64,000 bases of DNA from Janibacter alkaliphilus (GTDB lineage Bacteria > Actinomycetota > Actinomycetes > Actinomycetales > Dermatophilaceae). Below the pieces are notes generated by a model. It searched no databases, had not been told where the DNA came from, and was given only the letters and a program-made list of their open reading frames with translations. This document shows positions 1 through 64,000 of this stretch, piece by piece (within the stretch, counting starts at the first letter, position 1; each line of letters starts with the position of its first letter). The position numbers and the translations under genes were made by a program. Location of the stretch: positions 1,488,001 through 1,552,000 of the forward strand of contig NZ_JACBZX010000001.1 in assembly GCF_013408565.1 (NCBI RefSeq), given 5' to 3'.

Positions 1-1061
1 CGATCTACGGCGGCTCCTGGCTCGAGGGCTCCGGCGCGGTGCACGCCGAGAACGAGACGCTGCGCTGGATCGCCGACCTGGCCGGGCTGCCCGAGCAGGC
101 CGGCGGCGTCTTCACCCCCGGCGGGACCATCGGCAACCTCTCCGCCCTGGTGGCCGCCCGTTGGTCGGCCCGGCGCGAGGCGGCCCGTCGCGGCGACGGC
201 AGCCGGCCCTACCGGGTCGCCGCGAGCGCCGGGGCGCACTCCTCGATCGCCTCCGCGTGCGAGGTGATGGACGCCGAGCTGGTGCCGGTCCCGCTCGACG
301 AGAGCTGGCGGCTGACCGGGGAGAACCTGCGCGCGGTGCTCGCCGAGCACGGCCCGGAGAGCTTCGTCGCCGTGGTCGCCACCGCCGGCACGACGAACTT
401 CGGCATCGTCGACGACCTGGACTCCATCGCCGAGGTCTGCGCCGAGCACGGCATCTGGCTGCACGTCGACGCCGCCTACGGCGGGGCCGGGCTGGCCGCC
501 CCCTCGATCCGGGAGCGCTACGTCGGCATCGAGCGCTGCGACTCCTTCATCGTCGACCCGCACAAGTGGCTCTTCGCGCCCTTCGACTGCTGCGCGCTGC
601 TCTATCGCGACCCCACGGTGGCCCGGGCCGCGCACACCCAGCGGGCCGGCTACCTCGACGTGCTCACCGAGGCCGCCGACTGGAACCCGGCCGACTACTC
701 GGTGGGCCTGACCCGCCGGGCCCGCGGGCTGCCGCTGTGGTTCAGCCTCGCGGTCAACGGCACCGACCGCTACGCCGCCGCCGTCGAGCGGACGCTGGAG
801 GTCGCCGCGGTCGCCGAGGCGGAGATCGCCCGGCGCCCGGAGCTGGAGCTGGTGCACGAGCGGGACCTGACGGTGGTGGTCTTCCGGCGCCTCGGCTGGA
901 CGGCCGCCGACTACCACGCCTGGTCGGACCGGTTGCTGGCCGAGGAGCTCGCCTTCGTCGTGCCCACCACCCACGACGGCGAGACGCTGGCCCGCTTCGC
1001 CGTCGTCAACCCGGAGACGACGCCGGAGGACATCACGATGATCCTCGACACGATGGCCTGA
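1..1061 (+). CDS. PLP-dependent amino acid decarboxylase (group II), 5' end cut by the window
   Basis: The reading frame is open from the first bases, so this is the C-terminal part of a gene that starts upstream; the GTG at 39 is probably an internal valine. The family decarboxylates aromatic amino acids, glutamate or similar substrates with pyridoxal phosphate. The motif HVDAAYGG holds the aspartate that contacts the cofactor ring nitrogen, and DPHKWL holds the lysine that forms the Schiff base. Both are intact, and the small C-terminal domain runs normally to TGA at 1059-1061. The substrate cannot be read from the sequence. The nearest partner in the window is DUF3263, separated by about 180 bases, so they are probably not one operon. 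Confidence 0.88.
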   Translation, partial: IYGGSWLEGSGAVHAENETLRWIADLAGLPEQAGGVFTPGGTIGNLSALVAARWSARREAARRGDGSRPYRVAASAGAHSSIASACEVMDAELVPVPLDESWRLTGENLRAVLAEHGPESFVAVVATAGTTNFGIVDDLDSIAEVCAEHGIWLHVDAAYGGAGLAAPSIRERYVGIERCDSFIVDPHKWLFAPFDCCALLYRDPTVARAAHTQRAGYLDVLTEAADWNPADYSVGLTRRARGLPLWFSLAVNGTDRYAAAVERTLEVAAVAEAEIARRPELELVHERDLTVVVFRRLGWTAADYHAWSDRLLAEELAFVVPTTHDGETLARFAVVNPETTPEDITMILDTMA

Positions 1062-1152
1062 GGGCGGCCCGACCCCTGACCCACGTGTGACGGATGTGGC
1101 TGATGAGGTCGAAGGGGGAGGAGTGTCTCCTGTCCAGCCGCCACGCCGAGAA

Positions 1153-1174
1153 GGAATGACACTGCTGTCATTCC
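1153..1174. promoter_or_regulatory. Perfect 9-bp inverted repeat upstream of the DUF3263 gene
   Basis: GGAATGACA (1153-1161), four bases, then TGTCATTCC (1166-1174). It lies 65 bases before the GTG of the DUF3263 gene, in the only AT-richer patch of this intergenic region. The symmetric TGACA/TGTCA halves suit a dimeric regulator. There is no T-run after it, so a terminator for the upstream decarboxylase is less likely. The function is inferred. Confidence 0.45.
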
Positions 1175-1238
1175 ATGGGTAGGCTGCGGTCACGACGCAG
1201 CCCACGCGTCGCTCGAGCCGCCGCACGAAGGGTCCGCC

Positions 1239-1526
1239 GTGAACCTCGCCAACCAGCCCGCCCGGTCCACGACCGAGCCGCTCAGCGACCGCGACCGCGA
1301 GATCCTCGCCTTCGAGCGGCAGTGGTGGAAGTACGCCGGCTCCAAGGAGCAGGCGATCAAGGAGCTCTTCGACATGAGCTCGACGCGCTACTACCAGGTG
1401 CTCAACGGTCTCATCAACAACCCCGCCGCCCTCGCCGAGGACCCGATGCTCGTCAAGCGGCTGCGCCGGCTGCGCGACCAGCGCCAGCGCACCCGCTCGG
1501 CCCGCCGCCTCGGCTTCGACGGCTGA
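1239..1526 (+). CDS. DUF3263 family protein
   Basis: A 95-residue soluble basic protein recognised as the actinobacterial DUF3263 family. Its core reads LSDRDREILAFERQWW, followed by a segment (about residues 34-62) that looks like a helix-turn-helix and a basic C-terminus rich in Arg. The family is short and of unknown function; a DNA-binding role is an inference from the helix-turn-helix-like layout. The GTG start is preceded by AAGGG at 1228-1232. The GNAT gene follows after 8 bases, so the two are probably co-transcribed. In other actinobacteria a DUF3263 gene also lies within some kilobases of groEL2, as here. Confidence 0.85.
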   Translation: MNLANQPARSTTEPLSDRDREILAFERQWWKYAGSKEQAIKELFDMSSTRYYQVLNGLINNPAALAEDPMLVKRLRRLRDQRQRTRSARRLGFDG

Positions 1527-1534
1527 GCCGAGCC

Positions 1535-1978
1535 GTGCGCATCGTCCGGGCTGAGGCCGACGATGCCTTCATCGTCGCCGCGCTGCTGCTGCAGCAGGCC
1601 CGCGAGGCCGCGGGCGCCCCGGTCCCGGGATACCTCGACCGGGCGGCGACCGCCTGGCTGCAGGCGGGCGCACCCCCGACCTGGTACGCCGAGCACGACG
1701 GCGCCCACGCCGGACTGGTCCTCGGCTCGCCGCTGCCGCAGGCGCCGCGACCCGGCATGACCCCGGGGATCGGCCCGTTCTGGATCAGCGAGCTCTTCGT
1801 CGTGCCCGACCACCGTCGGCAGGGGGTCGGCACCGCCCTGGTCCGGCACGTCGAGGGATGGGTGCGTGGCCAGGGCGGCACGGCGCTGCGGCTGCACGCC
1901 CAGGCCGGCTCCGAGCCCTTCCTGGCGGCCCTCGGGTACGCCCGCAGCGACAGTCTCCGAGAGCGACGCCTGGCCTGA
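1535..1978 (+). CDS. GNAT family N-acetyltransferase
   Basis: 147 residues with the GNAT fold: an N-terminal VRIVRAEADD strand typical of the family, a central WISELFVVPDHRRQGVGTAL segment that carries the acetyl-CoA pyrophosphate-binding motif A (R-R-Q-G-V-G), and a C-terminal FLAALGY strand-turn. It transfers acetyl from acetyl-CoA to an amine that cannot be deduced. I chose the GTG at 1535 because it gives the usual short N-terminus; the frame is open further upstream but there it overlaps the DUF3263 gene. It starts 8 bases after the DUF3263 stop. Confidence 0.85.
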   Translation: MRIVRAEADDAFIVAALLLQQAREAAGAPVPGYLDRAATAWLQAGAPPTWYAEHDGAHAGLVLGSPLPQAPRPGMTPGIGPFWISELFVVPDHRRQGVGTALVRHVEGWVRGQGGTALRLHAQAGSEPFLAALGYARSDSLRERRLA

Positions 1979-2011
1979 TCTGCGCCGACGCTTCGGCGGC
2001 TGGTCCGACCG

Positions 2012-2031
2012 AAAGGTCACGAAAAGGTCAC
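2012..2031. promoter_or_regulatory. Direct repeat AAAGGTCAC x2, 11 bp apart
   Basis: AAAGGTCAC occurs at 2012-2020 and again at 2023-2031. One-turn spacing is typical of tandem-binding regulators such as OmpR-family response regulators. The complementary strand reads GTGACC-N5-GTGACC, the same pattern found at 2694 and 3563. It lies in the 205-base gap between the GNAT gene and the next gene. The regulator is unknown. Confidence 0.4.
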
Positions 2032-2100
2032 AGCGCGCCTCGGGGCGCAACGCCTGGCGGTCCCACCGCGTCTGTGCTCATGAGGGGAAGCGAAGGGGAC

Positions 2101-2135
2101 GGCGGGTCCGGTGCGCAGGGGGCACCGGACCCGCC
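2101..2135 (+). terminator. Strong hairpin, probable terminator
   Basis: A perfect 14-bp stem (2101-2114 with 2122-2135) around a 7-base loop, followed by TGCTTCG. It lies downstream of the DUF3263-GNAT pair and 48 bases before the next ATG. There is no long T-run, as is common for terminators in very GC-rich genomes. Confidence 0.55.
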
Positions 2136-2183
2136 TGCTTCGTCTCCCGCCCGGCGGGCGCCGCGCTGCGGCACAGTGGGGTC

Positions 2184-2657
2184 ATGAGCGAGCACGTCAC
2201 GCCGGACTGGAGCACGCCCGAGGGGCTCGCCGCGATCGCGGCGCACCTGCGGTCCCAGATCGACGGCTACCGGGATCCGGTCGCCTGGTCGCTCGCCCTC
2301 AGCCCGGCGACGAGCGACCCGGAGTGGGAGCTGGCGCACGTCAACCGCCCAGGGGGTCGGCACGCGCTCCCGGCGGTCGTGCTGGCCACCGTGCTCGGGC
2401 ACGACGGCAGCACCGCCACGCTGCCGGTCCGCACCGACCAGCTGGAGGCCGCGATCACCTCGCTCTCGCCGGCCGAGGCGTGCACCAGCCTGGACCACCC
2501 CAACCTCGCGGCCTGGCGGGCCGCCGCGCAGGCGCTGGCCGACAACCCCGTCCGGGAGGCGGTGCTGGTCTGGGTCGCCGACCTCGACGACCCGGTGAGC
2601 AGCGACGTCGACGGCGAGATGCGGGCCGCGATCGAGGGCCTGCACCCGCGCAGCTGA
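2184..2657 (+). CDS. Unrecognised soluble protein
   Basis: 157 residues, no signal peptide and no membrane segment. I do not recognise the family. It is acidic overall, with a helical look in the second half (residues 95-157). The ATG at 2184 is preceded only by a weak GTGGGG purine stretch, so an alternative start is possible, although the upstream in-frame extension overlaps the hairpin at 2101-2135 and is unlikely to be coding. It stands alone between the hairpin and the secreted-protein cluster. Confidence 0.6.
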   Translation: MSEHVTPDWSTPEGLAAIAAHLRSQIDGYRDPVAWSLALSPATSDPEWELAHVNRPGGRHALPAVVLATVLGHDGSTATLPVRTDQLEAAITSLSPAEACTSLDHPNLAAWRAAAQALADNPVREAVLVWVADLDDPVSSDVDGEMRAAIEGLHPRS

Positions 2658-2693
2658 GGCGCCCTCGCCGTCGGGCGGGACGAGGTGCGTGCC

Positions 2694-2710
2694 GTGACCG
2701 AAGCGTGATG
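2694..2710. promoter_or_regulatory. GTGACC-N5-GTGATG direct repeat upstream of secreted paralogue A
   Basis: GTGACC at 2694-2699 and GTGATG at 2705-2710, one helical turn apart. The second half-site lies 91 bases before the ATG of paralogue A. Paralogue B has the same arrangement (3563-3579) at 95 bases, which argues for a shared regulator bound near the promoters. Inference from position and repetition only. Confidence 0.45.
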
Positions 2711-2795
2711 CCCGACCTGCCAACCGGTGCGCCGGCATCGACGTCGTGGGGGGTGACGGAGCGGACGCGCCGCTCCCCGCACGAAGGAGACGACG

Positions 2796-3368
2796 ATGAC
2801 CACCACCACCCGGACCATCGGCCGTGGAGCCGCCGCGCTGGCCGGCGCGACGATGCTGGCCGCGACCCTCGCCCAGCCCGCGAGCGCCAACGATGACACC
2901 GCCCAGAACGCGACCGGCGAGGTGTCGGTCCTCGCGGTCCTCGACGGCAGCCTGGACGGCCAGCTCGGCAACCAGCACCGGCTGACCTACCGCACCGACG
3001 CGGAGGGCGTCGCCTGGCCGGCCGGTCTCACCAAGATCCAGTCCTACTACTGCCCCAGCGGAACCGACGCGAAGATCACCCAGCGGTGGACCTCCAGCCG
3101 GTGCGTCTCCCGCGGGACGAGCTACCTCGACTTCGACGAGGATGACCACCGGGTCAGCTCGACCATGCGGTCCGCGGTCATCGACGGCACGCTCACCTCG
3201 GGCGGGAAGAGCTTCGCGGCCGACCTGACCCTCGTGGCCACGGGCGAGCCCACCGTCACCCAGCGTCCCCCGCTGCAGCAGGTCGACGCCCTCGTCCGCG
3301 GCACGATCGACGACGCGCGGGTCCGCGCCGACGCCCGCGAGGCCAGCATCCACCGCTGGGGGAGGTGA
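2796..3368 (+). CDS. Secreted protein of unknown function, paralogue A
   Basis: 190 residues. A Sec signal peptide (about residues 1-31: basic start, alanine-rich core, cleavage near PASA-ND) is followed by one compact domain. Features shared with the two following copies are a V-L-D-G-S-L-D-G-x-x-GNQHRL segment, SYYCPSGT, WTSSRC, SRGTSYL and RVSSTMRSAVIDGT. Two cysteines (in YYC and SRC) are conserved in all three and could form a disulfide. The ATG has a good ribosome site, GAAGGAGA at 2783-2790. I do not recognise the family. Its repetition suggests a locally amplified extracellular protein. Confidence 0.8.
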   Translation: MTTTTRTIGRGAAALAGATMLAATLAQPASANDDTAQNATGEVSVLAVLDGSLDGQLGNQHRLTYRTDAEGVAWPAGLTKIQSYYCPSGTDAKITQRWTSSRCVSRGTSYLDFDEDDHRVSSTMRSAVIDGTLTSGGKSFAADLTLVATGEPTVTQRPPLQQVDALVRGTIDDARVRADAREASIHRWGR

Positions 3369-3379
3369 CCGGAGGGCGA

Positions 3380-3413
3380 GAAGGGAGGTGGGCTCGCCGA
3401 GGCCACCCCCTTC
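3380..3413 (+). terminator. Imperfect hairpin after paralogue A
   Basis: GAAGGGAGGTGG (3380-3391) pairs with CCACCCCCTTC (3403-3413) with one bulge, starting 11 bases after the stop of paralogue A and followed by TTCGTG. A probable terminator. Confidence 0.4.
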
Positions 3414-3432
3414 GTGTCGCATACTCGGCCGA

Positions 3433-3545
3433 AATTGCCCGGGCAGTTGCGCGCCCCGGCGGGATTTGCCCGGGCAGTTGCGCACCTGGCGGGATGTGCC
3501 CGGGCAGTTGCGCGCCCCTGGGCGAATTTGCCCGGGCAGTTGCGT
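3433..3545. repeat. Four-copy palindrome array, period about 31 bp
   Basis: The 10-bp perfect palindrome TGCCCGGGCA occurs at 3436, 3467, 3497 and 3529, each time followed by GTTGCG and usually preceded by T. The spacings are 31, 30 and 32 bases, about three helical turns, with variable GC-rich spacers between. It fills the middle of the 300-base gap between paralogues A and B, 120-240 bases before the start of B. An operator array or a tandem repeat element are both possible. No such array lies before paralogue C. Confidence 0.85.
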
Positions 3546-3562
3546 GCCCCCGCGCTCGGCCC

Positions 3563-3600
3563 GTGACCGAACCGTGACCTCGCCGGGGTGAACCCCGGCG
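3563..3600. promoter_or_regulatory. GTGACC-N5-GTGACC direct repeat plus a 20-bp palindrome before paralogue B
   Basis: GTGACC at 3563-3568 and 3574-3579, then after one base a perfect inverted repeat with 9-bp arms (CGCCGGGGT 3581-3589, ACCCCGGCG 3592-3600). The direct repeat matches that upstream of paralogue A in spacing and distance to the start codon. The palindrome could be an operator or a leader hairpin. Confidence 0.45.
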
Positions 3601-3668
3601 CCGCCGGCTCGCGTGAGTGTGGGGGACGGGGTGCAGATGGGCGCCCCGCTGACGGGAGGACACGATCG

Positions 3669-4265
3669 ATGACGATCCGTACGCGCATCACCACCGCAGG
3701 AGCGGCGCTGGCCTCGGCCGGGCTGCTCGTCGCCACCCCGACGGCGCAGGCTGCACCCGACGGCACCGACCGCGCCGACGCGCGCACCGAGGGCAACGTC
3801 CAGGTCCTCGTGGTGCTCGACGGCAGCCTCGACGGGCAGCTTGGCAACCAGCACCGGCTGTTCTACGACACCGACCCCACGGGGTACGCCTCCCGGGCGC
3901 TGTCGATCGAGTCGTACTACTGCCCCAGCGGCACCGGCGCCAAGATCACCCGCTTCTGGACCTCGACCCGGTGCATCGACCGGGGCACGCGCTACCTCGA
4001 CGCCGACACCGACGACTAGTGGGTGAGCTCGACCGTGCGCTCGGGCAAGGTCGCCGGACGCCTCACCTCGGGATGGAAGAGCTTCGACGCCAACCTGACC
4101 CTGCGGGCGACCGAGGAGCCGCAGACCATCGACGGGATCCGGCCGGGGTACAGCCGGCTGAAGTTCGCGCACGGTCGCGTCTACGGAACCGTCGACGACG
4201 CCCGGGTGCGGCCCAGCAGCGACAACGGCGAGACCACCGTCCGGCTGCACCGCCACCTGCGCTGA
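3669..4265 (+). pseudogene. Secreted paralogue B interrupted by an in-frame TAG
   Basis: The start is ATG at 3669, preceded by GGGAGGAC. A signal peptide (about residues 1-30, ending near AQA-AP) precedes the same domain as in A and C, including VLDGSLDGQLGNQHRL and SYYCPSGT. Translation would stop at TAG 4017-4019 after 116 residues. The same frame then continues without a gap (WVSSTVRSG onward) to TGA at 4265, matching the C-terminal half of A and C. Paralogue C has GAC-TAC-CGG where B has GAC-TAG-TGG, so a C-to-G change turning Tyr to stop explains it. The remaining frame is well kept, so the change is recent, read through, or a base error. Confidence 0.8.
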
Positions 4266-4349
4266 GACCAGGGTCGCCGACCCTGCTGCGGCGGGAGGCC
4301 GGGCGCCGTCCTGGGCGCAGGGGCCCAGGGCGAGGTCCCGGCCTCTCTG

Positions 4350-4395
4350 GCCGTCGCCCCGCCCGGGCCGTGGCGTGCCCGGGCGGGGCGACGGC
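4350..4395 (+). terminator. 19-bp perfect hairpin between paralogues B and C
   Basis: The arms 4350-4368 and 4377-4395 pair perfectly around an 8-base loop and are followed by ACTTCC. It lies 85 bases after the frame of paralogue B ends and about 100 before paralogue C. A smaller perfect palindrome (CAGGGTCG, one base, CGACCCTG) sits at 4269-4285 directly after the stop. Confidence 0.65.
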
Positions 4396-4492
4396 ACTTC
4401 CCTGTCCAGCACCTTCCCGCGGCGGCGAGATCGGGCCATGATGAGCGGTGACGGTGACGCACGAGGCTGCTGACCGTCCTGGAGGAGGCGTC

Positions 4493-5101
4493 ATGGTCAG
4501 GATGATGGGCAGCAGCCGCGCTGCGCGGCGTGCGACCGGGCTCGTCGCCACGCTCGCCTGGGTGGCGCTCCTCGCGCCGACCGCGTCGGCGAGCCCTGCG
4601 ACCAGCACCGGGCCCCGGGGTCAGGTGATCGCCGACCACGTCGAGGTCTTCGCGGTGCTCGACGGCCGGCTCGACGACGTCATGGGCAACCAGCACCGGC
4701 TGATGCTGCAGACCGACCGCTCCAGCGCGTCCTGGCCGGGGAGCAACGCCCGCATCCTCTCCTACTACTGCACGGCAGGTGCCCGGGTCACGATGAGCTG
4801 GACCTCCAGCCGCTGCATCAGCCGGGGCACCTCGTACCTGCGCTACGACGACGGCGACTACCGGGTGAGCCCGACGATGCGGACCGCCGTGGTGGACGGG
4901 ACGATGGAGGCGGGCCGGGCCCGGATCGCCTTCGATCTCACCCTCGTCGCCCAGGGGTCTCGCACCTCCACCCGCGACGACCAGGGTCGGATCCGCCGGG
5001 TCTGGCCGGCCCGGGCGTGGGGTCGGGTGGACGACGCCGCGATCCGCCCGGACGCCCCGGGGAAGCGCAACGCGATGATCGTGCGGGTGGAGCGCGGCTG
5101 A
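4493..5101 (+). CDS. Secreted protein of unknown function, paralogue C
   Basis: 202 residues counted from the ATG at 4493, chosen over the GTG at 4448 because GGAGGAGG sits 4 bases before it. The signal peptide covers about residues 1-36 (basic [11 protein letters not shown], then a hydrophobic core, cleavage near ASA-SP). The domain shares [37 protein letters not shown] and [14 protein letters not shown] with A and B, and keeps both conserved cysteines. It is the most divergent copy. It lacks the GTGACC-N5 repeat at the usual distance and instead has GTGACGGTGACG at 4448-4459. Function unknown. Confidence 0.78.
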
Positions 5102-5114
5102 GCCGCGGACCCCG

Positions 5115-5141
5115 TTTGCACTCTCCGGTCGAGAGTGCCAA
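5115..5141. promoter_or_regulatory. CIRCE operator 1 with embedded promoter
   Basis: TTTGCACTC, nine bases, GAGTGCCAA: this closely matches the CIRCE consensus TTAGCACTC-N9-GAGTGCTAA bound by the HrcA repressor. A plausible promoter overlaps it (-35 TTGCAC 5116-5121, -10 AATAAT 5140-5145, 18-base spacer), so HrcA binding would block polymerase directly. Confidence 0.85.
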
Positions 5142-5150
5142 TAATGGGCA

Positions 5151-5177
5151 TTAGCACTCTCATGCTGAGAGTGACAG
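5151..5177. promoter_or_regulatory. CIRCE operator 2
   Basis: A perfect left arm TTAGCACTC (5151-5159), nine bases, and a degenerate right arm GAGTGACAG (5169-5177). It begins 36 bases after the first CIRCE, and the pair lies 118-180 bases before groEL. Repression by HrcA with release on heat shock is established for this element. Confidence 0.8.
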
Positions 5178-5195
5178 TCCTGACCGGTCAGGTGA

Positions 5196-6920
<1,725 letters not shown>

Positions 6921-6944
6921 GCCCAGACGCCCAGCGTCTCGACC

Positions 6945-6983
6945 GACAGGCGGCCCTTCCCCACAGGGGGAGGGCCGCCTGTC
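6945..6983 (+). terminator. groEL terminator
   Basis: GACAGGCGGCCCTTCCCC (6945-6962) pairs with 6966-6983 in an 18-bp stem with one G-T pair and a loop of only three bases, followed by GTCGTCCTC. It belongs to the same hairpin type as those at 8648 and 10315. Confidence 0.8.
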
Positions 6984-7142
6984 GTCGTCCTCACAGGCGC
7001 CGACGCAGCGGCGTGAGGCTCCCGACGCGTCTGTCATGGTGAGTGGCAGCAACCGGGGGGTTGTTCGTCATCACGATCGGGCCGCGACCGCGGATGCGGC
7101 GCGGCCCCGCCCTGGCCCAGACGAACGGGAGTACCCATCACC

Positions 7143-8687
7143 ATGTCCGCACCTGCCGTCCCACGACGCGGTATCACCCGCACCGTCGTCGTCCTCGTCG
7201 TCGCCGCGATGCTGCTCATGCTCTCGGGGATCGTCGGTCTCAGCGGTGCCCGGGCGGCCGACTGCACGCCGCGCGCGATCACGGCCGACGAGGTCACTGG
7301 CTTCGACGTCTCGGCCACCAACGGCACGGACGAGATCTCGGCGTGGGAGAAGGTACGGGCCTCGCTCGACCTGACTCTCGAGGGCGGCCACTGCGCCGGC
7401 GACTCGATCACGGTCACGCTGCCCGCCGAGCTGAACATCTCCAGCTTCCCCGACGGTCAGATCACCGACGCCGACGGCGAGGTCGTGGCCACGACGAGCA
7501 TCGAGGGCCAGGAGGTGACGATCACCCTCACCGACTATGTCGAGTCCCGGGTGGACGTCACCGCCACCGCGTGGTGGGAGATGCAGATCAACGCCACGAT
7601 CGAGCCGGGCACGACCCAGGACCTCGTGTGGACCGTCGACGGCGAGACCGTGCGCACCCCGATCCAGGTGGACGAGTGCCCGGGCTGCGGGAACCCGCGG
7701 CCGCGACCGGCGAAGTGGGGCCTGCTCCGCGCCGACGGCAGCATCCTCATCCACCTGGAGACCCCGCTGGCCACCCGCGACAACCAGATCATCGAGTTCA
7801 CCGACACCCTTACCAACGGGGGCCAGCAGATCCGGTGCTCCCGCGCTCCGTGGGGCCAGGCCTTCACCGGCCGCAACCAGGGGGGAGACCTGGAGAACGG
7901 GTCGAACCGCGCGGTCCGGATGACCTCCTGCACCGACACCGAGATCTCCGGGCAGATCACCCTGGACGAGGGCGAGCAGGGCCGGGTGTACTTCTACGTC
8001 GACGTCGACGACGTCACCGCCGGCCCCTGGCGAGACCGGGCCACGTTCGTCTCCGGCGACCAGACCTGGACGACGACCGCCGAGGTGGTGCGGCGCAGCC
8101 AGGGCGGCTCCGGCGACGGTTCCACGACCACGACGGACGACCCCACCACGGACGAGCCGACCACGGACGAGCCGACGACGGACGAGCCGACGACGGACGA
8201 GCCGACGACGGACGAGCCGACCTCGGACGAGCCGACCACGGACGAGCCGACCTCGGACGAGCCGACGACGGACGAGCCGACCACGGACGAGCCCACCTCG
8301 GACGAGCCGACGACGGACGAGCCCACGACGGACGAGCCGACGACCGACGAGCCGACGACGGACGAGCCCACGACCGACGAGCCGACGACGGAGGGTGCGC
8401 CGGTGCCGGTGCCGTCCTTGACCAGCGGCACCCCGGTGCCGGAGGCGGGTGCTCCCCAGGGTGCGGGTTCGCCGCAGGTCCCGGGTGGTGAGGCGCCCAC
8501 GCCGAGCGTGGTGCGGGACCGATGGTGCGGGTTCGGGCTCGCGCAGCCTGCTGCCCTTCGTGGCGGCCGGGATGCTGCTGGCGGCGGCCGGTGCGCTGGC
8601 CCTGCGACCGTTGGCCGCTCGACGGCACTGATCCTGTCGGACCCATCCACGGGCGGCCTTCCCCACCACGGGGAGGGCCGCCCGTGA
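7143..8687 (+). CDS. Adhesin-like surface protein 1, C-terminal anchor lost by frameshift
   Basis: 514 residues as read. Signal peptide about 1-38 (ending ARA-AD); two beta-rich domains (about 40-185 and 195-315) whose pattern (ISAWEKVRASLDLTL, GDSITVTLP, VTITLTDYVE, TDTL) resembles the Ig-like folds of Gram-positive MSCRAMM adhesins; a stalk of 16 TDEPT-type repeats; then a Pro/Gly/Ala linker. It is paralogous to the gene at 8837. There, GTG-GTG-CAG-ACC leads into a hydrophobic tail; here the DNA reads GTGGTGCGGGACC (one extra base near 8514-8518), so the tail is out of frame. The intact tail (SLLPFVAAGMLLAAAGALAL) is encoded one frame over and stops at 8631. As read, the protein ends inside the terminator and would be released rather than anchored. 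Confidence 0.8.
   Translation: MSAPAVPRRGITRTVVVLVVAAMLLMLSGIVGLSGARAADCTPRAITADEVTGFDVSATNGTDEISAWEKVRASLDLTLEGGHCAGDSITVTLPAELNISSFPDGQITDADGEVVATTSIEGQEVTITLTDYVESRVDVTATAWWEMQINATIEPGTTQDLVWTVDGETVRTPIQVDECPGCGNPRPRPAKWGLLRADGSILIHLETPLATRDNQIIEFTDTLTNGGQQIRCSRAPWGQAFTGRNQGGDLENGSNRAVRMTSCTDTEISGQITLDEGEQGRVYFYVDVDDVTAGPWRDRATFVSGDQTWTTTAEVVRRSQGGSGDGSTTTTDDPTTDEPTTDEPTTDEPTTDEPTTDEPTSDEPTTDEPTSDEPTTDEPTTDEPTSDEPTTDEPTTDEPTTDEPTTDEPTTDEPTTEGAPVPVPSLTSGTPVPEAGAPQGAGSPQVPGGEAPTPSVVRDRWCGFGLAQPAALRGGRDAAGGGRCAGPATVGRSTALILSDPSTGGLPHHGEGRP
8134..8393 (+). repeat. 15-bp tandem repeats encoding a TDEPT/SDEPT stalk (copy 1)
   Basis: About 16-17 units of GACGAGCCGACGACG type, varying at third positions and at T versus S. 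They encode an acidic Pro/Thr-rich extended stalk, likely to span the cell wall and possibly O-glycosylated. The near-identical array at 9829-10073 makes the two genes prone to recombination and unit-number change. Confidence 0.9.
8648..8686 (+). terminator. Terminator of adhesin-like gene 1
   Basis: Arms 8648-8664 and 8670-8686 with a 5-base loop. The frameshifted reading of the preceding gene ends at 8687, at the base of this hairpin, which supports the original stop being at 8631. Confidence 0.75.
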
Positions 8688-8836
8688 TGCATCTCGCAGC
8701 CACGGAGGCAGCGTCCGGGGCCGGCCGTCGCGTCCAGGGTGGTGAGGGCGCGCGGCACCGGGGCACGCACCGGGCCGCCGCCCATCTGGGGGGAGGGGGG
8801 TCCTCGCCCGACAGTGCGAAGGAAAGGTATGCCTGC

Positions 8837-10297
8837 ATGACTGAACGAACCGCGCCACGACGAGGAGCCGGCCGTGTCGTCGTCGCCCTGGTCGTCTCTG
8901 CCCTGCTGCTGACGATGTCCGGCATCGTCGGCTTGACCAGCGCCAGCGCCGCCGACTGCACCGCCCGCCCGATCACTGCCGACGAGCTCACCGACTTCAG
9001 CGTCGAGGCCACCGACGGCTCGGACACCCTCTCCGCGTGGGAGAGCGTGCGCGCCTCGCTCATGCTCGACCTCGAGGACGGGCACTGCGCCGGCGACTCG
9101 ATCACCGTCTCCATGCCCGAGCAGCTGGGCATCTCCAACTTCCCCGACGGTCAGCTGACCGACGAGGACGGCAACGTCATCGCCACGACGAGCATCGAGG
9201 GTCAGGAGGTGACGATCACGCTCACCGACTACGTCGAGACCCACGTCGACGTCTCCGTGGAGGCCTGGTGGCAGCTGCAGATCAACGCCGACCTCGAGCC
9301 CGGCACCACCGAGGACCTCATCTGGACCGTGGACGGCGAGACCGTGACCACCCCGGTCGAGGTCGGCCCGTGCCCCAACTGCGACGCGCAGCACACCGAC
9401 CCGAACAAGTGGGGCACCCCGCGCCCGGACGGCACCATCGTCATCACCATGGAGACGCCGTTGGCCACCCGTGACGACCAGATCTTCGAGTTCACCGACA
9501 CCCTGACCAACGGTGGCCAGCAGATCCTCTGCGACCGTGGCGCCCGCGCCTACGCCTTCTCCGAGCGCAACCAGTGGGGCGACCCGAGCAACGCCACCGG
9601 CACCGCGGTCGACGTCACCGACTGCTCCGCCACGAGCGTCACCGGATCGATCACCCTCGACGAGGGCCAGCAGGCACGCATCAACGTCTGGGTCTCGGTC
9701 GACGACCAGAACGCCGGCCCGTGGACCGACTCGGTCACCTTCGTCAGCGGCGGCCAGACCTGGACCGAGACCGCCCGCGTGACCCGGCGCAGCTACGGCG
9801 GCGGCGGCAACGGCTCGACCACCCCGACCACGGACGAGCCGACGACGGACGAGCCGACCTCGGACGAGCCGACCTCGGACGAGCCGACCTCGGACGAGCC
9901 GACGACGGACGAGCCGACGACGGACGAGCCGACCTCGGACGAGCCGACCACGGACGAGCCGACCTCGGACGAGCCGACGACGGACGAGCCGACCACGGAC
10001 GAGCCCACCTCGGACGAGCCGACGACGGACGAGCCGACGACGGACGAGCCGACGACCGACGAGCCGACGACGGAGGGTGCGCCGGTGCCGTCCTCGACGA
10101 GTGGGTCTCCGGTTCCGGAGGACGGCGCGGCGCCGGCCCCGGGTGGTCCGGGTGCTGAGGCGCCGACCCCGAGCGTGGTGCAGACCGATGGTGCGGGTTC
10201 GGGCTCGCGCAGCTTGCTGCCCTTCGCGGCGGCCGGGATGCTGCTGGCGGCGGCCGGTGCGCTGGCCCTGCGACCGCAGGCCGCTCGACGGCACTGA
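8837..10297 (+). CDS. Adhesin-like surface protein 2, intact
   Basis: 486 residues. Signal peptide about 1-37 (ending ASA-AD), two Ig-like beta domains as in the preceding paralogue, 16 TDEPT-type repeats, a linker ending TPSVVQTDGAGSGS, then a hydrophobic helix SLLPFAAAGMLLAAAGALAL and a basic end RPQAARRH. The tail has the layout of a sortase or membrane anchor, but the expected LPXTG is replaced by LLPFA, so simple membrane anchoring is more likely. The four cysteines in the folded part (DC, HC, CPNC) recur in paralogue 1. The ATG at 8837 has AAGGAAAGG before it; the ATG at 8829 is closed after two codons. Binding target unknown. Confidence 0.82.
   Translation: MTERTAPRRGAGRVVVALVVSALLLTMSGIVGLTSASAADCTARPITADELTDFSVEATDGSDTLSAWESVRASLMLDLEDGHCAGDSITVSMPEQLGISNFPDGQLTDEDGNVIATTSIEGQEVTITLTDYVETHVDVSVEAWWQLQINADLEPGTTEDLIWTVDGETVTTPVEVGPCPNCDAQHTDPNKWGTPRPDGTIVITMETPLATRDDQIFEFTDTLTNGGQQILCDRGARAYAFSERNQWGDPSNATGTAVDVTDCSATSVTGSITLDEGQQARINVWVSVDDQNAGPWTDSVTFVSGGQTWTETARVTRRSYGGGGNGSTTPTTDEPTTDEPTSDEPTSDEPTSDEPTTDEPTTDEPTSDEPTTDEPTSDEPTTDEPTTDEPTSDEPTTDEPTTDEPTTDEPTTEGAPVPSSTSGSPVPEDGAAPAPGGPGAEAPTPSVVQTDGAGSGSRSLLPFAAAGMLLAAAGALALRPQAARRH
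9829..10073 (+). repeat. 15-bp tandem repeats encoding a TDEPT/SDEPT stalk (copy 2)
   Basis: Sixteen DEP units. The order of T and S variants differs from the array at 8134-8393, so the two have diverged or recombined independently. Confidence 0.9.
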
Positions 10298-10314
10298 CCC
10301 GGTCGGACCCATCC

Positions 10315-10351
10315 ACGGGCGGCCCTCCCCAGCACGGGGAGGGCCGCCCGT
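10315..10351 (+). terminator. Terminator of adhesin-like gene 2
   Basis: ACGGGCGGCCCTCCCC (10315-10330) pairs with 10336-10351 around a 5-base loop and is followed by CGTCGTCG. It is almost the same hairpin as that at 8648-8686, so the duplication included the terminator. Confidence 0.8.
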
Positions 10352-10418
10352 CGTCGTCGCCACCAGACGTTGCGTGAGGCCGCCCCGCCTGGCACGCCGC
10401 GCGTGCCAGACTCCCGAC

Positions 10419-11958
10419 ATGTATCCCGGAACCTGGGCCGCCGTCGCCCCGGACAAGCCCGCCCTGATCATGGCCGGCAGCGGTCGCGCCCTGACCTACG
10501 CCGAGCTCGACGAGCGCAGCCTGCGGCTGGCCAACCACCTGCGCGGCCTCGGGCTGCAGACCGGGGACGTGGTGGCGCTGCTGTCGGGACAACACCCCCG
10601 AGACGTACGAGGTCTACTGGGCGGCGCTGCGCTCCGGGCTCTACATCACCGCGGTCAACCACAACCTCACCGCCGCCGAGGCCTCGTACATCATCGAGGA
10701 CTGCGACGCCCGCGCGCTGGTCGTCTCCGCCGGGAAGGCCCAGGTCGTCGACGGTCTCGACGTCGCGGTCGAGCACCGCCTCGTCTACGGCGGCCAGATC
10801 ACCGGCTACGACGACTACGAGGCCGCCATCGAGGCCGCCGGTACCGCGCCCCTGCCCGAGCAGCCGCACGGCGACGACCTGCTCTACTCCAGCGGCACCA
10901 CCGGCCGCCCGAAGGGGATCAAGCTGCCGCTGCCGGAGATCCAGGTGGACGAGCCGGGCTACCGCTACGTGACGATCTTCGGCGGCCTGTACGGCTTCGA
11001 CGAGGACACCGTCTACCTCTCCCCGGCGCCGGTCTACCACGCGGCCCCGCTGCGCTTCGGCGGCGTCGTGCACGCGACCGGCGGCACGCTGGTGATGATG
11101 GAGCGCTTCGACGCCGAGGGGCTGCTCGGGGCGGTCGAGCGCTACCGGGTCACGCACACCCAGATGGTCCCGACGATGTTCGTGCGGCTGCTCAAGCTCG
11201 ACGCCCAGGTGCGCGGGGGCTACGACGTGTCCTCGCTGCGCTGCGTCGTGCACGCGGCCGCCCCGTGCCCGGTGGACGTCAAGCGGGCGATGATCGACTG
11301 GCTCGGCCCGATCATCCACGAGTACTACGCCTCCACCGAGTCCAACGGCGCGACGATGATCGACAGCGAGCAGTGGCTGGCCCACCCGGGCTCGGTCGGG
11401 CTGCCGCTCATCGGGGTCCCGCACGTCTGCGACGAGACCGGGGCGGTGCTGCCGCCGGGCGAGGTCGGCACGCTCTACTTCGAGCGGGAGGAGCTCGACG
11501 GGCCCTCCTTCGCCTACCACAAGGACCCGGAGAAGACGGCCAGCACCCAGCACCCCGAGCACCCCAGCTGGACCACCGTCGGAGACCTCGGCTACCTCGA
11601 CGAGGAGGGCTACCTCTACCTCACCGACCGGGCCGCCTTCATGATCATCTCCGGCGGCGTCAACATCTATCCGCAGGAGATCGAGGACGCCTTCACCCTG
11701 CACCCGCAGGTGCTCGACATCGGTGTCGTCGGGATGCCGGACGACGAGATGGGGGAGCGGGTCGTCGCCTTCGTCCAGGTGGCCGAGGGGAGCGAGCCGG
11801 GGGAGTCCCTGCGCGAGGAGCTGGTGGCGCACGCCCGCACCCACCTGGCCGGCTACAAGGTGCCCCGGGAGTTCGTCTTCCTCGAGCAGCTGCCGCGCAC
11901 CCCGACCGGCAAGATGGTCAACCGCGAGCTGCGCACCGCCTACCCCGGGTCCTCCTGA
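10419..11958 (+). pseudogene. Acyl-CoA synthetase (AMP-forming, FadD-like) with a one-base frameshift
   Basis: Codons from ATG 10419 encode MYPGTWAAVAPDKPALIM up to VVALLS. The frame then shifts at GGG 10586-10588: removing one G restores DNTPETYEVYWAALRSG and the rest. The corrected protein is about 512 residues, normal for the family. The downstream frame carries the phosphate-binding loop YSSGTTGRPKGIK, the YASTE motif, the GDLGYLDEEGYLYLTDR hinge region and the catalytic lysine segment PRTPTGKMVNREL. It would activate a carboxylic acid as acyl-AMP and then as a CoA thioester. With the shift as written, the N-terminal fragment is useless. The rest of the gene is perfectly kept, so a recent mutation or assembly error is likely. 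Confidence 0.85.
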
Positions 11959-12025
11959 CCGAGCCCGTCGGCCGAGCGACATCGACCCGCCGGTCGGCGT
12001 CCCGGCACGCCACGCTCGACCGGGA

Positions 12026-12081
12026 TGACGCTCTGTCACGTCCAGGACATGACAGATGTCGTGACCCTGACGCGGTGTCAG
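12026..12081. promoter_or_regulatory. Cluster of TGAC/GTCA dyads upstream of the ABC transporter
   Basis: TGAC-N5-GTCA occurs at 12026-12038 and again, as CTGAC-N5-GTCAG, at 12067-12081; the cores start 42 bases (about four turns) apart. Between them is a further near-perfect inverted repeat, CTGTCACGTCC (12033-12043) with GGACATGACAG (12045-12055). The cluster lies in the 292-base gap before the ABC genes. The rest of that gap shows no gene. Likely operator region; regulator unknown. Confidence 0.5.
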
Positions 12082-12250
12082 GCCCTAGCGTCTGGGTCGA
12101 CGCCCTCGGCGTCGGACGGTCCGGACCGGGGCTGTCCCGACCCTCGACCAGGGGAGTGCCACCGGTGATCCGGGGGGACAGCCCCACCGACGCGGACACC
12201 CCGCCCGGCCTACGTTGCTGGTGCCGCACCACGACAGGAGAACCCTTGCC

Positions 12251-13006
12251 ATGACCCAGCAGCCAGCTGCCAGCACCCACGACCTGAGGAAGGTGTACGG
12301 CCGCGGGGACGCGGGCGTCGCCGCCCTCGACGGTGTCGACCTCGAGATCGAGTCGGGCCGCTTCACCGCGATCATGGGGCCCTCGGGCTCCGGGAAGTCC
12401 ACCCTGATGCACTGCCTCGCCGGGCTGGACTCGGTCACCTCCGGGTCCGTGCACATCGGTGACATCGACATCACCCGGCTCAAGGAGAAGGAGCTGACGA
12501 AGCTGCGCCGCGACCGGGTCGGGTTCGTCTTCCAGGCCTTCAACCTCATCCCGACCCTGTCCGCCCAGGAGAACATCCTGCTGCCCCTGGCCATCGCCGG
12601 CCGCAGCGCCGACCCGGAGTGGTTCGACCTGGTCATCGACACGGTCGGGCTGCGGGAGCGGCTGAAGCACCGCCCCAGCGAGCTCTCCGGCGGCCAGCAG
12701 CAGCGGGTCGCCTGCGCCCGTGCCCTGGTCAGCCAGCCGGACATCATCTTCGCCGACGAGCCCACCGGCAACCTCGACTCCACCTCGGGCGCCGAGGTGC
12801 TGGGCTTCCTGCGGCGCAGCGTCGACGACTTCGACCAGACCATCGTCATGGTCACCCACGACCCGGTGGCCGCCAGCCACACCGACCGGGTGCTCTTCCT
12901 CGCCGACGGACAGATCCGCGACGAGCTGCACCAGCCGGACCGGGAGACGGTGCTCGAGCGGCTCGTCGGGCTGACCGCCCAGCCCCAGCCCACCGGGACG
13001 GCGTGA
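12251..13006 (+). CDS. ABC transporter ATP-binding protein, MacB/LolD type
   Basis: 251 residues. Walker A GPSGSGKST, a Q-loop (VFQAFNLIP), the signature LSGGQQQRVACARAL, Walker B IIFADEP followed by TGNLDS, and the switch histidine VTHD are all present. TGNLD and the short length place it with ATPases that serve FtsX-type permeases (lipoprotein export, macrolide or peptide export). The ATG at 12251 has AGGAGAAC upstream. The permease gene starts 1 base after the stop, so the two form one operon. Confidence 0.95.
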   Translation: MTQQPAASTHDLRKVYGRGDAGVAALDGVDLEIESGRFTAIMGPSGSGKSTLMHCLAGLDSVTSGSVHIGDIDITRLKEKELTKLRRDRVGFVFQAFNLIPTLSAQENILLPLAIAGRSADPEWFDLVIDTVGLRERLKHRPSELSGGQQQRVACARALVSQPDIIFADEPTGNLDSTSGAEVLGFLRRSVDDFDQTIVMVTHDPVAASHTDRVLFLADGQIRDELHQPDRETVLERLVGLTAQPQPTGTA

Positions 13007-13007
13007 C

Positions 13008-15554
13008 ATGCTGCGGGCCACCTTCACCAGCCTCATGGCGCGCAAGATGCGCCTGCTCATGTCGGCGACCGCGATCATCCTCGGGACCGCCTTCGTCGCC
13101 GGCTCGCTGATCTTCACCGACACCCTCGGCAAGACCTTCGACGGCATCATGGAGGGCTCCGTCGGCGACGTCGTCGTCCAGGAGGCGGGCTCCTCGGGCT
13201 CGGTCGAGGACATGGACGTCGCCGCCACCTCGACCATCGACCCGGCCCTGGTCGACGAGCTGGCCGCCCTGCCCGGTGCCGAGCAGGCCGACGGCAACGT
13301 CGACGCCGTCGGCGTCTTCGTCGTCGGGGAGGACGGCAACGTCGTCGGCGGCCAGGGTGCCCCGGCGCTGGCCTTCAACTGGACCGACGCGCCGAACCAG
13401 CTCGGCAACCAGGTCCTGAGCCTCACCTCCGGCCGGCAGCCCGAAGGGGACGGCGAGGTGGTCATCGACGACCAGACCGCCGAGCGCGCCGGCTACCAGC
13501 TCGGCGACGAGGTCCCCTTCGTCAGCTCCGGCAGCACCCCGGAGTTCACCGCCGAGCTCGTCGGCACGGTCGAGTTCGGCGACGGCGGTCTCGCCGGCGC
13601 CTCGATCTCGGTCTTCGACACGCCCACCGCGCAGGAGCTCTTCCTCGACGGCGAGGACGTCTACACCTCGGTGTGGGTGACCACCGCCGAGGGGACCAGC
13701 CAGCAGGAGCTGGCCGACGCGGCCGCTGGCCTCGTGCCCGAAGGCTTCGAGGCCCGCGCCGGCGAGGACGTCGCCGGGGAGACGCAGGAGGCGACCGAGG
13801 AGTCGCTCTCCTTCATCACCACCTTCCTGCTCGTCTTCGCCGGCATCGCCCTCTTCGTCGGCTCCTTCCTCATCATCAACACCTTCAGCATCCTCGTCGC
13901 CCAGCGCGGCCGGGAGCTGGCGCTGCTGCGCGCGATCGGCGCCAGCCGCCGACAGGTGACCCGCTCCGTGCTCATCGAGTCCCTCGTCGTCGGCCTCGTC
14001 GGGGCCACCGTGGGTCTGCTCGTCGGGATCCTGCTGGCACAGGGGATCAAGGCGCTCTTCGCCCAGATCGGCCTGGACATGTCCGGCAGCTCCCTGGTCA
14101 TCGCGCCGCGCACCGTGGTCGCCGCCTACCTCGTCGGGATCATCGTGACCATGCTGGCCGCGTGGATCCCCGCGCGGCGGGCCGGTCGGGTGCCGCCGGT
14201 GGCGGCGATGCGGGACGAGGTGGAGGTCTCCAGCCGCGGTCCCCGGGTCCGCCTGGTGCTGGAGGTGGGGGTGCTGCTCGCCGGCATCGCCGCCTTCCTC
14301 GTCGGCCTCTTCGTCGTCGACACCCGGCAGGTCTGGTGGATCGGGGCGGGCGTCGTCGGCATCGTCCTCGGTGCCTCCTTCCTCGCTGCGATCGTCGGTC
14401 GGCCGGTGATCAGCGGCCTGGGAGCGATCTACCGCCGTCTCTTCGGCACGGTCGGCACGATGGCCGAGCAGAACACGACGCGCAGCCCCGGCCGGACCGC
14501 GGCCACCGCCTCCGCCCTGATGATCGGGATGACCCTGGTGGCTCTCATGGGGGTGGTCAGCCAGAGCACCAAGGCGAGCGTGGACAAGCAGATCGCCGAG
14601 TCCTTCCGCGCCGACTACGTGCTCTCCAACGCCGTCGGCCAGCCGTTCTCACCGGCGATCACCGAGCGCGCCGCCGAGGTCGAGGGGGTCGCCGAGGTCT
14701 CGCCCGAGCGCTACCTCGGCGCCGAGATCGACGACGCCGAGAGCTACGGCGCGGCCGTGGACCCCTCGACGTACGGCGAGATCCAGGGCATCGAGATGAC
14801 CGAGGGGAGCTTCACCGACCTGACCGACGGCGGGGTGCTGCTCAGCGAGGACCAGCGTGCCGGTCGCGAGGTCGGTGACACGGTGGCGGTGAGCCTCGGC
14901 GGCCCGGCGCGGCAGCTCGAGGTGGCCGGCTTCTACGACGCCGACCAGGCCACCGGGTGGCCCTTCTACCTCAGCCTCGACGGGGCGACCGCCCTCGGTG
15001 CTCCCGAGGCGGACAACTCCGCCTACGTCGTGCTGGCGGAGGGCGTCGACCAGGCGGCCGTCGCCGACCGGCTGGGCGCGCTCATCGAGGAGCAGCCGCT
15101 GGTGACGCTCAAGGACCAGCAGTCCTACGCCGACGAGCAGCGCGGCTTCATCGACCAGCTGCTCTACATCATCTACGCGCTGCTCGGGCTGGCGATCATC
15201 ATCGCCATCCTCGGCATCGTCAACACCCTGGGCCTGTCGGTCATCGAGCGCACCCGGGAGATCGGCCTGCTGCGTGCGGTCGGGCTCTCCCGCCGCCAGC
15301 TGCGGCGGATGATCCGGCTGGAGTCGGTGACGATCGCGCTGCTCGGGGCCGTGCTCGGGATCGTCATCGGCGTGGTCGCGGGCGTGGCGATCCAGCGGGC
15401 CCTGGTCGAGGACGGGATCACCGAGCTGGCGATCCCGTGGGGCCAGCTCGTGGCCTTCGTCGTCGCCGCCGGCCTCGTCGGGGTGCTGGCGGCGCTGCTG
15501 CCGGCCCGTCGGGCGGCGAGGATGGATGTGCTGGAGGCGATCTCGAGCGAGTAG
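13008..15554 (+). CDS. FtsX-family ABC transporter permease, duplicated domain
   Basis: 848 residues. An N-terminal membrane helix (about 12-32) precedes a large extracytoplasmic domain (about 35-260), then a first FtsX domain with three helices (about 265-390), two further helices (about 415-465), a second extracytoplasmic domain, and a second FtsX domain (about 715-845). Both FtsX domains show the NTFSILVAQRGRELALLRAIG and NTLGLSVIERTREIGLLRAVG type of cytoplasmic coupling segment. With the preceding ATPase it would make a mechanotransmission-type transporter. The substrate is unknown; the genes have no specific neighbour that tells. Confidence 0.93.
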   Translation: MLRATFTSLMARKMRLLMSATAIILGTAFVAGSLIFTDTLGKTFDGIMEGSVGDVVVQEAGSSGSVEDMDVAATSTIDPALVDELAALPGAEQADGNVDAVGVFVVGEDGNVVGGQGAPALAFNWTDAPNQLGNQVLSLTSGRQPEGDGEVVIDDQTAERAGYQLGDEVPFVSSGSTPEFTAELVGTVEFGDGGLAGASISVFDTPTAQELFLDGEDVYTSVWVTTAEGTSQQELADAAAGLVPEGFEARAGEDVAGETQEATEESLSFITTFLLVFAGIALFVGSFLIINTFSILVAQRGRELALLRAIGASRRQVTRSVLIESLVVGLVGATVGLLVGILLAQGIKALFAQIGLDMSGSSLVIAPRTVVAAYLVGIIVTMLAAWIPARRAGRVPPVAAMRDEVEVSSRGPRVRLVLEVGVLLAGIAAFLVGLFVVDTRQVWWIGAGVVGIVLGASFLAAIVGRPVISGLGAIYRRLFGTVGTMAEQNTTRSPGRTAATASALMIGMTLVALMGVVSQSTKASVDKQIAESFRADYVLSNAVGQPFSPAITERAAEVEGVAEVSPERYLGAEIDDAESYGAAVDPSTYGEIQGIEMTEGSFTDLTDGGVLLSEDQRAGREVGDTVAVSLGGPARQLEVAGFYDADQATGWPFYLSLDGATALGAPEADNSAYVVLAEGVDQAAVADRLGALIEEQPLVTLKDQQSYADEQRGFIDQLLYIIYALLGLAIIIAILGIVNTLGLSVIERTREIGLLRAVGLSRRQLRRMIRLESVTIALLGAVLGIVIGVVAGVAIQRALVEDGITELAIPWGQLVAFVVAAGLVGVLAALLPARRAARMDVLEAISSE

Positions 15555-15589
15555 CCGCTCTCCGTGCTGCGGGCGCCCGTCACCGACCC

Positions 15590-16975
15590 TCAGGTGACGA
15601 GCGCCCGCAGCAGCCCGCCGGCGTGGCTGAAGAAGCGGGCCACGTTGGCCACCGCCTCGGGGGTGTCCGGCACCGAGCAGGTGACGTGCAGGTCCTCGTC
15701 GGTGCGGTTGACCCAGACGTTGACGTCGTCGTCGTAGCCGGATCCGGTGAGGCCGTAGAAGTCCCGCTCCACCCACGTCTCGTTGCCGGGGATCTTCCGG
15801 CCGTCGAGGTAGGAGACGATCGGCGGGCGACGGTCGCCCTGCAGGTCCAGCCCGAGGGTGCTGCCCAGGAGCTGGACGACCCGCACGACGGGCACCTGGG
15901 CGGCGACCTTGGCGTCGGCGAAGACCTGGCGCACCCGCAGCGCGGTGCCGAGCAGGTCGTCGTCGCGGCGGACCTTGACGTGGATCGGGATGAGGTTGAC
16001 CAGCCAGCCGGAGGCGAGCATGAGCTCCGGGGTGTCCCGGGTGATCACCGGGTTGAGGAAGCGGTAGGCCCGGGCGCCGGCCAGGTCCCGGGCGGTGAGG
16101 GCGAAGGCGGCGTAGACGAGGGCGGCGAGGCCGACCCCTTCGTCCTTGGCCAGCTGCTCCAGGCGGGCGGCCTCCTCGCCGACCAGCAGCACGTGGTGGC
16201 CCGGCACCAGCCAGGCCTTCTCGCCGGGGGCCAGCCCCAGCGGCATCGGGAAGGAGCCCAAGGATCCCTTGCCCTTGAGCCCGTACCCCAGCCAGCTGCG
16301 CACGGCCGGGTGACGTCGGGAGACCTCGGCGAAGGTGACCCGCTCCGTCGCTGCGTGGTCGACGAAGCTGGTGGTCGGCGGCATCTCCACCGCCTCGCCG
16401 GTGCTGCGGCGAGCCTCGTAGCCGGCGGTCAGCTCGTAGAAGGCCACCAGCGCGGAGAAGCCGTCCGAGTAGACGTGGTCCATGCCGACGTAGACGACGG
16501 TCCGCTCGGGCTGCTCCACGGCCAGCAGCGCCCAGCCGAGGTCGTCGAAGGGGGTGCACGTCGCGGTGAGCAGCCGGTCCACCGCGGTGTGCGTGTCCGT
16601 GGGCTCGACCGCCTCGCCGTGGGGGACCAGCGCGAGGTCGAGGTCGTCGCCGGCGACGGCGTGCCGGGCGTACCCGGTCTCCCGGTCGGGGGCGTCGACG
16701 AACCACCCGCGCATGACCTCGTGCCGCAGCGCCCAGTCCCGGACGGCCGCGACCAGCGCCTCCCGGTCCAGCGGGCCGGTGATGGAGAAGGAGATGCACA
16801 GCCAGCTGGCGTCGTGCAGCTCGCGGGACTCCATGGCCCGTCGCAGGTCCAGGTGCTGCTGCTGCATGAAGGAGGGGGGCCGCTCGTCGGGCGTCGGCTC
16901 GCCGCGGTGGCCAGGGCGGAGCACGAGCAGCTGACCGCCCTGGGTGGGATGGTCGGTGAGGCGCTTCATCTGCAC
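15590..16975 (-). CDS. Stand-alone condensation-domain protein 1
   Basis: 461 residues. The acyltransferase motif HxxxDG is present as HVYSDG (167-172) inside MDHVYSDGFSALV, and the C-terminal half shows the second subdomain of the chloramphenicol-acetyltransferase-like fold. Such proteins either join peptides in NRPS systems or act alone as acyltransferases (PapA type). No adenylation, carrier or PKS gene lies nearby, so a free acyltransferase is more likely. The GTG at 16975 has GAAGAGG 8 bases upstream. It is related to, and downstream of, the gene at 17061, 85 bases away. Confidence 0.8.
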   Translation of the reverse strand: MQMKRLTDHPTQGGQLLVLRPGHRGEPTPDERPPSFMQQQHLDLRRAMESRELHDASWLCISFSITGPLDREALVAAVRDWALRHEVMRGWFVDAPDRETGYARHAVAGDDLDLALVPHGEAVEPTDTHTAVDRLLTATCTPFDDLGWALLAVEQPERTVVYVGMDHVYSDGFSALVAFYELTAGYEARRSTGEAVEMPPTTSFVDHAATERVTFAEVSRRHPAVRSWLGYGLKGKGSLGSFPMPLGLAPGEKAWLVPGHHVLLVGEEAARLEQLAKDEGVGLAALVYAAFALTARDLAGARAYRFLNPVITRDTPELMLASGWLVNLIPIHVKVRRDDDLLGTALRVRQVFADAKVAAQVPVVRVVQLLGSTLGLDLQGDRRPPIVSYLDGRKIPGNETWVERDFYGLTGSGYDDDVNVWVNRTDEDLHVTCSVPDTPEAVANVARFFSHAGGLLRALVT

Positions 16976-17033
16976 GGGTGGGACCTCTTCGTCGCTCGGG
17001 CGTGGACAGGCTCAGACGTGGGCAGGTTTTGGC

Positions 17034-17080
17034 TCGGGTAAGGCTCAGGCGTGGACCGGCTCAGGCGTGGACCGGCTCGG
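17034..17080. repeat. 16-bp tandem repeat at the end of condensation gene 2
   Basis: GGCTCAGGCGTGGACC occurs twice exactly with partial decayed copies before it (from about 16998: CGTGGACAGGCTCAGACGTG). The repeat contains the stop codon and last codons (PEPVHA) of the gene at 17061, so the 3' end of the gene has been duplicated into the intergenic space. Confidence 0.7.
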
Positions 17081-18455
17081 GGCGGTGGTCCGGCCGCTGA
17101 CCGGCGGCCGCCCACCCGGTCAGCTGCTCCAGCTCGTGCCGGCACCGGTCCACCACCTCCTCCAGCCAGCGGCACCGCTCGGGGCCGGCCAGGTGCCGGG
17201 TCTCCAGGTGCAGCCCGGTCGCGGAGAGCTTGAGCCACAGGTGCACCTCGTCGCTGGGCGGGACCGGCCCGGCCCAGGTCGATGCCCCGTCCTGCGCCCA
17301 GCGCTCGTGGCCGGGCACGGCGGTGAGGTCGACGAGCGAGACGACCACGTGCGGGCGGGGCCAGCGCCCGACCGTGCTGGCCACCAGCGGCACGTCCAGC
17401 GCCCCGGCGCGGGCCACCTCGCCCCAGCCGGCCGCCAGCTCCCCGGCCCGGTCCAGCAGCGGGAGGCTCGCGTCGGTCCGCGGGTAGGGGGCGACCCCGG
17501 CGTACCAGCCGATCGAGTCGGTCCGCTCGGCCCCGCGACGGTTGTGCGTGGAGACGAGATAGGGGTAGGGGCCGGGCAGCTCGGGTGCCAGGGCGGCCTC
17601 GAGCGCGACGAGCAGGACGAAGGGGAGCCGGGCACCGGCCTCCGCGGCCCGGGACCCGATCTCCGCCAGCATGTCGGCGTCGGCGACCAGCCGCGACCCG
17701 GTGCGCATGGTGGCGGCCGGCCAGCTGTCGGCGGTCGGGGCGCCCGGTGCCGGACCGCCCGGCCGGGTGAGCGCCGCGCGCCACAGGTCGAGGCTGGGGT
17801 CGGCCGGGTGGAGGTCGGCCTGCTCGCCGGCGATCCGGTGGGCGGCGTCGACGTGGCTGGGCGCGGCGGCGGGCGGAGGTGCACCCGCCAGCACCCCGTC
17901 GTGCAGGTCCGGGAGCTCGCTGAGGGCGAGGTAGGCGGACAGCCCGTCGAAGGCGATGTGGTCCACCGCCAGCGCCAGCGTGGTGATGTCTCCGGTGCGC
18001 ACCGTCACCGCGCCGAAGCACGGCCAGCTCGTCGTGTCGGCCCACCGCCGGAACCAGTCGAGGGCGCGGGCGACCACCTCGTCCTCGTCGGCGGCCGGCG
18101 TGGTCTCGGGCCGGAAGTCCAGCGTGCCCGGTCCGGCCGTGCGGCGGTGCAGGCGACCGTCGTGCTCGACGAGGCCGCTGCGCAGCGCCTCGTGCCGGTC
18201 GACGAAGCGGCGCAGGGTCTCGGCGACCGACGCCTCGTCGGCGTCCCGCAGCCGGATCCCGATGGCGATGAAGGGAGCCGACTCGTCCTCCGGCAGCCGC
18301 GCGGTGCGCTCGGCGTGGCGGCGGCGCTGGTCCGGCGTCGGCTCGCGGGGATCCAGCGGCGGGCCGCCGGCCGCGTCCTCGCGGCGGGGGCAGGGCCACC
18401 AGGTGGTGACCGGGCCGACCGGCAGGTCGCCCGAGATCATGGGTCCGAAACGCAT
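17061..18455 (-). CDS. Stand-alone condensation-domain protein 2
   Basis: 464 residues from the ATG at 18455, chosen because GGAGGACC lies just upstream; the longer frame to 18545 has no such site. HxxxDG is HIAFDG (166-171) within AVDHIAFDGLSAYLAL, and IGWYAGVAPYPR resembles the C-terminal catalytic-tunnel region of condensation domains. The neighbour downstream has the same architecture, so the pair probably arose by duplication and may act on related substrates or as a heterodimer. No carrier protein or adenylation gene is near. Product unknown. Confidence 0.8.
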   Translation of the reverse strand: MRFGPMISGDLPVGPVTTWWPCPRREDAAGGPPLDPREPTPDQRRRHAERTARLPEDESAPFIAIGIRLRDADEASVAETLRRFVDRHEALRSGLVEHDGRLHRRTAGPGTLDFRPETTPAADEDEVVARALDWFRRWADTTSWPCFGAVTVRTGDITTLALAVDHIAFDGLSAYLALSELPDLHDGVLAGAPPPAAAPSHVDAAHRIAGEQADLHPADPSLDLWRAALTRPGGPAPGAPTADSWPAATMRTGSRLVADADMLAEIGSRAAEAGARLPFVLLVALEAALAPELPGPYPYLVSTHNRRGAERTDSIGWYAGVAPYPRTDASLPLLDRAGELAAGWGEVARAGALDVPLVASTVGRWPRPHVVVSLVDLTAVPGHERWAQDGASTWAGPVPPSDEVHLWLKLSATGLHLETRHLAGPERCRWLEEVVDRCRHELEQLTGWAAAGQRPDHRPEPVHA

Positions 18456-18611
18456 CGCGGTCCTCCTCCGCTGCAGTCCGCCCCCGTCAGCGCTTGGAAC
18501 GTAGCAACGACGCGGCCGCCCTTCATGCGCTCCGGGGCAGTGCACCGGGTGAGGATCGTCATGGTCGGTTCGGCGCGACGGACCCGGTCTCGACCTGCTA
18601 TGCGCAGCACG

Positions 18612-18641
18612 ACGGGGGACCGGTCAGCACCGGTCCCCCGT
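18612..18641 (-). terminator. 13-bp perfect hairpin, terminator of the WXG100 gene
   Basis: ACGGGGGACCGGT (18612-18624) pairs with ACCGGTCCCCCGT (18629-18641), four-base loop, 19 bases after the WXG100 stop on the minus strand. Confidence 0.75.
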
Positions 18642-18660
18642 CGGCTCCCTCCCCCGGGTC

Positions 18661-18957
18661 CTAGCGGCCGCCCATGGAGGCGCGGACGCCGTCCTCGGTC
18701 TCCCGGTAGGCCTCGCCGGCCTCGCCGAGGACGCGAGCGATGGTGTCCAGGCTGTCCTTGACCTGGCGCTGGGTGGCCCGCCACTCGGTGACCAGGTCCT
18801 GGAAGGACCCGGAGGCCGAGCCGGTCCACTCGTCCTGCAGAGAGATCAGCCGCGACATCATGGCCGCGACCGTGCTCTCCACCTCCTCGGAGATGCGTGC
18901 GGTGTCGGTCGAGCTGCTGGCGAGCCGGTCGGTGCTCACCGCGAAGGTGCTGCCCAT
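18661..18957 (-). CDS. WXG100 family protein (ESAT-6-like, type VII secretion substrate)
   Basis: 98 residues, the usual length. Two helices are separated by the turn WTG (44-46) in DEWTGSASGSFQ. The C-terminal part contains YRETEDGV, matching the YxxxD/E secretion signal with Y83 and E87. These proteins form small helical-hairpin dimers and leave by the EccC-driven ESX/Ess system. No ecc gene is in the window, so the secretion machinery must be elsewhere. The start ATG is clear. The DUF2339 gene lies upstream on the same strand, 44 bases away. Confidence 0.93.
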   Translation of the reverse strand: MGSTFAVSTDRLASSSTDTARISEEVESTVAAMMSRLISLQDEWTGSASGSFQDLVTEWRATQRQVKDSLDTIARVLGEAGEAYRETEDGVRASMGGR

Positions 18958-19001
18958 GTCTGCTCCTGTCTGCGTCGCGCGGGCCGTGGTGGCCCGGTGA
19001 C

Positions 19002-21125
19002 TCAGAAGGTAGGCCGGATCGGCGGAACCGCCGCGAAGTTCTCCACAGGTCCGCCGGGGGCGGCACCGGTCGGTCCGCCGGGGGCCGCGCCGGTCGGTCC
19101 GCCGGGGTGCCCCGGGGCCGCGCCGGTCGGGCCACCGGGCCCCTGCTTCGGGCCGCGGTCGCGGTCCAGGAGCGAGGCGAAGCCGACGCCCATGACGAGC
19201 AGCAGCAGCCCGCCGACGATGAAGCTGGCCACCCGGGCGATGCCGTCGAGGAAGGCGAGGTCGAAGAGGATCAGCTTGCCGGCGCAGCCGGCGGCCAGCA
19301 GCAGCGACGCGGGCACGAGCGGCTCGATGCTGCGTCGGGTGCCGATGACGAGCATCGCGGCCGCCGCGGCCAGCCAGAGCACGGTGGCCGTGGCCTGCCC
19401 GGCCACGAAACCGGCCTCAGCGCTGCCGAGACGCTGGCCCAGGAGCGTGGCCGCCAGGATCGCGACCGCGCCGGTGGCGAAGAGGGCCGAGCCGCCGAGC
19501 GTCATGAGCAGTGCTCGCTCCAGCCCGTGGCGCCAGCCGCCGAGCGCGGCCACGGCCAGGGCGGCCGTGATGACGAGGACGGTCAGCAGGTCGGCCAGGG
19601 TGGTGTCCTCGGCGAGCGAGCGGATCAGCAGCTGCGGCATCACCGGGAGCGCGGCGATGAGCGCGATCGCGGCCGTCCCTGCGGCGGTGGCCAGGACCGC
19701 CGGCTGGCGCAGCACGAGGGTGATCAGCACCCAGGCGAGGGCGACCGTGGCGAGCAGGGTCGCGGTGGCCTGGCCGCTGTCGCCGGCGCGCACCGCGGCC
19801 AGCACCGAGGCGAGCCCGGCGGTGGCGATGCTCACCTCGGCCAGGCGCAGGTGCAGCGCCTCGACCGAGGGGGCGAGCCATGCCACCAGCCCGTGGGCGG
19901 CGACGACGAGCAGCAGCGCGACGGTGCCGATCCACCGGTCGTCCAGGGTGGCCGCCAGCAGCGCGGGCAGGGTCGCGACGAGGGCAAGGGCCCCGAGCTG
20001 CGGGGAGAGCCGTCCGTGCCGCAGGCCGAGCAGCGTGGTGCTGAGCACGATCGCCATGAGCAGCAGCGCCAGCACCAGCGGGCGGTGCTCGCCGTCGCCG
20101 GAGACCGGCGCCAGGGTGAGCACGACCAGGCTGGTCGGCAGCACCCGGGCGAGCTCGAGCAGGTGCCAGCGGTGACCGATCTGGACCGGCCAGGTGGCGG
20201 CGGTGAGCAGCACGAGGAAGCCGCCGACGAGGACCCCGTCCGGCCAGCCGACGGCGGGGGCGAGCGCGGCCGCCCCGAGCACGGTCAGCAGACCGAGCAG
20301 CTCGCGCTCCCAGCGCCGGGCGAGCAGCAGCCCGCCGCCGGTGACGAGGGCGGCCAGGACCAGGCCGGCCGCGGCCGGGACCCACTCGTAGATCCGGGTC
20401 ACGGCGAGGATGTCGAGGTAGGCGGCGGCCAGGCCGGTGCCGACCAGACCCACCGACCCGGTGGTGCTGCGCTGACGCTGGGCGACCAGCAGGCCCGCGC
20501 CGACCAGTCCGGCCGCGAGCAGCCCGCCGGCGATCACGCGGGCGGCCGGGCCGAAGAGACCCATCTGGATGGCGATGGCCACGAGGAAGGCGACGCCGAT
20601 GAGGGTGATCGCGCCGCCGACCGCGGCGAGCACCGTGGCGATGCTCGCCCGGCGCCACCAGGGCACCTGCGGGGCGCCGAGGCCGGGGGGAGGCATGGGC
20701 GGGACCGGGCCGTGGGGGCCGGCGGCGAGCGGGGGCGGCGTGATCCGGGTGCCGCCCGGTCGGGCCGCGCCCGGTGCGGGTGCGGCGCCGGGGGCGACAG
20801 GGGCAGGACCGGCCATGGCCGGGGCCGGGGCGGCGGGCCTGGCTGCTCCGGCCGTCGGGGCGGCGGCCTGGTCCGGGCGGGGGGCGGCCGGCCACTCCGG
20901 GCGTCGCGGTGCTCCGGCGACGGGGGAGGCGGTCGTGGGTGCGGACGCGGCGGCTGCGCTCGTGGGGGGCGACGAGGCGGCGGTGGCCGGTCCGGCGGCG
21001 GCCGGCTGCTCGTCCGCGAGCGTGCGGCGCAGCCGGGCGAGGTCGTTGCCGACGGCGTACATCTGGGTCATCGCCGCGGCGAACTCGTCCTCGAGGTGCC
21101 GCACGGAGTCGAGAGTGGTGCTCAT
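19002..21125 (-). CDS. DUF2339 multi-helix membrane protein
   Basis: 707 residues from the ATG at 21125. The N-terminus (1-50) is a coiled-coil-like segment (LDSVRHLEDEFAAAMTQMY); residues 50-160 are a Pro/Ala-rich linker; from about 165 on there are some twenty hydrophobic helices, the layout of DUF2339 membrane proteins of unknown function. The C-terminus carries a short repeat, GGPTGAAPG three times. It is followed on the same strand by the WXG100 gene, which suggests but does not prove a link to the cell envelope or type VII export. The longer start at 21161 lacks a ribosome site. Confidence 0.85.
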   Translation of the reverse strand: MSTTLDSVRHLEDEFAAAMTQMYAVGNDLARLRRTLADEQPAAAGPATAASSPPTSAAAASAPTTASPVAGAPRRPEWPAAPRPDQAAAPTAGAARPAAPAPAMAGPAPVAPGAAPAPGAARPGGTRITPPPLAAGPHGPVPPMPPPGLGAPQVPWWRRASIATVLAAVGGAITLIGVAFLVAIAIQMGLFGPAARVIAGGLLAAGLVGAGLLVAQRQRSTTGSVGLVGTGLAAAYLDILAVTRIYEWVPAAAGLVLAALVTGGGLLLARRWERELLGLLTVLGAAALAPAVGWPDGVLVGGFLVLLTAATWPVQIGHRWHLLELARVLPTSLVVLTLAPVSGDGEHRPLVLALLLMAIVLSTTLLGLRHGRLSPQLGALALVATLPALLAATLDDRWIGTVALLLVVAAHGLVAWLAPSVEALHLRLAEVSIATAGLASVLAAVRAGDSGQATATLLATVALAWVLITLVLRQPAVLATAAGTAAIALIAALPVMPQLLIRSLAEDTTLADLLTVLVITAALAVAALGGWRHGLERALLMTLGGSALFATGAVAILAATLLGQRLGSAEAGFVAGQATATVLWLAAAAAMLVIGTRRSIEPLVPASLLLAAGCAGKLILFDLAFLDGIARVASFIVGGLLLLVMGVGFASLLDRDRGPKQGPGGPTGAAPGHPGGPTGAAPGGPTGAAPGGPVENFAAVPPIRPTF

Positions 21126-21429
21126 GCCCCCAGCGTGCTCCCTGTAGCACGCCGGGGGCATGAGTCTGGCTACTCAGCCCGGGCCAGACGCCACACCTGG
21201 TGTCCGGGCTCGGAGCAGCACCCCTTGCCAGGAACCGGGGTGGCTCGTGCGACCTGTCCGGGGAGGAGACGGCCGGTGCAACCGAGCCATCGTCCCGGCT
21301 CCTGATGGATACTCTGCACCCCCGATCTTGGGCCGCGCTGGCACGGACCTGAGAGTCGCCTGGGACCGGGACCACGCCCTTCGCCGCCGGCCTCTCACCC
21401 CCTTCGTCATCACCCCTCCGGCTGCAGAC

Positions 21430-21534
21430 AACCTCTCGCTCACCCGACAAGCCTTCCCCCGCATCGGAGCCCTTATCGGGTAACCCGATAAAGGCTTGGT
21501 GACCGGAGAAGGCTTGTCGGGCTTTCGAGAGGTT
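21430..21534. repeat. Nested inverted repeat, 105 bp, in the gap between DUF2339 and htrA
   Basis: Three pairs of arms lie in symmetric order: AACCTCTCG (21430-21438) with CGAGAGGTT (21526-21534); CCCGACAAGCCTTC (21443-21456) with GAAGGCTTGTCGGG (21508-21521); GCCCTTATCGGG (21469-21480) with CCCGATAAAGGC (21484-21495, one mismatch). The centre is TAA. Stretches between the arms do not pair. The segment is poorer in GC than its surroundings. It could fold as a branched RNA hairpin or be the remains of a small repeat element. The rest of the 480-base gap (21126-21607) holds the terminator at 21554 and nothing else I recognise. Confidence 0.75.
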
Positions 21535-21553
21535 CTCGTCGTGGAGACGGGGA

Positions 21554-21584
21554 CGGCCCGGACCTCGCGGGGAGGTCCGGGCCG
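21554..21584 (-). terminator. Terminator of the htrA gene
   Basis: CGGCCCGGACCTC (21554-21566) pairs perfectly with GAGGTCCGGGCCG (21572-21584), loop of five, 24 bases after the protease stop on the minus strand. Confidence 0.75.
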
Positions 21585-21607
21585 GTCGGCGGTGGGCGAA
21601 GGGGGGA

Positions 21608-22957
21608 TCAGCCGTCGGCGGCCACCAGGGTCACCTGGGCGGTCTGCTCCTGGCCGTCGCGGACATAGGTCACCGGCACGCTCGTGCCGACGCCCTCGGC
21701 CCGCACCAGACCCACGAGCGACTCGGCGCCACCGACCGCCTTGCCGTCCAGCTCGGTGATGACGTCGCCCTCCTGCAGCCCGGCGTCAGCGGCCGGGCTG
21801 CCGTCGACGACCTGCTCGACCCGGGCGCCGGTGCGGCTGCCCGAGCCCACCTCGGCCTCGCCGTCGGCCGGGGTGACCCCGAGGAAGGCGTGCTCGGCGG
21901 TGCCGCTCTCCACGAGCTGGTCGGCGACGAGCTTCACCTGGTCGACCGGGATGGCGAAGCCGATCCCGATGCTGCCGGACTGGCTGGAGGCGGAGGAGCC
22001 GAGCGAGGCGATCGAGGAGTTGATGCCGATGAGCCGGCCGGCGGCGTCCACCAGCGCCCCGCCGCTGTTGCCGGGGTTGATCGCCGCGGAGGTCTGCACG
22101 GCGTTGGTCACGACGGTGGTGCCCTGCCCCTGCAGCTGGCCCTGACCCTCGCTGGAGGCCTGGGTTGCGACCGGGCGGTCCAGCGCGCTGACGATGCCGG
22201 TGGTGACCGTGCCGTCCAGGCCGAGCGGGTTGCCGATCGCCATGACCGCGTCACCGACGGTGAGCTGGTCGGAGGAGCCGAGGGTGACCGGCGTCAGCTC
22301 GTCCGGCGGGTCGGTCAGGCGCAGCACGGCGATGTCCGTGGAGGTGTCGCTGCCGGTGACCTCGGCCTCGTAGGTGACCCCGTCGGCGAGGGTCACGCTC
22401 ACCTGCTGCGCGCCGTCGACCACATGCGCGTTGGTGACCACGTGGCCCTCCTCGTCCCAGACGACGCCGGAGCCCTCGCCCTCGCCTCCGTTGCCGCTCA
22501 CGCCGATCGCCACCACGCTGGGCGAGACGGTCTCGGCGACCGCGTCCCAGTCGGGGGCGGAGTTGGCGGCGTCGGAGACCGGCACGGTCGACGCGCCGGA
22601 GCCGTCGCCCGCGGCGGTGGTCGTCGTGGTCGCCCCGGAGTCGTCGTCGAGCAGCGTCGTCGCCGCCACGGTGCCGCCGCTGGCGAGCATCGCGGCGAGC
22701 ACCGCCACGGCGCCCAGCTCGGCCACCCGCCGTCCGCGACGCTCCCGTCGCGGCGGCGTCGGCGTGGGCACCGCGAAGGCGGGAGCGGGGGCGCCGGCGC
22801 CGGGGGCGGGGAAGGTGGGGATCGGCGCGGTCTGGTGCTCGGGCGCCTCGTGGAAGGCGCCCGGCGTGCGCTCGGGACCGGTCCGGCCCGGCTCGAGGGC
22901 GTGCGCGCGGGACCCGGGCGAGGGCGGCTCCTCCGGCGGGCGGTGCTGGTCCGACAT
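21608..22957 (-). CDS. HtrA/DegP-like serine protease with PDZ domain (PepD type)
   Basis: 449 residues. A cytoplasmic Pro-rich N-terminus (1-75), one membrane helix (about 79-101), a Thr-rich linker, the trypsin-like domain with triad H178 (TNAHVV), D208 (STDIAVL) and S298 (NPGNSGGAL), and a C-terminal PDZ domain (about 345-440, with GDVITELDGKAV). It should degrade or refold damaged proteins outside the membrane. The kinase and regulator genes lie directly upstream in the same direction (45-base gap), the same order as mprA-mprB-pepD in mycobacteria, where the regulator controls the protease. GAAGGAGA precedes the ATG at 22957. Confidence 0.93.
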   Translation of the reverse strand: MSDQHRPPEEPPSPGSRAHALEPGRTGPERTPGAFHEAPEHQTAPIPTFPAPGAGAPAPAFAVPTPTPPRRERRGRRVAELGAVAVLAAMLASGGTVAATTLLDDDSGATTTTTAAGDGSGASTVPVSDAANSAPDWDAVAETVSPSVVAIGVSGNGGEGEGSGVVWDEEGHVVTNAHVVDGAQQVSVTLADGVTYEAEVTGSDTSTDIAVLRLTDPPDELTPVTLGSSDQLTVGDAVMAIGNPLGLDGTVTTGIVSALDRPVATQASSEGQGQLQGQGTTVVTNAVQTSAAINPGNSGGALVDAAGRLIGINSSIASLGSSASSQSGSIGIGFAIPVDQVKLVADQLVESGTAEHAFLGVTPADGEAEVGSGSRTGARVEQVVDGSPAADAGLQEGDVITELDGKAVGGAESLVGLVRAEGVGTSVPVTYVRDGQEQTAQVTLVAADG

Positions 22958-23001
22958 GGTGGTCTCCTTCGTAGGGGTGACCACAGTCAAGCCGCCGAAC
23001 T

Positions 23002-24468
23002 TCAGGGTCGGCTCGGTCCCACCTGGGTGCCGGCTGTGGGCAGCTCCACCCGGAAGGTGGCGCCGCCGCCGTCGGTCTGGCGCACGTCGACCCGGCCGCC
23101 GTGCTGGGCGACGACGGCGGCCACGATCGCCAGACCCAGGCCGCTGCCGCCGCGGGCGCGCGAGCGCGCCTTGTCCTCGCGGTAGAAGCGCTCGAAGACC
23201 CGGTCGGCGACCTCGGGCTCGATCCCCGGTCCGTGGTCGCGCACCTCGACCACGGCACTCCCGGTCGCTGCCGACGCCCCGTCGGCGGGGTCGGTGCCGA
23301 CGAGCACCTCCACCGGCACGTCGTCCTCGGTGTGCATCAGGGCATTGCCGATGAGGTTGACCAGGACCTGGCGCAGCCGCGAGTCGTCGCCCGGCACGAG
23401 GACCGGGGCGAGCTCGCCGTGCAGCCCGCGCACCGTGACGGAGCGGTGCGGCGCGCGGGCCCGGGCGTCGTGGGCGACCTCGGCGGCCAGCACGACGAGG
23501 TCGACCTCGGTCACCTCCAGCGGACGCTCGTCGTCCAGCCGGGCGAGCATCAGCAGGTCCTCGACGAGGCCGGACATCCGGCCCGCCTCGCCCTCGATGC
23601 GGCCCATCGCGGTGGCCACGTCCTCGTCGCTGGTCACCGCGCCCTGACGGTAGAGCTCGGCGTAGCCCTGCACCGTGGCCAACGGGGTGCGCAGCTCGTG
23701 GCTGGCGTCGGCGACGAACTGGCGCATCCGCACCTCGGACTGCTCCTGCACGGTGAAGGAGTGCTCGATCCGGCCGAGCATGACGTTGAGGCTGTCGCTG
23801 AGGCTGGCCACCTCGTCGTGGCTGGTCCTCTCCGGCACCCGTCGGCTGAGGTCGCCGGCGGCGATCGCCGAGGCGACGTCCTCGATCCGGCGCAGCGGGC
23901 GGACTGCCCTCCGGGTGGCGAACCAGCCGAGCACCCCGCTGCCGACGAGCGTCATCAGCCCCAGCGAGGTGGCGATCACCGCGAACCGGCTGATCGTCTC
24001 GTTGACGCCGCGCATCGGGGTGCCCACGGCGAAGGTCGCCGACCCGTCCTCGTACTGACCGGCGATGAAGCGCCACGTCGTGCCGCTCTCGGTGGACTCG
24101 ACGGTGAAGGGCTCGCCGGTGCGCACGTGCACCGAGTCCAGCGGGAGGGCCGGCACCTGCGGCTCGGCCTGCTCGCCGGTGGGGTTGATCGAGTAGCCGG
24201 GGGAGCCGTCGGTGGGCTGCAGGTCGAAGGCAAAGGTGTTCAGCGCGGTGTCGACGTAGGTCGCCCGCGGGTTGGCCGCCAGCGGCTGGGCGACCGCGCG
24301 GAGCTGGTCGTCGGTGGACTGGACCAGCTCGCGCTTGAGCAGGTAGGCGGTGATCCCCGAGGTGACCACGAGCGCGGTCATGAGGATGGTCAGCAGGATC
24401 GCCACCAGCCGCCAGGTCAGCGGCACCGACTCCAGCCGGCGGACGACCGCCTTGTGCGCCGGGCTCAT
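23002..24468 (-). CDS. Sensor histidine kinase, MprB-like
   Basis: 488 residues. Helix 1 (about 19-44), an extracytoplasmic sensor domain (45-160), helix 2 (about 162-184), a HAMP linker (185-240), the HisKA box with the phospho-acceptor H257 in DASHELRTPL, and an ATPase domain with the N box (LVNLIGNALMH), G1 box (DHGPGIE) and G2 box (GGSGLGLAIV). The ATG overlaps the stop of the regulator gene by one base (TGATG), so the two are translationally coupled. Together with the HtrA gene downstream they form an envelope-stress operon; the signal is inferred from that context. Confidence 0.93.
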   Translation of the reverse strand: MSPAHKAVVRRLESVPLTWRLVAILLTILMTALVVTSGITAYLLKRELVQSTDDQLRAVAQPLAANPRATYVDTALNTFAFDLQPTDGSPGYSINPTGEQAEPQVPALPLDSVHVRTGEPFTVESTESGTTWRFIAGQYEDGSATFAVGTPMRGVNETISRFAVIATSLGLMTLVGSGVLGWFATRRAVRPLRRIEDVASAIAAGDLSRRVPERTSHDEVASLSDSLNVMLGRIEHSFTVQEQSEVRMRQFVADASHELRTPLATVQGYAELYRQGAVTSDEDVATAMGRIEGEAGRMSGLVEDLLMLARLDDERPLEVTEVDLVVLAAEVAHDARARAPHRSVTVRGLHGELAPVLVPGDDSRLRQVLVNLIGNALMHTEDDVPVEVLVGTDPADGASAATGSAVVEVRDHGPGIEPEVADRVFERFYREDKARSRARGGSGLGLAIVAAVVAQHGGRVDVRQTDGGGATFRVELPTAGTQVGPSRP

Positions 24469-25190
24469 CAGGCCTCCGGCGGCATCCGCAGCACGTAGCC
24501 GAAGCCGCGCTTGGTGTGGATCAGCGGGACCCGGTCCTCGGTGTCGATCTTGCGCCGGAGGTAGGAGATGTAGGACTCGACGATGCCCATCTCGCCGCGG
24601 AAGTCGTAGTCCCACACGTGGTCGAGGATCTGCGACTTCGACAGCACCCGGTTCGGGTTGAGCATGAGGTAGCGCAGCAGCTTGAACTCGGTGGGTGAGA
24701 CGTCGACGACCCGGCCGTCGCGGCGCACCTCGTGCGCCTCGTCGTCCAGCTCGAGGTCGGCGAAGCGGAGCACCGCCTCGGAGGTGGGCTCGGTCTGGGT
24801 GCGGCGCAGGATGACCCGGATGCGGGCGATGACCTCCTCCAGGGAGAAGGGCTTGGTGACGTAGTCGTCGCCGCCGACGGTCAGACCCTTGATCTTGTCC
24901 TCGAGGGAGTCCCGGGCGGTGAGGAAGAGGATCGGCTGCTGCCGGTCGGCCGCGCGCATCCGGCGGGCGACGTCGAAGCCGTCGGTGTCGGGGAGCATGA
25001 CGTCGAGCACGACGAGCTCGGGGTCGCTCTCGTGGACCAGGCGCATGGCGCTCTCACCGTCCGCGGCGACGTCGACCGAGAATCCGGCGAAGCGCAGCGA
25101 GGTGGCCAGGAGCTCGCGGATGTTCGGCTCGTCCTCGACGACGAGCAGGTGGGCCTCGACGTCACCTCGTCCGGGCGTGGCTGGGCTCAT
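24468..25190 (-). CDS. OmpR-family response regulator, MprA-like
   Basis: 240 residues. Receiver domain: acidic pair E19-D20, phospho-acceptor D63 in VVLDVMLPDTDG, and the lysine in DDYVTKPF. C-terminal winged helix about 140-235 (SPTEFKLLRYLMLNPNRVLS, then the recognition region SYISYLRRKID). It would bind direct-repeat DNA sites as a phosphorylated dimer. It is first in an operon with the kinase and HtrA genes. The gene is divergent from the multicopper oxidase, and the 181-base gap holds a palindromic site at 25261-25301. Confidence 0.94.
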   Translation of the reverse strand: MSPATPGRGDVEAHLLVVEDEPNIRELLATSLRFAGFSVDVAADGESAMRLVHESDPELVVLDVMLPDTDGFDVARRMRAADRQQPILFLTARDSLEDKIKGLTVGGDDYVTKPFSLEEVIARIRVILRRTQTEPTSEAVLRFADLELDDEAHEVRRDGRVVDVSPTEFKLLRYLMLNPNRVLSKSQILDHVWDYDFRGEMGIVESYISYLRRKIDTEDRVPLIHTKRGFGYVLRMPPEA

Positions 25191-25260
25191 GGCCGACCAG
25201 TGTGCGCGCCGAGGCTGGGAGTCGGCTGTGCGCGCCGGCCGGGCACCCGGAAGCCGGTAC

Positions 25261-25301
25261 TTGACTCGTCAGTAACAAAGATGTTTACTGCTCAGTAACA
25301 A
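25261..25301. promoter_or_regulatory. TTACTG-CT-CAGTAA palindrome with an extra half-site, in a divergent promoter region
   Basis: A perfect palindrome TTACTG (25285-25290), CT, CAGTAA (25293-25298), preceded by TCAGTAACAA at 25269, which is repeated at 25292. TTGACT at 25261-25266 could be a -35 box for the rightward gene, with TTTACT (25284-25289) as -10 at a 17-base spacing. The block is strikingly AT-rich for this genome. Such palindromes are typical of TetR-type operators; it could control the regulator operon, the oxidase, or both. Confidence 0.5.
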
Positions 25302-25371
25302 CCGGTCGGGGAGGACCGGGGGCCGAGATCGGGGGGCCGATGCTCTCCCGTGGGGACAGGGGGGTTCTGTC

Positions 25372-27153
25372 ATGCATGCTGTGACACGTCGGACGATGCT
25401 CGGAGGGGCGCTCGGTGGAGCGGCTGTGGTGGGAGTCGGGGCTCCGCTCCCGCACAGCCGCTCTGCCGGCGCCCGGTCTCCCTTCCTCTTCCACTCACCG
25501 CCCTCGCCGCCCTTCCGCGACGAGGTGCCGCGGCTGCCGGTGCTCGACGGGACCGACCTCTCGGTGGCCGCCCGCTCCACCCAGCACCGCTTCCACCGGG
25601 ACTACGACCTCTCGCCGGCGCTCGGCTACGGCGACCGCTCCTACCTCGGGCCGGTCATCGAGGCCCGCTCCGGGGTGCAGACCTCGGTGCGGCTGCGCAA
25701 CCGGATGGGGGAGCACCCCTTCGCCGCCGACGTCGACCTCAGCCTGCACGGGGTGCCCGAGGACTTCGGCTCACAGCCGCCGACCACGCTGCACCTGCAC
25801 GGCGGCGTGACCCGGCCCCGCTTCGACGGGCACCCGGAGGACTTCATCGTCCCGGGCGAGGCGCTGCGCAACCGGTACGGCAACGGCCAGGAGGCCGGCA
25901 GCCTCTGGTACCACGACCACACGCTCGGCACGACCCGGCTCAACGTCTACGCCGGGCTGGCCGCGCCCTACCTGATCAGGGACGAGTTCGACACCGGCGG
26001 CGAGGACAACCCGCTCGGGCTGCCCGCCGGCGAGTTCGAGTGGCCGCTGGTGCTGCAGGAGAAGGTCTTCGCCGACGGCGGTCGGCAGAGCGTGCGCTCG
26101 GTGCGGCTGGTGCCGCAGGGCAGCTGGGAGGGTGGCGCGGTCGGCGACCGTGGCCTGATCAACGGGGTCGTCTGGCCGCAGCTGAAGGTGGCCCGCGGGC
26201 TGTACCGCTTCCGGATCTGCAACGCGGCCTCGCTCAGCGTGTGGAACCTGCACTTCTCCGACCGGCGACGCTTCTGGGTGATCGGCAACGACCTCGGCCT
26301 GCTCGACGCGCCGGCCCCGACCCGTGAGGTGCGGATGGGTCCGGCCGAGCGGATCGACATCCTCGTCGACTTCTCCGACCTGCGCGCCGGCGAGAGCGTC
26401 GAGCTGCGCAACGACGAGCCGGTGCCGCTGCCGGCCGCCGCGGTCGGGGCGAAGCCGATGCCGCTCTTCGGCCGGTTCGTGGCGACCAGCGAGCGGGGTC
26501 ACACCGGTCCGGTGCCGACCCGGCTGCGCGGCGGCTCGGGGCGCCCGGCGGTGCTGTCCCCGGTGGCCCGGCCGGAGCGCTCGCGGGACCTGACGCTCAT
26601 CCAGGACCTCGACCGGCGCTTCCCGCCGACGATGATGCTGCTGAACAACCTGCACTACGACGACGAGGACATCGAGCGTCCGGTGCAGGGCACGGTCGAG
26701 GAGTGGAACCTCATCAACACCACCCCCGACCCGCACACGATCCATCTGCACCTGGTGCACTTCCGGGTCATCGAGCGGCAGCGCTTCAGCGTGTGGCGCT
26801 ACAAGCTGGCCAACCACCGCCCGCCGGTCGGCACCCGCTGGACCCCGTCGGCGGACCGCTTCGCCTGGGGCTCGCCCAGCGCGCCGAAGCAGTGGGAGAG
26901 CGGGCCCAAGGACACCGTGCACGTCGACCCGCACACGATCACCCGGATCCTCGTGCGCTGGCCGGACCGGGCCGAGCTCGGCTTCGACCCGGACCAGACC
27001 TTCGTGCCGGCCGGCGCCGAGGCCCGGATGGCGACGACCATGCCGATGTCCACCGCCGAGGACGGCCGGCTGGGCGGCTACATGTGGCACTGCCACATGC
27101 TCGACCACGAGGACCACGACATGATGGCCCGCTTCCGGCTGGTCACCGGCTGA
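25372..27153 (+). CDS. Multicopper oxidase, CotA/bilirubin-oxidase type, Tat-exported
   Basis: 593 residues. A twin-arginine leader (TRRTMLGG at 5-12, hydrophobic core to about 25) indicates folded export. All four copper-binding segments are present: HLHG (141-144), YHDH (180-183), HTIHLHLVHF (455-464) and HCHMLDHEDHDMM (573-585) with the type-1 cysteine C574 and an axial Met. Such enzymes oxidise phenols, bilirubin-like compounds, Mn(II) or Cu(I) with four-electron reduction of O2 to water. The substrate is not readable. The ATG at 25372 has only a G-rich stretch upstream. Single gene, divergent from the two-component operon. Confidence 0.92.
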   Translation: MHAVTRRTMLGGALGGAAVVGVGAPLPHSRSAGARSPFLFHSPPSPPFRDEVPRLPVLDGTDLSVAARSTQHRFHRDYDLSPALGYGDRSYLGPVIEARSGVQTSVRLRNRMGEHPFAADVDLSLHGVPEDFGSQPPTTLHLHGGVTRPRFDGHPEDFIVPGEALRNRYGNGQEAGSLWYHDHTLGTTRLNVYAGLAAPYLIRDEFDTGGEDNPLGLPAGEFEWPLVLQEKVFADGGRQSVRSVRLVPQGSWEGGAVGDRGLINGVVWPQLKVARGLYRFRICNAASLSVWNLHFSDRRRFWVIGNDLGLLDAPAPTREVRMGPAERIDILVDFSDLRAGESVELRNDEPVPLPAAAVGAKPMPLFGRFVATSERGHTGPVPTRLRGGSGRPAVLSPVARPERSRDLTLIQDLDRRFPPTMMLLNNLHYDDEDIERPVQGTVEEWNLINTTPDPHTIHLHLVHFRVIERQRFSVWRYKLANHRPPVGTRWTPSADRFAWGSPSAPKQWESGPKDTVHVDPHTITRILVRWPDRAELGFDPDQTFVPAGAEARMATTMPMSTAEDGRLGGYMWHCHMLDHEDHDMMARFRLVTG

Positions 27154-27175
27154 GCCCTGGCGGAGGTTGAGTCGC

Positions 27176-28744
27176 CTAACGATCGGTAGGCAAGGTGTAG
27201 CGCGTCCCTCGGCGCTGTCCCTCTTGGCGCAGTCGCCCCTCCCGGACCAGCCTCCGCAGAAGGGAGAGAGCCTCGCCGCGGTCGATGCCGGTGAGCTCGC
27301 GAACGCGCTGGTTCGTCAGAGGCTCATCCCTGGCTGCATCAAGGACGATCTGCTGGGTGCTGCGTTCAGGGCCGAGGATTCCTAGGGTGTAGTAGGCGCC
27401 CCCACGCGCACCGTGCTGCTCCAGCAGCCCAAGGTCACGCAGGCGCCGGAGGCGCGCTCGTGCCTCTGTGCTGTCGATGTCGAGTATGGCTCGTGCCACC
27501 CCGTTGTTGATGTGGTCGTTGCGCAGTGTCTCGACGAGGAGCGAACGGTCTTGGCGGTCAAGGTCGCCTCGGTGCTCGTGCTCTGCGAGCCATGCGCGCT
27601 CCGTCGCAGAGACCTGACCGCTCAGACGCAGGGTCACGATGAAGGAGTCACGTGTCTCGCGAAACACGGGCTCGTCGAGCAGCTCGAGTCGCATGTCGTC
27701 TTGCATGACGTCGATGCCTTGCCCGCTGTCCTCAGCCAGGCCGAATCGACGGAGTACGTCGATGACGGCGTGATTGCGTGCGGACTGGGCCTCGCGGAGA
27801 GACTCAACCGTCACGGGGTCTGGCAGGGAGCCAGGGCTGGCCACGCTGACGAAGGAGGGGCGTACCTCGATGACGATCGGCATCGCGTCGATCGAGTAGT
27901 CCCGGTGTGCGGCCGCGTTGGCTACTGTCTCGCGCACGACTCGGCTTGGTATCCGGCTCAGGTCATGGCGGCGTGATCCGGTGACGACGAGCTCGGTACC
28001 GATCTCTCTCAGCACGTACTCGGTGGCAGTCTCGACCTGGTGCTGCAACGTTCCAGTCACGACCTCCCGTCGCACGTAGGAGGTGCCCTGGTCCCGGGTA
28101 TAGCTCCGGATGTCGATGTGGAACTTGGACGCGTCGAGGCTGAGATCAGGTGAGGTGAGGACAAGGGCTCCGGCAACTGTGAGGCTATGTCCGTCCGACG
28201 TCAGCAGCCCTCGTGTCTTCGCATGGGGTTCCCAAGCGGTCGATGGCCACCCATAGCTGTCGACCACCGATCTGAGCACTCCGCTGTCGATCGACGACAG
28301 TGGGACGGGGAGTGGTGTGCGCTCGTACGGAGTTTGGGTCCGGATCGACATGAGCTCGAACAGTTCACGACCGAACAAGGCGACGTTGCGTGCGCCCCTC
28401 CGTACCAGCACTCGCCCATCGCTGGTCTGGCTCACAGTGTCGATCCGCTGAGCCACGTCGATCGCGACGACCGTGCGATCGCCGACCTTGACTTCTCGCA
28501 CGGTGTACGGACCGAGGTCGCGCGCGTCCTGAGCCGCTTGATGGATCGCGTCGTCTGTCCCCTGGTCGAGCCGCTTGCCGATGACAGTTCGCTCGTCGGT
28601 CACCCCGATGAAGACGGTCCCGCCATCGGTGTTACTCATGGCGACGAAGGCTTCCTGAAGCTTCTTGCCACTCGCGCCGCTCTTGAGCTCGATCTTGTTC
28701 GTCTCGCGTTCGACGAGCGTGGCGAACTCGTCATCGGTGTACAC
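27176..28744 (-). CDS. AlbA_2-domain protein with ATPase-like region and C-terminal winged helices
   Basis: 522 residues. The N-terminus is a Schlafen/AlbA_2 domain (about 5-125; NKIELKSG at 16-23, MSNTDGGTVFIGVTDE at 36-51). The middle (about 255-350) contains VRETVANAAAHRDY and a GHKL-like ATPase fragment of the kind often paired with AlbA_2. The C-terminus (about 385-520) looks like two winged helices. Third-position A/T codons are clearly commoner than in flanking genes, and the gene interrupts an otherwise typical run, so acquisition by transfer is likely. Such proteins are annotated as DNA-binding regulators and occur in islands. The GTG start at 28744 is the only in-frame start before the palindrome. 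Function unknown. Confidence 0.82.
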   Translation of the reverse strand: MYTDDEFATLVERETNKIELKSGASGKKLQEAFVAMSNTDGGTVFIGVTDERTVIGKRLDQGTDDAIHQAAQDARDLGPYTVREVKVGDRTVVAIDVAQRIDTVSQTSDGRVLVRRGARNVALFGRELFELMSIRTQTPYERTPLPVPLSSIDSGVLRSVVDSYGWPSTAWEPHAKTRGLLTSDGHSLTVAGALVLTSPDLSLDASKFHIDIRSYTRDQGTSYVRREVVTGTLQHQVETATEYVLREIGTELVVTGSRRHDLSRIPSRVVRETVANAAAHRDYSIDAMPIVIEVRPSFVSVASPGSLPDPVTVESLREAQSARNHAVIDVLRRFGLAEDSGQGIDVMQDDMRLELLDEPVFRETRDSFIVTLRLSGQVSATERAWLAEHEHRGDLDRQDRSLLVETLRNDHINNGVARAILDIDSTEARARLRRLRDLGLLEQHGARGGAYYTLGILGPERSTQQIVLDAARDEPLTNQRVRELTGIDRGEALSLLRRLVREGRLRQEGQRRGTRYTLPTDR

Positions 28745-28768
28745 CTCGGCCGTGCCACCACTTTGACC

Positions 28769-28781
28769 CTCTTATAAAGAG
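28769..28781. promoter_or_regulatory. AT-rich palindrome before the AlbA_2 gene
   Basis: CTCTT-ATA-AAGAG, perfect 5-bp arms, 25 bases upstream of the GTG. On the minus strand it contains TATAAG, a possible -10 box, so it may combine promoter and autoregulatory site. The rest of the 231-base gap up to the helicase gene (28745-28975) is lower in GC and shows no gene I can support. Confidence 0.4.
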
Positions 28782-28975
28782 ACTTCAAGTTCGACTCGCT
28801 ATCGAACATCCGATCTCTCCATAACGTGCTCATACGCGCTGCACGCTCGTGGTCGGCGTCGTTGTCTCTCACACGGCCATCTCGCGAGTGGCGTGGGTTG
28901 CTAGTCCTCAGGGGACAGACCTAGGCCCGCAGCCGCTGGTGCCATGGGCCACCGCGGAAGGCGCCAGGGTCTTGG

Positions 28976-30649
28976 TCAGGCCTGCTCGCGGGTGATGTCG
29001 TCGGCGTCGACGATCCGGTAGCCGTAGCCCTGCTCGGCGAGGAAGCGCTGCCGGTGGGCGGCCATCTCGGCATCCACGGTGTCGCGGGCGACGACGGTGT
29101 AGAAGTGGGCGGTCCGCCCGTCCTCCTTCGGCCGCAGCACCCGACCGAGGCGCTGGGCCTCCTCCTGGCGGGAGCCGAAGGTGCCGGAGACCTGGATGGC
29201 GACCGTCGCCTCGGGCAGGTCCACCGAGAAGTTGGCGACCTTGGAGACGACGAGCAGCCGCGAGCGGCCCTCGCGGAAGTCGGCGAAGAGCTGCTGGCGC
29301 TCCTTGACCGGGGTCTCCCCGGTGATCAGCGGGGCGTTCAGCCGCTCGGCCAGCTCGTGCAGCTGGTCGAGGTACTGGCCGATGACCAGGGTGGGCTCGC
29401 CCTGCCCGTCGCTGCCGGCGTCGGCGTGCCGACGCACCAGCGTCTCGACCACCGGCAGCTTGACCGGCGAGGTCGAGGCGAGCCGGTAGCGGTCCTCGGC
29501 GTCGGCGGTGGCGTAGGCCATCCGCTCGCTCTCGCTCGGGGTCACCCGCACCTCGACGCAGTCGGCCGGGGCGATGTAGCCCTGGGCCTCGATGTCCTTC
29601 CACGGGGCGTCGAAGCGCTTGGGCCCGATGAGGCTGAAGACGTCGGCCTCGCGCCCGTCCTCGCGGACCAGGGTGGCGGTCAGCCCGAGCCGGCGGCGGG
29701 CCTGCAGGTCGGCGGTCATCCGGAAGATCGGCGCCGGCAGCAGGTGCACCTCGTCGTAGACGATGAGGCCCCAGTCGCGGGCGTCGAGCAGGTCGATGTG
29801 CGGGTAGACGCCCTTCCGCTTCATCGTCAGCACCTGGTAGGTGGCGATGGTGACCGGCCGGATCTCCTTGCGGGCGCCGGAGTACTCGCCGATCTCGTCC
29901 TCGGTGAGGGTGGTCCGGCGCAGCAGCTCCTCGCGCCACTGCCGGGCCGAGACGGTGTTGGTGACGAGGATGAGGGTGGTCGACCGGGCGGCGGCCATCG
30001 CCCCGGCACCGACCAGGGTCTTGCCGGCGCCGCAGGGCAGCACGACCACCCCGGAGCCGCCGTCCCAGAAGCCGTCGACCGCCTGCTGCTGGTACGGCCG
30101 CAGCGACCAGTCGCCGGTGTCCAGGTCGATCGGGTGCGCCTCGCCGTCGACGTAGCCGGCCTCGTCCTCGGCCGGCCAGCCGACCTTGAGCAGCTCCTGC
30201 TTGAGGTGGCCACGCTCGGAGGGGTGCACCAGCAGCCGGTCCTCGCTCAGCCGGTCGCCCAGCAGCGGGGCGATCTTCTTGTGCCGCATCACCTCGGCGA
30301 GCACCGCCTGGTCGGTGGTGGTCAGCACCAGCCGGTCCTGCTCGTCCTTGCTCAGGGTCAGCCGCCCGTAGCGATCCATCGTCTCGGCGACGTCGACCAG
30401 CAGCGACTGCGGGACGGGGTAGCGGCTGTGGCTGAGCAGGGCGTCGACGACCTGCTCGGCGTCGTGGCCCGCGGCGCGCGCGTTCCACAGGCCCAGCGGG
30501 GTGACCCGGTAGGTGTGGATGTGCTCCGGGGCGCGCTCCAGCTCGGCGAAGGGGGCGATCGCCCGGCGAGCCTCGGCGGCGCGGGCGTGGTCGACCTCCA
30601 GCAGGAGGGTGCGGTCGGACTGGACGATGAGGGCACCGTCGGTGGTCAT
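28976..30649 (-). CDS. DNA repair helicase XPB (SF2 family)
   Basis: 557 residues. An N-terminal XPB-type damage-recognition and helical region (1-170) precedes the SF2 motor: Walker A LPCGAGKT (about 203-210), DEVH in VYDEVHLLP, motif III LTATLVR, and motif VI QRLGRVLRP. It is the bacterial homologue of the TFIIH translocase, present in many actinobacteria, with 3'-5' helicase activity shown for mycobacterial XPB. ATG start, no strong ribosome site in view. The DUF4190 gene lies 48 bases upstream on the same strand. Confidence 0.94.
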   Translation of the reverse strand: MTTDGALIVQSDRTLLLEVDHARAAEARRAIAPFAELERAPEHIHTYRVTPLGLWNARAAGHDAEQVVDALLSHSRYPVPQSLLVDVAETMDRYGRLTLSKDEQDRLVLTTTDQAVLAEVMRHKKIAPLLGDRLSEDRLLVHPSERGHLKQELLKVGWPAEDEAGYVDGEAHPIDLDTGDWSLRPYQQQAVDGFWDGGSGVVVLPCGAGKTLVGAGAMAAARSTTLILVTNTVSARQWREELLRRTTLTEDEIGEYSGARKEIRPVTIATYQVLTMKRKGVYPHIDLLDARDWGLIVYDEVHLLPAPIFRMTADLQARRRLGLTATLVREDGREADVFSLIGPKRFDAPWKDIEAQGYIAPADCVEVRVTPSESERMAYATADAEDRYRLASTSPVKLPVVETLVRRHADAGSDGQGEPTLVIGQYLDQLHELAERLNAPLITGETPVKERQQLFADFREGRSRLLVVSKVANFSVDLPEATVAIQVSGTFGSRQEEAQRLGRVLRPKEDGRTAHFYTVVARDTVDAEMAAHRQRFLAEQGYGYRIVDADDITREQA

Positions 30650-30697
30650 GTGAGGCGTCTCGGCTCCGTGATGTCGTGCGGTCTGTCGGTGGTGCGG

Positions 30698-31222
30698 TCA
30701 GTAGGTGCTCGGCGGCTGGCTGCCCAACCACCAGAAGAAGGCCACGACGGCGACGATCAGGACGAAGGTGAGCCCGACCAGGGTGACCCAGCCGACCCGG
30801 GCGAGCCGGTCGGCCTCCTCGGGGTCGGTGGAGTTCTTGCTCAGCGCCACCGCGCCGAGGACCAGCGGGATGAGGCTGGCCGGCGCGCAGTAGCAGGTGA
30901 TCGTCATGATCCCGGAGATGATCGTCAGCACCAGGGCCGAGGCGCTCATCGGCCGCGGCGGCGGGTAGCCGTAGGGGGGGTAGGGATAGGGGTAGGCCGG
31001 GTACCCGGGGGCTGCCGCATAGGGGTAGCCCGGTGCCGGGTAGCCACCGGGGTACCCCTGGGCGGGCTGCCCGGCGGCCGGGATGGGCGTGGTCGGCGGC
31101 GTGCCGATCGGCTGGCCGTAGGCATCGACGTCGCCCTCCGACGGGCGCGACCCGCCGCGGCGCGCGTCCCGGTACGGGTCGGCGTCGTAGGGGTCGTGCG
31201 GGTACGGATCCTGCTGGCTCAT
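30698..31222 (-). CDS. DUF4190 membrane protein with Pro/Tyr-rich N-terminus
   Basis: 174 residues. Residues 1-90 are disordered, rich in Pro, Tyr and Gly (PYPYPPYGYPPP), followed by two membrane helices (about 93-125 and 143-168) around a short loop with SKNSTDPEEADRLA, the DUF4190 layout. The cysteines in ITCYCAP sit inside the first helix. Function of the family is unknown; the N-terminal low-complexity part is typical of actinobacterial envelope proteins. Good ATG; 48-base gap to the helicase. Confidence 0.85.
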   Translation of the reverse strand: MSQQDPYPHDPYDADPYRDARRGGSRPSEGDVDAYGQPIGTPPTTPIPAAGQPAQGYPGGYPAPGYPYAAAPGYPAYPYPYPPYGYPPPRPMSASALVLTIISGIMTITCYCAPASLIPLVLGAVALSKNSTDPEEADRLARVGWVTLVGLTFVLIVAVVAFFWWLGSQPPSTY

Positions 31223-31331
31223 CGCCGGGCGACCTCCTGCGCGCGTCCCTCCGGGCGGTGCACCCGGCTGCGGGTCAACACTAGGCGAGGGACCGGCATT
31301 CCGTGCCAGGCCGTGGTGGGACGATGGGGCG

Positions 31332-32297
31332 ATGTCACGAGCATTGCCGCAGCGTGCACCGGCCGTCGGGCTGCCGGAGTCGGTGACGATCTACGAGGTC
31401 GGGCCCCGGGACGGCCTGCAGAACGAGCAGGCGGTCGTGCCCGCCGAGGTCAAGGCCCAGTTCGTCCGCCGGCTCCTCGACGCCGGCCTGACGACGGTGG
31501 AGACGACCTCCTTCGTCTCGCCCCGGTGGGTGCCGCAGCTCGCCGATGCCGCCGAGGTGCTCGCCGACCTCGGTGAGCTGGGACGCGGCCGCGACCGTCC
31601 GGTGCTCGTGCCGAACGAGCGCGGGCTGGACCGGGCGCTGGAGAGCGGCGTGCAGGCGGTGGCGATCTTCGGCAGCGCCACCGAGACCTTCGCGCAGCGC
31701 AACCTGGGCCGCGGCCTCGCCGAGTCGGTCGAGATGTTCGCGCCGGTGGTGCGGCGCAGCCAGGAGGCCGGGCTGTGGGTGCGCGCCTACGTCTCGATGT
31801 GCTTCGGCGACCCCTGGGAGGGGCCGGTGCCGGTCGAGCAGGTCGCCGACGCGTGCGTCTCGCTGATGGACCTCGGCTGCGACCAGCTGAGCCTCGGCGA
31901 CACCATCGGGACCGGCACCCCGGGCCACGTCGAGGCGCTGCTGGAGGCGCTGGAGCGCCGGGGCATCGGCGTCGACCGGACCGGGGTGCACTTCCACGAC
32001 ACCTATGGCCAGGCGCTGGCCAACACCCTCACGGCGCTGCGTGCCGGGGTGCGGGTGGTGGACGCCTCCACCGGGGGGCTCGGCGGCTGCCCCTACGCCA
32101 AGAGCGCCACCGGCAACCTGGCCACCGAGGACCTTGTGTGGATGCTCGACGGCGCCGGGGTGCGTACCGGGGTCGACCTGGACGCGCTGGTGGCCACCTC
32201 GCGGTGGATGGCCCAGCAGCTGGGCCGCCCGTCACCCTCGCGGGTCGTCAAGGCTCTCGGGGGAGACGTCGCCGACGCCGGTGATCCGGTGCAGTGA
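31332..32297 (+). CDS. Hydroxymethylglutaryl-CoA lyase
   Basis: 321 residues of a TIM-barrel HMGL-like protein. VGPRDGLQNE carries the metal-binding Asp and catalytic Arg, HFHDTYGQALAN the metal-binding histidines, and GGLGGCPYAKSATGN the catalytic cysteine loop. It cleaves HMG-CoA to acetyl-CoA and acetoacetate, the last step of leucine catabolism. No other leucine-degradation gene is adjacent. ATG at 31332, weak ribosome site. Its last 66 bases overlap the convergent gene. Confidence 0.93.
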   Translation: MSRALPQRAPAVGLPESVTIYEVGPRDGLQNEQAVVPAEVKAQFVRRLLDAGLTTVETTSFVSPRWVPQLADAAEVLADLGELGRGRDRPVLVPNERGLDRALESGVQAVAIFGSATETFAQRNLGRGLAESVEMFAPVVRRSQEAGLWVRAYVSMCFGDPWEGPVPVEQVADACVSLMDLGCDQLSLGDTIGTGTPGHVEALLEALERRGIGVDRTGVHFHDTYGQALANTLTALRAGVRVVDASTGGLGGCPYAKSATGNLATEDLVWMLDGAGVRTGVDLDALVATSRWMAQQLGRPSPSRVVKALGGDVADAGDPVQ

Positions 32298-34493
32298 CAG
32301 GGTGCGGGGACTCCCGTCCACCTCGCCGTGCACCCGGCCGCCCTCGACCTGTCGCGGGTGGAAGAGCAGCCGGGAGGTGCTGCCGACCGCGTCGGTGACG
32401 CCCACCCAGACCGGCAGCCGGTCGGCGGCGGCCTCGCGCAGCAGCGCGGCCGAGCTCACCGGGTCCAGCGCCGGGACGCTGCGGCCGGTGCCGGTCTCCC
32501 GCCGCGGCCGGTCCTCGGCCGCCCGAAGGGCGGTGACGACCTCACCCGGGGCGTCCGGCTCGACGTCGGTCACCCCCCGTCGTCGCGGCGGCGGGACCCT
32601 GCGTCGGGAGGGTCCGCTGGAGACGACGCCCCCGCCGCTCTCCAGCACCGGGCTGGCGCCGACCTCGCGCACCGACTCCAGCAGCACCGCCGCGCTCGCC
32701 GGAGAGACCAGCACGGTGGGCGCGATCTGCCGCAGCTGCAGGTGGCCCAGCTCGCGGTGCCGGGCCAGCGACTCCAGGTGGGCCGGGTCGTCGCTGCGCA
32801 GATAGCTGGCCACCGCGCCGACCCGCAGGGTGCCGTGCCGGCGGGCGACGTCACGCACGAGGTACTGCAACGGCTGGGGCACGCCGGTGGCGCTGGCCCG
32901 GCCGATCGCCTCGAGCAGGTCCTCGGCGACCCAGCCGCCGTCCAGCGCCCCCCGGATGCTGTCCTCGGTGAAGCGGAAGACCGCCGCGCCGCCGCGTGAC
33001 TCCAGCGTCGCGCTGCGCCGCAGCAGGTCGGCCAGAGCCGGCGCGGGCACGCCCGGCACGACCGCGGTGAGGTCGGCCTGCAGCAGCGCCTCGGTGACCG
33101 GGGCGGGCAGCAGCTCGGCGACCGCCTCGCGGGCCCGGCCGCCCGGGTCCTGCGGGTCGGCGGCCAGCAGCCGGCCGGCGGTAGTGACCGCGTCCAGGGC
33201 CAGCAGGCCGAGGGCGGTGTGCTCGACGAGCAGCGCCCGGACGACCTCGTCGGCCTCCCGAGGCAGCCGCCGCGGGCGGCTGCGCCGCAGCGCGTCGGTG
33301 ACCTGGGCGGCGTCGGCCCGCCCGGCCGGCAGCTCGACGGCCAGCCGCAGCACCTCCAGGCGCAGCGCCCGCACCGGCGGCCAGGACAGCCCGTCGGACA
33401 GCGCGTTGCCGCGGCTCTCCTCCCCGCCGGGGACCAGCGGTGCCCGGAGCGAGACCAGCCAGGGCAGCGCGAGGTCGTGCCAGCGGGCCGCGTCCTCCCG
33501 CTCGTGCCACTCGTCGGCCAGGGTGGTCAGCCGCCAGGCCGGCTCGGTGGCGTGGTCGTCGGCCAGCAGCCCGGCCTCGCCGGCCAGCTCGAGCAGCAGC
33601 AGGGTGCGCTCCTGGTCCAGCCCGGTGCGGGAGGACAGCTCGCGCAGGTCGCGCACCGCCAGGCCGCCGCTGCGCAGCACCCGCGGGCGCAGCCGGTCCA
33701 CCTGCCGCAGCAGCTCGTCGACGTCCGCGACGAGCTCCGAGACCGCGCCGGCGGCGACCCGGTCGGCGTGCTCGGCCCCCTTCGACGGCTCCGGGGCGGG
33801 CGGGTCGGCCAGGCCGGCGCGGATCCGCAGCGCCACCTCGCGCGGCAGCGTGACCGTGCCCGAGGTGTCGAGGAGCAGGCCGCGCGCCACCAGGTCGGCC
33901 ACCGCCCGGCCGGCTCTCGTGGCGGGGTCAGGGGTGCGGGCCGAGGGGCCCTGCCAGGCCAGGCGCCGCAGCACCGTCAGCTCCTCGGTGCTCAGCTCGT
34001 CGAGCTGCCCGAGCAGGGCGGCGGTGGCTGGCTCCAGCGCCCGCTGGTGCGCCTGCAGGCTCGGGCCCAGGCTGGCGACGTCCGGGGTGAGCACCTCGGA
34101 CGCGGTGCGTGCGGGCACCAGGCCGGTGGCGCTGCGCCACAGCAGCGCCTGGTCGTGCAGGTCGCCGATGAGCGTCGCCACCAGCTCGGGGTCCAGGCCG
34201 GTCAGCGCGCTCACCCCGGGGACGGCGACCCCGTCGTCCGGCGGGCCTGCCGCGGGGCCGGCGTCGCCGTCCAGGGCGACGCACGACTGCAGGACGACCA
34301 GGTGCCGCAGGTCGAGGTGGTCGACGGCCCGCGTGGTGCTGGCCTGGGTGGCGGCCCGCGCCGCCAGCGCCGTCAGGTCGGTGGGCCGCGGTCGGGCCAG
34401 GTCGGGGCGGGCCAGCAGCAGCCGCACCAGCTCCTCGTCGGTGCGGCTGCGGATGTCCTCGGCGAGGGAGCGCACCGACCCACGGTAGTCCAC
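32232..34493 (-). CDS. Helicase-associated domain protein (XPB/Ssl2-like, no motor)
   Basis: About 753 residues from GTG 34493; GTG 34475 and 34523 are alternatives. The N-terminus RSLAEDIRSRTDEELVRLL and the C-terminal region (about 600-740) match actinobacterial proteins annotated as helicase-associated or XPB/Ssl2-like. There is no Walker A or DEAD/H box, so it is not itself a helicase. It is mostly helical and Leu/Arg-rich, with several winged-helix-like stretches. In actinobacteria this gene is commonly found close to XPB, as here (2.5 kb apart). A role as accessory factor in DNA repair is an inference. The 3' end overlaps HMG-CoA lyase by 66 bases, convergently. Confidence 0.82.
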   Translation of the reverse strand: MDYRGSVRSLAEDIRSRTDEELVRLLLARPDLARPRPTDLTALAARAATQASTTRAVDHLDLRHLVVLQSCVALDGDAGPAAGPPDDGVAVPGVSALTGLDPELVATLIGDLHDQALLWRSATGLVPARTASEVLTPDVASLGPSLQAHQRALEPATAALLGQLDELSTEELTVLRRLAWQGPSARTPDPATRAGRAVADLVARGLLLDTSGTVTLPREVALRIRAGLADPPAPEPSKGAEHADRVAAGAVSELVADVDELLRQVDRLRPRVLRSGGLAVRDLRELSSRTGLDQERTLLLLELAGEAGLLADDHATEPAWRLTTLADEWHEREDAARWHDLALPWLVSLRAPLVPGGEESRGNALSDGLSWPPVRALRLEVLRLAVELPAGRADAAQVTDALRRSRPRRLPREADEVVRALLVEHTALGLLALDAVTTAGRLLAADPQDPGGRAREAVAELLPAPVTEALLQADLTAVVPGVPAPALADLLRRSATLESRGGAAVFRFTEDSIRGALDGGWVAEDLLEAIGRASATGVPQPLQYLVRDVARRHGTLRVGAVASYLRSDDPAHLESLARHRELGHLQLRQIAPTVLVSPASAAVLLESVREVGASPVLESGGGVVSSGPSRRRVPPPRRRGVTDVEPDAPGEVVTALRAAEDRPRRETGTGRSVPALDPVSSAALLREAAADRLPVWVGVTDAVGSTSRLLFHPRQVEGGRVHGEVDGSPRTLSLHRITGVGDVSPESLDDPRG

Positions 34494-34549
34494 GCCGGAG
34501 GGTCCCTCGGAGCGCCCGGCCACGGCACGCCCGCCCGTAGGATCGCGCC

Positions 34550-35518
34550 ATGGCAGTGCCCCCGACCGGTGAGCAGTGGACCCTCCGTCACGGCGGGGCC
34601 GAGGCGGTCGTCGTCGAGTGCGGGGGCGGGCTGCGCTCGCTCACCGTGGGCGGCCACGAGCTGGTCGCCGGCTACCCCGGCGACGCGATGCCCTCCTCCG
34701 GCCGGGGCCAGCTGCTCGTCCCCTGGCCCAACCGCATCCGGGACGGGCGCTACCCCTTCGCCGGTCAGGAGCACGAGCTGCCGGTCACCGAGCGGGCCAC
34801 CGGCACGGCCAGCCACGGGCTGGTGCGCTGGGAGTCCTTCACCGCCGCCGAGCGGGACGAGGACCGGGTGGTGCTGCGGCACACGATCCACCCGCGGCCC
34901 GGCTACCCGCACAGCATCGAGGTGCGGGTCGACTGGAGCCTGGAGGCGACCGGGCTGCGCTGCGCCAGCACCCTGACCAACACCGGGGCGGCGCCGGCCC
35001 CCGTGGGCTACGGCGCGCACCCCTACCTGGCGCTGAGCGCCATCCCGGCCGCCGACGCGCGCCTGACGGTGCCGGCCGAGGAGGTCGTGCTCGTCGACCC
35101 GGGCACCAAGACCCCCGTGCGCACCGCTCCGGTCGGCGGCACCCCCTTCGACCTGCGTCACGGTCCGCGGCTCGGCGACGTCGACCTCGAGGTCCTCGAC
35201 CACGCCTTCACCGGCCTCGCCCGCGGCGACGACGGCTGCTGGACGGTGACCCTGGAGACACCCGCCGGCGCGATCGCGGTCTGGGGCGACGAGGCGATGG
35301 GCTGGGTCCAGGTCTTCACCGGCAAGAGCGACCCGCACGGGCTGCCGGCCGGCCAGCCGCCGGGGGTGGCGATCGAGCCGCTCTCCTGCCCGGCCGACGC
35401 CTTCCGCAGCGGGGACGGTCTCGTCGTGCTCGACCCGGGCGGCTCCTGGCGCGGCCAGTGGGGCATCGAGCTCGTCCCGGGCGGCGGTGGCTCGCCCCGC
35501 GCCACGGCCACGGGTTAG
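34550..35518 (+). CDS. Aldose 1-epimerase family protein
   Basis: 322 residues of a galactose-mutarotase fold. PWPNRIRDGRYPF carries the conserved Asn-Arg, ASHGLVRWESF and YGAHPYLAL the active-site histidines, and AIEPLSCPADAFRSGDG the catalytic Glu. It interconverts alpha and beta sugar anomers in the cytosol. ATG at 34550, 57 bases from the divergent helicase-associated gene. No sugar-utilisation genes are adjacent, so the natural substrate is open. Confidence 0.9.
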   Translation: MAVPPTGEQWTLRHGGAEAVVVECGGGLRSLTVGGHELVAGYPGDAMPSSGRGQLLVPWPNRIRDGRYPFAGQEHELPVTERATGTASHGLVRWESFTAAERDEDRVVLRHTIHPRPGYPHSIEVRVDWSLEATGLRCASTLTNTGAAPAPVGYGAHPYLALSAIPAADARLTVPAEEVVLVDPGTKTPVRTAPVGGTPFDLRHGPRLGDVDLEVLDHAFTGLARGDDGCWTVTLETPAGAIAVWGDEAMGWVQVFTGKSDPHGLPAGQPPGVAIEPLSCPADAFRSGDGLVVLDPGGSWRGQWGIELVPGGGGSPRATATG

Positions 35519-35601
35519 CCTGGGGCGAGGGGACGCCAGCCCGCCCTGCGCGGCGCGCCCCGACACGACATCCATCCGACATTCTTCCGACGAGGTGCAC
35601 G

Positions 35602-35997
35602 GTGCCCACTGGCAAGGTCAAGTGGTACGACGCCGAGAAGGGCTTCGGCTTCATCTCCGGCGACGACGGCGAGGACGTCTTCCTCCACGCGAACGCGCTG
35701 CCGTCGGGGACCAGCACGCTCAAGGGCGGCACCCGCGTCGAGTTCGGTGTCGTCGAGGGGCGCCGCGGCGCCCAGGCGCTGCAGGTCCAGGTCCTCGAGC
35801 CGGCGCCGAGCGTCGTCTCCAACCGGCGTGAGCGCGACCGCAAGCCGGCCGAGGACATGGTCGGCATCGTCGAGGACGTCATCAAGCTGCTCGACGGGGT
35901 CTCCGGCGGGCTGCGCCGCGGGCGCTACCCGGACCGCGCGCAGGGTGCCAAGATCGCCCAGGTGCTGCGCCGCGTGGCCGACGACATGGAGGCCTGA
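35602..35997 (+). CDS. Cold-shock domain protein with C-terminal extension
   Basis: 131 residues. Residues 1-67 are a cold-shock domain with the RNA-binding motifs KGFGFI and DVFLH, read from GTG 35602. The remaining 65 residues are a helical extension (DMVGIVEDVIKLLDGVSGGL) absent from the classic 67-residue CspA; this two-part form is common in actinobacteria. It probably acts as an RNA chaperone. The DUF3027 gene starts one base after its stop, so they are one operon. Confidence 0.93.
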   Translation: MPTGKVKWYDAEKGFGFISGDDGEDVFLHANALPSGTSTLKGGTRVEFGVVEGRRGAQALQVQVLEPAPSVVSNRRERDRKPAEDMVGIVEDVIKLLDGVSGGLRRGRYPDRAQGAKIAQVLRRVADDMEA

Positions 35998-35998
35998 G

Positions 35999-36751
35999 AT
36001 GGCGACGAAGACCGAGCGGCGACCGAAGTCCGACGCCGTGCTCTCCGGGGCCGGTGAGCTGGCCCGGGCCGCGCTGGTCGAGGCGACCGGCGGCGAAGGG
36101 GTGGGCGAGCACGCCGGCTTCACCCTGGACGCCGAGCGGGTCGGCACCCACTGGTTCGCCGCCACCCTGCCTGGCTATCGCGGCTGGCACTGGGCGGTCA
36201 CCGTGGCGCGGGCCCCCAGGGCGAAGTCGGCCACCGTCAGCGAGACCCAGCTGCTGCCCGGCGACGACGCGCTGCGCTCGCCCGAGTGGCTGCCCTGGTC
36301 GCAGCGCCTGGCTCCCGGCGACGTCGGTCCCGGGGACGTCACCCCGAAGGTCGAGGACGACCCCAACCTCGAGGCCGGCTACGAGGCCACCGGCGAGGAG
36401 GACGTCGACGCCGTCGCGCTCTGGGAGCTCGGCCTGGGTCGCCCTCGGGTGCTCTCCGCCGAGGGGCGCGAGCGGGCCGCGCAGCGCTGGTACGACGGCG
36501 AGCACGGCCCCACCGCCCCGGTCGCGGTCAAGGCCGGCGCCTCCTGCGAGACCTGCGGCTACTTCGCCCCGATGGCCGGCATCATGCGCCGCAGCTTCGG
36601 GGTGTGCTTCAGCGAGTGGAGCCCGAGCGACGGCAGCGTCGTCAGCCGCGACCACGGCTGCGGCGCGCACTCCGAGCTGGACATCCCCGAGCCGGAGCCC
36701 GAGCAGGTTACCGACCCGATCCTCGACGAGACGGTGCTCACCGAGCTCTGA
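35999..36751 (+). CDS. DUF3027 family protein
   Basis: 250 residues, soluble. It matches the actinobacterial DUF3027 family: an N-terminal THWFAATLPGYRGWHWAVTV segment and a C-terminal cysteine cluster (ASCETCGYFAPMAG, then VCFSEWSPSDG and DHGCGAHSE), which has the spacing of a zinc site. It starts one base after the cold-shock stop, a pairing often kept in this phylum. Function unknown; the acidic C-terminal tail (EPEPEQ) is typical of family members. ATG start. Confidence 0.9.
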   Translation: MATKTERRPKSDAVLSGAGELARAALVEATGGEGVGEHAGFTLDAERVGTHWFAATLPGYRGWHWAVTVARAPRAKSATVSETQLLPGDDALRSPEWLPWSQRLAPGDVGPGDVTPKVEDDPNLEAGYEATGEEDVDAVALWELGLGRPRVLSAEGRERAAQRWYDGEHGPTAPVAVKAGASCETCGYFAPMAGIMRRSFGVCFSEWSPSDGSVVSRDHGCGAHSELDIPEPEPEQVTDPILDETVLTEL

Positions 36752-36817
36752 CGCGCCGGGCGCGGGGCCGGGTGCAGTCTCGACCGGTCACGTGACGCAC
36801 CGTCGTCGCGGCCGGAG

Positions 36818-37168
36818 TCAGCCCTCGTCGCGCCGACCGGAGCGCCGCTGGCGCACCTGCTCGACCCGCTCCTGGGCGGCCTCCACCTTCTCCGCGGCGG
36901 CCGGCGGCACCGAGACCGGGTCGTTCGCCTCGGCGGCGTTGCCGCGGCCGCGGCGCAGGTAGACCCAGCCCAGGACCCCCAGCGCGAGGCCGCTGACGCA
37001 GGCCCACGGCCACCAGCCGCGCTCGCCCTCGTGCCATGAGGGCACCAGCAGCACCAGCAGCAGGGCGATCGCCCACAGCCCCAGCCCGGCCAGCACGATC
37101 CGGTCCGAGCGCACGGCCAGGGTCAGCGCCCCCGGGCGGGGCGCGTCCTGGGGCGGGGTCGGGCTCAC
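36818..37168 (-). CDS. DUF2530 small membrane protein
   Basis: 116 residues read from GTG 37168. Two helices (about 24-43 and 51-68, LAGLGLWAIALLLVLLVP and WWPWACVSGLALGVLGWVYL) with a charged turn HEGERG between them match DUF2530. The C-terminal 45 residues are highly charged and helical (EKVEAAQERVEQVRQRR), a likely coiled coil. It is convergent with the DUF3027 gene and divergent from the NCS2 permease, 63 bases away. Confidence 0.82.
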   Translation of the reverse strand: MSPTPPQDAPRPGALTLAVRSDRIVLAGLGLWAIALLLVLLVPSWHEGERGWWPWACVSGLALGVLGWVYLRRGRGNAAEANDPVSVPPAAAEKVEAAQERVEQVRQRRSGRRDEG

Positions 37169-37231
37169 CGGACCAGGGTACGGCGCGGACAGGGTGCGCA
37201 CCGATCCACCTGGGGCCCTACGCTGCTCGCC

Positions 37232-38722
37232 ATGTCCTCGGCTCCCGCCACCTCCACCGGCCCCGCCGGCTCGACCGGCATCGACCGCTTCTTCAAGATC
37301 ACCGAGCGTGGCTCGACCGTCGGCCGCGAGGTGCGCGGCGGGCTGGTCACCTTCTTCACGATGGCCTACATCGTCGTGCTCAACCCGCTGATCATCGGCA
37401 CCCAGCCCGACTCCACCGGCGGCTTCCTCGGCGGCGGCGACGGGCCGAACCTGGCGATGGTCGCGGCCTGCACGGCGCTGGTCGCCGGGGCGCTGACCCT
37501 GCTCATGGGCGTCGCCGCGAACTACCCGCTGGCGATGGCCACCGGGCTCGGGCTGAACGCCTTCGTCGCCTTCAGCATCGCCGCGCTGCCCGAGATGACC
37601 TGGGCCGACGCCATGGGCATCGTCGTGCTCGAGGGCCTGATCATCCTCGTGCTCGTGCTCACCGGCTTCCGCAAGGCGGTGCTCGGCGCGGTGCCGCCGC
37701 AGCTGAAGACCGCGATCAGCGTCGGCATCGGGCTCTTCATCACCATCGTCGGCCTCGTCGACGCCGGCTTCGTGCGCAAGTCCGAGGGCGGCGTGCTCGG
37801 CGAGCTCGGCGTCGGCGGCGTCATCGCCGGCTGGCCGCTGCTGGTCTTCATCATCGGGCTCTTCGTCATCGTCACCCTGCACGTGCGCGGGGTGAAGGGG
37901 GCGATCCTCTACGGCATCCTCACCACGACCGTGCTGGCGATCGTCGTCGAGGCGGTCTTCTCGATCGGCGGCCAGACCAACGAGGCGGGCGAGCTGGTCA
38001 ACCCCACCGGCTGGGGACTGAACATCCCGCGCCTGCCGGACGCCGTCGTCGCCGCCCCGGACTTCTCCATGCTCGGCGAGTTCAGCCTGCTGGGGTCCTT
38101 CTCCAAGATCGGCGCCGTGGCCGCGGTGCTGCTCGTCTTCAGCCTCATGCTCGCCGACTTCTTCGACACCATGGGCACGATGGTCGCCATCGGCGGCGAG
38201 GCCGGCCTGCTCGACGAGGAGGGCAACCCGCCGAACAGCCAGCGGATCCTCGTCGTCGACTCCGTCGGCGCGATCGCCGGCGGTGCGGCCGGGGTGTCCA
38301 GCAACACCGCCTACATCGAGTCCGCCTCCGGCGTCGGCGAGGGTGCCCGCACCGGGCTCGCCTCGGTGGTCACCGGGGTGCTCTTCCTGCTGGCCACCTT
38401 CCTCAGCCCGCTGGTCGCGGTGGTGCCCTACGAGGCGGCTACCCCGGCGCTGGTGCTCGTCGGCTTCCTCATGATGCAGCAGGTCACCCAGATCGACTGG
38501 GACGACCTGGAGATCGCCATCCCAGCCTTCCTGACGATGGTGCTGATGCCCTTCACCTACTCGATCACCGTGGGCATCGGCGCCGGCTTCGTCACCTACG
38601 TGCTCATCAAGGTGGTCCGCGGCAAGGCGGCCGCGGTGCACCCGCTGATGTGGCTGGTCGCGGTGCTCTTCGTCGCCTACTTCGCCATCGAGCCGATCCG
38701 CGAGGTGCTCGGGGTCGGCTGA
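37232..38722 (+). CDS. NCS2 family purine permease (AzgA/GhxP type)
   Basis: 496 residues with about 14 membrane segments. Signature stretches are FFKITERGSTVGREVRGGLV at the N-terminus, ATGLGLNAFVAF, the FFDTMGTMVA segment, and SNTAYIESASGVGEGARTGL near the substrate site. It imports hypoxanthine, guanine or adenine with protons. ATG at 37232. Single gene; the DUF2530 gene is divergent. No purine riboswitch is visible in the short 63-base leader. Confidence 0.93.
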   Translation: MSSAPATSTGPAGSTGIDRFFKITERGSTVGREVRGGLVTFFTMAYIVVLNPLIIGTQPDSTGGFLGGGDGPNLAMVAACTALVAGALTLLMGVAANYPLAMATGLGLNAFVAFSIAALPEMTWADAMGIVVLEGLIILVLVLTGFRKAVLGAVPPQLKTAISVGIGLFITIVGLVDAGFVRKSEGGVLGELGVGGVIAGWPLLVFIIGLFVIVTLHVRGVKGAILYGILTTTVLAIVVEAVFSIGGQTNEAGELVNPTGWGLNIPRLPDAVVAAPDFSMLGEFSLLGSFSKIGAVAAVLLVFSLMLADFFDTMGTMVAIGGEAGLLDEEGNPPNSQRILVVDSVGAIAGGAAGVSSNTAYIESASGVGEGARTGLASVVTGVLFLLATFLSPLVAVVPYEAATPALVLVGFLMMQQVTQIDWDDLEIAIPAFLTMVLMPFTYSITVGIGAGFVTYVLIKVVRGKAAAVHPLMWLVAVLFVAYFAIEPIREVLGVG

Positions 38723-38838
38723 CCTGGGCGGAGGTCAGCCCTGCTCGCGGCCAGGGTCGCTCGTGCCGTTCCCGGTCCGGGCCCGGGGAATAGCGGGGGC
38801 GTCCCGCGGGGTTCGGAAGAGGTGACGAAGGGAGCAGG

Positions 38839-38862
38839 ATGAGCCTGGTGGCGGCCGGATGA
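38839..38862 (+). CDS. Putative seven-codon leader peptide (MSLVAAG) overlapping the MFS start
   Basis: ATG at 38839 follows the best ribosome site of the region (GAAGGGAG, 38827-38834) and reads seven codons to TGA 38860-38862, which overlaps the ATG of the MFS gene (ATGA). The MFS start has only a weak site of its own, so translation may be passed on by coupling. Inference from spacing only. Confidence 0.4.
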   Translation: MSLVAAG

Positions 38863-40142
38863 GCCCCACCTTCGCCTCCCTGCACGTGCGCAACTACCGC
38901 ATCTGGGCGGCCGGCGCGATCGTCTCCAACGTCGGCACCTGGATGGGCCGGGTCGCCCAGGACTGGGTGGTGCTCACCGAGCTCACCGACCACTCCGCGA
39001 CCGCGCTCGGCATCGTCACCGGGCTGCAGTTCCTGCCGATGCTGCTGCTCGCCCCGTGGACCGGCGCGATCGCCGACCGGGTGCCCAAGCGCCGGCTGCT
39101 GCTGGCCACCCAGGCCACCCTCGGGCTGGCCGCCCTCATCGGCGGTCTCCTCGTGGTCACCGGCGCCGCCGAGCTGTGGCACTTCTACGGCATCGCGCTG
39201 CTGACCGGGGTGGCCACCGCGCTCGACAACCCGGCCCGGCAGACCTTCGTCGGCGAGATGGTGCCCGCGGACCGGCTGCCCAACGCGGTCGCGCTCAACA
39301 GCGCCTCCTTCAACCTCGGCCGGCTCGTCGGCCCCGGCGTCGCCGGGGTGATCATCGGCGTCGCCGGCTCGGGGCCGGCGCTGCTGCTCAACGCGGTCAC
39401 CTTCGTCGCGGTCATGGGGTCGCTGCTGGCGATGCGCGCCGCCGAGCTGACCCCGGCCCCGCGCACGGCCGGCCGCGGCTCGGCGCGCGAGGGGCTGAGC
39501 TACGTGCGGCACCGGCCCGACCTGCAGCTGGTGCTCGTGCTCATCTTCGTTCTCGGCACCTTCGGGATGAACTTCCAGCTGACCATCGCGCTCATGGCCA
39601 CCCAGGTCTACGGGCGCGGCGCCGAGGAGTACGGGCTGCTCGGGTCGGTGATGGCGGTCGGCTCGCTCTCCGCGGCGCTGCTGGCGGCTCGGCGCAACGA
39701 GCCGCGGCTGCGGGTGCTGCTGGTGGCGCTGGTGGGTTTCGTGCTCGCCGCGACCGCCGCCGCGCTGGCTCCGACCTACCTCGTCTTCGCCGTGGCGCTG
39801 GCCGCCTGCGGGCTCACCGCGCTCACCGCGATGACCACCGCGAACGCCATGGTGCAGATGCGCACCGCGCCGGAGATGCGCGGGCGGGTGATGGCGCTCT
39901 ACATGGCGATCTTCCTCGGCGGGACCCCCGTCGGGGCGCCGGTCATCGGGTGGATCGGCGACGTGCTCGGGCCGCGCTGGACCATCGGCGTCGGCGCGCT
40001 CGCGGTCGGGATCACGCTGGTGGTGGTGTCCATCTGGCTCGCCAGGCACGAGAATGTCCAGGTGAGCTACGAGTCCCAGCGCCGCCCCCGGGTGCGGATC
40101 GCCGCCGTCCCGACCCACGACGTGCCGCAGGCCGCGCGATGA
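38859..40142 (+). CDS. MFS transporter (enterobactin-exporter-like)
   Basis: 427 residues, 12 predicted helices. It begins SPTFASLHVRNYRIWAAGAIVSN and has the motif-A-like loop GAIADRVPKRRLLL after helix 2. This N-terminus is typical of the MFS group related to EntS-type exporters. A basic C-terminal tail follows the last helix. The drug, siderophore or other substrate is unknown. The 27-residue membrane ORF overlaps its stop (ATGA), so the leader, MFS and small ORF may form one translational unit. Confidence 0.9.
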   Translation: MSPTFASLHVRNYRIWAAGAIVSNVGTWMGRVAQDWVVLTELTDHSATALGIVTGLQFLPMLLLAPWTGAIADRVPKRRLLLATQATLGLAALIGGLLVVTGAAELWHFYGIALLTGVATALDNPARQTFVGEMVPADRLPNAVALNSASFNLGRLVGPGVAGVIIGVAGSGPALLLNAVTFVAVMGSLLAMRAAELTPAPRTAGRGSAREGLSYVRHRPDLQLVLVLIFVLGTFGMNFQLTIALMATQVYGRGAEEYGLLGSVMAVGSLSAALLAARRNEPRLRVLLVALVGFVLAATAAALAPTYLVFAVALAACGLTALTAMTTANAMVQMRTAPEMRGRVMALYMAIFLGGTPVGAPVIGWIGDVLGPRWTIGVGALAVGITLVVVSIWLARHENVQVSYESQRRPRVRIAAVPTHDVPQAAR

Positions 40143-40222
40143 CGCCGCGGGTGCGCCGGATCACCACCTGGCTGGTGCTCGTGTCGCTGCTGGTCGTCGC
40201 GGCGATGGCCGCGCTGGGGTGA
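40139..40222 (+). CDS. 27-residue single-helix membrane protein
   Basis: ATG 40139 overlaps the MFS stop by ATGA. The product has a basic start (MTPRVRR) and one hydrophobic helix (about residues 10-26, ending MAALG). Small helices coupled to a transporter gene are sometimes regulators or stabilisers of the transporter. Too short for family assignment. It ends 27 bases before serC. Confidence 0.5.
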   Translation: MTPRVRRITTWLVLVSLLVVAAMAALG

Positions 40223-41377
<1,155 letters not shown>

Positions 41378-41393
41378 CCCCACCCACTCTCTG

Positions 41394-41465
41394 ATCCCCA
41401 ACCCCCTAGGCAGCTGGATGCGCTCACCTTGCACGGTGAGGGTCTGGGACGAAGGTGAGCGTCTG
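41394..41465 (+). repeat. Left 72-bp inverted repeat of the nuclease cassette
   Basis: It matches the reverse complement of 42523-42594 at 68 of 72 positions. It contains an internal hairpin CTCACC-N6-GGTGAG (41423-41440) and a second CTCACC/GGTGAG pairing at its outer part, so each end is itself palindromic in part. It begins 17 bases after the serC stop. No matching direct repeat is visible just outside the two ends. Confidence 0.92.
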
Positions 41466-41481
41466 TCGCCTGGTCGTCGGC

Positions 41482-42408
41482 TCAGGCCGCGCGGCGGGCC
41501 CGCGCGACCGCCGACCGGACGCGGGCGTCGAGCTGCTGAGGATCGTCCAGGTCGTCCGACACGACACGGACGAACTGCCAGCCGATCTCGCGCAGGTCGT
41601 CCTCGCGCGACTTCTCCTCCAGCAGCACCGCGCCGTTGGTGTACTTGAGGCGTCCGTCGTACTCGATGGCCACCCTCTCGCCCTCGACGCCCAGGTCGAT
41701 GCGGCGGGCACGACCGTTGACGACCACGGGCACCTGCGGGACCAGCCGCCAGCCGCGCACCCGGAGGGCGTCGTGGGTAAGTGTCTCGCCGGGCGACTCG
41801 TGGCGGGGGTCGAGGAGCGGCAGCGCCTCCCTGGCGGTCTCGACGCCGCGGCGCCCCCGGCGCCTCTCCAGCGCGTGTCCCAGCTGGTCACGGGTGCACG
41901 CTCCGGCGCGGAGGGCGTGGTCGCCGGCCACCAGCATCGCCGCGCGACCGCTCGTCATCCCGGTCCCGACCACGGCGGCCGCCACCGGGACGGTCGCGAC
42001 AGTCACGCCGAGGTCTGCGAGCTGAACAGCCTCCGGGGAGTCGACCAGCTCCCCGATGTGCATGCCCCCACGCGTGCGGCCGTGGGTCGCGCGCGGCCTC
42101 GCGAGCTCCACGGTGTCGAGGCGGGCGCGGGACAGCGGCAGCCCGTGGACGAGGGCGGCGGAGTGCGCGTTCGCGGCGACTGTGTCGTCGACCAGGCGGA
42201 GGGCGGCGACCGTCCTCAGCAGGTGGAGCTCGTCGGCCTCGGCCTGCACCCGTGTGGAGTACCAGCCTCGGGTCAGCCGGATGAGGTGACCCCGCCGCAC
42301 GAGGGTCTGCAGGTCGGTGTCCGAGAGGCGGCCGTCGAGGCGTGCCTGCTCCCGGCTGAAGAGGGGCGCGTCGCCGAGGTCGGGGAGCGAGATCAGGGGT
42401 CTGGTCAT
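41482..42408 (-). CDS. AbiEi-like winged-helix plus DUF559 nuclease-fold protein
   Basis: 308 residues. The N-terminus (about 1-70) resembles the winged helix of AbiEi-type antitoxins (FSREQARLDGRLSDTDLQTL, LIRLTRGWYS). The C-terminus (about 205-300) is a DUF559/Vsr-like PD-(D/E)XK fold: HESPGETLTHDALRVRG, RIDLGVEGERVAIEYDG (D-x(n)-E-Y pattern) and LREIGWQFVRVVSDD. Such proteins are common in actinobacteria and usually of unknown function. The gene almost fills the 1057 bases between the 72-bp inverted repeats, which suggests the repeats and gene move or act as a unit. No AbiEii toxin gene follows. ATG start. Confidence 0.85.
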   Translation of the reverse strand: MTRPLISLPDLGDAPLFSREQARLDGRLSDTDLQTLVRRGHLIRLTRGWYSTRVQAEADELHLLRTVAALRLVDDTVAANAHSAALVHGLPLSRARLDTVELARPRATHGRTRGGMHIGELVDSPEAVQLADLGVTVATVPVAAAVVGTGMTSGRAAMLVAGDHALRAGACTRDQLGHALERRRGRRGVETAREALPLLDPRHESPGETLTHDALRVRGWRLVPQVPVVVNGRARRIDLGVEGERVAIEYDGRLKYTNGAVLLEEKSREDDLREIGWQFVRVVSDDLDDPQQLDARVRSAVARARRAA

Positions 42409-42522
42409 CGCTGCATGCTGTCGAACGACGACCCAGCCCCCGCCGAGTTATCCACAGCGTCGAGCGCGGACGAGCCCCCGGACGTCGCCTGGACGCCGGG
42501 GGCTCATCGAGCTGAAGAGGCA

Positions 42523-42594
42523 CAGACGCTCACCTTCGCCCCAGACCCTCACCGTGCAAGGTGAGGGCATCCAGCTGCCTAGGCAGTTGGGGAT
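42523..42594 (-). repeat. Right 72-bp inverted repeat of the nuclease cassette
   Basis: It is the inverted partner of 41394-41465, with four mismatches, and includes CTCACC-N6-GGTGAG (42548-42565) and CCTAGG (42578-42583). It lies 115 bases upstream of the nuclease-like gene and 45 bases from the citrate synthase stop. The 114 bases between the gene start and this repeat hold no further gene. Confidence 0.92.
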
Positions 42595-42638
42595 TCGGGA
42601 CCGGCGCGCACAGGGCGGGGGTGGGAGGTGGGGGGGCG

Positions 42639-43745
42639 TCAGGAGGGGGAGGGGGCGCGGTAGCCGGCGACGTCGCTGAGCGGGCGGGGGCCCGGGCCGA
42701 CGTAGCGGGCGGAGGGGCGGATGAGCCGGCCCGTGCGCTTCTGCTCCAGCACGTGCGCCGACCAGCCGGCGGTGCGGGCGCAGGCGAAGAGAGGGGTCAT
42801 CATCTCGCCCGGCACCTCGGCGAAGTCGAGCAGCACCGCGGCCCAGTAGTCGACGTTGGTCTCCATCGTCCGGTCCGGGTAGCGCTCGGCGAGCTCGGCG
42901 ATCGCCGCCTTCTCCAGCTCCAGGGCCACCTCGTAGCGCGGCGCACCGAGCCGCTCGCAGGTGTCCCGCAGCACCGCGGCCCGCGGGTCGTAGGCCCGGT
43001 AGACCCGGTGCCCGAAGCCCATGAGCCGCTCCTTGCGGTCCAGCGCCTCCTTGACGTACCGGGTGGCGTCGCCGGTGCGCTCGACCCCTTCGATCATGTG
43101 CTGCGCGCGCGACGGGGCGCCGCCGTGCAGCGGGCCGGAGAGCGCGCCGATCGCCCCGGAGAGGCAGGCGGCCGCGTCCGCGCCGGTGGAGGCGATGACC
43201 CGGGAGGTGAAGGTGGAGGCGTTCATCCCGTGCTCGGCGGCGGAGATGAAGTAGGCGTCGATGGCCTCGACGTGCGCCGGGTCCGGCTCGCCGCGCCAGC
43301 GGATCATGAAACGGTCGACGATCGTCCGGCCCTCGTCCACCCGCGACTGCGGCACCATCGGGCTGTCCTGCCCGTGCGCCGACTGGGCGACGAAGGACAG
43401 CGCCATGACCGAGGCCCGGGCCAGGTCGTCGCGCACCTGCTGCTCGTCGATGTCCAGCAGGGGCCGGAAGCCCCACACCGGCGCCAGCTGCGCCAGCGCC
43501 GACTGGGCGTCGACCCGGATGTCCCCGGTGTGCACCGGCAGCGGGAAGGGCTCCGCGGGCGGCAGCCCGGGGTCGAAGCCGTTGTCCACCAGCAGGCCCC
43601 ACACCTGACCGAAGCTCACCCGACCGACCAGGTCGTTGATGTCGACGCCGCGGTAGCGCAGGTTGCCGCCGGCCTTGTCCGGCTCGGCGATCTCCGACTC
43701 GAAGGCGATGACGCCCTCCAGCCCCGGCCTGAAGTCGTCGGACAT
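42639..43745 (-). CDS. Citrate synthase 2
   Basis: 368 residues. Catalytic segments are SAAEHGMNAS (His), LSGPLHGGAPS (His), MGFGHRVYRAYDPR (oxaloacetate-binding His and Arg) and the downstream Asp/Arg region ending HVLEQKRTGRLIRPSARY. It condenses acetyl-CoA with oxaloacetate; members of this short clade may act as a second citrate or methylcitrate synthase. ATG at 43745, AGGAGGAT-like purines just upstream. It faces serC across the inverted-repeat cassette. Confidence 0.92.
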   Translation of the reverse strand: MSDDFRPGLEGVIAFESEIAEPDKAGGNLRYRGVDINDLVGRVSFGQVWGLLVDNGFDPGLPPAEPFPLPVHTGDIRVDAQSALAQLAPVWGFRPLLDIDEQQVRDDLARASVMALSFVAQSAHGQDSPMVPQSRVDEGRTIVDRFMIRWRGEPDPAHVEAIDAYFISAAEHGMNASTFTSRVIASTGADAAACLSGAIGALSGPLHGGAPSRAQHMIEGVERTGDATRYVKEALDRKERLMGFGHRVYRAYDPRAAVLRDTCERLGAPRYEVALELEKAAIAELAERYPDRTMETNVDYWAAVLLDFAEVPGEMMTPLFACARTAGWSAHVLEQKRTGRLIRPSARYVGPGPRPLSDVAGYRAPSPS

Positions 43746-43872
43746 GTGGCGGATCCTCCTGTGGATCGAGCGACGGTGATCAGCGCCCAGTGTCGCACGA
43801 GGGCGGACGTGCCTGGATCGCCTCGACTACCGGCCGGTAACCTCGTGCCGGATACCGACGAAGGGGGCGGCC

Positions 43873-45831
43873 GTGGCGGACCGACGGGCCGGCTACCTGC
43901 CTGCGCTGGACGGGGTGCGCGGCCTGCTCATGCTGCTCTTCATGGCCTACCACCTGGGGGCGAGCCAGCTGCAGGGCGCGTGGATCGGGATCAACCTCTT
44001 CTTCATACTCTCCGCCTTCCTCATCGTCCGGCTCCTGGTGATCGAGCACGACCGACACGGCGACATCGACGTGCTCGGCTTCTACCGGCGTCGTGCCCGG
44101 CGGCTGCTGCCCGCCCTGCTCCTCGTGCTCGCCGCGGTCTCGGTGTGGTGGGGGCTGCTCGGCGAGGGGGAGGTTCGGCGCCGGCTCGGCGGCGACGTGC
44201 TGGCCACCCTGGGCTACGTCATCAACTGGCGGCTCATCGCCCAGAGCGACGAGTACTTCGGCGACCGGGCGGGGGCCTCGCCGCTGCGGCACGCCTGGAG
44301 CCTGGCGATCGAGGAGCAGTTCTACCTGCTCGTGCCGCTGCTGGTCATCGCGCTGCTGATGCTGCTGGGCCGCCGCCGGCTCGTGGCGGTGGCGGTGCTG
44401 GCCGCCGCGACCGTGCTGGCCACCCTCTGGACCGCCAGCGTGGCCGGCGACCCGGGTACCGGCTTCGCCCGGCTCTACTACGGCACCGACACCCGGGCCC
44501 AGTCCCTCCTCCTGGGTGCAGCGCTGGGCCTGTGGTCGGCGCCGCGGGCCGGCCGTCGACCGATCCGGTCGCTGCCGGGCGGGCTGCTCCTGGCCATGGG
44601 TGCGGTCGGGCTGATCGTCACCCTGGTCGGCCTGGTCGTCATCTCGCCGGAGGCGCCGTGGATGTACCAGCGCGGCGGGATCCTGCTGCTCGGGCTGGCG
44701 GCGGCGGCGCTGGTCCTCGCCTGCGCCGACGACCGGGGAAGCCCGCTCACCCGGGCCCTCGGCTGGGGCCCGCTGGCGCACACCGGGCGGCTCGCCTACG
44801 GCCTCTACCTGTGGCACTGGCCGGTCGCGCTGATCCTGCTCGACCTGCTCGGCAGCGACGGCCCGGTCAACATCGTGCTCGGCACCGCCGTGAGCTATCT
44901 GCTGGCGCACCTGTCCTACACCTACGTGGAGCGTCCGGTCATCGCTCGTGGGGTCCGCGGCCTGCTGCCCACGCGTCGACCGGCCCTCGTTGGGGCGCTG
45001 CCGGTGGCCGCGGTGACGGCGGTCGGGCTGGTGCTGGTCGGCACGGCGCCGGCGAGCCCGGCCGAGCAACCCGTGGCACCGGCCCGTGACCTCGTCGCCG
45101 GGCAGCCGGAGCACCGGCCCGGTCAGCCGTCGCGGATCGCGGTCCGGGGGGACTCGGTGCCGTACTACCTCGCCCGGGACTTCTCGGCCTCGGCTGCCGA
45201 AGGGGTGCAGATCGACAATCTCGCCGCGACCGGCTGCGACCTGCTGCCGGAGCCGGCGGTGGTCACCGAGGACCTGCTGCTGCGGGACGAGGATGCCTGC
45301 GCCCGCCTGCGGGAGACCTGGCCGACCACCTTCGAGGAGCGGGGAGACCAGGTGCTGCTCCTCTTCGGCTCGCCGCTGCTGATCCTGCCGCACCGGATCG
45401 ACGGCGAGACGATCGGGCTGGACGACCCGGCCTACCGGCGCGCGATCACCGATCGTCTGGACACGCTGAGGGAGCAGGCGTACGCCGCCGGGGCCGAGCA
45501 GGTACAGCTGGTGAACCTGCCCTGCCGCCGGTCGATCCCGCAGGGGCTGCCGGCCGAGATGCGTGACGCGCTGGAGGAGAACGCGGAGTTCCGCGCCGAG
45601 TACCAGGACCCGGTCCAGGTCAACGCGATCCTGGAGGACTGGGCGGACCGGTACGACGACGTGGCCCTGCTCGACCTGGACGGCGCGCTGTGCGCCGACG
45701 GACCGCGCGAGCAGGTCGGGGGGCAGACCGTCTACGGCGACGACCTGCACTTCTCGGAGGAGATCACCCCGACCGTGTGGCGCTGGCTGCTGGGTCAGGT
45801 CAGCCAGGAGTACGCGGCTCGGGAGCGGTGA
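43873..45831 (+). CDS. Acyltransferase-3 (OafA-like) membrane protein with SGNH domain, copy 1
   Basis: 652 residues. Residues 1-360 form the ten-helix acyltransferase domain (LDGVRGLLMLLFMAYHLG with the catalytic His, FFILSAFLI, RRRARRLLPALL, SLAIEEQFYLL). After a linker, residues about 395-650 are an SGNH-type extracellular domain: RIAVRGDSVPYY (GDS nucleophile block) and DDLHFS (Asp-x-x-His). It should move an acyl group across the membrane onto a surface glycan or lipid. GTG start with AAGGGGG upstream. It ends 7 bases before the convergent homologue. Confidence 0.9.
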   Translation: MADRRAGYLPALDGVRGLLMLLFMAYHLGASQLQGAWIGINLFFILSAFLIVRLLVIEHDRHGDIDVLGFYRRRARRLLPALLLVLAAVSVWWGLLGEGEVRRRLGGDVLATLGYVINWRLIAQSDEYFGDRAGASPLRHAWSLAIEEQFYLLVPLLVIALLMLLGRRRLVAVAVLAAATVLATLWTASVAGDPGTGFARLYYGTDTRAQSLLLGAALGLWSAPRAGRRPIRSLPGGLLLAMGAVGLIVTLVGLVVISPEAPWMYQRGGILLLGLAAAALVLACADDRGSPLTRALGWGPLAHTGRLAYGLYLWHWPVALILLDLLGSDGPVNIVLGTAVSYLLAHLSYTYVERPVIARGVRGLLPTRRPALVGALPVAAVTAVGLVLVGTAPASPAEQPVAPARDLVAGQPEHRPGQPSRIAVRGDSVPYYLARDFSASAAEGVQIDNLAATGCDLLPEPAVVTEDLLLRDEDACARLRETWPTTFEERGDQVLLLFGSPLLILPHRIDGETIGLDDPAYRRAITDRLDTLREQAYAAGAEQVQLVNLPCRRSIPQGLPAEMRDALEENAEFRAEYQDPVQVNAILEDWADRYDDVALLDLDGALCADGPREQVGGQTVYGDDLHFSEEITPTVWRWLLGQVSQEYAARER

Positions 45832-45838
45832 GGGCGCC

Positions 45839-47842
45839 TCAGGTCTGGGCGAACTGCCAGGCGGCAACGACCTGTGGGGCCAGCCAGGTCCAGACCAACC
45901 GGGCCCCCTCGTTCGAGTAGTGCAGCCGGTCCGAGTAGATCTCGGCCCCGTTGATGGTCGCGCGATAGCCCTCGCTGCACAGGGCCGCATCGAGGTCCAG
46001 CACCGCAACGGTCACCGGTCCCGACCCGGCGTTGACCTCGGTGGCCCAGTCGCGCAGGACCCGGTTGGTGGGCTCCGGGTCGATCCTGATCGCGTCCACC
46101 TCGGCGCCGTCACGGACGCCGGCCGGCTCGTCCTTGCAGACCGCGTTGACGACCTGGAGCTGCCTGGCCCCCGACGCCTCGGTCTGCTCGAGCAGCGCAT
46201 CCATCGCCCGGCGGATCTGCCGGTCGTGGCCGGGTGTCCCCGGAGTGAGGGTGCGGCCGTCGACCACCAGCGGCTCGGTGAGCGCCGACTCGACCGGGCT
46301 CAGCACGACGTCGGTCCCGGAGCGGCTGACCTCCTCGGGCCACCGCTCTCGCCAGGCGGCGCACGAGTCGCCCTCCGGGATCCGTCCGCCCCCCTGGAAG
46401 ACGAAGGTCAGGGGAACCGGGTTGCACGAGCCCCGCTGGGTGTAGCCGTCGACCACCAGTCCCGGATAGTCGTCGTCGAAGCCGTCCCGCAGGGACTGGG
46501 CGACCGAGCTGCCGACGACCGCCACCCGGAGCTCGTCGTCGGGCGGCGAGTAGGTCTGGGCGCCCGGCAGCGGTCGACCGTCCCAGTCACCGTCGATCGC
46601 CGGGCTCCACACCGTGGCGAAGCCCAGGGAGACCGCGGCGACGGCTGCGGCGACGGTCGCCGGGACGAGCCGACGACCAGGCAGCCCCGGGAGCAGGGCG
46701 CCGAAGCCCCGCTGCAGGATCGGGAGCTCCACGTAGCGGTAGGACAGCAGCGCGACCGCCCAGGTGACGGCCAGCTGGACGAGGATCGAGACCGGGAGCG
46801 GCAGGCCGTCGAGGGGGAGCCACATCGCGATCGGCCAGTGGTAGAGGTACAGGCCGTAGCTGATCCGTCCGAGGTGGACGAAGGGCGCCGCCCCGATGAC
46901 TCGGTGGATGGTCAGCGAGCGGGTGTCGCCAGCGGCCAGGCACATCCCTCCGGCGAGCACGGAGAAGGCGAGGATCCCGCCCGACTCGTAGACCCACCGG
47001 TCTGCCTCCCCGACGAGCACGATCGATGCCGCGACCCCACCGACGCCGAGCCATCCGAGGAGGTCCATCGTCCTGCGGCCCAGCTGCGGAGGCTGGTCAC
47101 GGCGGTCGCCGCGGGTGAAGAGCGCGGCGGCCGCCAGTCCCACGAGGAAGGCCTGGGCCCGTACGTCGGTCCCGTAGTAGAGCCGCGACCCCGTGGCTCC
47201 GTCGCGGGCCAGCCAGGCCGCCCAGAGGGCGCTCCCCAGGGCGGCGGCGACGAGGAGCGCCGTCCTGGCCCTGCGTCCGCGCAGCAGCATCAGTCCGGTG
47301 ATGAGCAGGGGGAGGAGCAGGTAGACCTGCTCCTCCACCCCGAGCGTCCACAGATGCCGCAGCGGACTGGGGTCGGCGAAGAAGTTGACGTACTGGTCGT
47401 CCCTGGCGACCAGCCGCCAGTTGAGCCAGAAGGTCATCGCGGCGAACGAGTCGCCGGCGATCTGCGGCCGGTCGCCCTCCTCGACCACCAGCGTCCGCAG
47501 CATGATCACGCCCACGACCATGGTCAGGGCGGGCAGGATCCGGCGGGCTCGGCGCAGGTAGAAGCCGGCCGCATCGACGGCGCCGCGGCGCTGTCGCTGG
47601 GTGATGAGGATGCCCCCGAGCAGGAAGCCGGTGAGCACGAAGAAGGTGTTGATCCCGACCCAGCCGCCGGCCAGCCAGGTGACGCCGAAGTGGTACATCA
47701 TCACCAGCAGCACGAAGAGGCCCCGGCAGCCGTCGAGGCCGGGACGGTAGCTCGCCCCGTGGCGCTGCTCGCCGGTGCTCACCGCAGCCCGCAGCCACCC
47801 GGGGACCACGGCGCGCCGCGCAGCAGGTCTCGCAGCGGGCAC
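45839..47842 (-). CDS. Acyltransferase-3 (OafA-like) membrane protein with SGNH domain, copy 2
   Basis: 667 residues read from GTG 47842, which has GAGGAGAG upstream. It has the same architecture as its convergent neighbour: YRPGLDGCRGLFVLLVMMYHFG, FFVLTGFLLGG, RRARRILPALT, LGVEEQVYLLLPL, ten helices, then an SGNH region with SDRLHYS. Its nucleophile block reads VVGSSVAQSL, so the usual GDS is GSS here, keeping the serine but losing the Asp. The C-terminal domain contains six or more cysteines. Convergent pairs of such genes are unusual; they could modify the same polymer differently. Confidence 0.88.
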   Translation of the reverse strand: MPAARPAARRAVVPGWLRAAVSTGEQRHGASYRPGLDGCRGLFVLLVMMYHFGVTWLAGGWVGINTFFVLTGFLLGGILITQRQRRGAVDAAGFYLRRARRILPALTMVVGVIMLRTLVVEEGDRPQIAGDSFAAMTFWLNWRLVARDDQYVNFFADPSPLRHLWTLGVEEQVYLLLPLLITGLMLLRGRRARTALLVAAALGSALWAAWLARDGATGSRLYYGTDVRAQAFLVGLAAAALFTRGDRRDQPPQLGRRTMDLLGWLGVGGVAASIVLVGEADRWVYESGGILAFSVLAGGMCLAAGDTRSLTIHRVIGAAPFVHLGRISYGLYLYHWPIAMWLPLDGLPLPVSILVQLAVTWAVALLSYRYVELPILQRGFGALLPGLPGRRLVPATVAAAVAAVSLGFATVWSPAIDGDWDGRPLPGAQTYSPPDDELRVAVVGSSVAQSLRDGFDDDYPGLVVDGYTQRGSCNPVPLTFVFQGGGRIPEGDSCAAWRERWPEEVSRSGTDVVLSPVESALTEPLVVDGRTLTPGTPGHDRQIRRAMDALLEQTEASGARQLQVVNAVCKDEPAGVRDGAEVDAIRIDPEPTNRVLRDWATEVNAGSGPVTVAVLDLDAALCSEGYRATINGAEIYSDRLHYSNEGARLVWTWLAPQVVAAWQFAQT

Positions 47843-47962
47843 GCGCTCTCCTCGTGGCTCGGCGGTGAGTCGGACCTGCGCAGGTTACTAGGCAGTCATG
47901 GCCGATCCCGTCGTCCGCGCCGCACCGGGCCCTCGAGCCCCGGGCCTTCGAGCTCCGGGCGC

Positions 47963-48702
47963 TCAGCCGGCCGGCGCGACCCAGGTGTGCGCCGCACGGG
48001 CGAGGACCTGGCCCCCTTCGGCCAGCAGCGCGGTCCCGCAGTACCGCTTGCGCCCCTCGCTGCCGGTCGCCCACCCCATGACCACCAGCTGCTCGCCGGC
48101 CGGGATCTCGCGATCGATCCGGGCGGTCATCGTGCCCAGCAGGATCGGGTCACCGTCGGCCATGCCGATGGCGAAGGCGCCCGGGCAGTCCAGCGCCGCC
48201 CACACGGCCGGGGTGGTCGGCTCGGTGAGCAGCACCGAGGAGGCCACGACCTGCTTGCGTCCCGTGACCGGCCCGGGGAAGATCCGCAGCCCGTCCTCGC
48301 GGTCGCTGCCGCACACGTAGCACCCGGGAAGGGGTGGCTCGCGTGGTCGAAGTCGCAGGCGGCCAGGTCGGCCTCGACGAGGCTCACCGGCTCGGGGAGC
48401 TCCAGCCCGGTCGGCCCGTCGTCGGCCGCCGCGGTGGCGATGAGGTCCTCGCCGTCCCGCATCTCCGCGGTGCGTCCGTCGTCGCTCAGCACCACCTCTA
48501 GGTCGCGGTCCAGCGGGCACGGCGCGGAGAGCCGCACCGTGCCGGTGCCCCCGACCTGCGCGACCAGCGAGCCGGCCACCCATCCTCCGTTGCCGGTCCC
48601 GGGCGGTCCGCAGTGGCGAGCATCGATGATCGCGGGCGCGAGCCTACGCGTCGGGCGCGCACCGGTGGAGAGCAGCGAGGATCGTGGTCGGCTGTGCTCC
48701 AT
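47963..48702 (-). pseudogene. Hotdog/thioesterase-like protein with a one-base frameshift
   Basis: Read from about ATG 48702 (start uncertain), the first part gives RHCGPPGTGNGGWVAGSLVA and continues to FDHASHPFPG. The rest (CYVCGSDREDGLRIFPGPV onward, to the stop at 47963) lies one frame away. Adding one G to the CCCGGG at 48323-48328 joins the two. The joined protein resembles actinobacterial hypothetical proteins with a CGPP-GNGG start and a CxxCG site in the middle, probably two hotdog domains. Both parts are conserved in style and length, so the indel is recent or an error. The 126 bases upstream, to the MFS gene, hold nothing recognisable. Confidence 0.72.
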
Positions 48703-48828
48703 CCCTGCCTTCGGCGAAGGGCGTGACCCCGAGATCTCTGGGCCGGGCGCGGCGACCGTCCGAGAGGTACAGCACGGGGGACCGCGCCGCCCTTCGCGGT
48801 CACGGGTGGGGACGAGATCCCGGGTGAC

Positions 48829-50079
48829 GTGACAATGGCCCCGATGACCGATCGGACCGGGGCGGATGCCCCCTTCGCCTGGCGGCGGATCGCGGTGCCC
48901 GCCTACGGCCCGTCCTTGCTCAACGGGGCGGCGGTCGGCGCGGTCATGCCGGTGGCCGCGCTGCGGGCGGCCGACCTGGGAGCCTCGGTCGGCCAGGCCG
49001 CCTTCGTCGTCGCGCTGCTCGGTGTCGGGCAGCTGCTCGGGGCCCTGCCCAGCGGCGCGCTGGTCGCCCGGGTGGGGGAGCGGCGCGCGCTCATCGGGGC
49101 CGGGGTGCTCGACGTGCTCGCCCTGCTCGTCGCCGGGTGGGCCGGCACGCTGTGGCTCATGGGGCTGGCGCTGCTCGCCTCCGGCCTGGCCAGCGCCACC
49201 TTCTTCCTCGCCCGCCAGGGCTTCATGATCGACCTGCTGCCCCCGCAGCGGCTGGCCCGGGGGATGTCGCTGCTCGGCGGCGCGATGCGCACCGGCCAGC
49301 TGCTGGGGCCGGCGGTCGGCGCCGGGGCGGTGGCCGTGCTCGGGGTGCAGGGCGCCTACGGGGTCGCGGTGGCCTTCGCCCTCGGCTCGCTGCTCGTGGT
49401 GGTCACCACCCCGGACATCACCCGTGAGCAGGAGGCCGCCCGCTCCGCCCAGCAGCGCAGCGGGGTGCTGCGGGTCGCCCGCCGGCACGCCCGGCTGCTG
49501 CTCACCCAGGGGCTCGGCGTCATGGTCATCTCCGCGCTGCGGCACGCGCGGCTGGTGATCCTGCCGCTGTGGGCGCTTCACCTGGGCCTGGACGGGGTGG
49601 ACAGCTCGGTGATCTTCGCGGTCGCCGGCGCCGCCGAGCTCGTCCTCGTCTACCCGGGCGGCTGGCTGATGGACCGCCTCGGCCGGGTCTGGGTGGTGGC
49701 ACCGCTCATGCTCGTGCTCAGCGCCGGCTACCTGCTGCTGCCGCTGGCCGGCTCCTTCGCCGGTCTGCTGGCGGTCGCGCTGGTGATGGCCCTGGGCAAC
49801 GGCCTGGGCTCGGGGATCGTCATGACGCTGGGCGCGGACGCCGCCCCGGAGCGGGACCGGGGGCAGTTCCTCGGGGCCTGGCGCTTCTGCGGCGAGGTCG
49901 GCAACGCCGGCGGCACGCTGGGCCTGAGCGCCGTCACCGCGGTGCTCTCGCTGCCCGCCGCGGCCCTGGCCCTCGGGGCCTGCGGGCTGCTCGGCTGGGC
50001 CTGGACGACCCTGTGGGTGAGCCGCAGCGACCGGCACCGGGCCACGTCGTCGGCGGGACAGGGCATGATGGTCCCGTGA
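48829..50079 (+). CDS. MFS transporter coupled to a DtxR regulator
   Basis: About 416 residues, 12 helices. The motif-A-like loop is GALVARVGERRALI; the second half has GGWLMDRLGRVWVV. GTG 48829, ATG 48835 and ATG 48844 are all possible starts; none has a clear ribosome site. The stop overlaps the GTG of the DtxR-like gene (GTGA), so the regulator is made by coupled translation. That link suggests metal or siderophore transport, which is inference. Confidence 0.85.
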   Translation: MTMAPMTDRTGADAPFAWRRIAVPAYGPSLLNGAAVGAVMPVAALRAADLGASVGQAAFVVALLGVGQLLGALPSGALVARVGERRALIGAGVLDVLALLVAGWAGTLWLMGLALLASGLASATFFLARQGFMIDLLPPQRLARGMSLLGGAMRTGQLLGPAVGAGAVAVLGVQGAYGVAVAFALGSLLVVVTTPDITREQEAARSAQQRSGVLRVARRHARLLLTQGLGVMVISALRHARLVILPLWALHLGLDGVDSSVIFAVAGAAELVLVYPGGWLMDRLGRVWVVAPLMLVLSAGYLLLPLAGSFAGLLAVALVMALGNGLGSGIVMTLGADAAPERDRGQFLGAWRFCGEVGNAGGTLGLSAVTAVLSLPAAALALGACGLLGWAWTTLWVSRSDRHRATSSAGQGMMVP

Positions 50080-50795
50080 AGGATCTGGTCGACACCACAG
50101 AGATGTACCTCCGGACGATCTTCGAGCTCGACGAAGAGGGCATCGCGCCGATGCGTGCCCGCATCGCCGAGCGCCTCGGGCACTCCGGTCCGACGGTCTC
50201 GCAGACCGTCGCCCGGATGGAGCGCGACGGGCTGCTGCGGGTCGGTGACGACCGGCACCTCGTGCTCTCCGAGGAGGGACGGCAGCTGGCCACCCGGGTG
50301 ATGCGCAAGCACCGCCTGGCCGAGCGGCTGCTCGTCGACGTCATCGGCCTGGAGTGGGAGTTCGTCCACGACGAGGCCTGCCGGTGGGAGCACGTGATGT
50401 CCGACCGGGTCGAGCTGAAGATCGTCGAGCTGCTCGACGAGCACCACGAGTCCCCCTACGGCACCCCGATCCCGGGACTGGACGACCTGCTCGGCGAGGC
50501 ACCCAGCGGCGAGACCTTCCTCGAGGGGCTGCGCAGCCTCGCCCAGGTCGTCGACGAGACCGACGGCGACGAGGCGGTCGGCTGCCGGGTGCGCCGCATC
50601 GGCGAGCCGGCCCAGGTCGACGGCGAGGCGCTGGCGCTGCTGCGCGAGGCTCGGCTGCGCCCCGGCGAGCCGGTCGACGTCCGAGGCGACGGCGACCGGG
50701 TGCTGGTGACCCGGCCCGGCGGCGACGACGGGGTCTCGCTGCCGCGCGAGGTCGCCGAGCACGTCTTCGTCGAGCCGCTGACGGCCGACGCCTGA
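50076..50795 (+). CDS. DtxR/IdeR-family metal-dependent regulator
   Basis: 239 residues from GTG 50076. Winged helix at 1-70 (VDTTEMYLRTIFELDEEGI, RIAERLGHSGPTVSQTVARMERDGLL), dimer and metal domain 75-140 (HRLAERLLVDVIGLEW, then CRWEHVMSD with the metal ligands Cys/Glu/His), and an SH3-like C-terminal domain. This is the IdeR arrangement: Fe(II) activates DNA binding and repression of iron uptake. It is preceded and overlapped by an MFS gene. Identity as the main iron regulator versus a manganese relative is not settled. Confidence 0.92.
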   Translation: MKDLVDTTEMYLRTIFELDEEGIAPMRARIAERLGHSGPTVSQTVARMERDGLLRVGDDRHLVLSEEGRQLATRVMRKHRLAERLLVDVIGLEWEFVHDEACRWEHVMSDRVELKIVELLDEHHESPYGTPIPGLDDLLGEAPSGETFLEGLRSLAQVVDETDGDEAVGCRVRRIGEPAQVDGEALALLREARLRPGEPVDVRGDGDRVLVTRPGGDDGVSLPREVAEHVFVEPLTADA

Positions 50796-50855
50796 TCCAC
50801 GTCACGCCTGACCGGCCGTCGCGGCACCACGCGACGGTCGGTCAGCGAGGGTCGG

Positions 50856-51236
50856 TCAGCCCGACCTGCGCCCGGGGTTCGGGCCGCGCTCCTCGGCACG
50901 ACGACGGGCGCTCGCCAGCTCGTCGTGCACGAGCAGGTCGGAGTCGATCCCGGTCTGCGCCCGGTGCGTCGCCCGGCCCAGCAGGTGCGCGGCCATCGGC
51001 GCGGTCAGCGCCTGCGCGCCGAGCACGATGAGCAGCGTGGCCACCGCGGACCAGGTCCGCAGGATGAGCGCCAGCCCGACGAGCACGAGCAGCAGCCCGA
51101 GGGTCTGCGGCTTCGTCGCCGCGTGCATCCGGGTGTAGAGGTCCGGCAGCCGGACCAGGCCGATCGCGCCGATCAGCGCCAGCGCCGCGCCGACGACGAG
51201 CACCACCCCGCCGATCACGTCGAGCACCTCGGTCAT
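50856..51236 (-). CDS. mrpG: Mrp antiporter subunit G
   Basis: 126 residues with three helices (about 7-27, 38-58, 64-85). GAIGLVRLPDLYTRMHAATKPQTLG is the conserved segment of MnhG/MrpG. The C-terminus is a charged tail. Last gene of the operon; its ATG overlaps the mrpF stop by four bases. Mrp complexes exchange Na+ or K+ for protons and need all subunits. Confidence 0.93.
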   Translation of the reverse strand: MTEVLDVIGGVVLVVGAALALIGAIGLVRLPDLYTRMHAATKPQTLGLLLVLVGLALILRTWSAVATLLIVLGAQALTAPMAAHLLGRATHRAQTGIDSDLLVHDELASARRRAEERGPNPGRRSG

Positions 51237-51499
51237 CGCTCGTCCTCCCGCCGCGCCATGTACCGGGCCACCGACACCGAGCCGACGAAGCCGGTGAGGC
51301 TCACCACGACGAGGATCGGCAGCGACGCCGCGTCCCCGCTGCGGGCGACGTAGACCGCCGCGGCCGAGGTGACCAGCACCGCCAGCACGTCCAGCGCCAG
51401 CGCCCGGTCGAGGTTCGTCGGCCCGCGGTAGATCCGCACCAGGGTCAGCGCGGCAGCCACCGCCAGCAGCCCGGCGGCCACGCCCAGCAGCGCGGTCAT
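51233..51499 (-). CDS. mrpF: Mrp antiporter subunit F
   Basis: 88 residues, three helices. RIYRGPTNLDRALALDVLAV is the MrpF signature. It overlaps its neighbours on both sides by four bases (ATGA). Confidence 0.92.
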   Translation of the reverse strand: MTALLGVAAGLLAVAAALTLVRIYRGPTNLDRALALDVLAVLVTSAAAVYVARSGDAASLPILVVVSLTGFVGSVSVARYMARREDER

Positions 51500-52089
51500 C
51501 GTGTCCCCCCTGTCGTCATCGCTCCCCGGTCGTCGTGACCCCCGGCGCACGCGGCGATCTCCTGCTCGTTGCCGACCGCGCGGACCACCGAGCGCTCCAC
51601 CGACAGCACCTTCTCCCGGGCGCGCTCCCGGGCGTCGTCGTCGCCGGCCCCGAGGACGTGCACGAAGAGCACCCCGGCGGTGCGTCGCGCCTCGATGACG
51701 GTCGAGCCCGGCTCCAGCCCGACGACCGTGGCGACCAGGGTCAGGTAGAGCTCGGAGCCGGTGCGCAGCGGCACCTCGATCACCGAGCTCGGTGGCAGCG
51801 GCCCGGGCCGCAGCACCACCCAGGCGACCTCCACCGAGGAGCGCACCAGGTAGAGGAGGAAGCGCCCGACCAGCGCGAGCAGCGGCAGCGGGTGCAGCCG
51901 ACCCCGGTAGCCGATCGCCGGCAGCGGGAAGAGCCGGGTGATGACCACCCCGAGGATCAGCCCGTTGACGACGTTGCCCAGGCTCAGCCGGTCCCACAGC
52001 AGCACCCAGACCAGCGCCACCAGCAGCACGGCCCGGGGCTGCCAGCCGCCGCGGCGGGCCAGCGGCCGGAGGAGGCGGGCGCGGGCCAT
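51496..52089 (-). CDS. mrpE: Mrp antiporter subunit E
   Basis: 197 residues. Two helices near the N-terminus (about 20-50 and 68-92) and a soluble C-terminal domain: FLLYLVRSSVEVAWVVLRPG and LTLVATVVGLEPGSTVIEA are typical of MnhE. The ATG at 52089 shares one base with the mrpD stop. The soluble tail is longer than in many homologues and ends with a Gly/Asp-rich stretch. Confidence 0.92.
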   Translation of the reverse strand: MARARLLRPLARRGGWQPRAVLLVALVWVLLWDRLSLGNVVNGLILGVVITRLFPLPAIGYRGRLHPLPLLALVGRFLLYLVRSSVEVAWVVLRPGPLPPSSVIEVPLRTGSELYLTLVATVVGLEPGSTVIEARRTAGVLFVHVLGAGDDDARERAREKVLSVERSVVRAVGNEQEIAACAGGHDDRGAMTTGGTR

Positions 52090-53714
52090 CACCGGACCTC
52101 CTCGGGCAGCACGACCTCGAGGTAGCTGCCCCGGGAGGTCATCTGCCAGGCGGCCGAGTCGGTGTACTCGAAGAGCGGCCCGCCGGCCAGCGAGAGCACC
52201 ACGCTGAGCACCACCACCGCCGTGGTCGCGCCGAGCATGAGCCGGGGGATCCGCCCGTCCGACCCGTCCTCGTCCTCCGCCGGGCGCACCGGCGCCTCCC
52301 GGGCGGCGAGCACGCCGTGCCCGACGGCGTCGCTGAGCCGGCCGAGGCTGGGCTCGATGATGCCGGTGGGGATGACCGAGGCCTCGCCCTGCTCCTGCGG
52401 AGCCGGTCGCCAGAAGGCGGCGCTCCACGCCTTCGTCACCGCGTAGAGGGTGAGGATGCTCGTGACGATCGACCCGGCGACGAGGGTCCAGGCGACCGCC
52501 CCGCCGTCGGCGACGCCGGCCTGGATCAGCCCGGTCTTGGCGACGAAGCCGGAGAAGGGCGGGATCCCGGCGAGGTTCATCGCGGGCACGAAGAAGAGCA
52601 CCGCGAGCAGCGCCGAGCGGGAGGCCAGCCCACCGAGCCGGTCCAGCACGGTGGAGCCGCCGACGCGCTCGATCAGCCCGGAGACGAGGAAGAGCGCGGT
52701 CTGCACGGTGATGTGGTGGGCGATGTAGAAGATCGCTGCGGACAGCCCGGCCTCGCTGCCCAGCCCGACGCCGAAGAGCATGAAGCCGATGTGGCTGACC
52801 AGGGTGAAGGACAGCATCCGCTTGATGCCGGACTGGGCGACCGCGCCGAGGATGCCGGTGACCATCGTCGCCAGCCCGAGGACCATGAGCAGGTCGCCGA
52901 GGTCGGAGCCGGGGAAGAGCAGGGTCTCGGTCCGCAGGATGGCGTAGATGCCGACCTTCGTCAGCAGCCCGGCGAAGACCGCGCTCACCGGCGCCGGCGC
53001 CGAGGGGTAGCTGTCCGGCAGCCACGCCGACATCGGGAAGATCGCCGCCTTGATCCCGAAGACGATGAGCAGGCTGAGCTGCAGCGCCAGCGCGACCGTG
53101 CCGTCGATCTCCGGCAGCCGCAGCGCCAGCTGGGCGAGGTTGACCGTGCCGGTGGCTGCGTAGACCGCGGCGATGGTCACGAGGAAGAGCATCGAGGAGA
53201 CGACGCTGACGATGACGTAGGTGGTCCCCGCCCGGATCCGTGGCCCCTGACCGCCCAGGGTGAGCAGCACGAAGGAGGAGAAGAGCAGCATCTCGAAGCT
53301 GACGAAGAGGTTGAAGAGGTCGCCGGCGAGGAAGGCGTTGGACACCCCCGCCGAGAGCACCAGGTAGGTGGGGAAGTAGATCGCCAGCGGGCTGTCCTCG
53401 TCGCCGTCGCTGACGCCCTGGCCGATGGCGTAGACGAGCACGAGCAGGCAGACCGCGCTGGAGACGAGCAGCATGAGCGCCGAGAGCCGGTCGGCGACGA
53501 GGACGATGCCCAGCGGCTCGTCCCACGCCCCCAGCCACAGCGCCTGCGGGCCCTGCTCGTGGGTGACCAGCATGAGCGCCACCGCGGTCACCACCTGGGC
53601 GACGAGCACGGTGAAGGCGACCGTCCGCTGCAGCATCGCGTGCCGGCGCAGGGCCAGGGTGAGGGCGGCGCCGAGCAGCGGCAGCAGCACGGGCAGGGGC
53701 AGCAGGTCGCTCAT
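52089..53714 (-). CDS. mrpD: Mrp antiporter subunit D
   Basis: 541 residues, 14 helices, homologous to the proton-pumping NuoN/NuoM subunits of complex I. The conserved Lys in GIKAAIFPMSAWLPD and the Glu in FNLFVSFEMLL are present. It is one of the two ion-translocating subunits. A charged insert of about 50 residues (EASVIPTGIIEPSLGRLSDA onward) separates the last two helices. ATG 53714 overlaps the mrpC stop. Confidence 0.94.
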   Translation of the reverse strand: MSDLLPLPVLLPLLGAALTLALRRHAMLQRTVAFTVLVAQVVTAVALMLVTHEQGPQALWLGAWDEPLGIVLVADRLSALMLLVSSAVCLLVLVYAIGQGVSDGDEDSPLAIYFPTYLVLSAGVSNAFLAGDLFNLFVSFEMLLFSSFVLLTLGGQGPRIRAGTTYVIVSVVSSMLFLVTIAAVYAATGTVNLAQLALRLPEIDGTVALALQLSLLIVFGIKAAIFPMSAWLPDSYPSAPAPVSAVFAGLLTKVGIYAILRTETLLFPGSDLGDLLMVLGLATMVTGILGAVAQSGIKRMLSFTLVSHIGFMLFGVGLGSEAGLSAAIFYIAHHITVQTALFLVSGLIERVGGSTVLDRLGGLASRSALLAVLFFVPAMNLAGIPPFSGFVAKTGLIQAGVADGGAVAWTLVAGSIVTSILTLYAVTKAWSAAFWRPAPQEQGEASVIPTGIIEPSLGRLSDAVGHGVLAAREAPVRPAEDEDGSDGRIPRLMLGATTAVVVLSVVLSLAGGPLFEYTDSAAWQMTSRGSYLEVVLPEEVR

Positions 53715-54145
53715 GCGCTCGCGTCCTCCTCCTGCGCGCTGGTGGTCGAGGTGGTGTCGTCGTCGAAGGTCGAGGAGACCTCGTCCCGCCCGGCCATCCG
53801 GCGGATCACCTCGTCCTCGGCGTCGTCGGGCACGTCGTCGCTGCCGGTCAGCCGCCACTGCCGATAGGCCAGGGAGAGCACGAAGGCGACCGATGCCAGC
53901 GAGATGACGATCGCGGTGAGCACCATCGCCTGGGGCAGCGCGTCGCTCATCTCGGCCGCCGGGCGGGCGCCGACGAAGGCGGCTCCGCCGGCCGGTCCGG
54001 AGGCGACCAGGTAGAGCACCCCGACCCCGTTGCTGAGCAGCACGATGCCGAGGATCACCCGGGTCAGGGCACGCTCCAGCACGAGGTGGACCCCGCAGGC
54101 GACGAGCACCGCGGCGACCACCACGAGGGTGAGGTTGACGCTCAT
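53711..54145 (-). CDS. mrpC: Mrp antiporter subunit C
   Basis: 144 residues, three helices (about 4-22, 28-48, 70-95), NuoK-like. GIVLLSNGVGVLYLVASGP and ALPQAMVLTAIVISLASVAF hold the family signature with DALPQALVLTAIVI-type residues. The C-terminal 40 residues are an acidic soluble tail. Confidence 0.93.
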   Translation of the reverse strand: MSVNLTLVVVAAVLVACGVHLVLERALTRVILGIVLLSNGVGVLYLVASGPAGGAAFVGARPAAEMSDALPQAMVLTAIVISLASVAFVLSLAYRQWRLTGSDDVPDDAEDEVIRRMAGRDEVSSTFDDDTTSTTSAQEEDASA

Positions 54146-57003
54146 CGGGCGGCCTCCTGCTCGCGCTCGTCGATCTCCCGGTGGGCGTCGATCCCGCCGC
54201 CGAGGGAGCGCACGATGTCCAGGGCCAGGCCGACGACGACGAGGTAGACCCCGATGTCGAAGACCAGGGCGCTGACCACCTTCACGTCAGCGTAGACCGG
54301 CAGCCACACCTCGAGCACGCTCGACTCCAGGACCGCGCCGCCGAGCAGCAGCGGTGCCACGGCGGCCAGCACCGAGATCGCCAGCCCGCCGCCGAGCAGC
54401 AGACCGGCGTCCACCGGCGCCGCCCGGTCCAGCTCGAAACGGCCGCCGGCGAGGTAGCGCACCAGCAGCGCCAGCCCGGCGGTCAGCCCGCCGGCGAAGC
54501 CGCCGCCGACTTGGTTGTGCCCGGCGAGCACGAGGTAGAGGGAGAGCGCGATCATCACGTGGAAGAGCAGCCGGGTGACCGTCTCGAGGATCACCGAGCG
54601 GCGGGCCGGGGCGAGCGGGTTGCGCTCGGCCGCGGCGACGGCGGCCGCCCGGCGCTGGCTGGGCCGGGCGGGGGTGTCCCGCATCCGCACGAAGACCAGC
54701 GAGGCCACCCCGGTGGCGGCCGCGACGACCACCGAGATCTCGCCGAGGGTGTCCCAGGCGCGGATGTCGACGAGGGTGACGTTGACGACGTTCTGCCCGT
54801 GGCCGAAGTCGTAGGCCTCCTGCGGGAAGCGCTGCGAGACCGGGGCGGCGGTGCGGGCCGAGGCCGAGACGAGCAGCAGCACCCCGGTCACCGCACCCGC
54901 GGCGGCGGCCAGCAGCGCCCGCCAGGAGCGGCTGATCGGCAGCGGCCGGCGCGGCACCTGGGCAGGCAGGTTGCGCAGCACGAGGACGAGCACCACGAGC
55001 GAGACGGTCTCGACGAGCACCTGGGTCAGGGCCAGGTCGGGGGCGCCGTGGACGAGGAAGAGCAGCGCGACCCCGTAGCCGGTGACCCCGACGAGCACCG
55101 CGGTCTGCAGCCGGTCCCGGGCCCGGGTGGCCAGCAGCGCGGCCACGACGACGACCACGCCGATGGCCAGCTGGCCGGGCTCGTCCCAGAGGTGCACCTG
55201 TGCGCCGGGCAGCGCGGTCAGGGCGACCAGCCCGGGGCCGAGGATGACGACGACGAGGATGGTGCCCAGGTGCCCCGGCAGGGAGCCGCGCTGGGCGACC
55301 GCGGTGGTCTCGACGGCGAGGCGGTCGAGGTTGCGGATGAGGTGGGTGTAGCCGGACTCGGCGTCGACCAGCGCCGGCACCCGCTGCTGCGCCTGGCCGA
55401 CGAGGTCGCGGGCGGCGAAGAGGAGCAGCCCGGCGGCGACTGCCAGCGCGGACAGCCCCAGCGCCGGGGTCAGCCCGTGCCACAGCGCCAGGTGCTCCGG
55501 CTCGGCGCCGCCGAGGGTGGCGACGTAGCCGGCGAAGGCCTCGGTGAGCAGCGGCCCGGCGAACCCGCCGAGGAGACCGAGGGCGGCCAGCACGGCGGGC
55601 CCGACCTGGATGGCGGTGGGCGCGGCGAAGCCGGTGACGATCGGGTCGCCGGCGACGGTGCGCTCCGGCCCGAGGGCGCCCCAGAGGAAGCGCGCGGTGT
55701 AGGCGACGGTGAGCATCGCCCCGAGGGTCAGGCCGGCGGTGAGCACCCAGCCCCACAGCGCCGGGTCGCCGCCGTCACCGAGGCCGGACACTGAGCCGTG
55801 GCCGCCGGTGGCGGCGTCCAGCCCAGCCGCCAGCGCCGACTCCTTCGCCACGAAGCCGAGCAGCGGCGGCAGCCCGGCCATCGACGCCCCGGCGAGCACC
55901 GCGGTCGCGGTCAGCAGCGGGGCGCGACGACCGAGCCCGGAGAGCTGGTGCATGTCTCGGGTGCCGGTGGCCTTGTCGATGATGCCGACGACGAGGAAGA
56001 GCGCGGACTTGAAGAGCGCGTGCGCCACGAGCAGGGCGAGCGCGGCCTGGGCGGCGGCCGTGGTGCCCAGCCCGGCGACCGCGGTGAGCATGCCGAGCTG
56101 GCTGACCGTGCCGAAGGCGAGCAGCAGCTTGATGTCGTGCTGGCGCAGCGCCCGCCAGCCGCCGAGCAGCATCGTCCACACCCCGAGGCCGATGGTCAGC
56201 GCCCGCCATCCGGGGGTGGCCGCGGCGATCGGCGCGAGCAGCGCGACGAGGTAGACCCCGGCCTTGACCATCGAGGCGGCGTGCAGGTAGGCGCTGACCG
56301 GGGTGGGGGCGGCCATCGCGCCGGGCAGCCAGAAGTGGAAGGGGATCTGCGCCGACTTCGTCAGGGCGCCGAGCAGCACGAGAAGCACGGCGGTGGTGGT
56401 CAGCGCGCCGGGAGCCGGGGGGTCGGCGAGCAGCCGGCTGATCGTGTAGCTGCTGCTCTCGCCGAGGATGACCAGCCCGACGAGCATGGCCAGGCCGCCG
56501 AGGGTGGTGACCAGCAGCGCCTGGGTGGCGGCGCGTCGGTTGGCCGAGCGGACCGGGTTGTGCCCGATGAGCAGATAGCTGGTGACGCTGGTCAGCTCCC
56601 AGAAGACGTAGAGCGCCAGCAGGTTGTCGGCCAGGACGAGCCCGAGCATGGCCCCGGCGAAGGCGGTGAAGACGCTGGTGAAGCGCCACAGGCTGCGGTC
56701 GGTCGCCGAGAAGTACCACGCGGAGTAGGCGAGCACGACGCTGCCGACGCCGGTGACGACGAGGGCGAGCACGAGCTGCAGCGCGCCCAGGCGCAGGTCC
56801 AGCGCAAGGTCGAGGGAGGGCACCCAGGCGACGCGCTGGTCGACCGGGTCGCCGTCGAGGACGGCCGGGGCCTGGGTGAGCAGCCAGGCGAAGGAGGCGG
56901 CCGGGACGAGCGCGAGGGCGAGGAAGGTGCGCCGGTCGAGCACCCGCACCAGCGCCGGCGCCGCCCCCGCTGCCACGAGGTGGAGCAGCAGGAGCGCGGT
57001 CAC
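54142..57003 (-). CDS. mrpA: Mrp antiporter subunit A, fused to B
   Basis: 953 residues, about 20 helices. Residues 1-600 are the NuoL-like part (FWELTSVTSYLLIGHNP, the Lys in LTKSAQIPFHFWLPGAM). Residues about 610-800 are the MrpA-specific C-terminal region with DLALTQVLVETVSLVVLVLVLRNLP. Residues about 820-945 are the MnhB domain (RLLFHVMIALSLYLVLAGHN, GGGFAGGLTAGLALLVRYLAGG). A separate mrpB gene is therefore not needed. First gene of the operon, which would supply sodium and pH tolerance. Confidence 0.95.
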   Translation of the reverse strand: MTALLLLHLVAAGAAPALVRVLDRRTFLALALVPAASFAWLLTQAPAVLDGDPVDQRVAWVPSLDLALDLRLGALQLVLALVVTGVGSVVLAYSAWYFSATDRSLWRFTSVFTAFAGAMLGLVLADNLLALYVFWELTSVTSYLLIGHNPVRSANRRAATQALLVTTLGGLAMLVGLVILGESSSYTISRLLADPPAPGALTTTAVLLVLLGALTKSAQIPFHFWLPGAMAAPTPVSAYLHAASMVKAGVYLVALLAPIAAATPGWRALTIGLGVWTMLLGGWRALRQHDIKLLLAFGTVSQLGMLTAVAGLGTTAAAQAALALLVAHALFKSALFLVVGIIDKATGTRDMHQLSGLGRRAPLLTATAVLAGASMAGLPPLLGFVAKESALAAGLDAATGGHGSVSGLGDGGDPALWGWVLTAGLTLGAMLTVAYTARFLWGALGPERTVAGDPIVTGFAAPTAIQVGPAVLAALGLLGGFAGPLLTEAFAGYVATLGGAEPEHLALWHGLTPALGLSALAVAAGLLLFAARDLVGQAQQRVPALVDAESGYTHLIRNLDRLAVETTAVAQRGSLPGHLGTILVVVILGPGLVALTALPGAQVHLWDEPGQLAIGVVVVVAALLATRARDRLQTAVLVGVTGYGVALLFLVHGAPDLALTQVLVETVSLVVLVLVLRNLPAQVPRRPLPISRSWRALLAAAAGAVTGVLLLVSASARTAAPVSQRFPQEAYDFGHGQNVVNVTLVDIRAWDTLGEISVVVAAATGVASLVFVRMRDTPARPSQRRAAAVAAAERNPLAPARRSVILETVTRLLFHVMIALSLYLVLAGHNQVGGGFAGGLTAGLALLVRYLAGGRFELDRAAPVDAGLLLGGGLAISVLAAVAPLLLGGAVLESSVLEVWLPVYADVKVVSALVFDIGVYLVVVGLALDIVRSLGGGIDAHREIDEREQEAAR

Positions 57004-57074
57004 GTGGTCCTTCCGGGAGTGGGGCCGTCGGCGGGCCGGACCTGCCCGATCCTATCTCCCGGCGCGGGGAGCGC

Positions 57075-58610
57075 TCAGGTCTGGCTCAGCAGCTGGTCCA
57101 CCGGGGCGTGGTCGTCGGTGAGCACCTCGGCCGAGCGCGTCAGATCGGCGACCTCGGCCGCGCTCATCCGCTGCATCGGCGAGTCCTGCTCGGCCAGCCC
57201 TGCGTCGATCGCCGTGTCGTCCAGCGGCTCCTGGGAGGCGAGCAGCACGAAGTTGCCGCCGTCGGTGTCCTCGGCCTCGTGGTAGACCGCGACCTCGGCG
57301 AAGACCGCCTGCATCGTCACCACCTCGGCGGCGAGGAACTCCCGCTCGCCGTGGTCGATGAGGTTGAGCATGGCCGCGCCGCCGGGGCGCAGCACCCGGT
57401 CCACCTGGGCGTAGGTCTCCCGGGTGGTCAGGTGCCACGGCACGGCCACCCCGCCGAAGGCGTCCCCGACGTAGACGTCCTGGCTGTCGGTGCCGGTCCG
57501 CGCCAGCGCCACCCGCCCGTCGGCCTGCTCCACCTGCAGCCGCGGCGAGCGCGGCAGGTCGAGCTCGTCCCGGGCGATGTCGATGACCCCCGGGTCGATC
57601 TCGACGACGGTGCTGCGGCTCTCCGGCCGGGTGGCCAGCAGGTAGCGCGGCAGGGTCATCGCGCCGCCGCCGACGTGCAGCACGTCGCTGCCGCTGCCGG
57701 TCGGTGCGGCCGCCGCCATGAGCCCGGCGAAGGTGCGCACGTAGCCGAACTCGAGATAGGTGGGGTCGTCGAGGTCGACGTGGCTGTGGTGCAGCGTGTC
57801 CAGCACCAGGGTGCGCCCGGCGGGCCGGTCGTCGTCGGCGACCACCGAGGCGCAGTGGTATCGGGTCTCGACGTCGCAGGGGTCCGGGGCGAGCACCCCG
57901 GTGGTTCCGGCGACGAGCGCCAGCACCAGCGAGGCCCCGGTCCCGGCGGACACCTCGTCCTCGCCCCGGCCGGTCCAGGCGAGGACGACGCCGCCGAGGA
58001 CGAGCAGCAGCCCGGTGACGAGCAGGATGATGCTTGTCGGCACCAGCGCCACGAGCACGAAGCCGGTGATGAAGGTGGCCACGATGGCGCCGATGGTGCC
58101 GACCGCGGACAGCCGGCCCACGGTCGCCCCGGTCTCGTGCAGCGACGCCAGCTGCAGCTTGACGACCATCGGCGGCACCGCGGAGAGCACCGCGGCCGGG
58201 GCGAAGACGCAGATCGCTGCCAGCACCAGCGCCATCCCGGCGGCCGAGGCCGGGTCGCTGCTCGCCGCGAACCAGCGCACCGCCGGGGTGATCGCCATGG
58301 TCAGCGCCCCGCCGAGGACGAGCAGCGGGCCGATGAGCGGGCGTGGCGGCCGCTCGTCGGCGGTCACCCCACCGAGCCACGCGCCGAGGGCGATGGCCGC
58401 CAGCGCGAGACCGATGACCGCGGTGTTGGTCTCCATGGTGATCCCCACGTAGGGGGCGATGAGCCGCAGCGAGGTGATCTCCAGGACGAGCACGGCCGCC
58501 GAGGAGCCGAAGGTCACCGCGGTCGCGACGGTGGGGTGCAACGGGCGGCTCGCCGGCGGGGCGTCCGCGGGCGGGGTGGTGGAGGCGGTGGGCGGGTCGG
58601 TCGAGGCCAC
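57075..58610 (-). CDS. Fused membrane/spermidine-synthase-like protein
   Basis: 511 residues. The N-terminal half (about 28-235) has seven or eight helices; the C-terminal half (about 255-480) is a class I methyltransferase-like fold of the spermidine synthase type with VLHVGGGAMTLPRYL, VEIDPGVIDIARDEL and VYVGDAFGGVAVPWHLTT. The aspartates needed for true polyamine synthesis are only partly kept, so it may be a methyltransferase or sensor instead. GTG start. It lies between mrpA and the potassium-uptake genes on the same strand, 10 bases from the latter. Confidence 0.87.
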   Translation of the reverse strand: MASTDPPTASTTPPADAPPASRPLHPTVATAVTFGSSAAVLVLEITSLRLIAPYVGITMETNTAVIGLALAAIALGAWLGGVTADERPPRPLIGPLLVLGGALTMAITPAVRWFAASSDPASAAGMALVLAAICVFAPAAVLSAVPPMVVKLQLASLHETGATVGRLSAVGTIGAIVATFITGFVLVALVPTSIILLVTGLLLVLGGVVLAWTGRGEDEVSAGTGASLVLALVAGTTGVLAPDPCDVETRYHCASVVADDDRPAGRTLVLDTLHHSHVDLDDPTYLEFGYVRTFAGLMAAAAPTGSGSDVLHVGGGAMTLPRYLLATRPESRSTVVEIDPGVIDIARDELDLPRSPRLQVEQADGRVALARTGTDSQDVYVGDAFGGVAVPWHLTTRETYAQVDRVLRPGGAAMLNLIDHGEREFLAAEVVTMQAVFAEVAVYHEAEDTDGGNFVLLASQEPLDDTAIDAGLAEQDSPMQRMSAAEVADLTRSAEVLTDDHAPVDQLLSQT

Positions 58611-58620
58611 GACGCGCAGC

Positions 58621-59064
58621 CTACGGGCGGCGTCGGCCGCGGCGGTGGCGCTGGTGGTGCCTCTCGAGCAGCTCGCCGGCCATGAGCAGCCCGGCCTCTC
58701 GTTCGGGCTGGACGATCCGGGTGACGCCGAGGCGGGAGAGGATCTCGGTGTGCTGGTCCGACCCCGACTTCGCCCAGATCTTGCGGACCCCGAGGGAGGT
58801 CAGCGAGGTGACGATGAGCATCGAGGCCTGCACGTCGGTCATCCCGACGACGACGAGGGTCTCGGGGGTGATGCCCAGCTGCTCCAGGGTCTCCGGGTCG
58901 CGGGCCTGGGCGACGGCGAGGTGGCGGATGTCGTCGGCCAGGGACTGCACCAGCCGGGGGTCGGTGTCCACCCCGAGCACCCGGCGGCCCTGCTCCTCCA
59001 GCCGGACGGCCAGGGCGCTGCCGAAGCGCCCCAGCCCGATGACGGCGACGTCGTACCTAGCCAA
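58621..59064 (-). CDS. TrkA-type NAD-binding protein, RCK_N domain only
   Basis: 147 residues. A Rossmann fold with VIGLGRFGSALAVRL (dinucleotide-binding glycines) and the acidic VDTDP at the end of the second strand; WAKSGSDQHTEILSRLG is a typical KtrA/TrkA stretch. KtrA-like proteins are usually about 220 residues with a C-terminal TrkA_C domain; here the protein ends in an Arg/His-rich tail (HHQRHRRGRRRP) instead. The TTG start overlaps the trkH stop by eight bases. It gates the TrkH channel in response to nucleotide. Confidence 0.88.
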   Translation of the reverse strand: MARYDVAVIGLGRFGSALAVRLEEQGRRVLGVDTDPRLVQSLADDIRHLAVAQARDPETLEQLGITPETLVVVGMTDVQASMLIVTSLTSLGVRKIWAKSGSDQHTEILSRLGVTRIVQPEREAGLLMAGELLERHHQRHRRGRRRP

Positions 59065-60421
59065 CGGTGACCCTCTCCTCCGGGACCTCGAAGCGGCGGG
59101 GCCGGGTGCGCAGCGCCAGCGCCGCGCCCAGCGTGATCGGCCCGAGCCGCCCGAGGAACATCAGCGCGATGACGACGAGCTCGGCCGCGGGGGGCAGCTC
59201 GGTGGTCAGGCCGGTGGACATGCCTACGGTGGCGAAGGCGGAGACCGCCTCGAAGAGCACCTCGTCGAGCGTGGCGTTGGTCAGCACGAGCAGCGCTCCG
59301 GTGGCCACCACGACCACGGCCACCGACAGCAGGGCCACACTCAGGGCGCTGCGCTGGATGCTCGCCGGCAGCCGACGGTGGAAGGTGCGGACCGTCGGCT
59401 CGCCCCGCAGCTCGGCCCAGATGACGAACCCCAGGACGGCGAAGGTGGTGATCTTCAGGCCCCCGGCCGTGCCGGCGCTGCCGCCGCCGATGAACATCAG
59501 CACGTCCAGGGCGAGCAGCGACTCCGGGTGCAGGTCGCCGATCGGGACGCTGTTGAAGCCGGCGGTGCGTGCGGCCACGGACTGGAAGGTCGCGGTCAGC
59601 AGCCGGGCGCCGGGGTCGAGGGCGCCGAGGGTGCGGGGGTTGTGCCACTCGAAGAGTGCCAGGACGAGGGCGCCGACGACCCACAGCACGACCGATCCCC
59701 AGACCGTGATCATCACGTGCACCGACCACTGACCGGGTCGTAGCAGGCGGCGTCGCAGGTGCCACAGCACGGGGAAGCCGAGCCCGCCGAGCATCACCGC
59801 CACCATGAGCGGCACGCACACCCAGGGGTCGGCGGCGTAGGGGGTGATGCTGTCCTCGCGCAGCCCGAAGCCGGCGTTGTTGTAGGCCGAGATCGAGTGG
59901 AAGACGCCGCTGTAGGCCGCCTCGCCCGGGGAGAGGTCGTATCGGGTGGCCAGCCGGACGGCGAGGCTGGCTGCCACGAGCACCTGGACAGCCGCGCTGA
60001 TCCGGGTGATCGTGACGATCACCTCACGCACCTCTTCCCGCGGGATCGCGCGGGACTCGGCGCTGCTCAGGGCCGCGGAGGCGGCGCCGAGCCGGCGCCC
60101 GACGGCGAGCAGCAGCAGCGAGGCGGCGGTCATCACGCCCAGCCCGCCGATCTCGATGAGGACGAGGATGACCACCTCACCGAAGGCGGACCAGTGGGTG
60201 GCGGTGTCCACGGTGACCAGCCCGGTGACGCAGGTGGCCGAGGTCGAGGTGAAGAGGGCGGTGATCAGGTCGGTGCGCTGACCGGGCTCGGCGGCGACCG
60301 GCAGCGCCAGCAGCACGGTGCCGACCGCGATGACCCCGGCGAAACCCAGCATGACGGTGCGTGCCGGGTTGGCGACGAGCCGGTTGAGCAGGTGCGAGTT
60401 GACCGCGCGGGGGTGACCCAC
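59057..60421 (-). CDS. TrkH/KtrB-type potassium transporter
   Basis: 454 residues, with the four membrane-pore-membrane repeats of the family. The selectivity segments TSATCVTGLV, SAYNNAGFGL, ARTAGFNSV and FATVGMSTGL are visible, each with the key glycine. It takes up K+ with the TrkA-type subunit made from the overlapping gene downstream. GTG start. Adjacent to the Mrp genes, so the block deals with monovalent cations. Confidence 0.94.
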   Translation of the reverse strand: MGHPRAVNSHLLNRLVANPARTVMLGFAGVIAVGTVLLALPVAAEPGQRTDLITALFTSTSATCVTGLVTVDTATHWSAFGEVVILVLIEIGGLGVMTAASLLLLAVGRRLGAASAALSSAESRAIPREEVREVIVTITRISAAVQVLVAASLAVRLATRYDLSPGEAAYSGVFHSISAYNNAGFGLREDSITPYAADPWVCVPLMVAVMLGGLGFPVLWHLRRRLLRPGQWSVHVMITVWGSVVLWVVGALVLALFEWHNPRTLGALDPGARLLTATFQSVAARTAGFNSVPIGDLHPESLLALDVLMFIGGGSAGTAGGLKITTFAVLGFVIWAELRGEPTVRTFHRRLPASIQRSALSVALLSVAVVVVATGALLVLTNATLDEVLFEAVSAFATVGMSTGLTTELPPAAELVVIALMFLGRLGPITLGAALALRTRPRRFEVPEERVTVG

Positions 60422-60466
60422 AGCCGCTGACTCTAGACCTGTCCGGTCGCGGTCGTGCGCGGGCGG

Positions 60467-60985
60467 TCAGTCCAGGTCGAGCGCGTCACGGAAGGAGGCG
60501 AGCAGCTCCTCGGAGAAGAGCACGAAGCGGACGAGCAGCAGGGTCTCCGGCGTGTGCTCGTGGACGGTCTCGGCGGCGGCCCGCGCCACCTCCTCCCGGC
60601 CCCAGCCGAAGATGCCGGCGCTGATCGCGGGCAGGGCGACGGTGCGGGCCCCCACCTCGGCAGCCACTCCGAGGCTGGTCCGGAAGGCGGAGGCGAGCAG
60701 GGCCGGGTCGTCCTGGCCGGCGCGCCGGTCGGGGCCGACGGTGTGGATCACCCAGCGGGCGGGCAGGCCGTGGCCGCCGGTGGCCACCGCCTGGCCGGTC
60801 GGCAGCCCGTCGGGCAGCCGGGTGCGGCGCAGCTCGCGGCACTCGGCGAGCAGGCGCGGTCCGGCGGCGCGGTGGATCGCGCCGTCGACGCCGCCCCCGC
60901 CGAGCAGCGCCGTGCTCGCCGCGTTGACGATCGCGTCGACCCGCTGCGTGGTGATGTCGCCGCGGACCGCCTCGATGGTGGCCAT
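60467..60985 (-). CDS. Macrodomain protein (YmdB-like)
   Basis: 172 residues: a single macro domain. IEAVRGDITTQRVDAIVNAAS, the GGGGVDGAIHRAAG loop, and LPAISAGIFGWGREEVA are the classical ADP-ribose-binding segments. Such proteins remove O-acetyl or ADP-ribosyl groups and can act on ADP-ribose-1''-phosphate. GGGAGCAG precedes the ATG. Divergent from lutA, 106 bases away. Confidence 0.94.
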   Translation of the reverse strand: MATIEAVRGDITTQRVDAIVNAASTALLGGGGVDGAIHRAAGPRLLAECRELRRTRLPDGLPTGQAVATGGHGLPARWVIHTVGPDRRAGQDDPALLASAFRTSLGVAAEVGARTVALPAISAGIFGWGREEVARAAAETVHEHTPETLLLVRFVLFSEELLASFRDALDLD

Positions 60986-61091
60986 CGTCTGCTCCCTTCG
61001 TCCGTCTGCTGGTCTGCCCTGCGTCGTGCGCGCGACGCTATCGCCCTCCCGCCTGTGGCAGGATGCGACGAGCGGAGGAGCGGAGGTGGCG

Positions 61092-61844
61092 ATGAGGGTC
61101 GGGCTGCTGACCACCTGCCTGGGGGACGCGATGTTCCCCGAGGCGCCGCGGGCCACGGTGCGGCTGCTGCGCCGGCTCGGGGTGGACGTCGAGGTGCCCG
61201 AGGCCCAGACGTGCTGCGGTCAGCCGATGGTCAACACCGGCTACCTCGACGAGGCGGTGCCGGCGCTGCGCACCTTCGCCGAGGCCTTCGACGGCTACGA
61301 CGCGGTGGTCGTGCCGTCCGGCTCGTGCGCCGGGTCGGTGCGTCACCAGCACCGGCTGGTGGCCGAGCGCTCCGGCGACCCGGCGCTGCGGGCGGCGGTG
61401 GCACGGACCGGTCCGGTGACCTACGAGCTGTCCGAGCTGCTCGTCGACGTGCTCGGGGTGATCGACGTCGGCGCCCACTTCCCGCACCGGGTGACCTACC
61501 ACCCGACGTGCCACTCGCTGCGGATGCTGCGGGTCGGCGATCGCCCGTGGCGGCTGCTGCAGGCGGTGCGCAGCATCGACCTCGTCGAGCTGCCGATGGC
61601 TGCCGAGTGCTGCGGCTTCGGCGGGACCTTCGCGGTGAAGAACGCCGACGTCTCGGTGGCGATGGGCGCCGACAAGGCGCGGCACGTGCGCGAGACCGGG
61701 GCCGAGGTGCTCGTCGCCGGGGACGCCTCCTGCCTCATGCACATCGGTGGGCTGCTCTCCCGGCAGCGCAGCGGGGTGCGCACCATGCACCTGGCCGAGG
61801 TGCTCGCCTCGACCGCGGACGAGCCGGCCGGAGCAGTCCGGTGA
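61092..61844 (+). CDS. lutA: Lactate oxidation subunit LutA
   Basis: 250 residues with the two CCG domains (CCGQPMVNTG at about 38 and CCGFGGTFAVK at about 177) that bind a [4Fe-4S]-type cofactor. With LutB and LutC it oxidises L-lactate to pyruvate. The ATG has GGAGG 5 bases upstream. Its stop overlaps the GTG of lutB (GTGA). The operon has no adjacent lactate permease or LutR regulator in the window. Confidence 0.93.
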   Translation: MRVGLLTTCLGDAMFPEAPRATVRLLRRLGVDVEVPEAQTCCGQPMVNTGYLDEAVPALRTFAEAFDGYDAVVVPSGSCAGSVRHQHRLVAERSGDPALRAAVARTGPVTYELSELLVDVLGVIDVGAHFPHRVTYHPTCHSLRMLRVGDRPWRLLQAVRSIDLVELPMAAECCGFGGTFAVKNADVSVAMGADKARHVRETGAEVLVAGDASCLMHIGGLLSRQRSGVRTMHLAEVLASTADEPAGAVR

Positions 61845-63343
61845 GCGCCACCTTCCTCGGCATCCCGCCCTTCCCGCAGGCGGCGAAGGGGGCGCTCGCC
61901 GACACCCAGCAGCGGCGCAACCTCACGCACGCCACGTCCACGATCCGCGCCAAGCGGGCGGACGTCGTCGCCGAGGTGGCGGACTGGGAGGACCTGCGGG
62001 TGCAGGCGGCCGCGGTCAAGGACGAGACGCTGACCCACCTCGAGGAGCACCTGGTCCGGCTGGAGGCGGAGCTGACCGCGCGCGGGGCGGTGGTGCACTG
62101 GGCCCGGGACGCCGAGGAGGCGTGCCGGGTCGTCGCCGAGGTCGCCCGCCGGCACGAGGTCGACGAGCTGGTCAAGGTCAAGTCGATGGCCACCCAGGAG
62201 ATCGGGCTCAACGACGCGCTGGCGAGCGAGGGGATCGCCGCCTGGGAGACCGATCTGGCCGAGCTCATCGTCCAGCTCGGCGACGACCTGCCCAGCCACA
62301 TCCTCGTCCCGGCGATCCACCGCGGGCGGGCCGAGATCCGGGAGATCTTCCGGGAGCGGATGGCCGCGGCGGGGCGGCCCGCGCCGGACGACCTCAGCGA
62401 CGAGCCGGCCGAGCTGGCCGCGGCGGCCCGGCAGCACCTGCGGGAGAAGTTCCTGCGGGCACGGATGGCGGTCTCCGGGGCCAACTTCGCCGTCGCCGAC
62501 AGCGGGACGCTCGTCGTCGTGGAGTCCGAGGGCAACGGACGGATGTGCCTCACCCTGCCCGAGGTGCTCGTCTCGGTGGTGGGCATCGAGAAGGTGGTGC
62601 CCACCTGGGGCGACCTCGACCTCTTCCTGCAGCTGCTGCCGCGCTCCTCGACCGGCGAGCGGATGAACCCCTACACCTCGACGTGGTCCGGCATCACCCC
62701 CGGCGACGGGCCGCAGGAGGTGCACGTCGTGCTGCTGGACAACGGGCGCACCAGGGCGCTGGCCGACGAGGTGGGGCGGCAGGCGCTGCGCTGCATCCGC
62801 TGCTCGGCCTGCCTCAACGTCTGCCCGGTCTACGAGCGGGTCGGCGGGCACGCGTACGGGTCGGTCTACCCGGGGCCGATCGGCGCGATCCTCAACCCGC
62901 TGATGCGTGGCGTGGGCACGCCGGAGGTGGACGCGCTGCCCTACGCCTCGACGCTGTGCGGGGCGTGCGGCGACGTGTGCCCGGTGGCCATCGAGATCCC
63001 GGACGTGCTGGTGCACCTGAGGACGAAGGTCGTGGACGCGCACCGGGACGACGCGGTGCCGAAGCCCGAGGCGGTGGCGATGGCGGCGACCGGGTGGGCC
63101 TTCGGGGATGCGCGGCGGCTGGGGCTGGGGGAGCGGGTCTCCGGGCTGGCCGGGCGGGTGCTGGGTGGGGGGCTGCTGAGTGGGGGAATCCTTGGTGGGC
63201 GCGCGGGGCGGGGGATGCCCGGGGGGCGACGGGCGCTGTCCTGGTTGCCCTTCCCCGGGTCGCGATGGACCGGAGCGCGTGACCTGCCAGTGCCGCCAGG
63301 GGAGTCGTTCCGGCAGTGGTGGCGGCGCGAGGGTCGCCCGTGA
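61841..63343 (+). CDS. lutB: Iron-sulfur lactate oxidation protein LutB
   Basis: 500 residues. The N-terminal LUD domain (about 20-290; VKSMATQEIGLNDAL, SGANFAVADSGTLVVVESEGN) is followed by two [4Fe-4S] motifs, CIRCSACLNVCPVYE and CGACGDVCPVAIE (about 320 and 378). The last 80 residues are Gly-rich and variable. GTG start overlapping lutA and GTG overlap with lutC, so all three are translationally coupled. Confidence 0.95.
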   Translation: MSATFLGIPPFPQAAKGALADTQQRRNLTHATSTIRAKRADVVAEVADWEDLRVQAAAVKDETLTHLEEHLVRLEAELTARGAVVHWARDAEEACRVVAEVARRHEVDELVKVKSMATQEIGLNDALASEGIAAWETDLAELIVQLGDDLPSHILVPAIHRGRAEIREIFRERMAAAGRPAPDDLSDEPAELAAAARQHLREKFLRARMAVSGANFAVADSGTLVVVESEGNGRMCLTLPEVLVSVVGIEKVVPTWGDLDLFLQLLPRSSTGERMNPYTSTWSGITPGDGPQEVHVVLLDNGRTRALADEVGRQALRCIRCSACLNVCPVYERVGGHAYGSVYPGPIGAILNPLMRGVGTPEVDALPYASTLCGACGDVCPVAIEIPDVLVHLRTKVVDAHRDDAVPKPEAVAMAATGWAFGDARRLGLGERVSGLAGRVLGGGLLSGGILGGRAGRGMPGGRRALSWLPFPGSRWTGARDLPVPPGESFRQWWRREGRP

Positions 63344-63993
63344 ACGCGCGGGACGAGGTGCTCGCGTCGGTGCGGGCCGCGCTCGGTGGGCGGGAGCGGC
63401 CGCAGGTGCCGGTGGACCGTGGCTATCGGCAGCGGACGGTGGGCGCGGCGGGCACGAGGCCGGCCGGGTCGGCGCCGACGACGCCAGCCGAGCTCGTGGA
63501 CCTCTTCGCCGACCGGGTGGCTGACTACCGGGCGGAGGTGGTGCGGTGCGCCGAGGCGGAGCTGGGGGAGGCCGTGGCCGTCCAGCTGGCGGGTGTGACG
63601 CGGGTCGTGGTGCCTGCGGGGCTGGGCATCGACCTGGCGGTCGGGTCGGACGTCGAGGTGCTGGCCGACGACGGGCTATCCCGCGCCGACCTGGACGCGA
63701 CCGGTGCGGTGGTGACGACCGCGACGGTGGGCATCGCCGAGACCGGGACGATCGTCCTGGACCACGGGCCGGGCCAGGGGCGGCGGGCCCTGACGCTGCT
63801 GCCCGACCGGCACGTCTGCGTGGTGCGTGAGGACCAGGTCGTGGTCGGTGTGGTCGAGGCGGTGGCGGCGCTGGACCCGGCCCGCCCGCAGACATGGATC
63901 AGCGGTCCGTCGGCCACCAGCGACATCGAGCTGAGCCGGGTCGAAGGGGTGCACGGCCCCCGCGACCTGCGGGTCGTGGTCGTGGGGGCGTAG
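63340..63993 (+). CDS. lutC: LUD-domain lactate oxidation protein LutC
   Basis: 217 residues, LUD fold: VTTATVGIAETGTIVLD, HVCVVREDQVV and GPSATSDIELSRVEGVHGPR are conserved. GTG 63340 overlaps the lutB stop. Complete: the TAG at 63991-63993 lies 7 bases before the window ends. Confidence 0.94.
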   Translation: MNARDEVLASVRAALGGRERPQVPVDRGYRQRTVGAAGTRPAGSAPTTPAELVDLFADRVADYRAEVVRCAEAELGEAVAVQLAGVTRVVVPAGLGIDLAVGSDVEVLADDGLSRADLDATGAVVTTATVGIAETGTIVLDHGPGQGRRALTLLPDRHVCVVREDQVVVGVVEAVAALDPARPQTWISGPSATSDIELSRVEGVHGPRDLRVVVVGA

Positions 63994-64000
63994 CGGAGCA

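Follow-up and report, generated by a model that had tools for sequence, protein, structure and literature searches.

A nuclease gene bracketed by short palindromes in Janibacter as a probable member of a REP-like system

What does a lone nuclease gene enclosed by inverted repeats represent, one system of enzyme and repeats or a gene that happens to lie between them? The question arises in a window of 64,000 nt (the whole stretch of DNA that was analysed, positions 1488001-1552000 of the one-contig, 3,323,277-base Janibacter genome G000; coordinates below are those of the window unless a contig is named). A repeat search placed two inverted arms at 41394-41466 (plus strand) and 42522-42594 (minus strand), each 73 nt long, 95% complementary and 1055 nt apart, and the runner-up inverted pair in the 2.8 kb examined reached only 34 nt and 76%. 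A single gene lies between the arms (41482-42408, minus strand, 308 aa), in agreement with the preliminary description, which had compared this layout with REP/RAYT units and regarded the arms as the ends of a cassette. Our answer is that the cassette probably belongs to a REP-like system, whose enzyme, a fusion of an AbiEi-type DNA-binding domain with a Vsr/DUF559-type nuclease, would be associated with its own family of short palindromes.

The enclosed gene had been described as coding for an AbiEi-like domain followed by a DUF559 (Vsr-type PD-(D/E)XK) domain. The second half of this assignment holds, the C-terminus being a match to the Pfam MTES_1575 restriction endonuclease family (39.1 bits, cut-off 38.2), but the N-terminal AbiEi matches are weak (best PADLOC AbiEi E 5.8e-6), and Pfam AbiEi_4 is found in 16 of 29 aligned homologues. 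Residues D238, E249 and D251, which we take to be the active site by analogy with Vsr-type nucleases, are invariant in all 29 homologues, together with nine other residues. The predicted structure (mean pLDDT 94.2) has as its top Foldseek match the AbiEi antitoxin 6y8q (E 5e-5, TM 0.40 by target), the only match with E below 0.001, and as its fourth the catalytic domain of the homing endonuclease I-Bth0305I, 3r3p (E 3e-3, TM 0.71 by target); a sequence-profile search reaches 3hrl (E 0.025) and 3r3p (E 0.16), both weakly. The earlier statement that no transposase is present extends to the Y1 family (PF01797) in the whole genome, with no match in a search that was positive in 5 of 14 control genomes. 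No AbiEii partner gene adjoins the window gene, whose neighbours are serC and citrate synthase, and the genome carries five DUF559-type genes.

The site itself is arranged differently in the congeners. The serC gene (40250-41377, plus strand) ends 16 nt before the left arm and the citrate synthase gene, citS (42639-43745, minus strand), ends 44 nt from the right arm. In all 14 congeners read, serC faces an MFS gene and shares its strand with citS, downstream of which it lies; its orientation here is inverted, and the two congeners that could be seen in full have a gene of about 290-300 aa between citS and serC. Within 40142-43745 of the window serC alone is inverted and the gene of about 290-300 aa is absent. 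The nuclease gene does lie between serC and citS, as had been noted, but a simple splitting of the pair is not what is found. None of the 14 congeners has a DUF559 match between citS and serC, which gives the empty sites that the earlier proposal had called for. A distant DUF559 gene is found close to serC, between the MFS and NCS2 genes, in G004, G013 and G014 (L183, L192 and L193, respectively); these genes form a separate DUF559 lineage, and their flanks have no repeats in common. Pedococcus, Phycicoccus and Terrabacter also have DUF559 genes near serC or citS. An ancestral citS-DUF559-serC arrangement was considered and rejected, since the Pedococcus and Phycicoccus genes at that place are not the nearest homologues in the tree, so that simple ancestry does not account for the window site. 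That the two arms are almost identical is compatible with recent local copying or gene conversion, although a distant pair of copies of the same repeat is as alike (94%).

The arms are not ends belonging to this cassette, contrary to the first reading, and the idea of unique terminal repeats had to be dropped: the dispersed 73-nt element to which both belong (family R1) has 46 copies in this genome, and solo copies elsewhere were one of the kinds of support that had been asked for. One arm gave 44 matches in the genome by blastn, and a search with a sequence model gave the 46 copies, three of them in a short symmetric form, a count that leaves out one coding-region hit, partial hits on the opposite strand of places already counted and six weaker places (E 0.2-0.6). 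The 30 best copies average 80% pairwise identity over a 68-nt core. According to the gene caller all 46 are intergenic, and in eight cases the open frame before the element runs 5-13 nt into it. The element is composed of related 12-nt units, namely CCTAGGCAGCTG, an inverted pair flanking TGCA, and GGTGAGCGTCTG. In the left copy the outer 20-mer CCAACCCCCTAGGCAGCTGG (41398-41417, plus strand) is followed by an inner quasi-palindrome, CTCACCTTGCACGGTGAG (41423-41440, plus strand), and by the conserved 3' half-unit GGTGAGCGTCTG (41454-41465, plus strand); in the right copy the corresponding features, all on the minus strand, are the 20-mer CCAACTGCCTAGGCAGCTGG (42571-42590), the inner quasi-palindrome (42548-42565) and the half-unit GGTGAGCGTCTG (42523-42534). 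The symmetric variant, two 5' halves facing each other, is found at G000:C1:3217593, 2758046 and 2818038.

The 43 asymmetric copies favour the space between convergent genes (22 copies, with four between divergent genes); among 91 intergenic regions used as controls 14 were convergent (P 4e-5). There is no significant orientation bias relative to tandem genes (12 of 17, P 0.14). The 45 nt or so 5' of the elements are G-poor and contain 56-59% C, compared with 41% after control stops. This C-rich tract (42595-42640 in the window, for example) is independent of the direction of the neighbouring gene, and it could be a target preference, a rut-like tract or a G4-forming one. Pairs of neighbouring copies at most 1.2 kb apart number four, where random placement gives 0.73 on average (four or more in 26 of 5000 random sets); by identity, two of these close pairs rank in the top three of all pairs (97%, and 94% for the window pair), and a third has 84% identity. 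Mean pairing over the whole arm was 9.4 of 14 against 8.5 in shuffled arms, with one of 5000 shuffles as high, and a hairpin therefore is or was present in the element. However, RNAalifold gave six pairs and no compensatory change, and a conserved RNA structure or function is not what this excess of pairing establishes. An Rfam search over 2.8 kb returned one weak match, below its cut-off, and no target-site duplication, such as accompanies the ends of a MITE or composite transposon, was evident by eye in the flanks of 30 copies.

In the relatives searched, the 73-nt element is nearly absent. Its 71-nt consensus matched none of 15 congeners at E 0.01, with one weak 26-nt match in another genus; the best congener match with the sequence model (E 0.013) is no better than the weak hits of this genome. 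The 18-nt core, at one mismatch at most, occurs once in each of three of 185 other family genomes. Plasmids gave one partial match to the element (36 nt, E 0.5) and viral contigs two matches to its 18-nt core. Also, 44 of the 46 copies have no DUF559 gene next to them. The element brackets one of the five DUF559-type genes of this genome and, within 1.2 kb, three further short genes, so that a 73-nt bracket by itself proves little. Within this genome alone the link between the nuclease and the element looks weak and would favour coincidence. A reading of the bracket as chance between two 3'-end elements would draw on the 44 copies away from DUF559 genes and on the eight preceding frames that enter the element (five in a set of 30 copies); comparison with other nuclease genes overturned it.

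In the tree the window gene stands at the base of a clade of ten Janibacter genes (support 100/100), together with a paralogue in the same genome, at 154920, and eight congener genes. These genes occupy several genomic places, and 20-mer palindromes adjoin all ten of them, on both sides in nine, which answers the preliminary description's call for genes of one kind bracketed at more than one locus. The 20-mers follow a common plan, GCA-N4-(CCTAGG, CCTAAG, CTTAAG, CCTACG, CCTATG or CCCGGG)-N4-TGC or near it, whose letters vary by species: GCATTGCCCTACGGCAATGC in G005, GCATTTCCCTAGGGAGATGC in G003, GCAGGAGCCTAAGCAGTTGC in G006, GCAAAACCCTAGGGTCTTGC in G008 and, on one side only, GCATGACCTTAAGGAGATGC in G012. 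The window 20-mers are the counterparts of this plan in its form GCA-N4-CCTAGG-N4-TGC, CCAACCCCCTAGGCAGCTGG being symmetric at 14 of 20 positions and CCAACTGCCTAGGCAGCTGG at 18 of 20. The window gene has the CCTAGG-centred type and its paralogue the CCCGGG-centred 20-mer GCAACTGCCCGGGCAAATCA, and two paralogues in one genome are thus accompanied by two palindrome types. The type is common to the tree sisters in G006 and G013 and near-identical in G005, G007 and G010. The 20-mers of the ten genes have GCA/TGC-like triplets at both ends, with no GTAG or CGTC there.

These palindromes are dispersed as well. When up to three mismatches were allowed, the forward matches of the palindrome TGCATTSCCCTANGGCAATGCA, of the TGCATT type, numbered 117 in G005, 94 in G007 and 144 in G010, and its control had none. 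With up to two mismatches, the 16 Janibacter genomes gave 96, 83 and 132 matches in the same three genomes, 28 in G011, 14 in G008, 13 in G012, and 4, 2 and 1 in G001, G009 and G015, with none in the seven others. As G011, G008 and G012 have either no clade gene in the tree or one flanked by another palindrome type, high copy numbers accompany a nuclease of the same type and smaller numbers occur without one. The type flanking the paralogue (G000:C1:154920-155813, locus L032) was found at 61 places, mostly arrays, in 400 kb sampled from this genome at even intervals (control 0), which extrapolates to about 500 places per genome; one such array, of four CAACTGCCCGGGCA-N6 palindromes, lies in the window itself at 3430-3542 (minus strand). 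A third DUF559 gene of this genome (G000:C1:3122412-3123230, L033) has GACAGTCCTAGGACTGTC-like palindromes on both sides that are seemingly not dispersed, with two places in the 400-kb sample and two for the control. In G046, from another genus of the same family, dispersal is modest, the types of three genes occurring at 4, 2 and 1 places per 400 kb (controls 0).

The spacing between neighbouring palindromes is regular. Same-strand neighbours of the 154920 type within 120 nt of each other are 30-33 nt apart in 55 of 55 pairs, and the three opposite-strand pairs are at 28, 29 and 60 nt; among TGCATT-type neighbours in the fetched loci the distance is 41-44 nt in 16 of 20 and 30-32 nt in the other four. 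Such spacings, near three and four turns of B-DNA, suggest that proteins bound to the palindromes would sit on one face of the DNA.

The same observations bear on the possibility that the palindromes are operators, through which the AbiEi-like domain would keep its own gene, and perhaps a regulon, repressed, with the nuclease as a toxin or defence effector and the dispersal brought about by other means. AbiEi represses at its own promoter, and the AbiEi-like fold of the window protein and the presence of palindromes upstream of all ten clade genes (solely upstream in L151) would suit such a role. However, in nine of the ten genes palindromes also lie downstream, three congeners have about 100 or more dispersed matches per genome, the asymmetric 73-nt copies sit 22 times between convergent genes and only four times between divergent ones, and the window gene lacks an adjoining AbiEii partner, all of which makes a purely regulatory explanation unlikely.

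Occupied and empty sites can be compared around hisC. A nuclease with palindromes lies within about 1.5 kb of hisC in seven genomes (G003, G005, G006, G007, G008, G010 and G012) and the hisC neighbourhood has no nuclease in six (G000, G002, G004, G009, where the contig ends close to hisC, G013 and G014); three genomes gave no hisC hit. The clade plan is seen with varying letters even within this one orthologous neighbourhood. At five of the six empty sites clade-plan 20-mers are missing as well, and the two that remain in G014 are perhaps relics. G013 carries the sister of the G006 gene elsewhere, with the same palindrome type, and next to the empty site of G013 hisC has the opposite orientation. 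Around the nuclease the order of the genes differs between species, as do the directions of hisC and its neighbour (L194-L198, L353-L365), as if palindromes had mediated local inversions. Recombination between inverted palindromes would explain the inversions of both serC here and hisC in G013.

Copy number changes between near relatives too. G006 and G013 could be aligned over 165 kb at 94% identity, and six of the eight G006 palindrome sites were alignable; the number of copies differed at all six (3/2, 1/0, 3/2, 3/1, 1/3 and 2/1 in G006 and G013, respectively), although in tandem arrays such changes can also arise by ordinary slippage or recombination.

Is the bracketing a property of this clade or of the gene family? 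In 36 genomes or named records we compared the two 400-nt flanks of each of the 78 DUF559 genes whose flanks were usable, and counted as positive those with at least four shared 12-mers. The loci came from the homologue search results, 40 further regions down the same table, the genes of this genome and the serC neighbourhoods; eleven table entries, mostly near contig ends, were skipped before flanks were inspected, and L160, L162 and L035 gave no usable row. Flanks were shared in 53 of the 78 genes and in 31 of the 36 genomes or records (26 of 37 genes in Janibacter, 27 of 41 elsewhere), and outside the clade of the window gene in 44 of 68. Control genes from the same loci shared flanks in 3 of 119 cases, and controls of 180-500 aa from 1.2 Mb of four genomes did so in 14 of 600 at any spacing and in 2 of 75 where the gaps on both sides were at least 100 nt (P 3e-19); with DUF559 genes left among the controls, the rerun gave 4 of 78. 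One shared 18-mer as the criterion gave 47 of 78 DUF559 genes against 2 of 78 controls. A stem of at least 8 bp lies in the longest shared segment at 23 of the 53 loci that shared flanks, and in 1 of 53 after shuffling; as 30 loci lack such a stem, not every shared repeat is a clear palindrome. In L165 (G017) as many as 149 direct 12-mers are common to both flanks, which makes this a long direct duplication and not a case of short palindromes. Three further serC-proximal DUF559-like genes outside the set shared 19 (L076), 0 (L100) and 7 (L126) 12-mers.

The tie between repeats and DUF559 genes that had been proposed is therefore found family-wide, but it is incomplete: the flanks are not shared in 25 of the 78 genes, including L034 of this genome, the serC-adjacent genes of Pedococcus and Terrabacter and L151, with its one-sided array, in this genome two of the five DUF559 genes have no shared flanking repeats, and 44 of the 46 copies of the 73-nt element have no DUF559 neighbour.

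The nuclease gene could also be a passenger, if some host or mobile function spread the palindromes and cassettes were captured between them by homologous recombination. Genes of the clade at different loci in different species would fit this, as would the inverted hisC of G013 and the inverted serC here, which recombination between inverted repeats could produce. The bracketing is, however, specific to the DUF559 gene family (2 of 75 spaced controls), and a passenger would not be expected to come, in one genome, as two paralogues with a CCTAGG-centred and a CCCGGG-centred palindrome each; we regard capture as quite improbable. That the window is a coincidence, the 73-nt elements being terminator-like or REP-like 3'-end elements of serC and citS with the DUF559 gene merely between gene ends, is very improbable, for although each window copy follows the serC or citS stop codon in the same orientation, after C-rich, G-poor DNA, and 44 of 46 copies are away from DUF559 genes, it leaves the bracketing of nine other clade genes and the family-wide excess unexplained, and neither the 12 of 17 tandem orientations (P 0.14) nor the excess of close pairs (four against 0.73) agrees with it.

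We therefore return to a nuclease tied to its own palindromes. At the level of sequence comparison, the palindromes that bracket the gene are scattered over intergenic DNA; their letters differ from species to species but the bracketing persists; their copy number turns over fast; and gene and palindromes are present at a given site in some species and absent in others. Since solo ends were found in this genome, and bracketed genes and empty sites in relatives, the REP/RAYT analogy is well supported as architecture. The further suggestion that the enzyme moves or copies the repeats can be put as follows. The AbiEi-like part would bind the palindrome, probably as a dimer, and, with neighbouring palindromes spaced by about 31-32 or 42-43 nt, which is three or four helical turns, the bound proteins would face one side; the nuclease part would nick or cut at the palindrome, and repair from another copy could then add, remove or seed palindromes. 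Since palindromes at other places are homologous to both ends of the gene, repair might occasionally carry it along as well.

REPs are a long-known class of bacterial repeats, and in excerpts from two accounts the enzymes tied to them are Y1 transposases (PMC3733652, PMC6006769); a 2013 survey, in the part available to us, left one large REP class without any enzyme (PMC3733652). Our literature search, in open-licence PMC papers, found no link between DUF559 genes and dispersed palindromes. It seems to us an even bet that AbiEi-DUF559 nucleases with their own palindromes form a second, independently evolved REP system, in which they produce dispersed intergenic palindromes and spread them across Actinobacteria by site-specific cutting and copy-repair, and that they may be the missing partner of some RAYT-less REP families. 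If so, the REP lifestyle would have at least two origins, one of them with a different fold and chemistry, and part of the DUF559/MTES_1575 genes, now annotated by domain alone, would have a role. It also makes REP spreading directly testable with purified proteins and cognate or non-cognate palindromes.

Compared with known systems, the cassette shares with REPtrons and REPINs, as far as excerpts describe them, short palindromes that frame a single gene for a DNA-acting enzyme, and one palindrome type per gene with many dispersed intergenic copies (PMC3733652, PMC6006769). Except for the L033 type, the flanking palindromes are also dispersed, and congeners have different 20-mers that are common to near relatives, both as in REPtrons. 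The enzyme, however, is a PD-(D/E)XK-type nuclease with an AbiEi-like domain and not an HUH Y1 transposase, and the clade 20-mers have neither a GTAG nor a CGTC foot. With no Y1 transposase and no GTAG foot, the cassette is therefore not a member of REP/RAYT proper. The CGTC-tagged REPs are likewise dispersed palindromes for which, in the excerpted part of the survey, no Y1 transposase partner was found (PMC3733652), but here there is an associated gene, and CGTC is missing from the ends of the clade 20-mers. The AbiEi antitoxin of the type IV toxin-antitoxin system AbiE (PDB 6y8q) is the best Foldseek match, though with a TM of only 0.40 by target, and differs in that the domain here is fused to a nuclease, the window gene having no adjoining AbiEii nucleotidyltransferase gene. 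I-Bth0305I, a selfish nuclease cutting a specific site, is Vsr-like and resembles the window protein in the fold of its catalytic domain (PDB 3r3p, TM 0.71 by target) and in conserved acidic residues; here, unlike there, no intron is involved, whole palindromes and not split sites flank the gene, and the sites are many and dispersed. Occupied and empty sites exist here, with whole palindromes on both sides of the gene. Beyond the association itself, we infer a system that would be homing-like in its chemistry and REP/RAYT-like in its layout.
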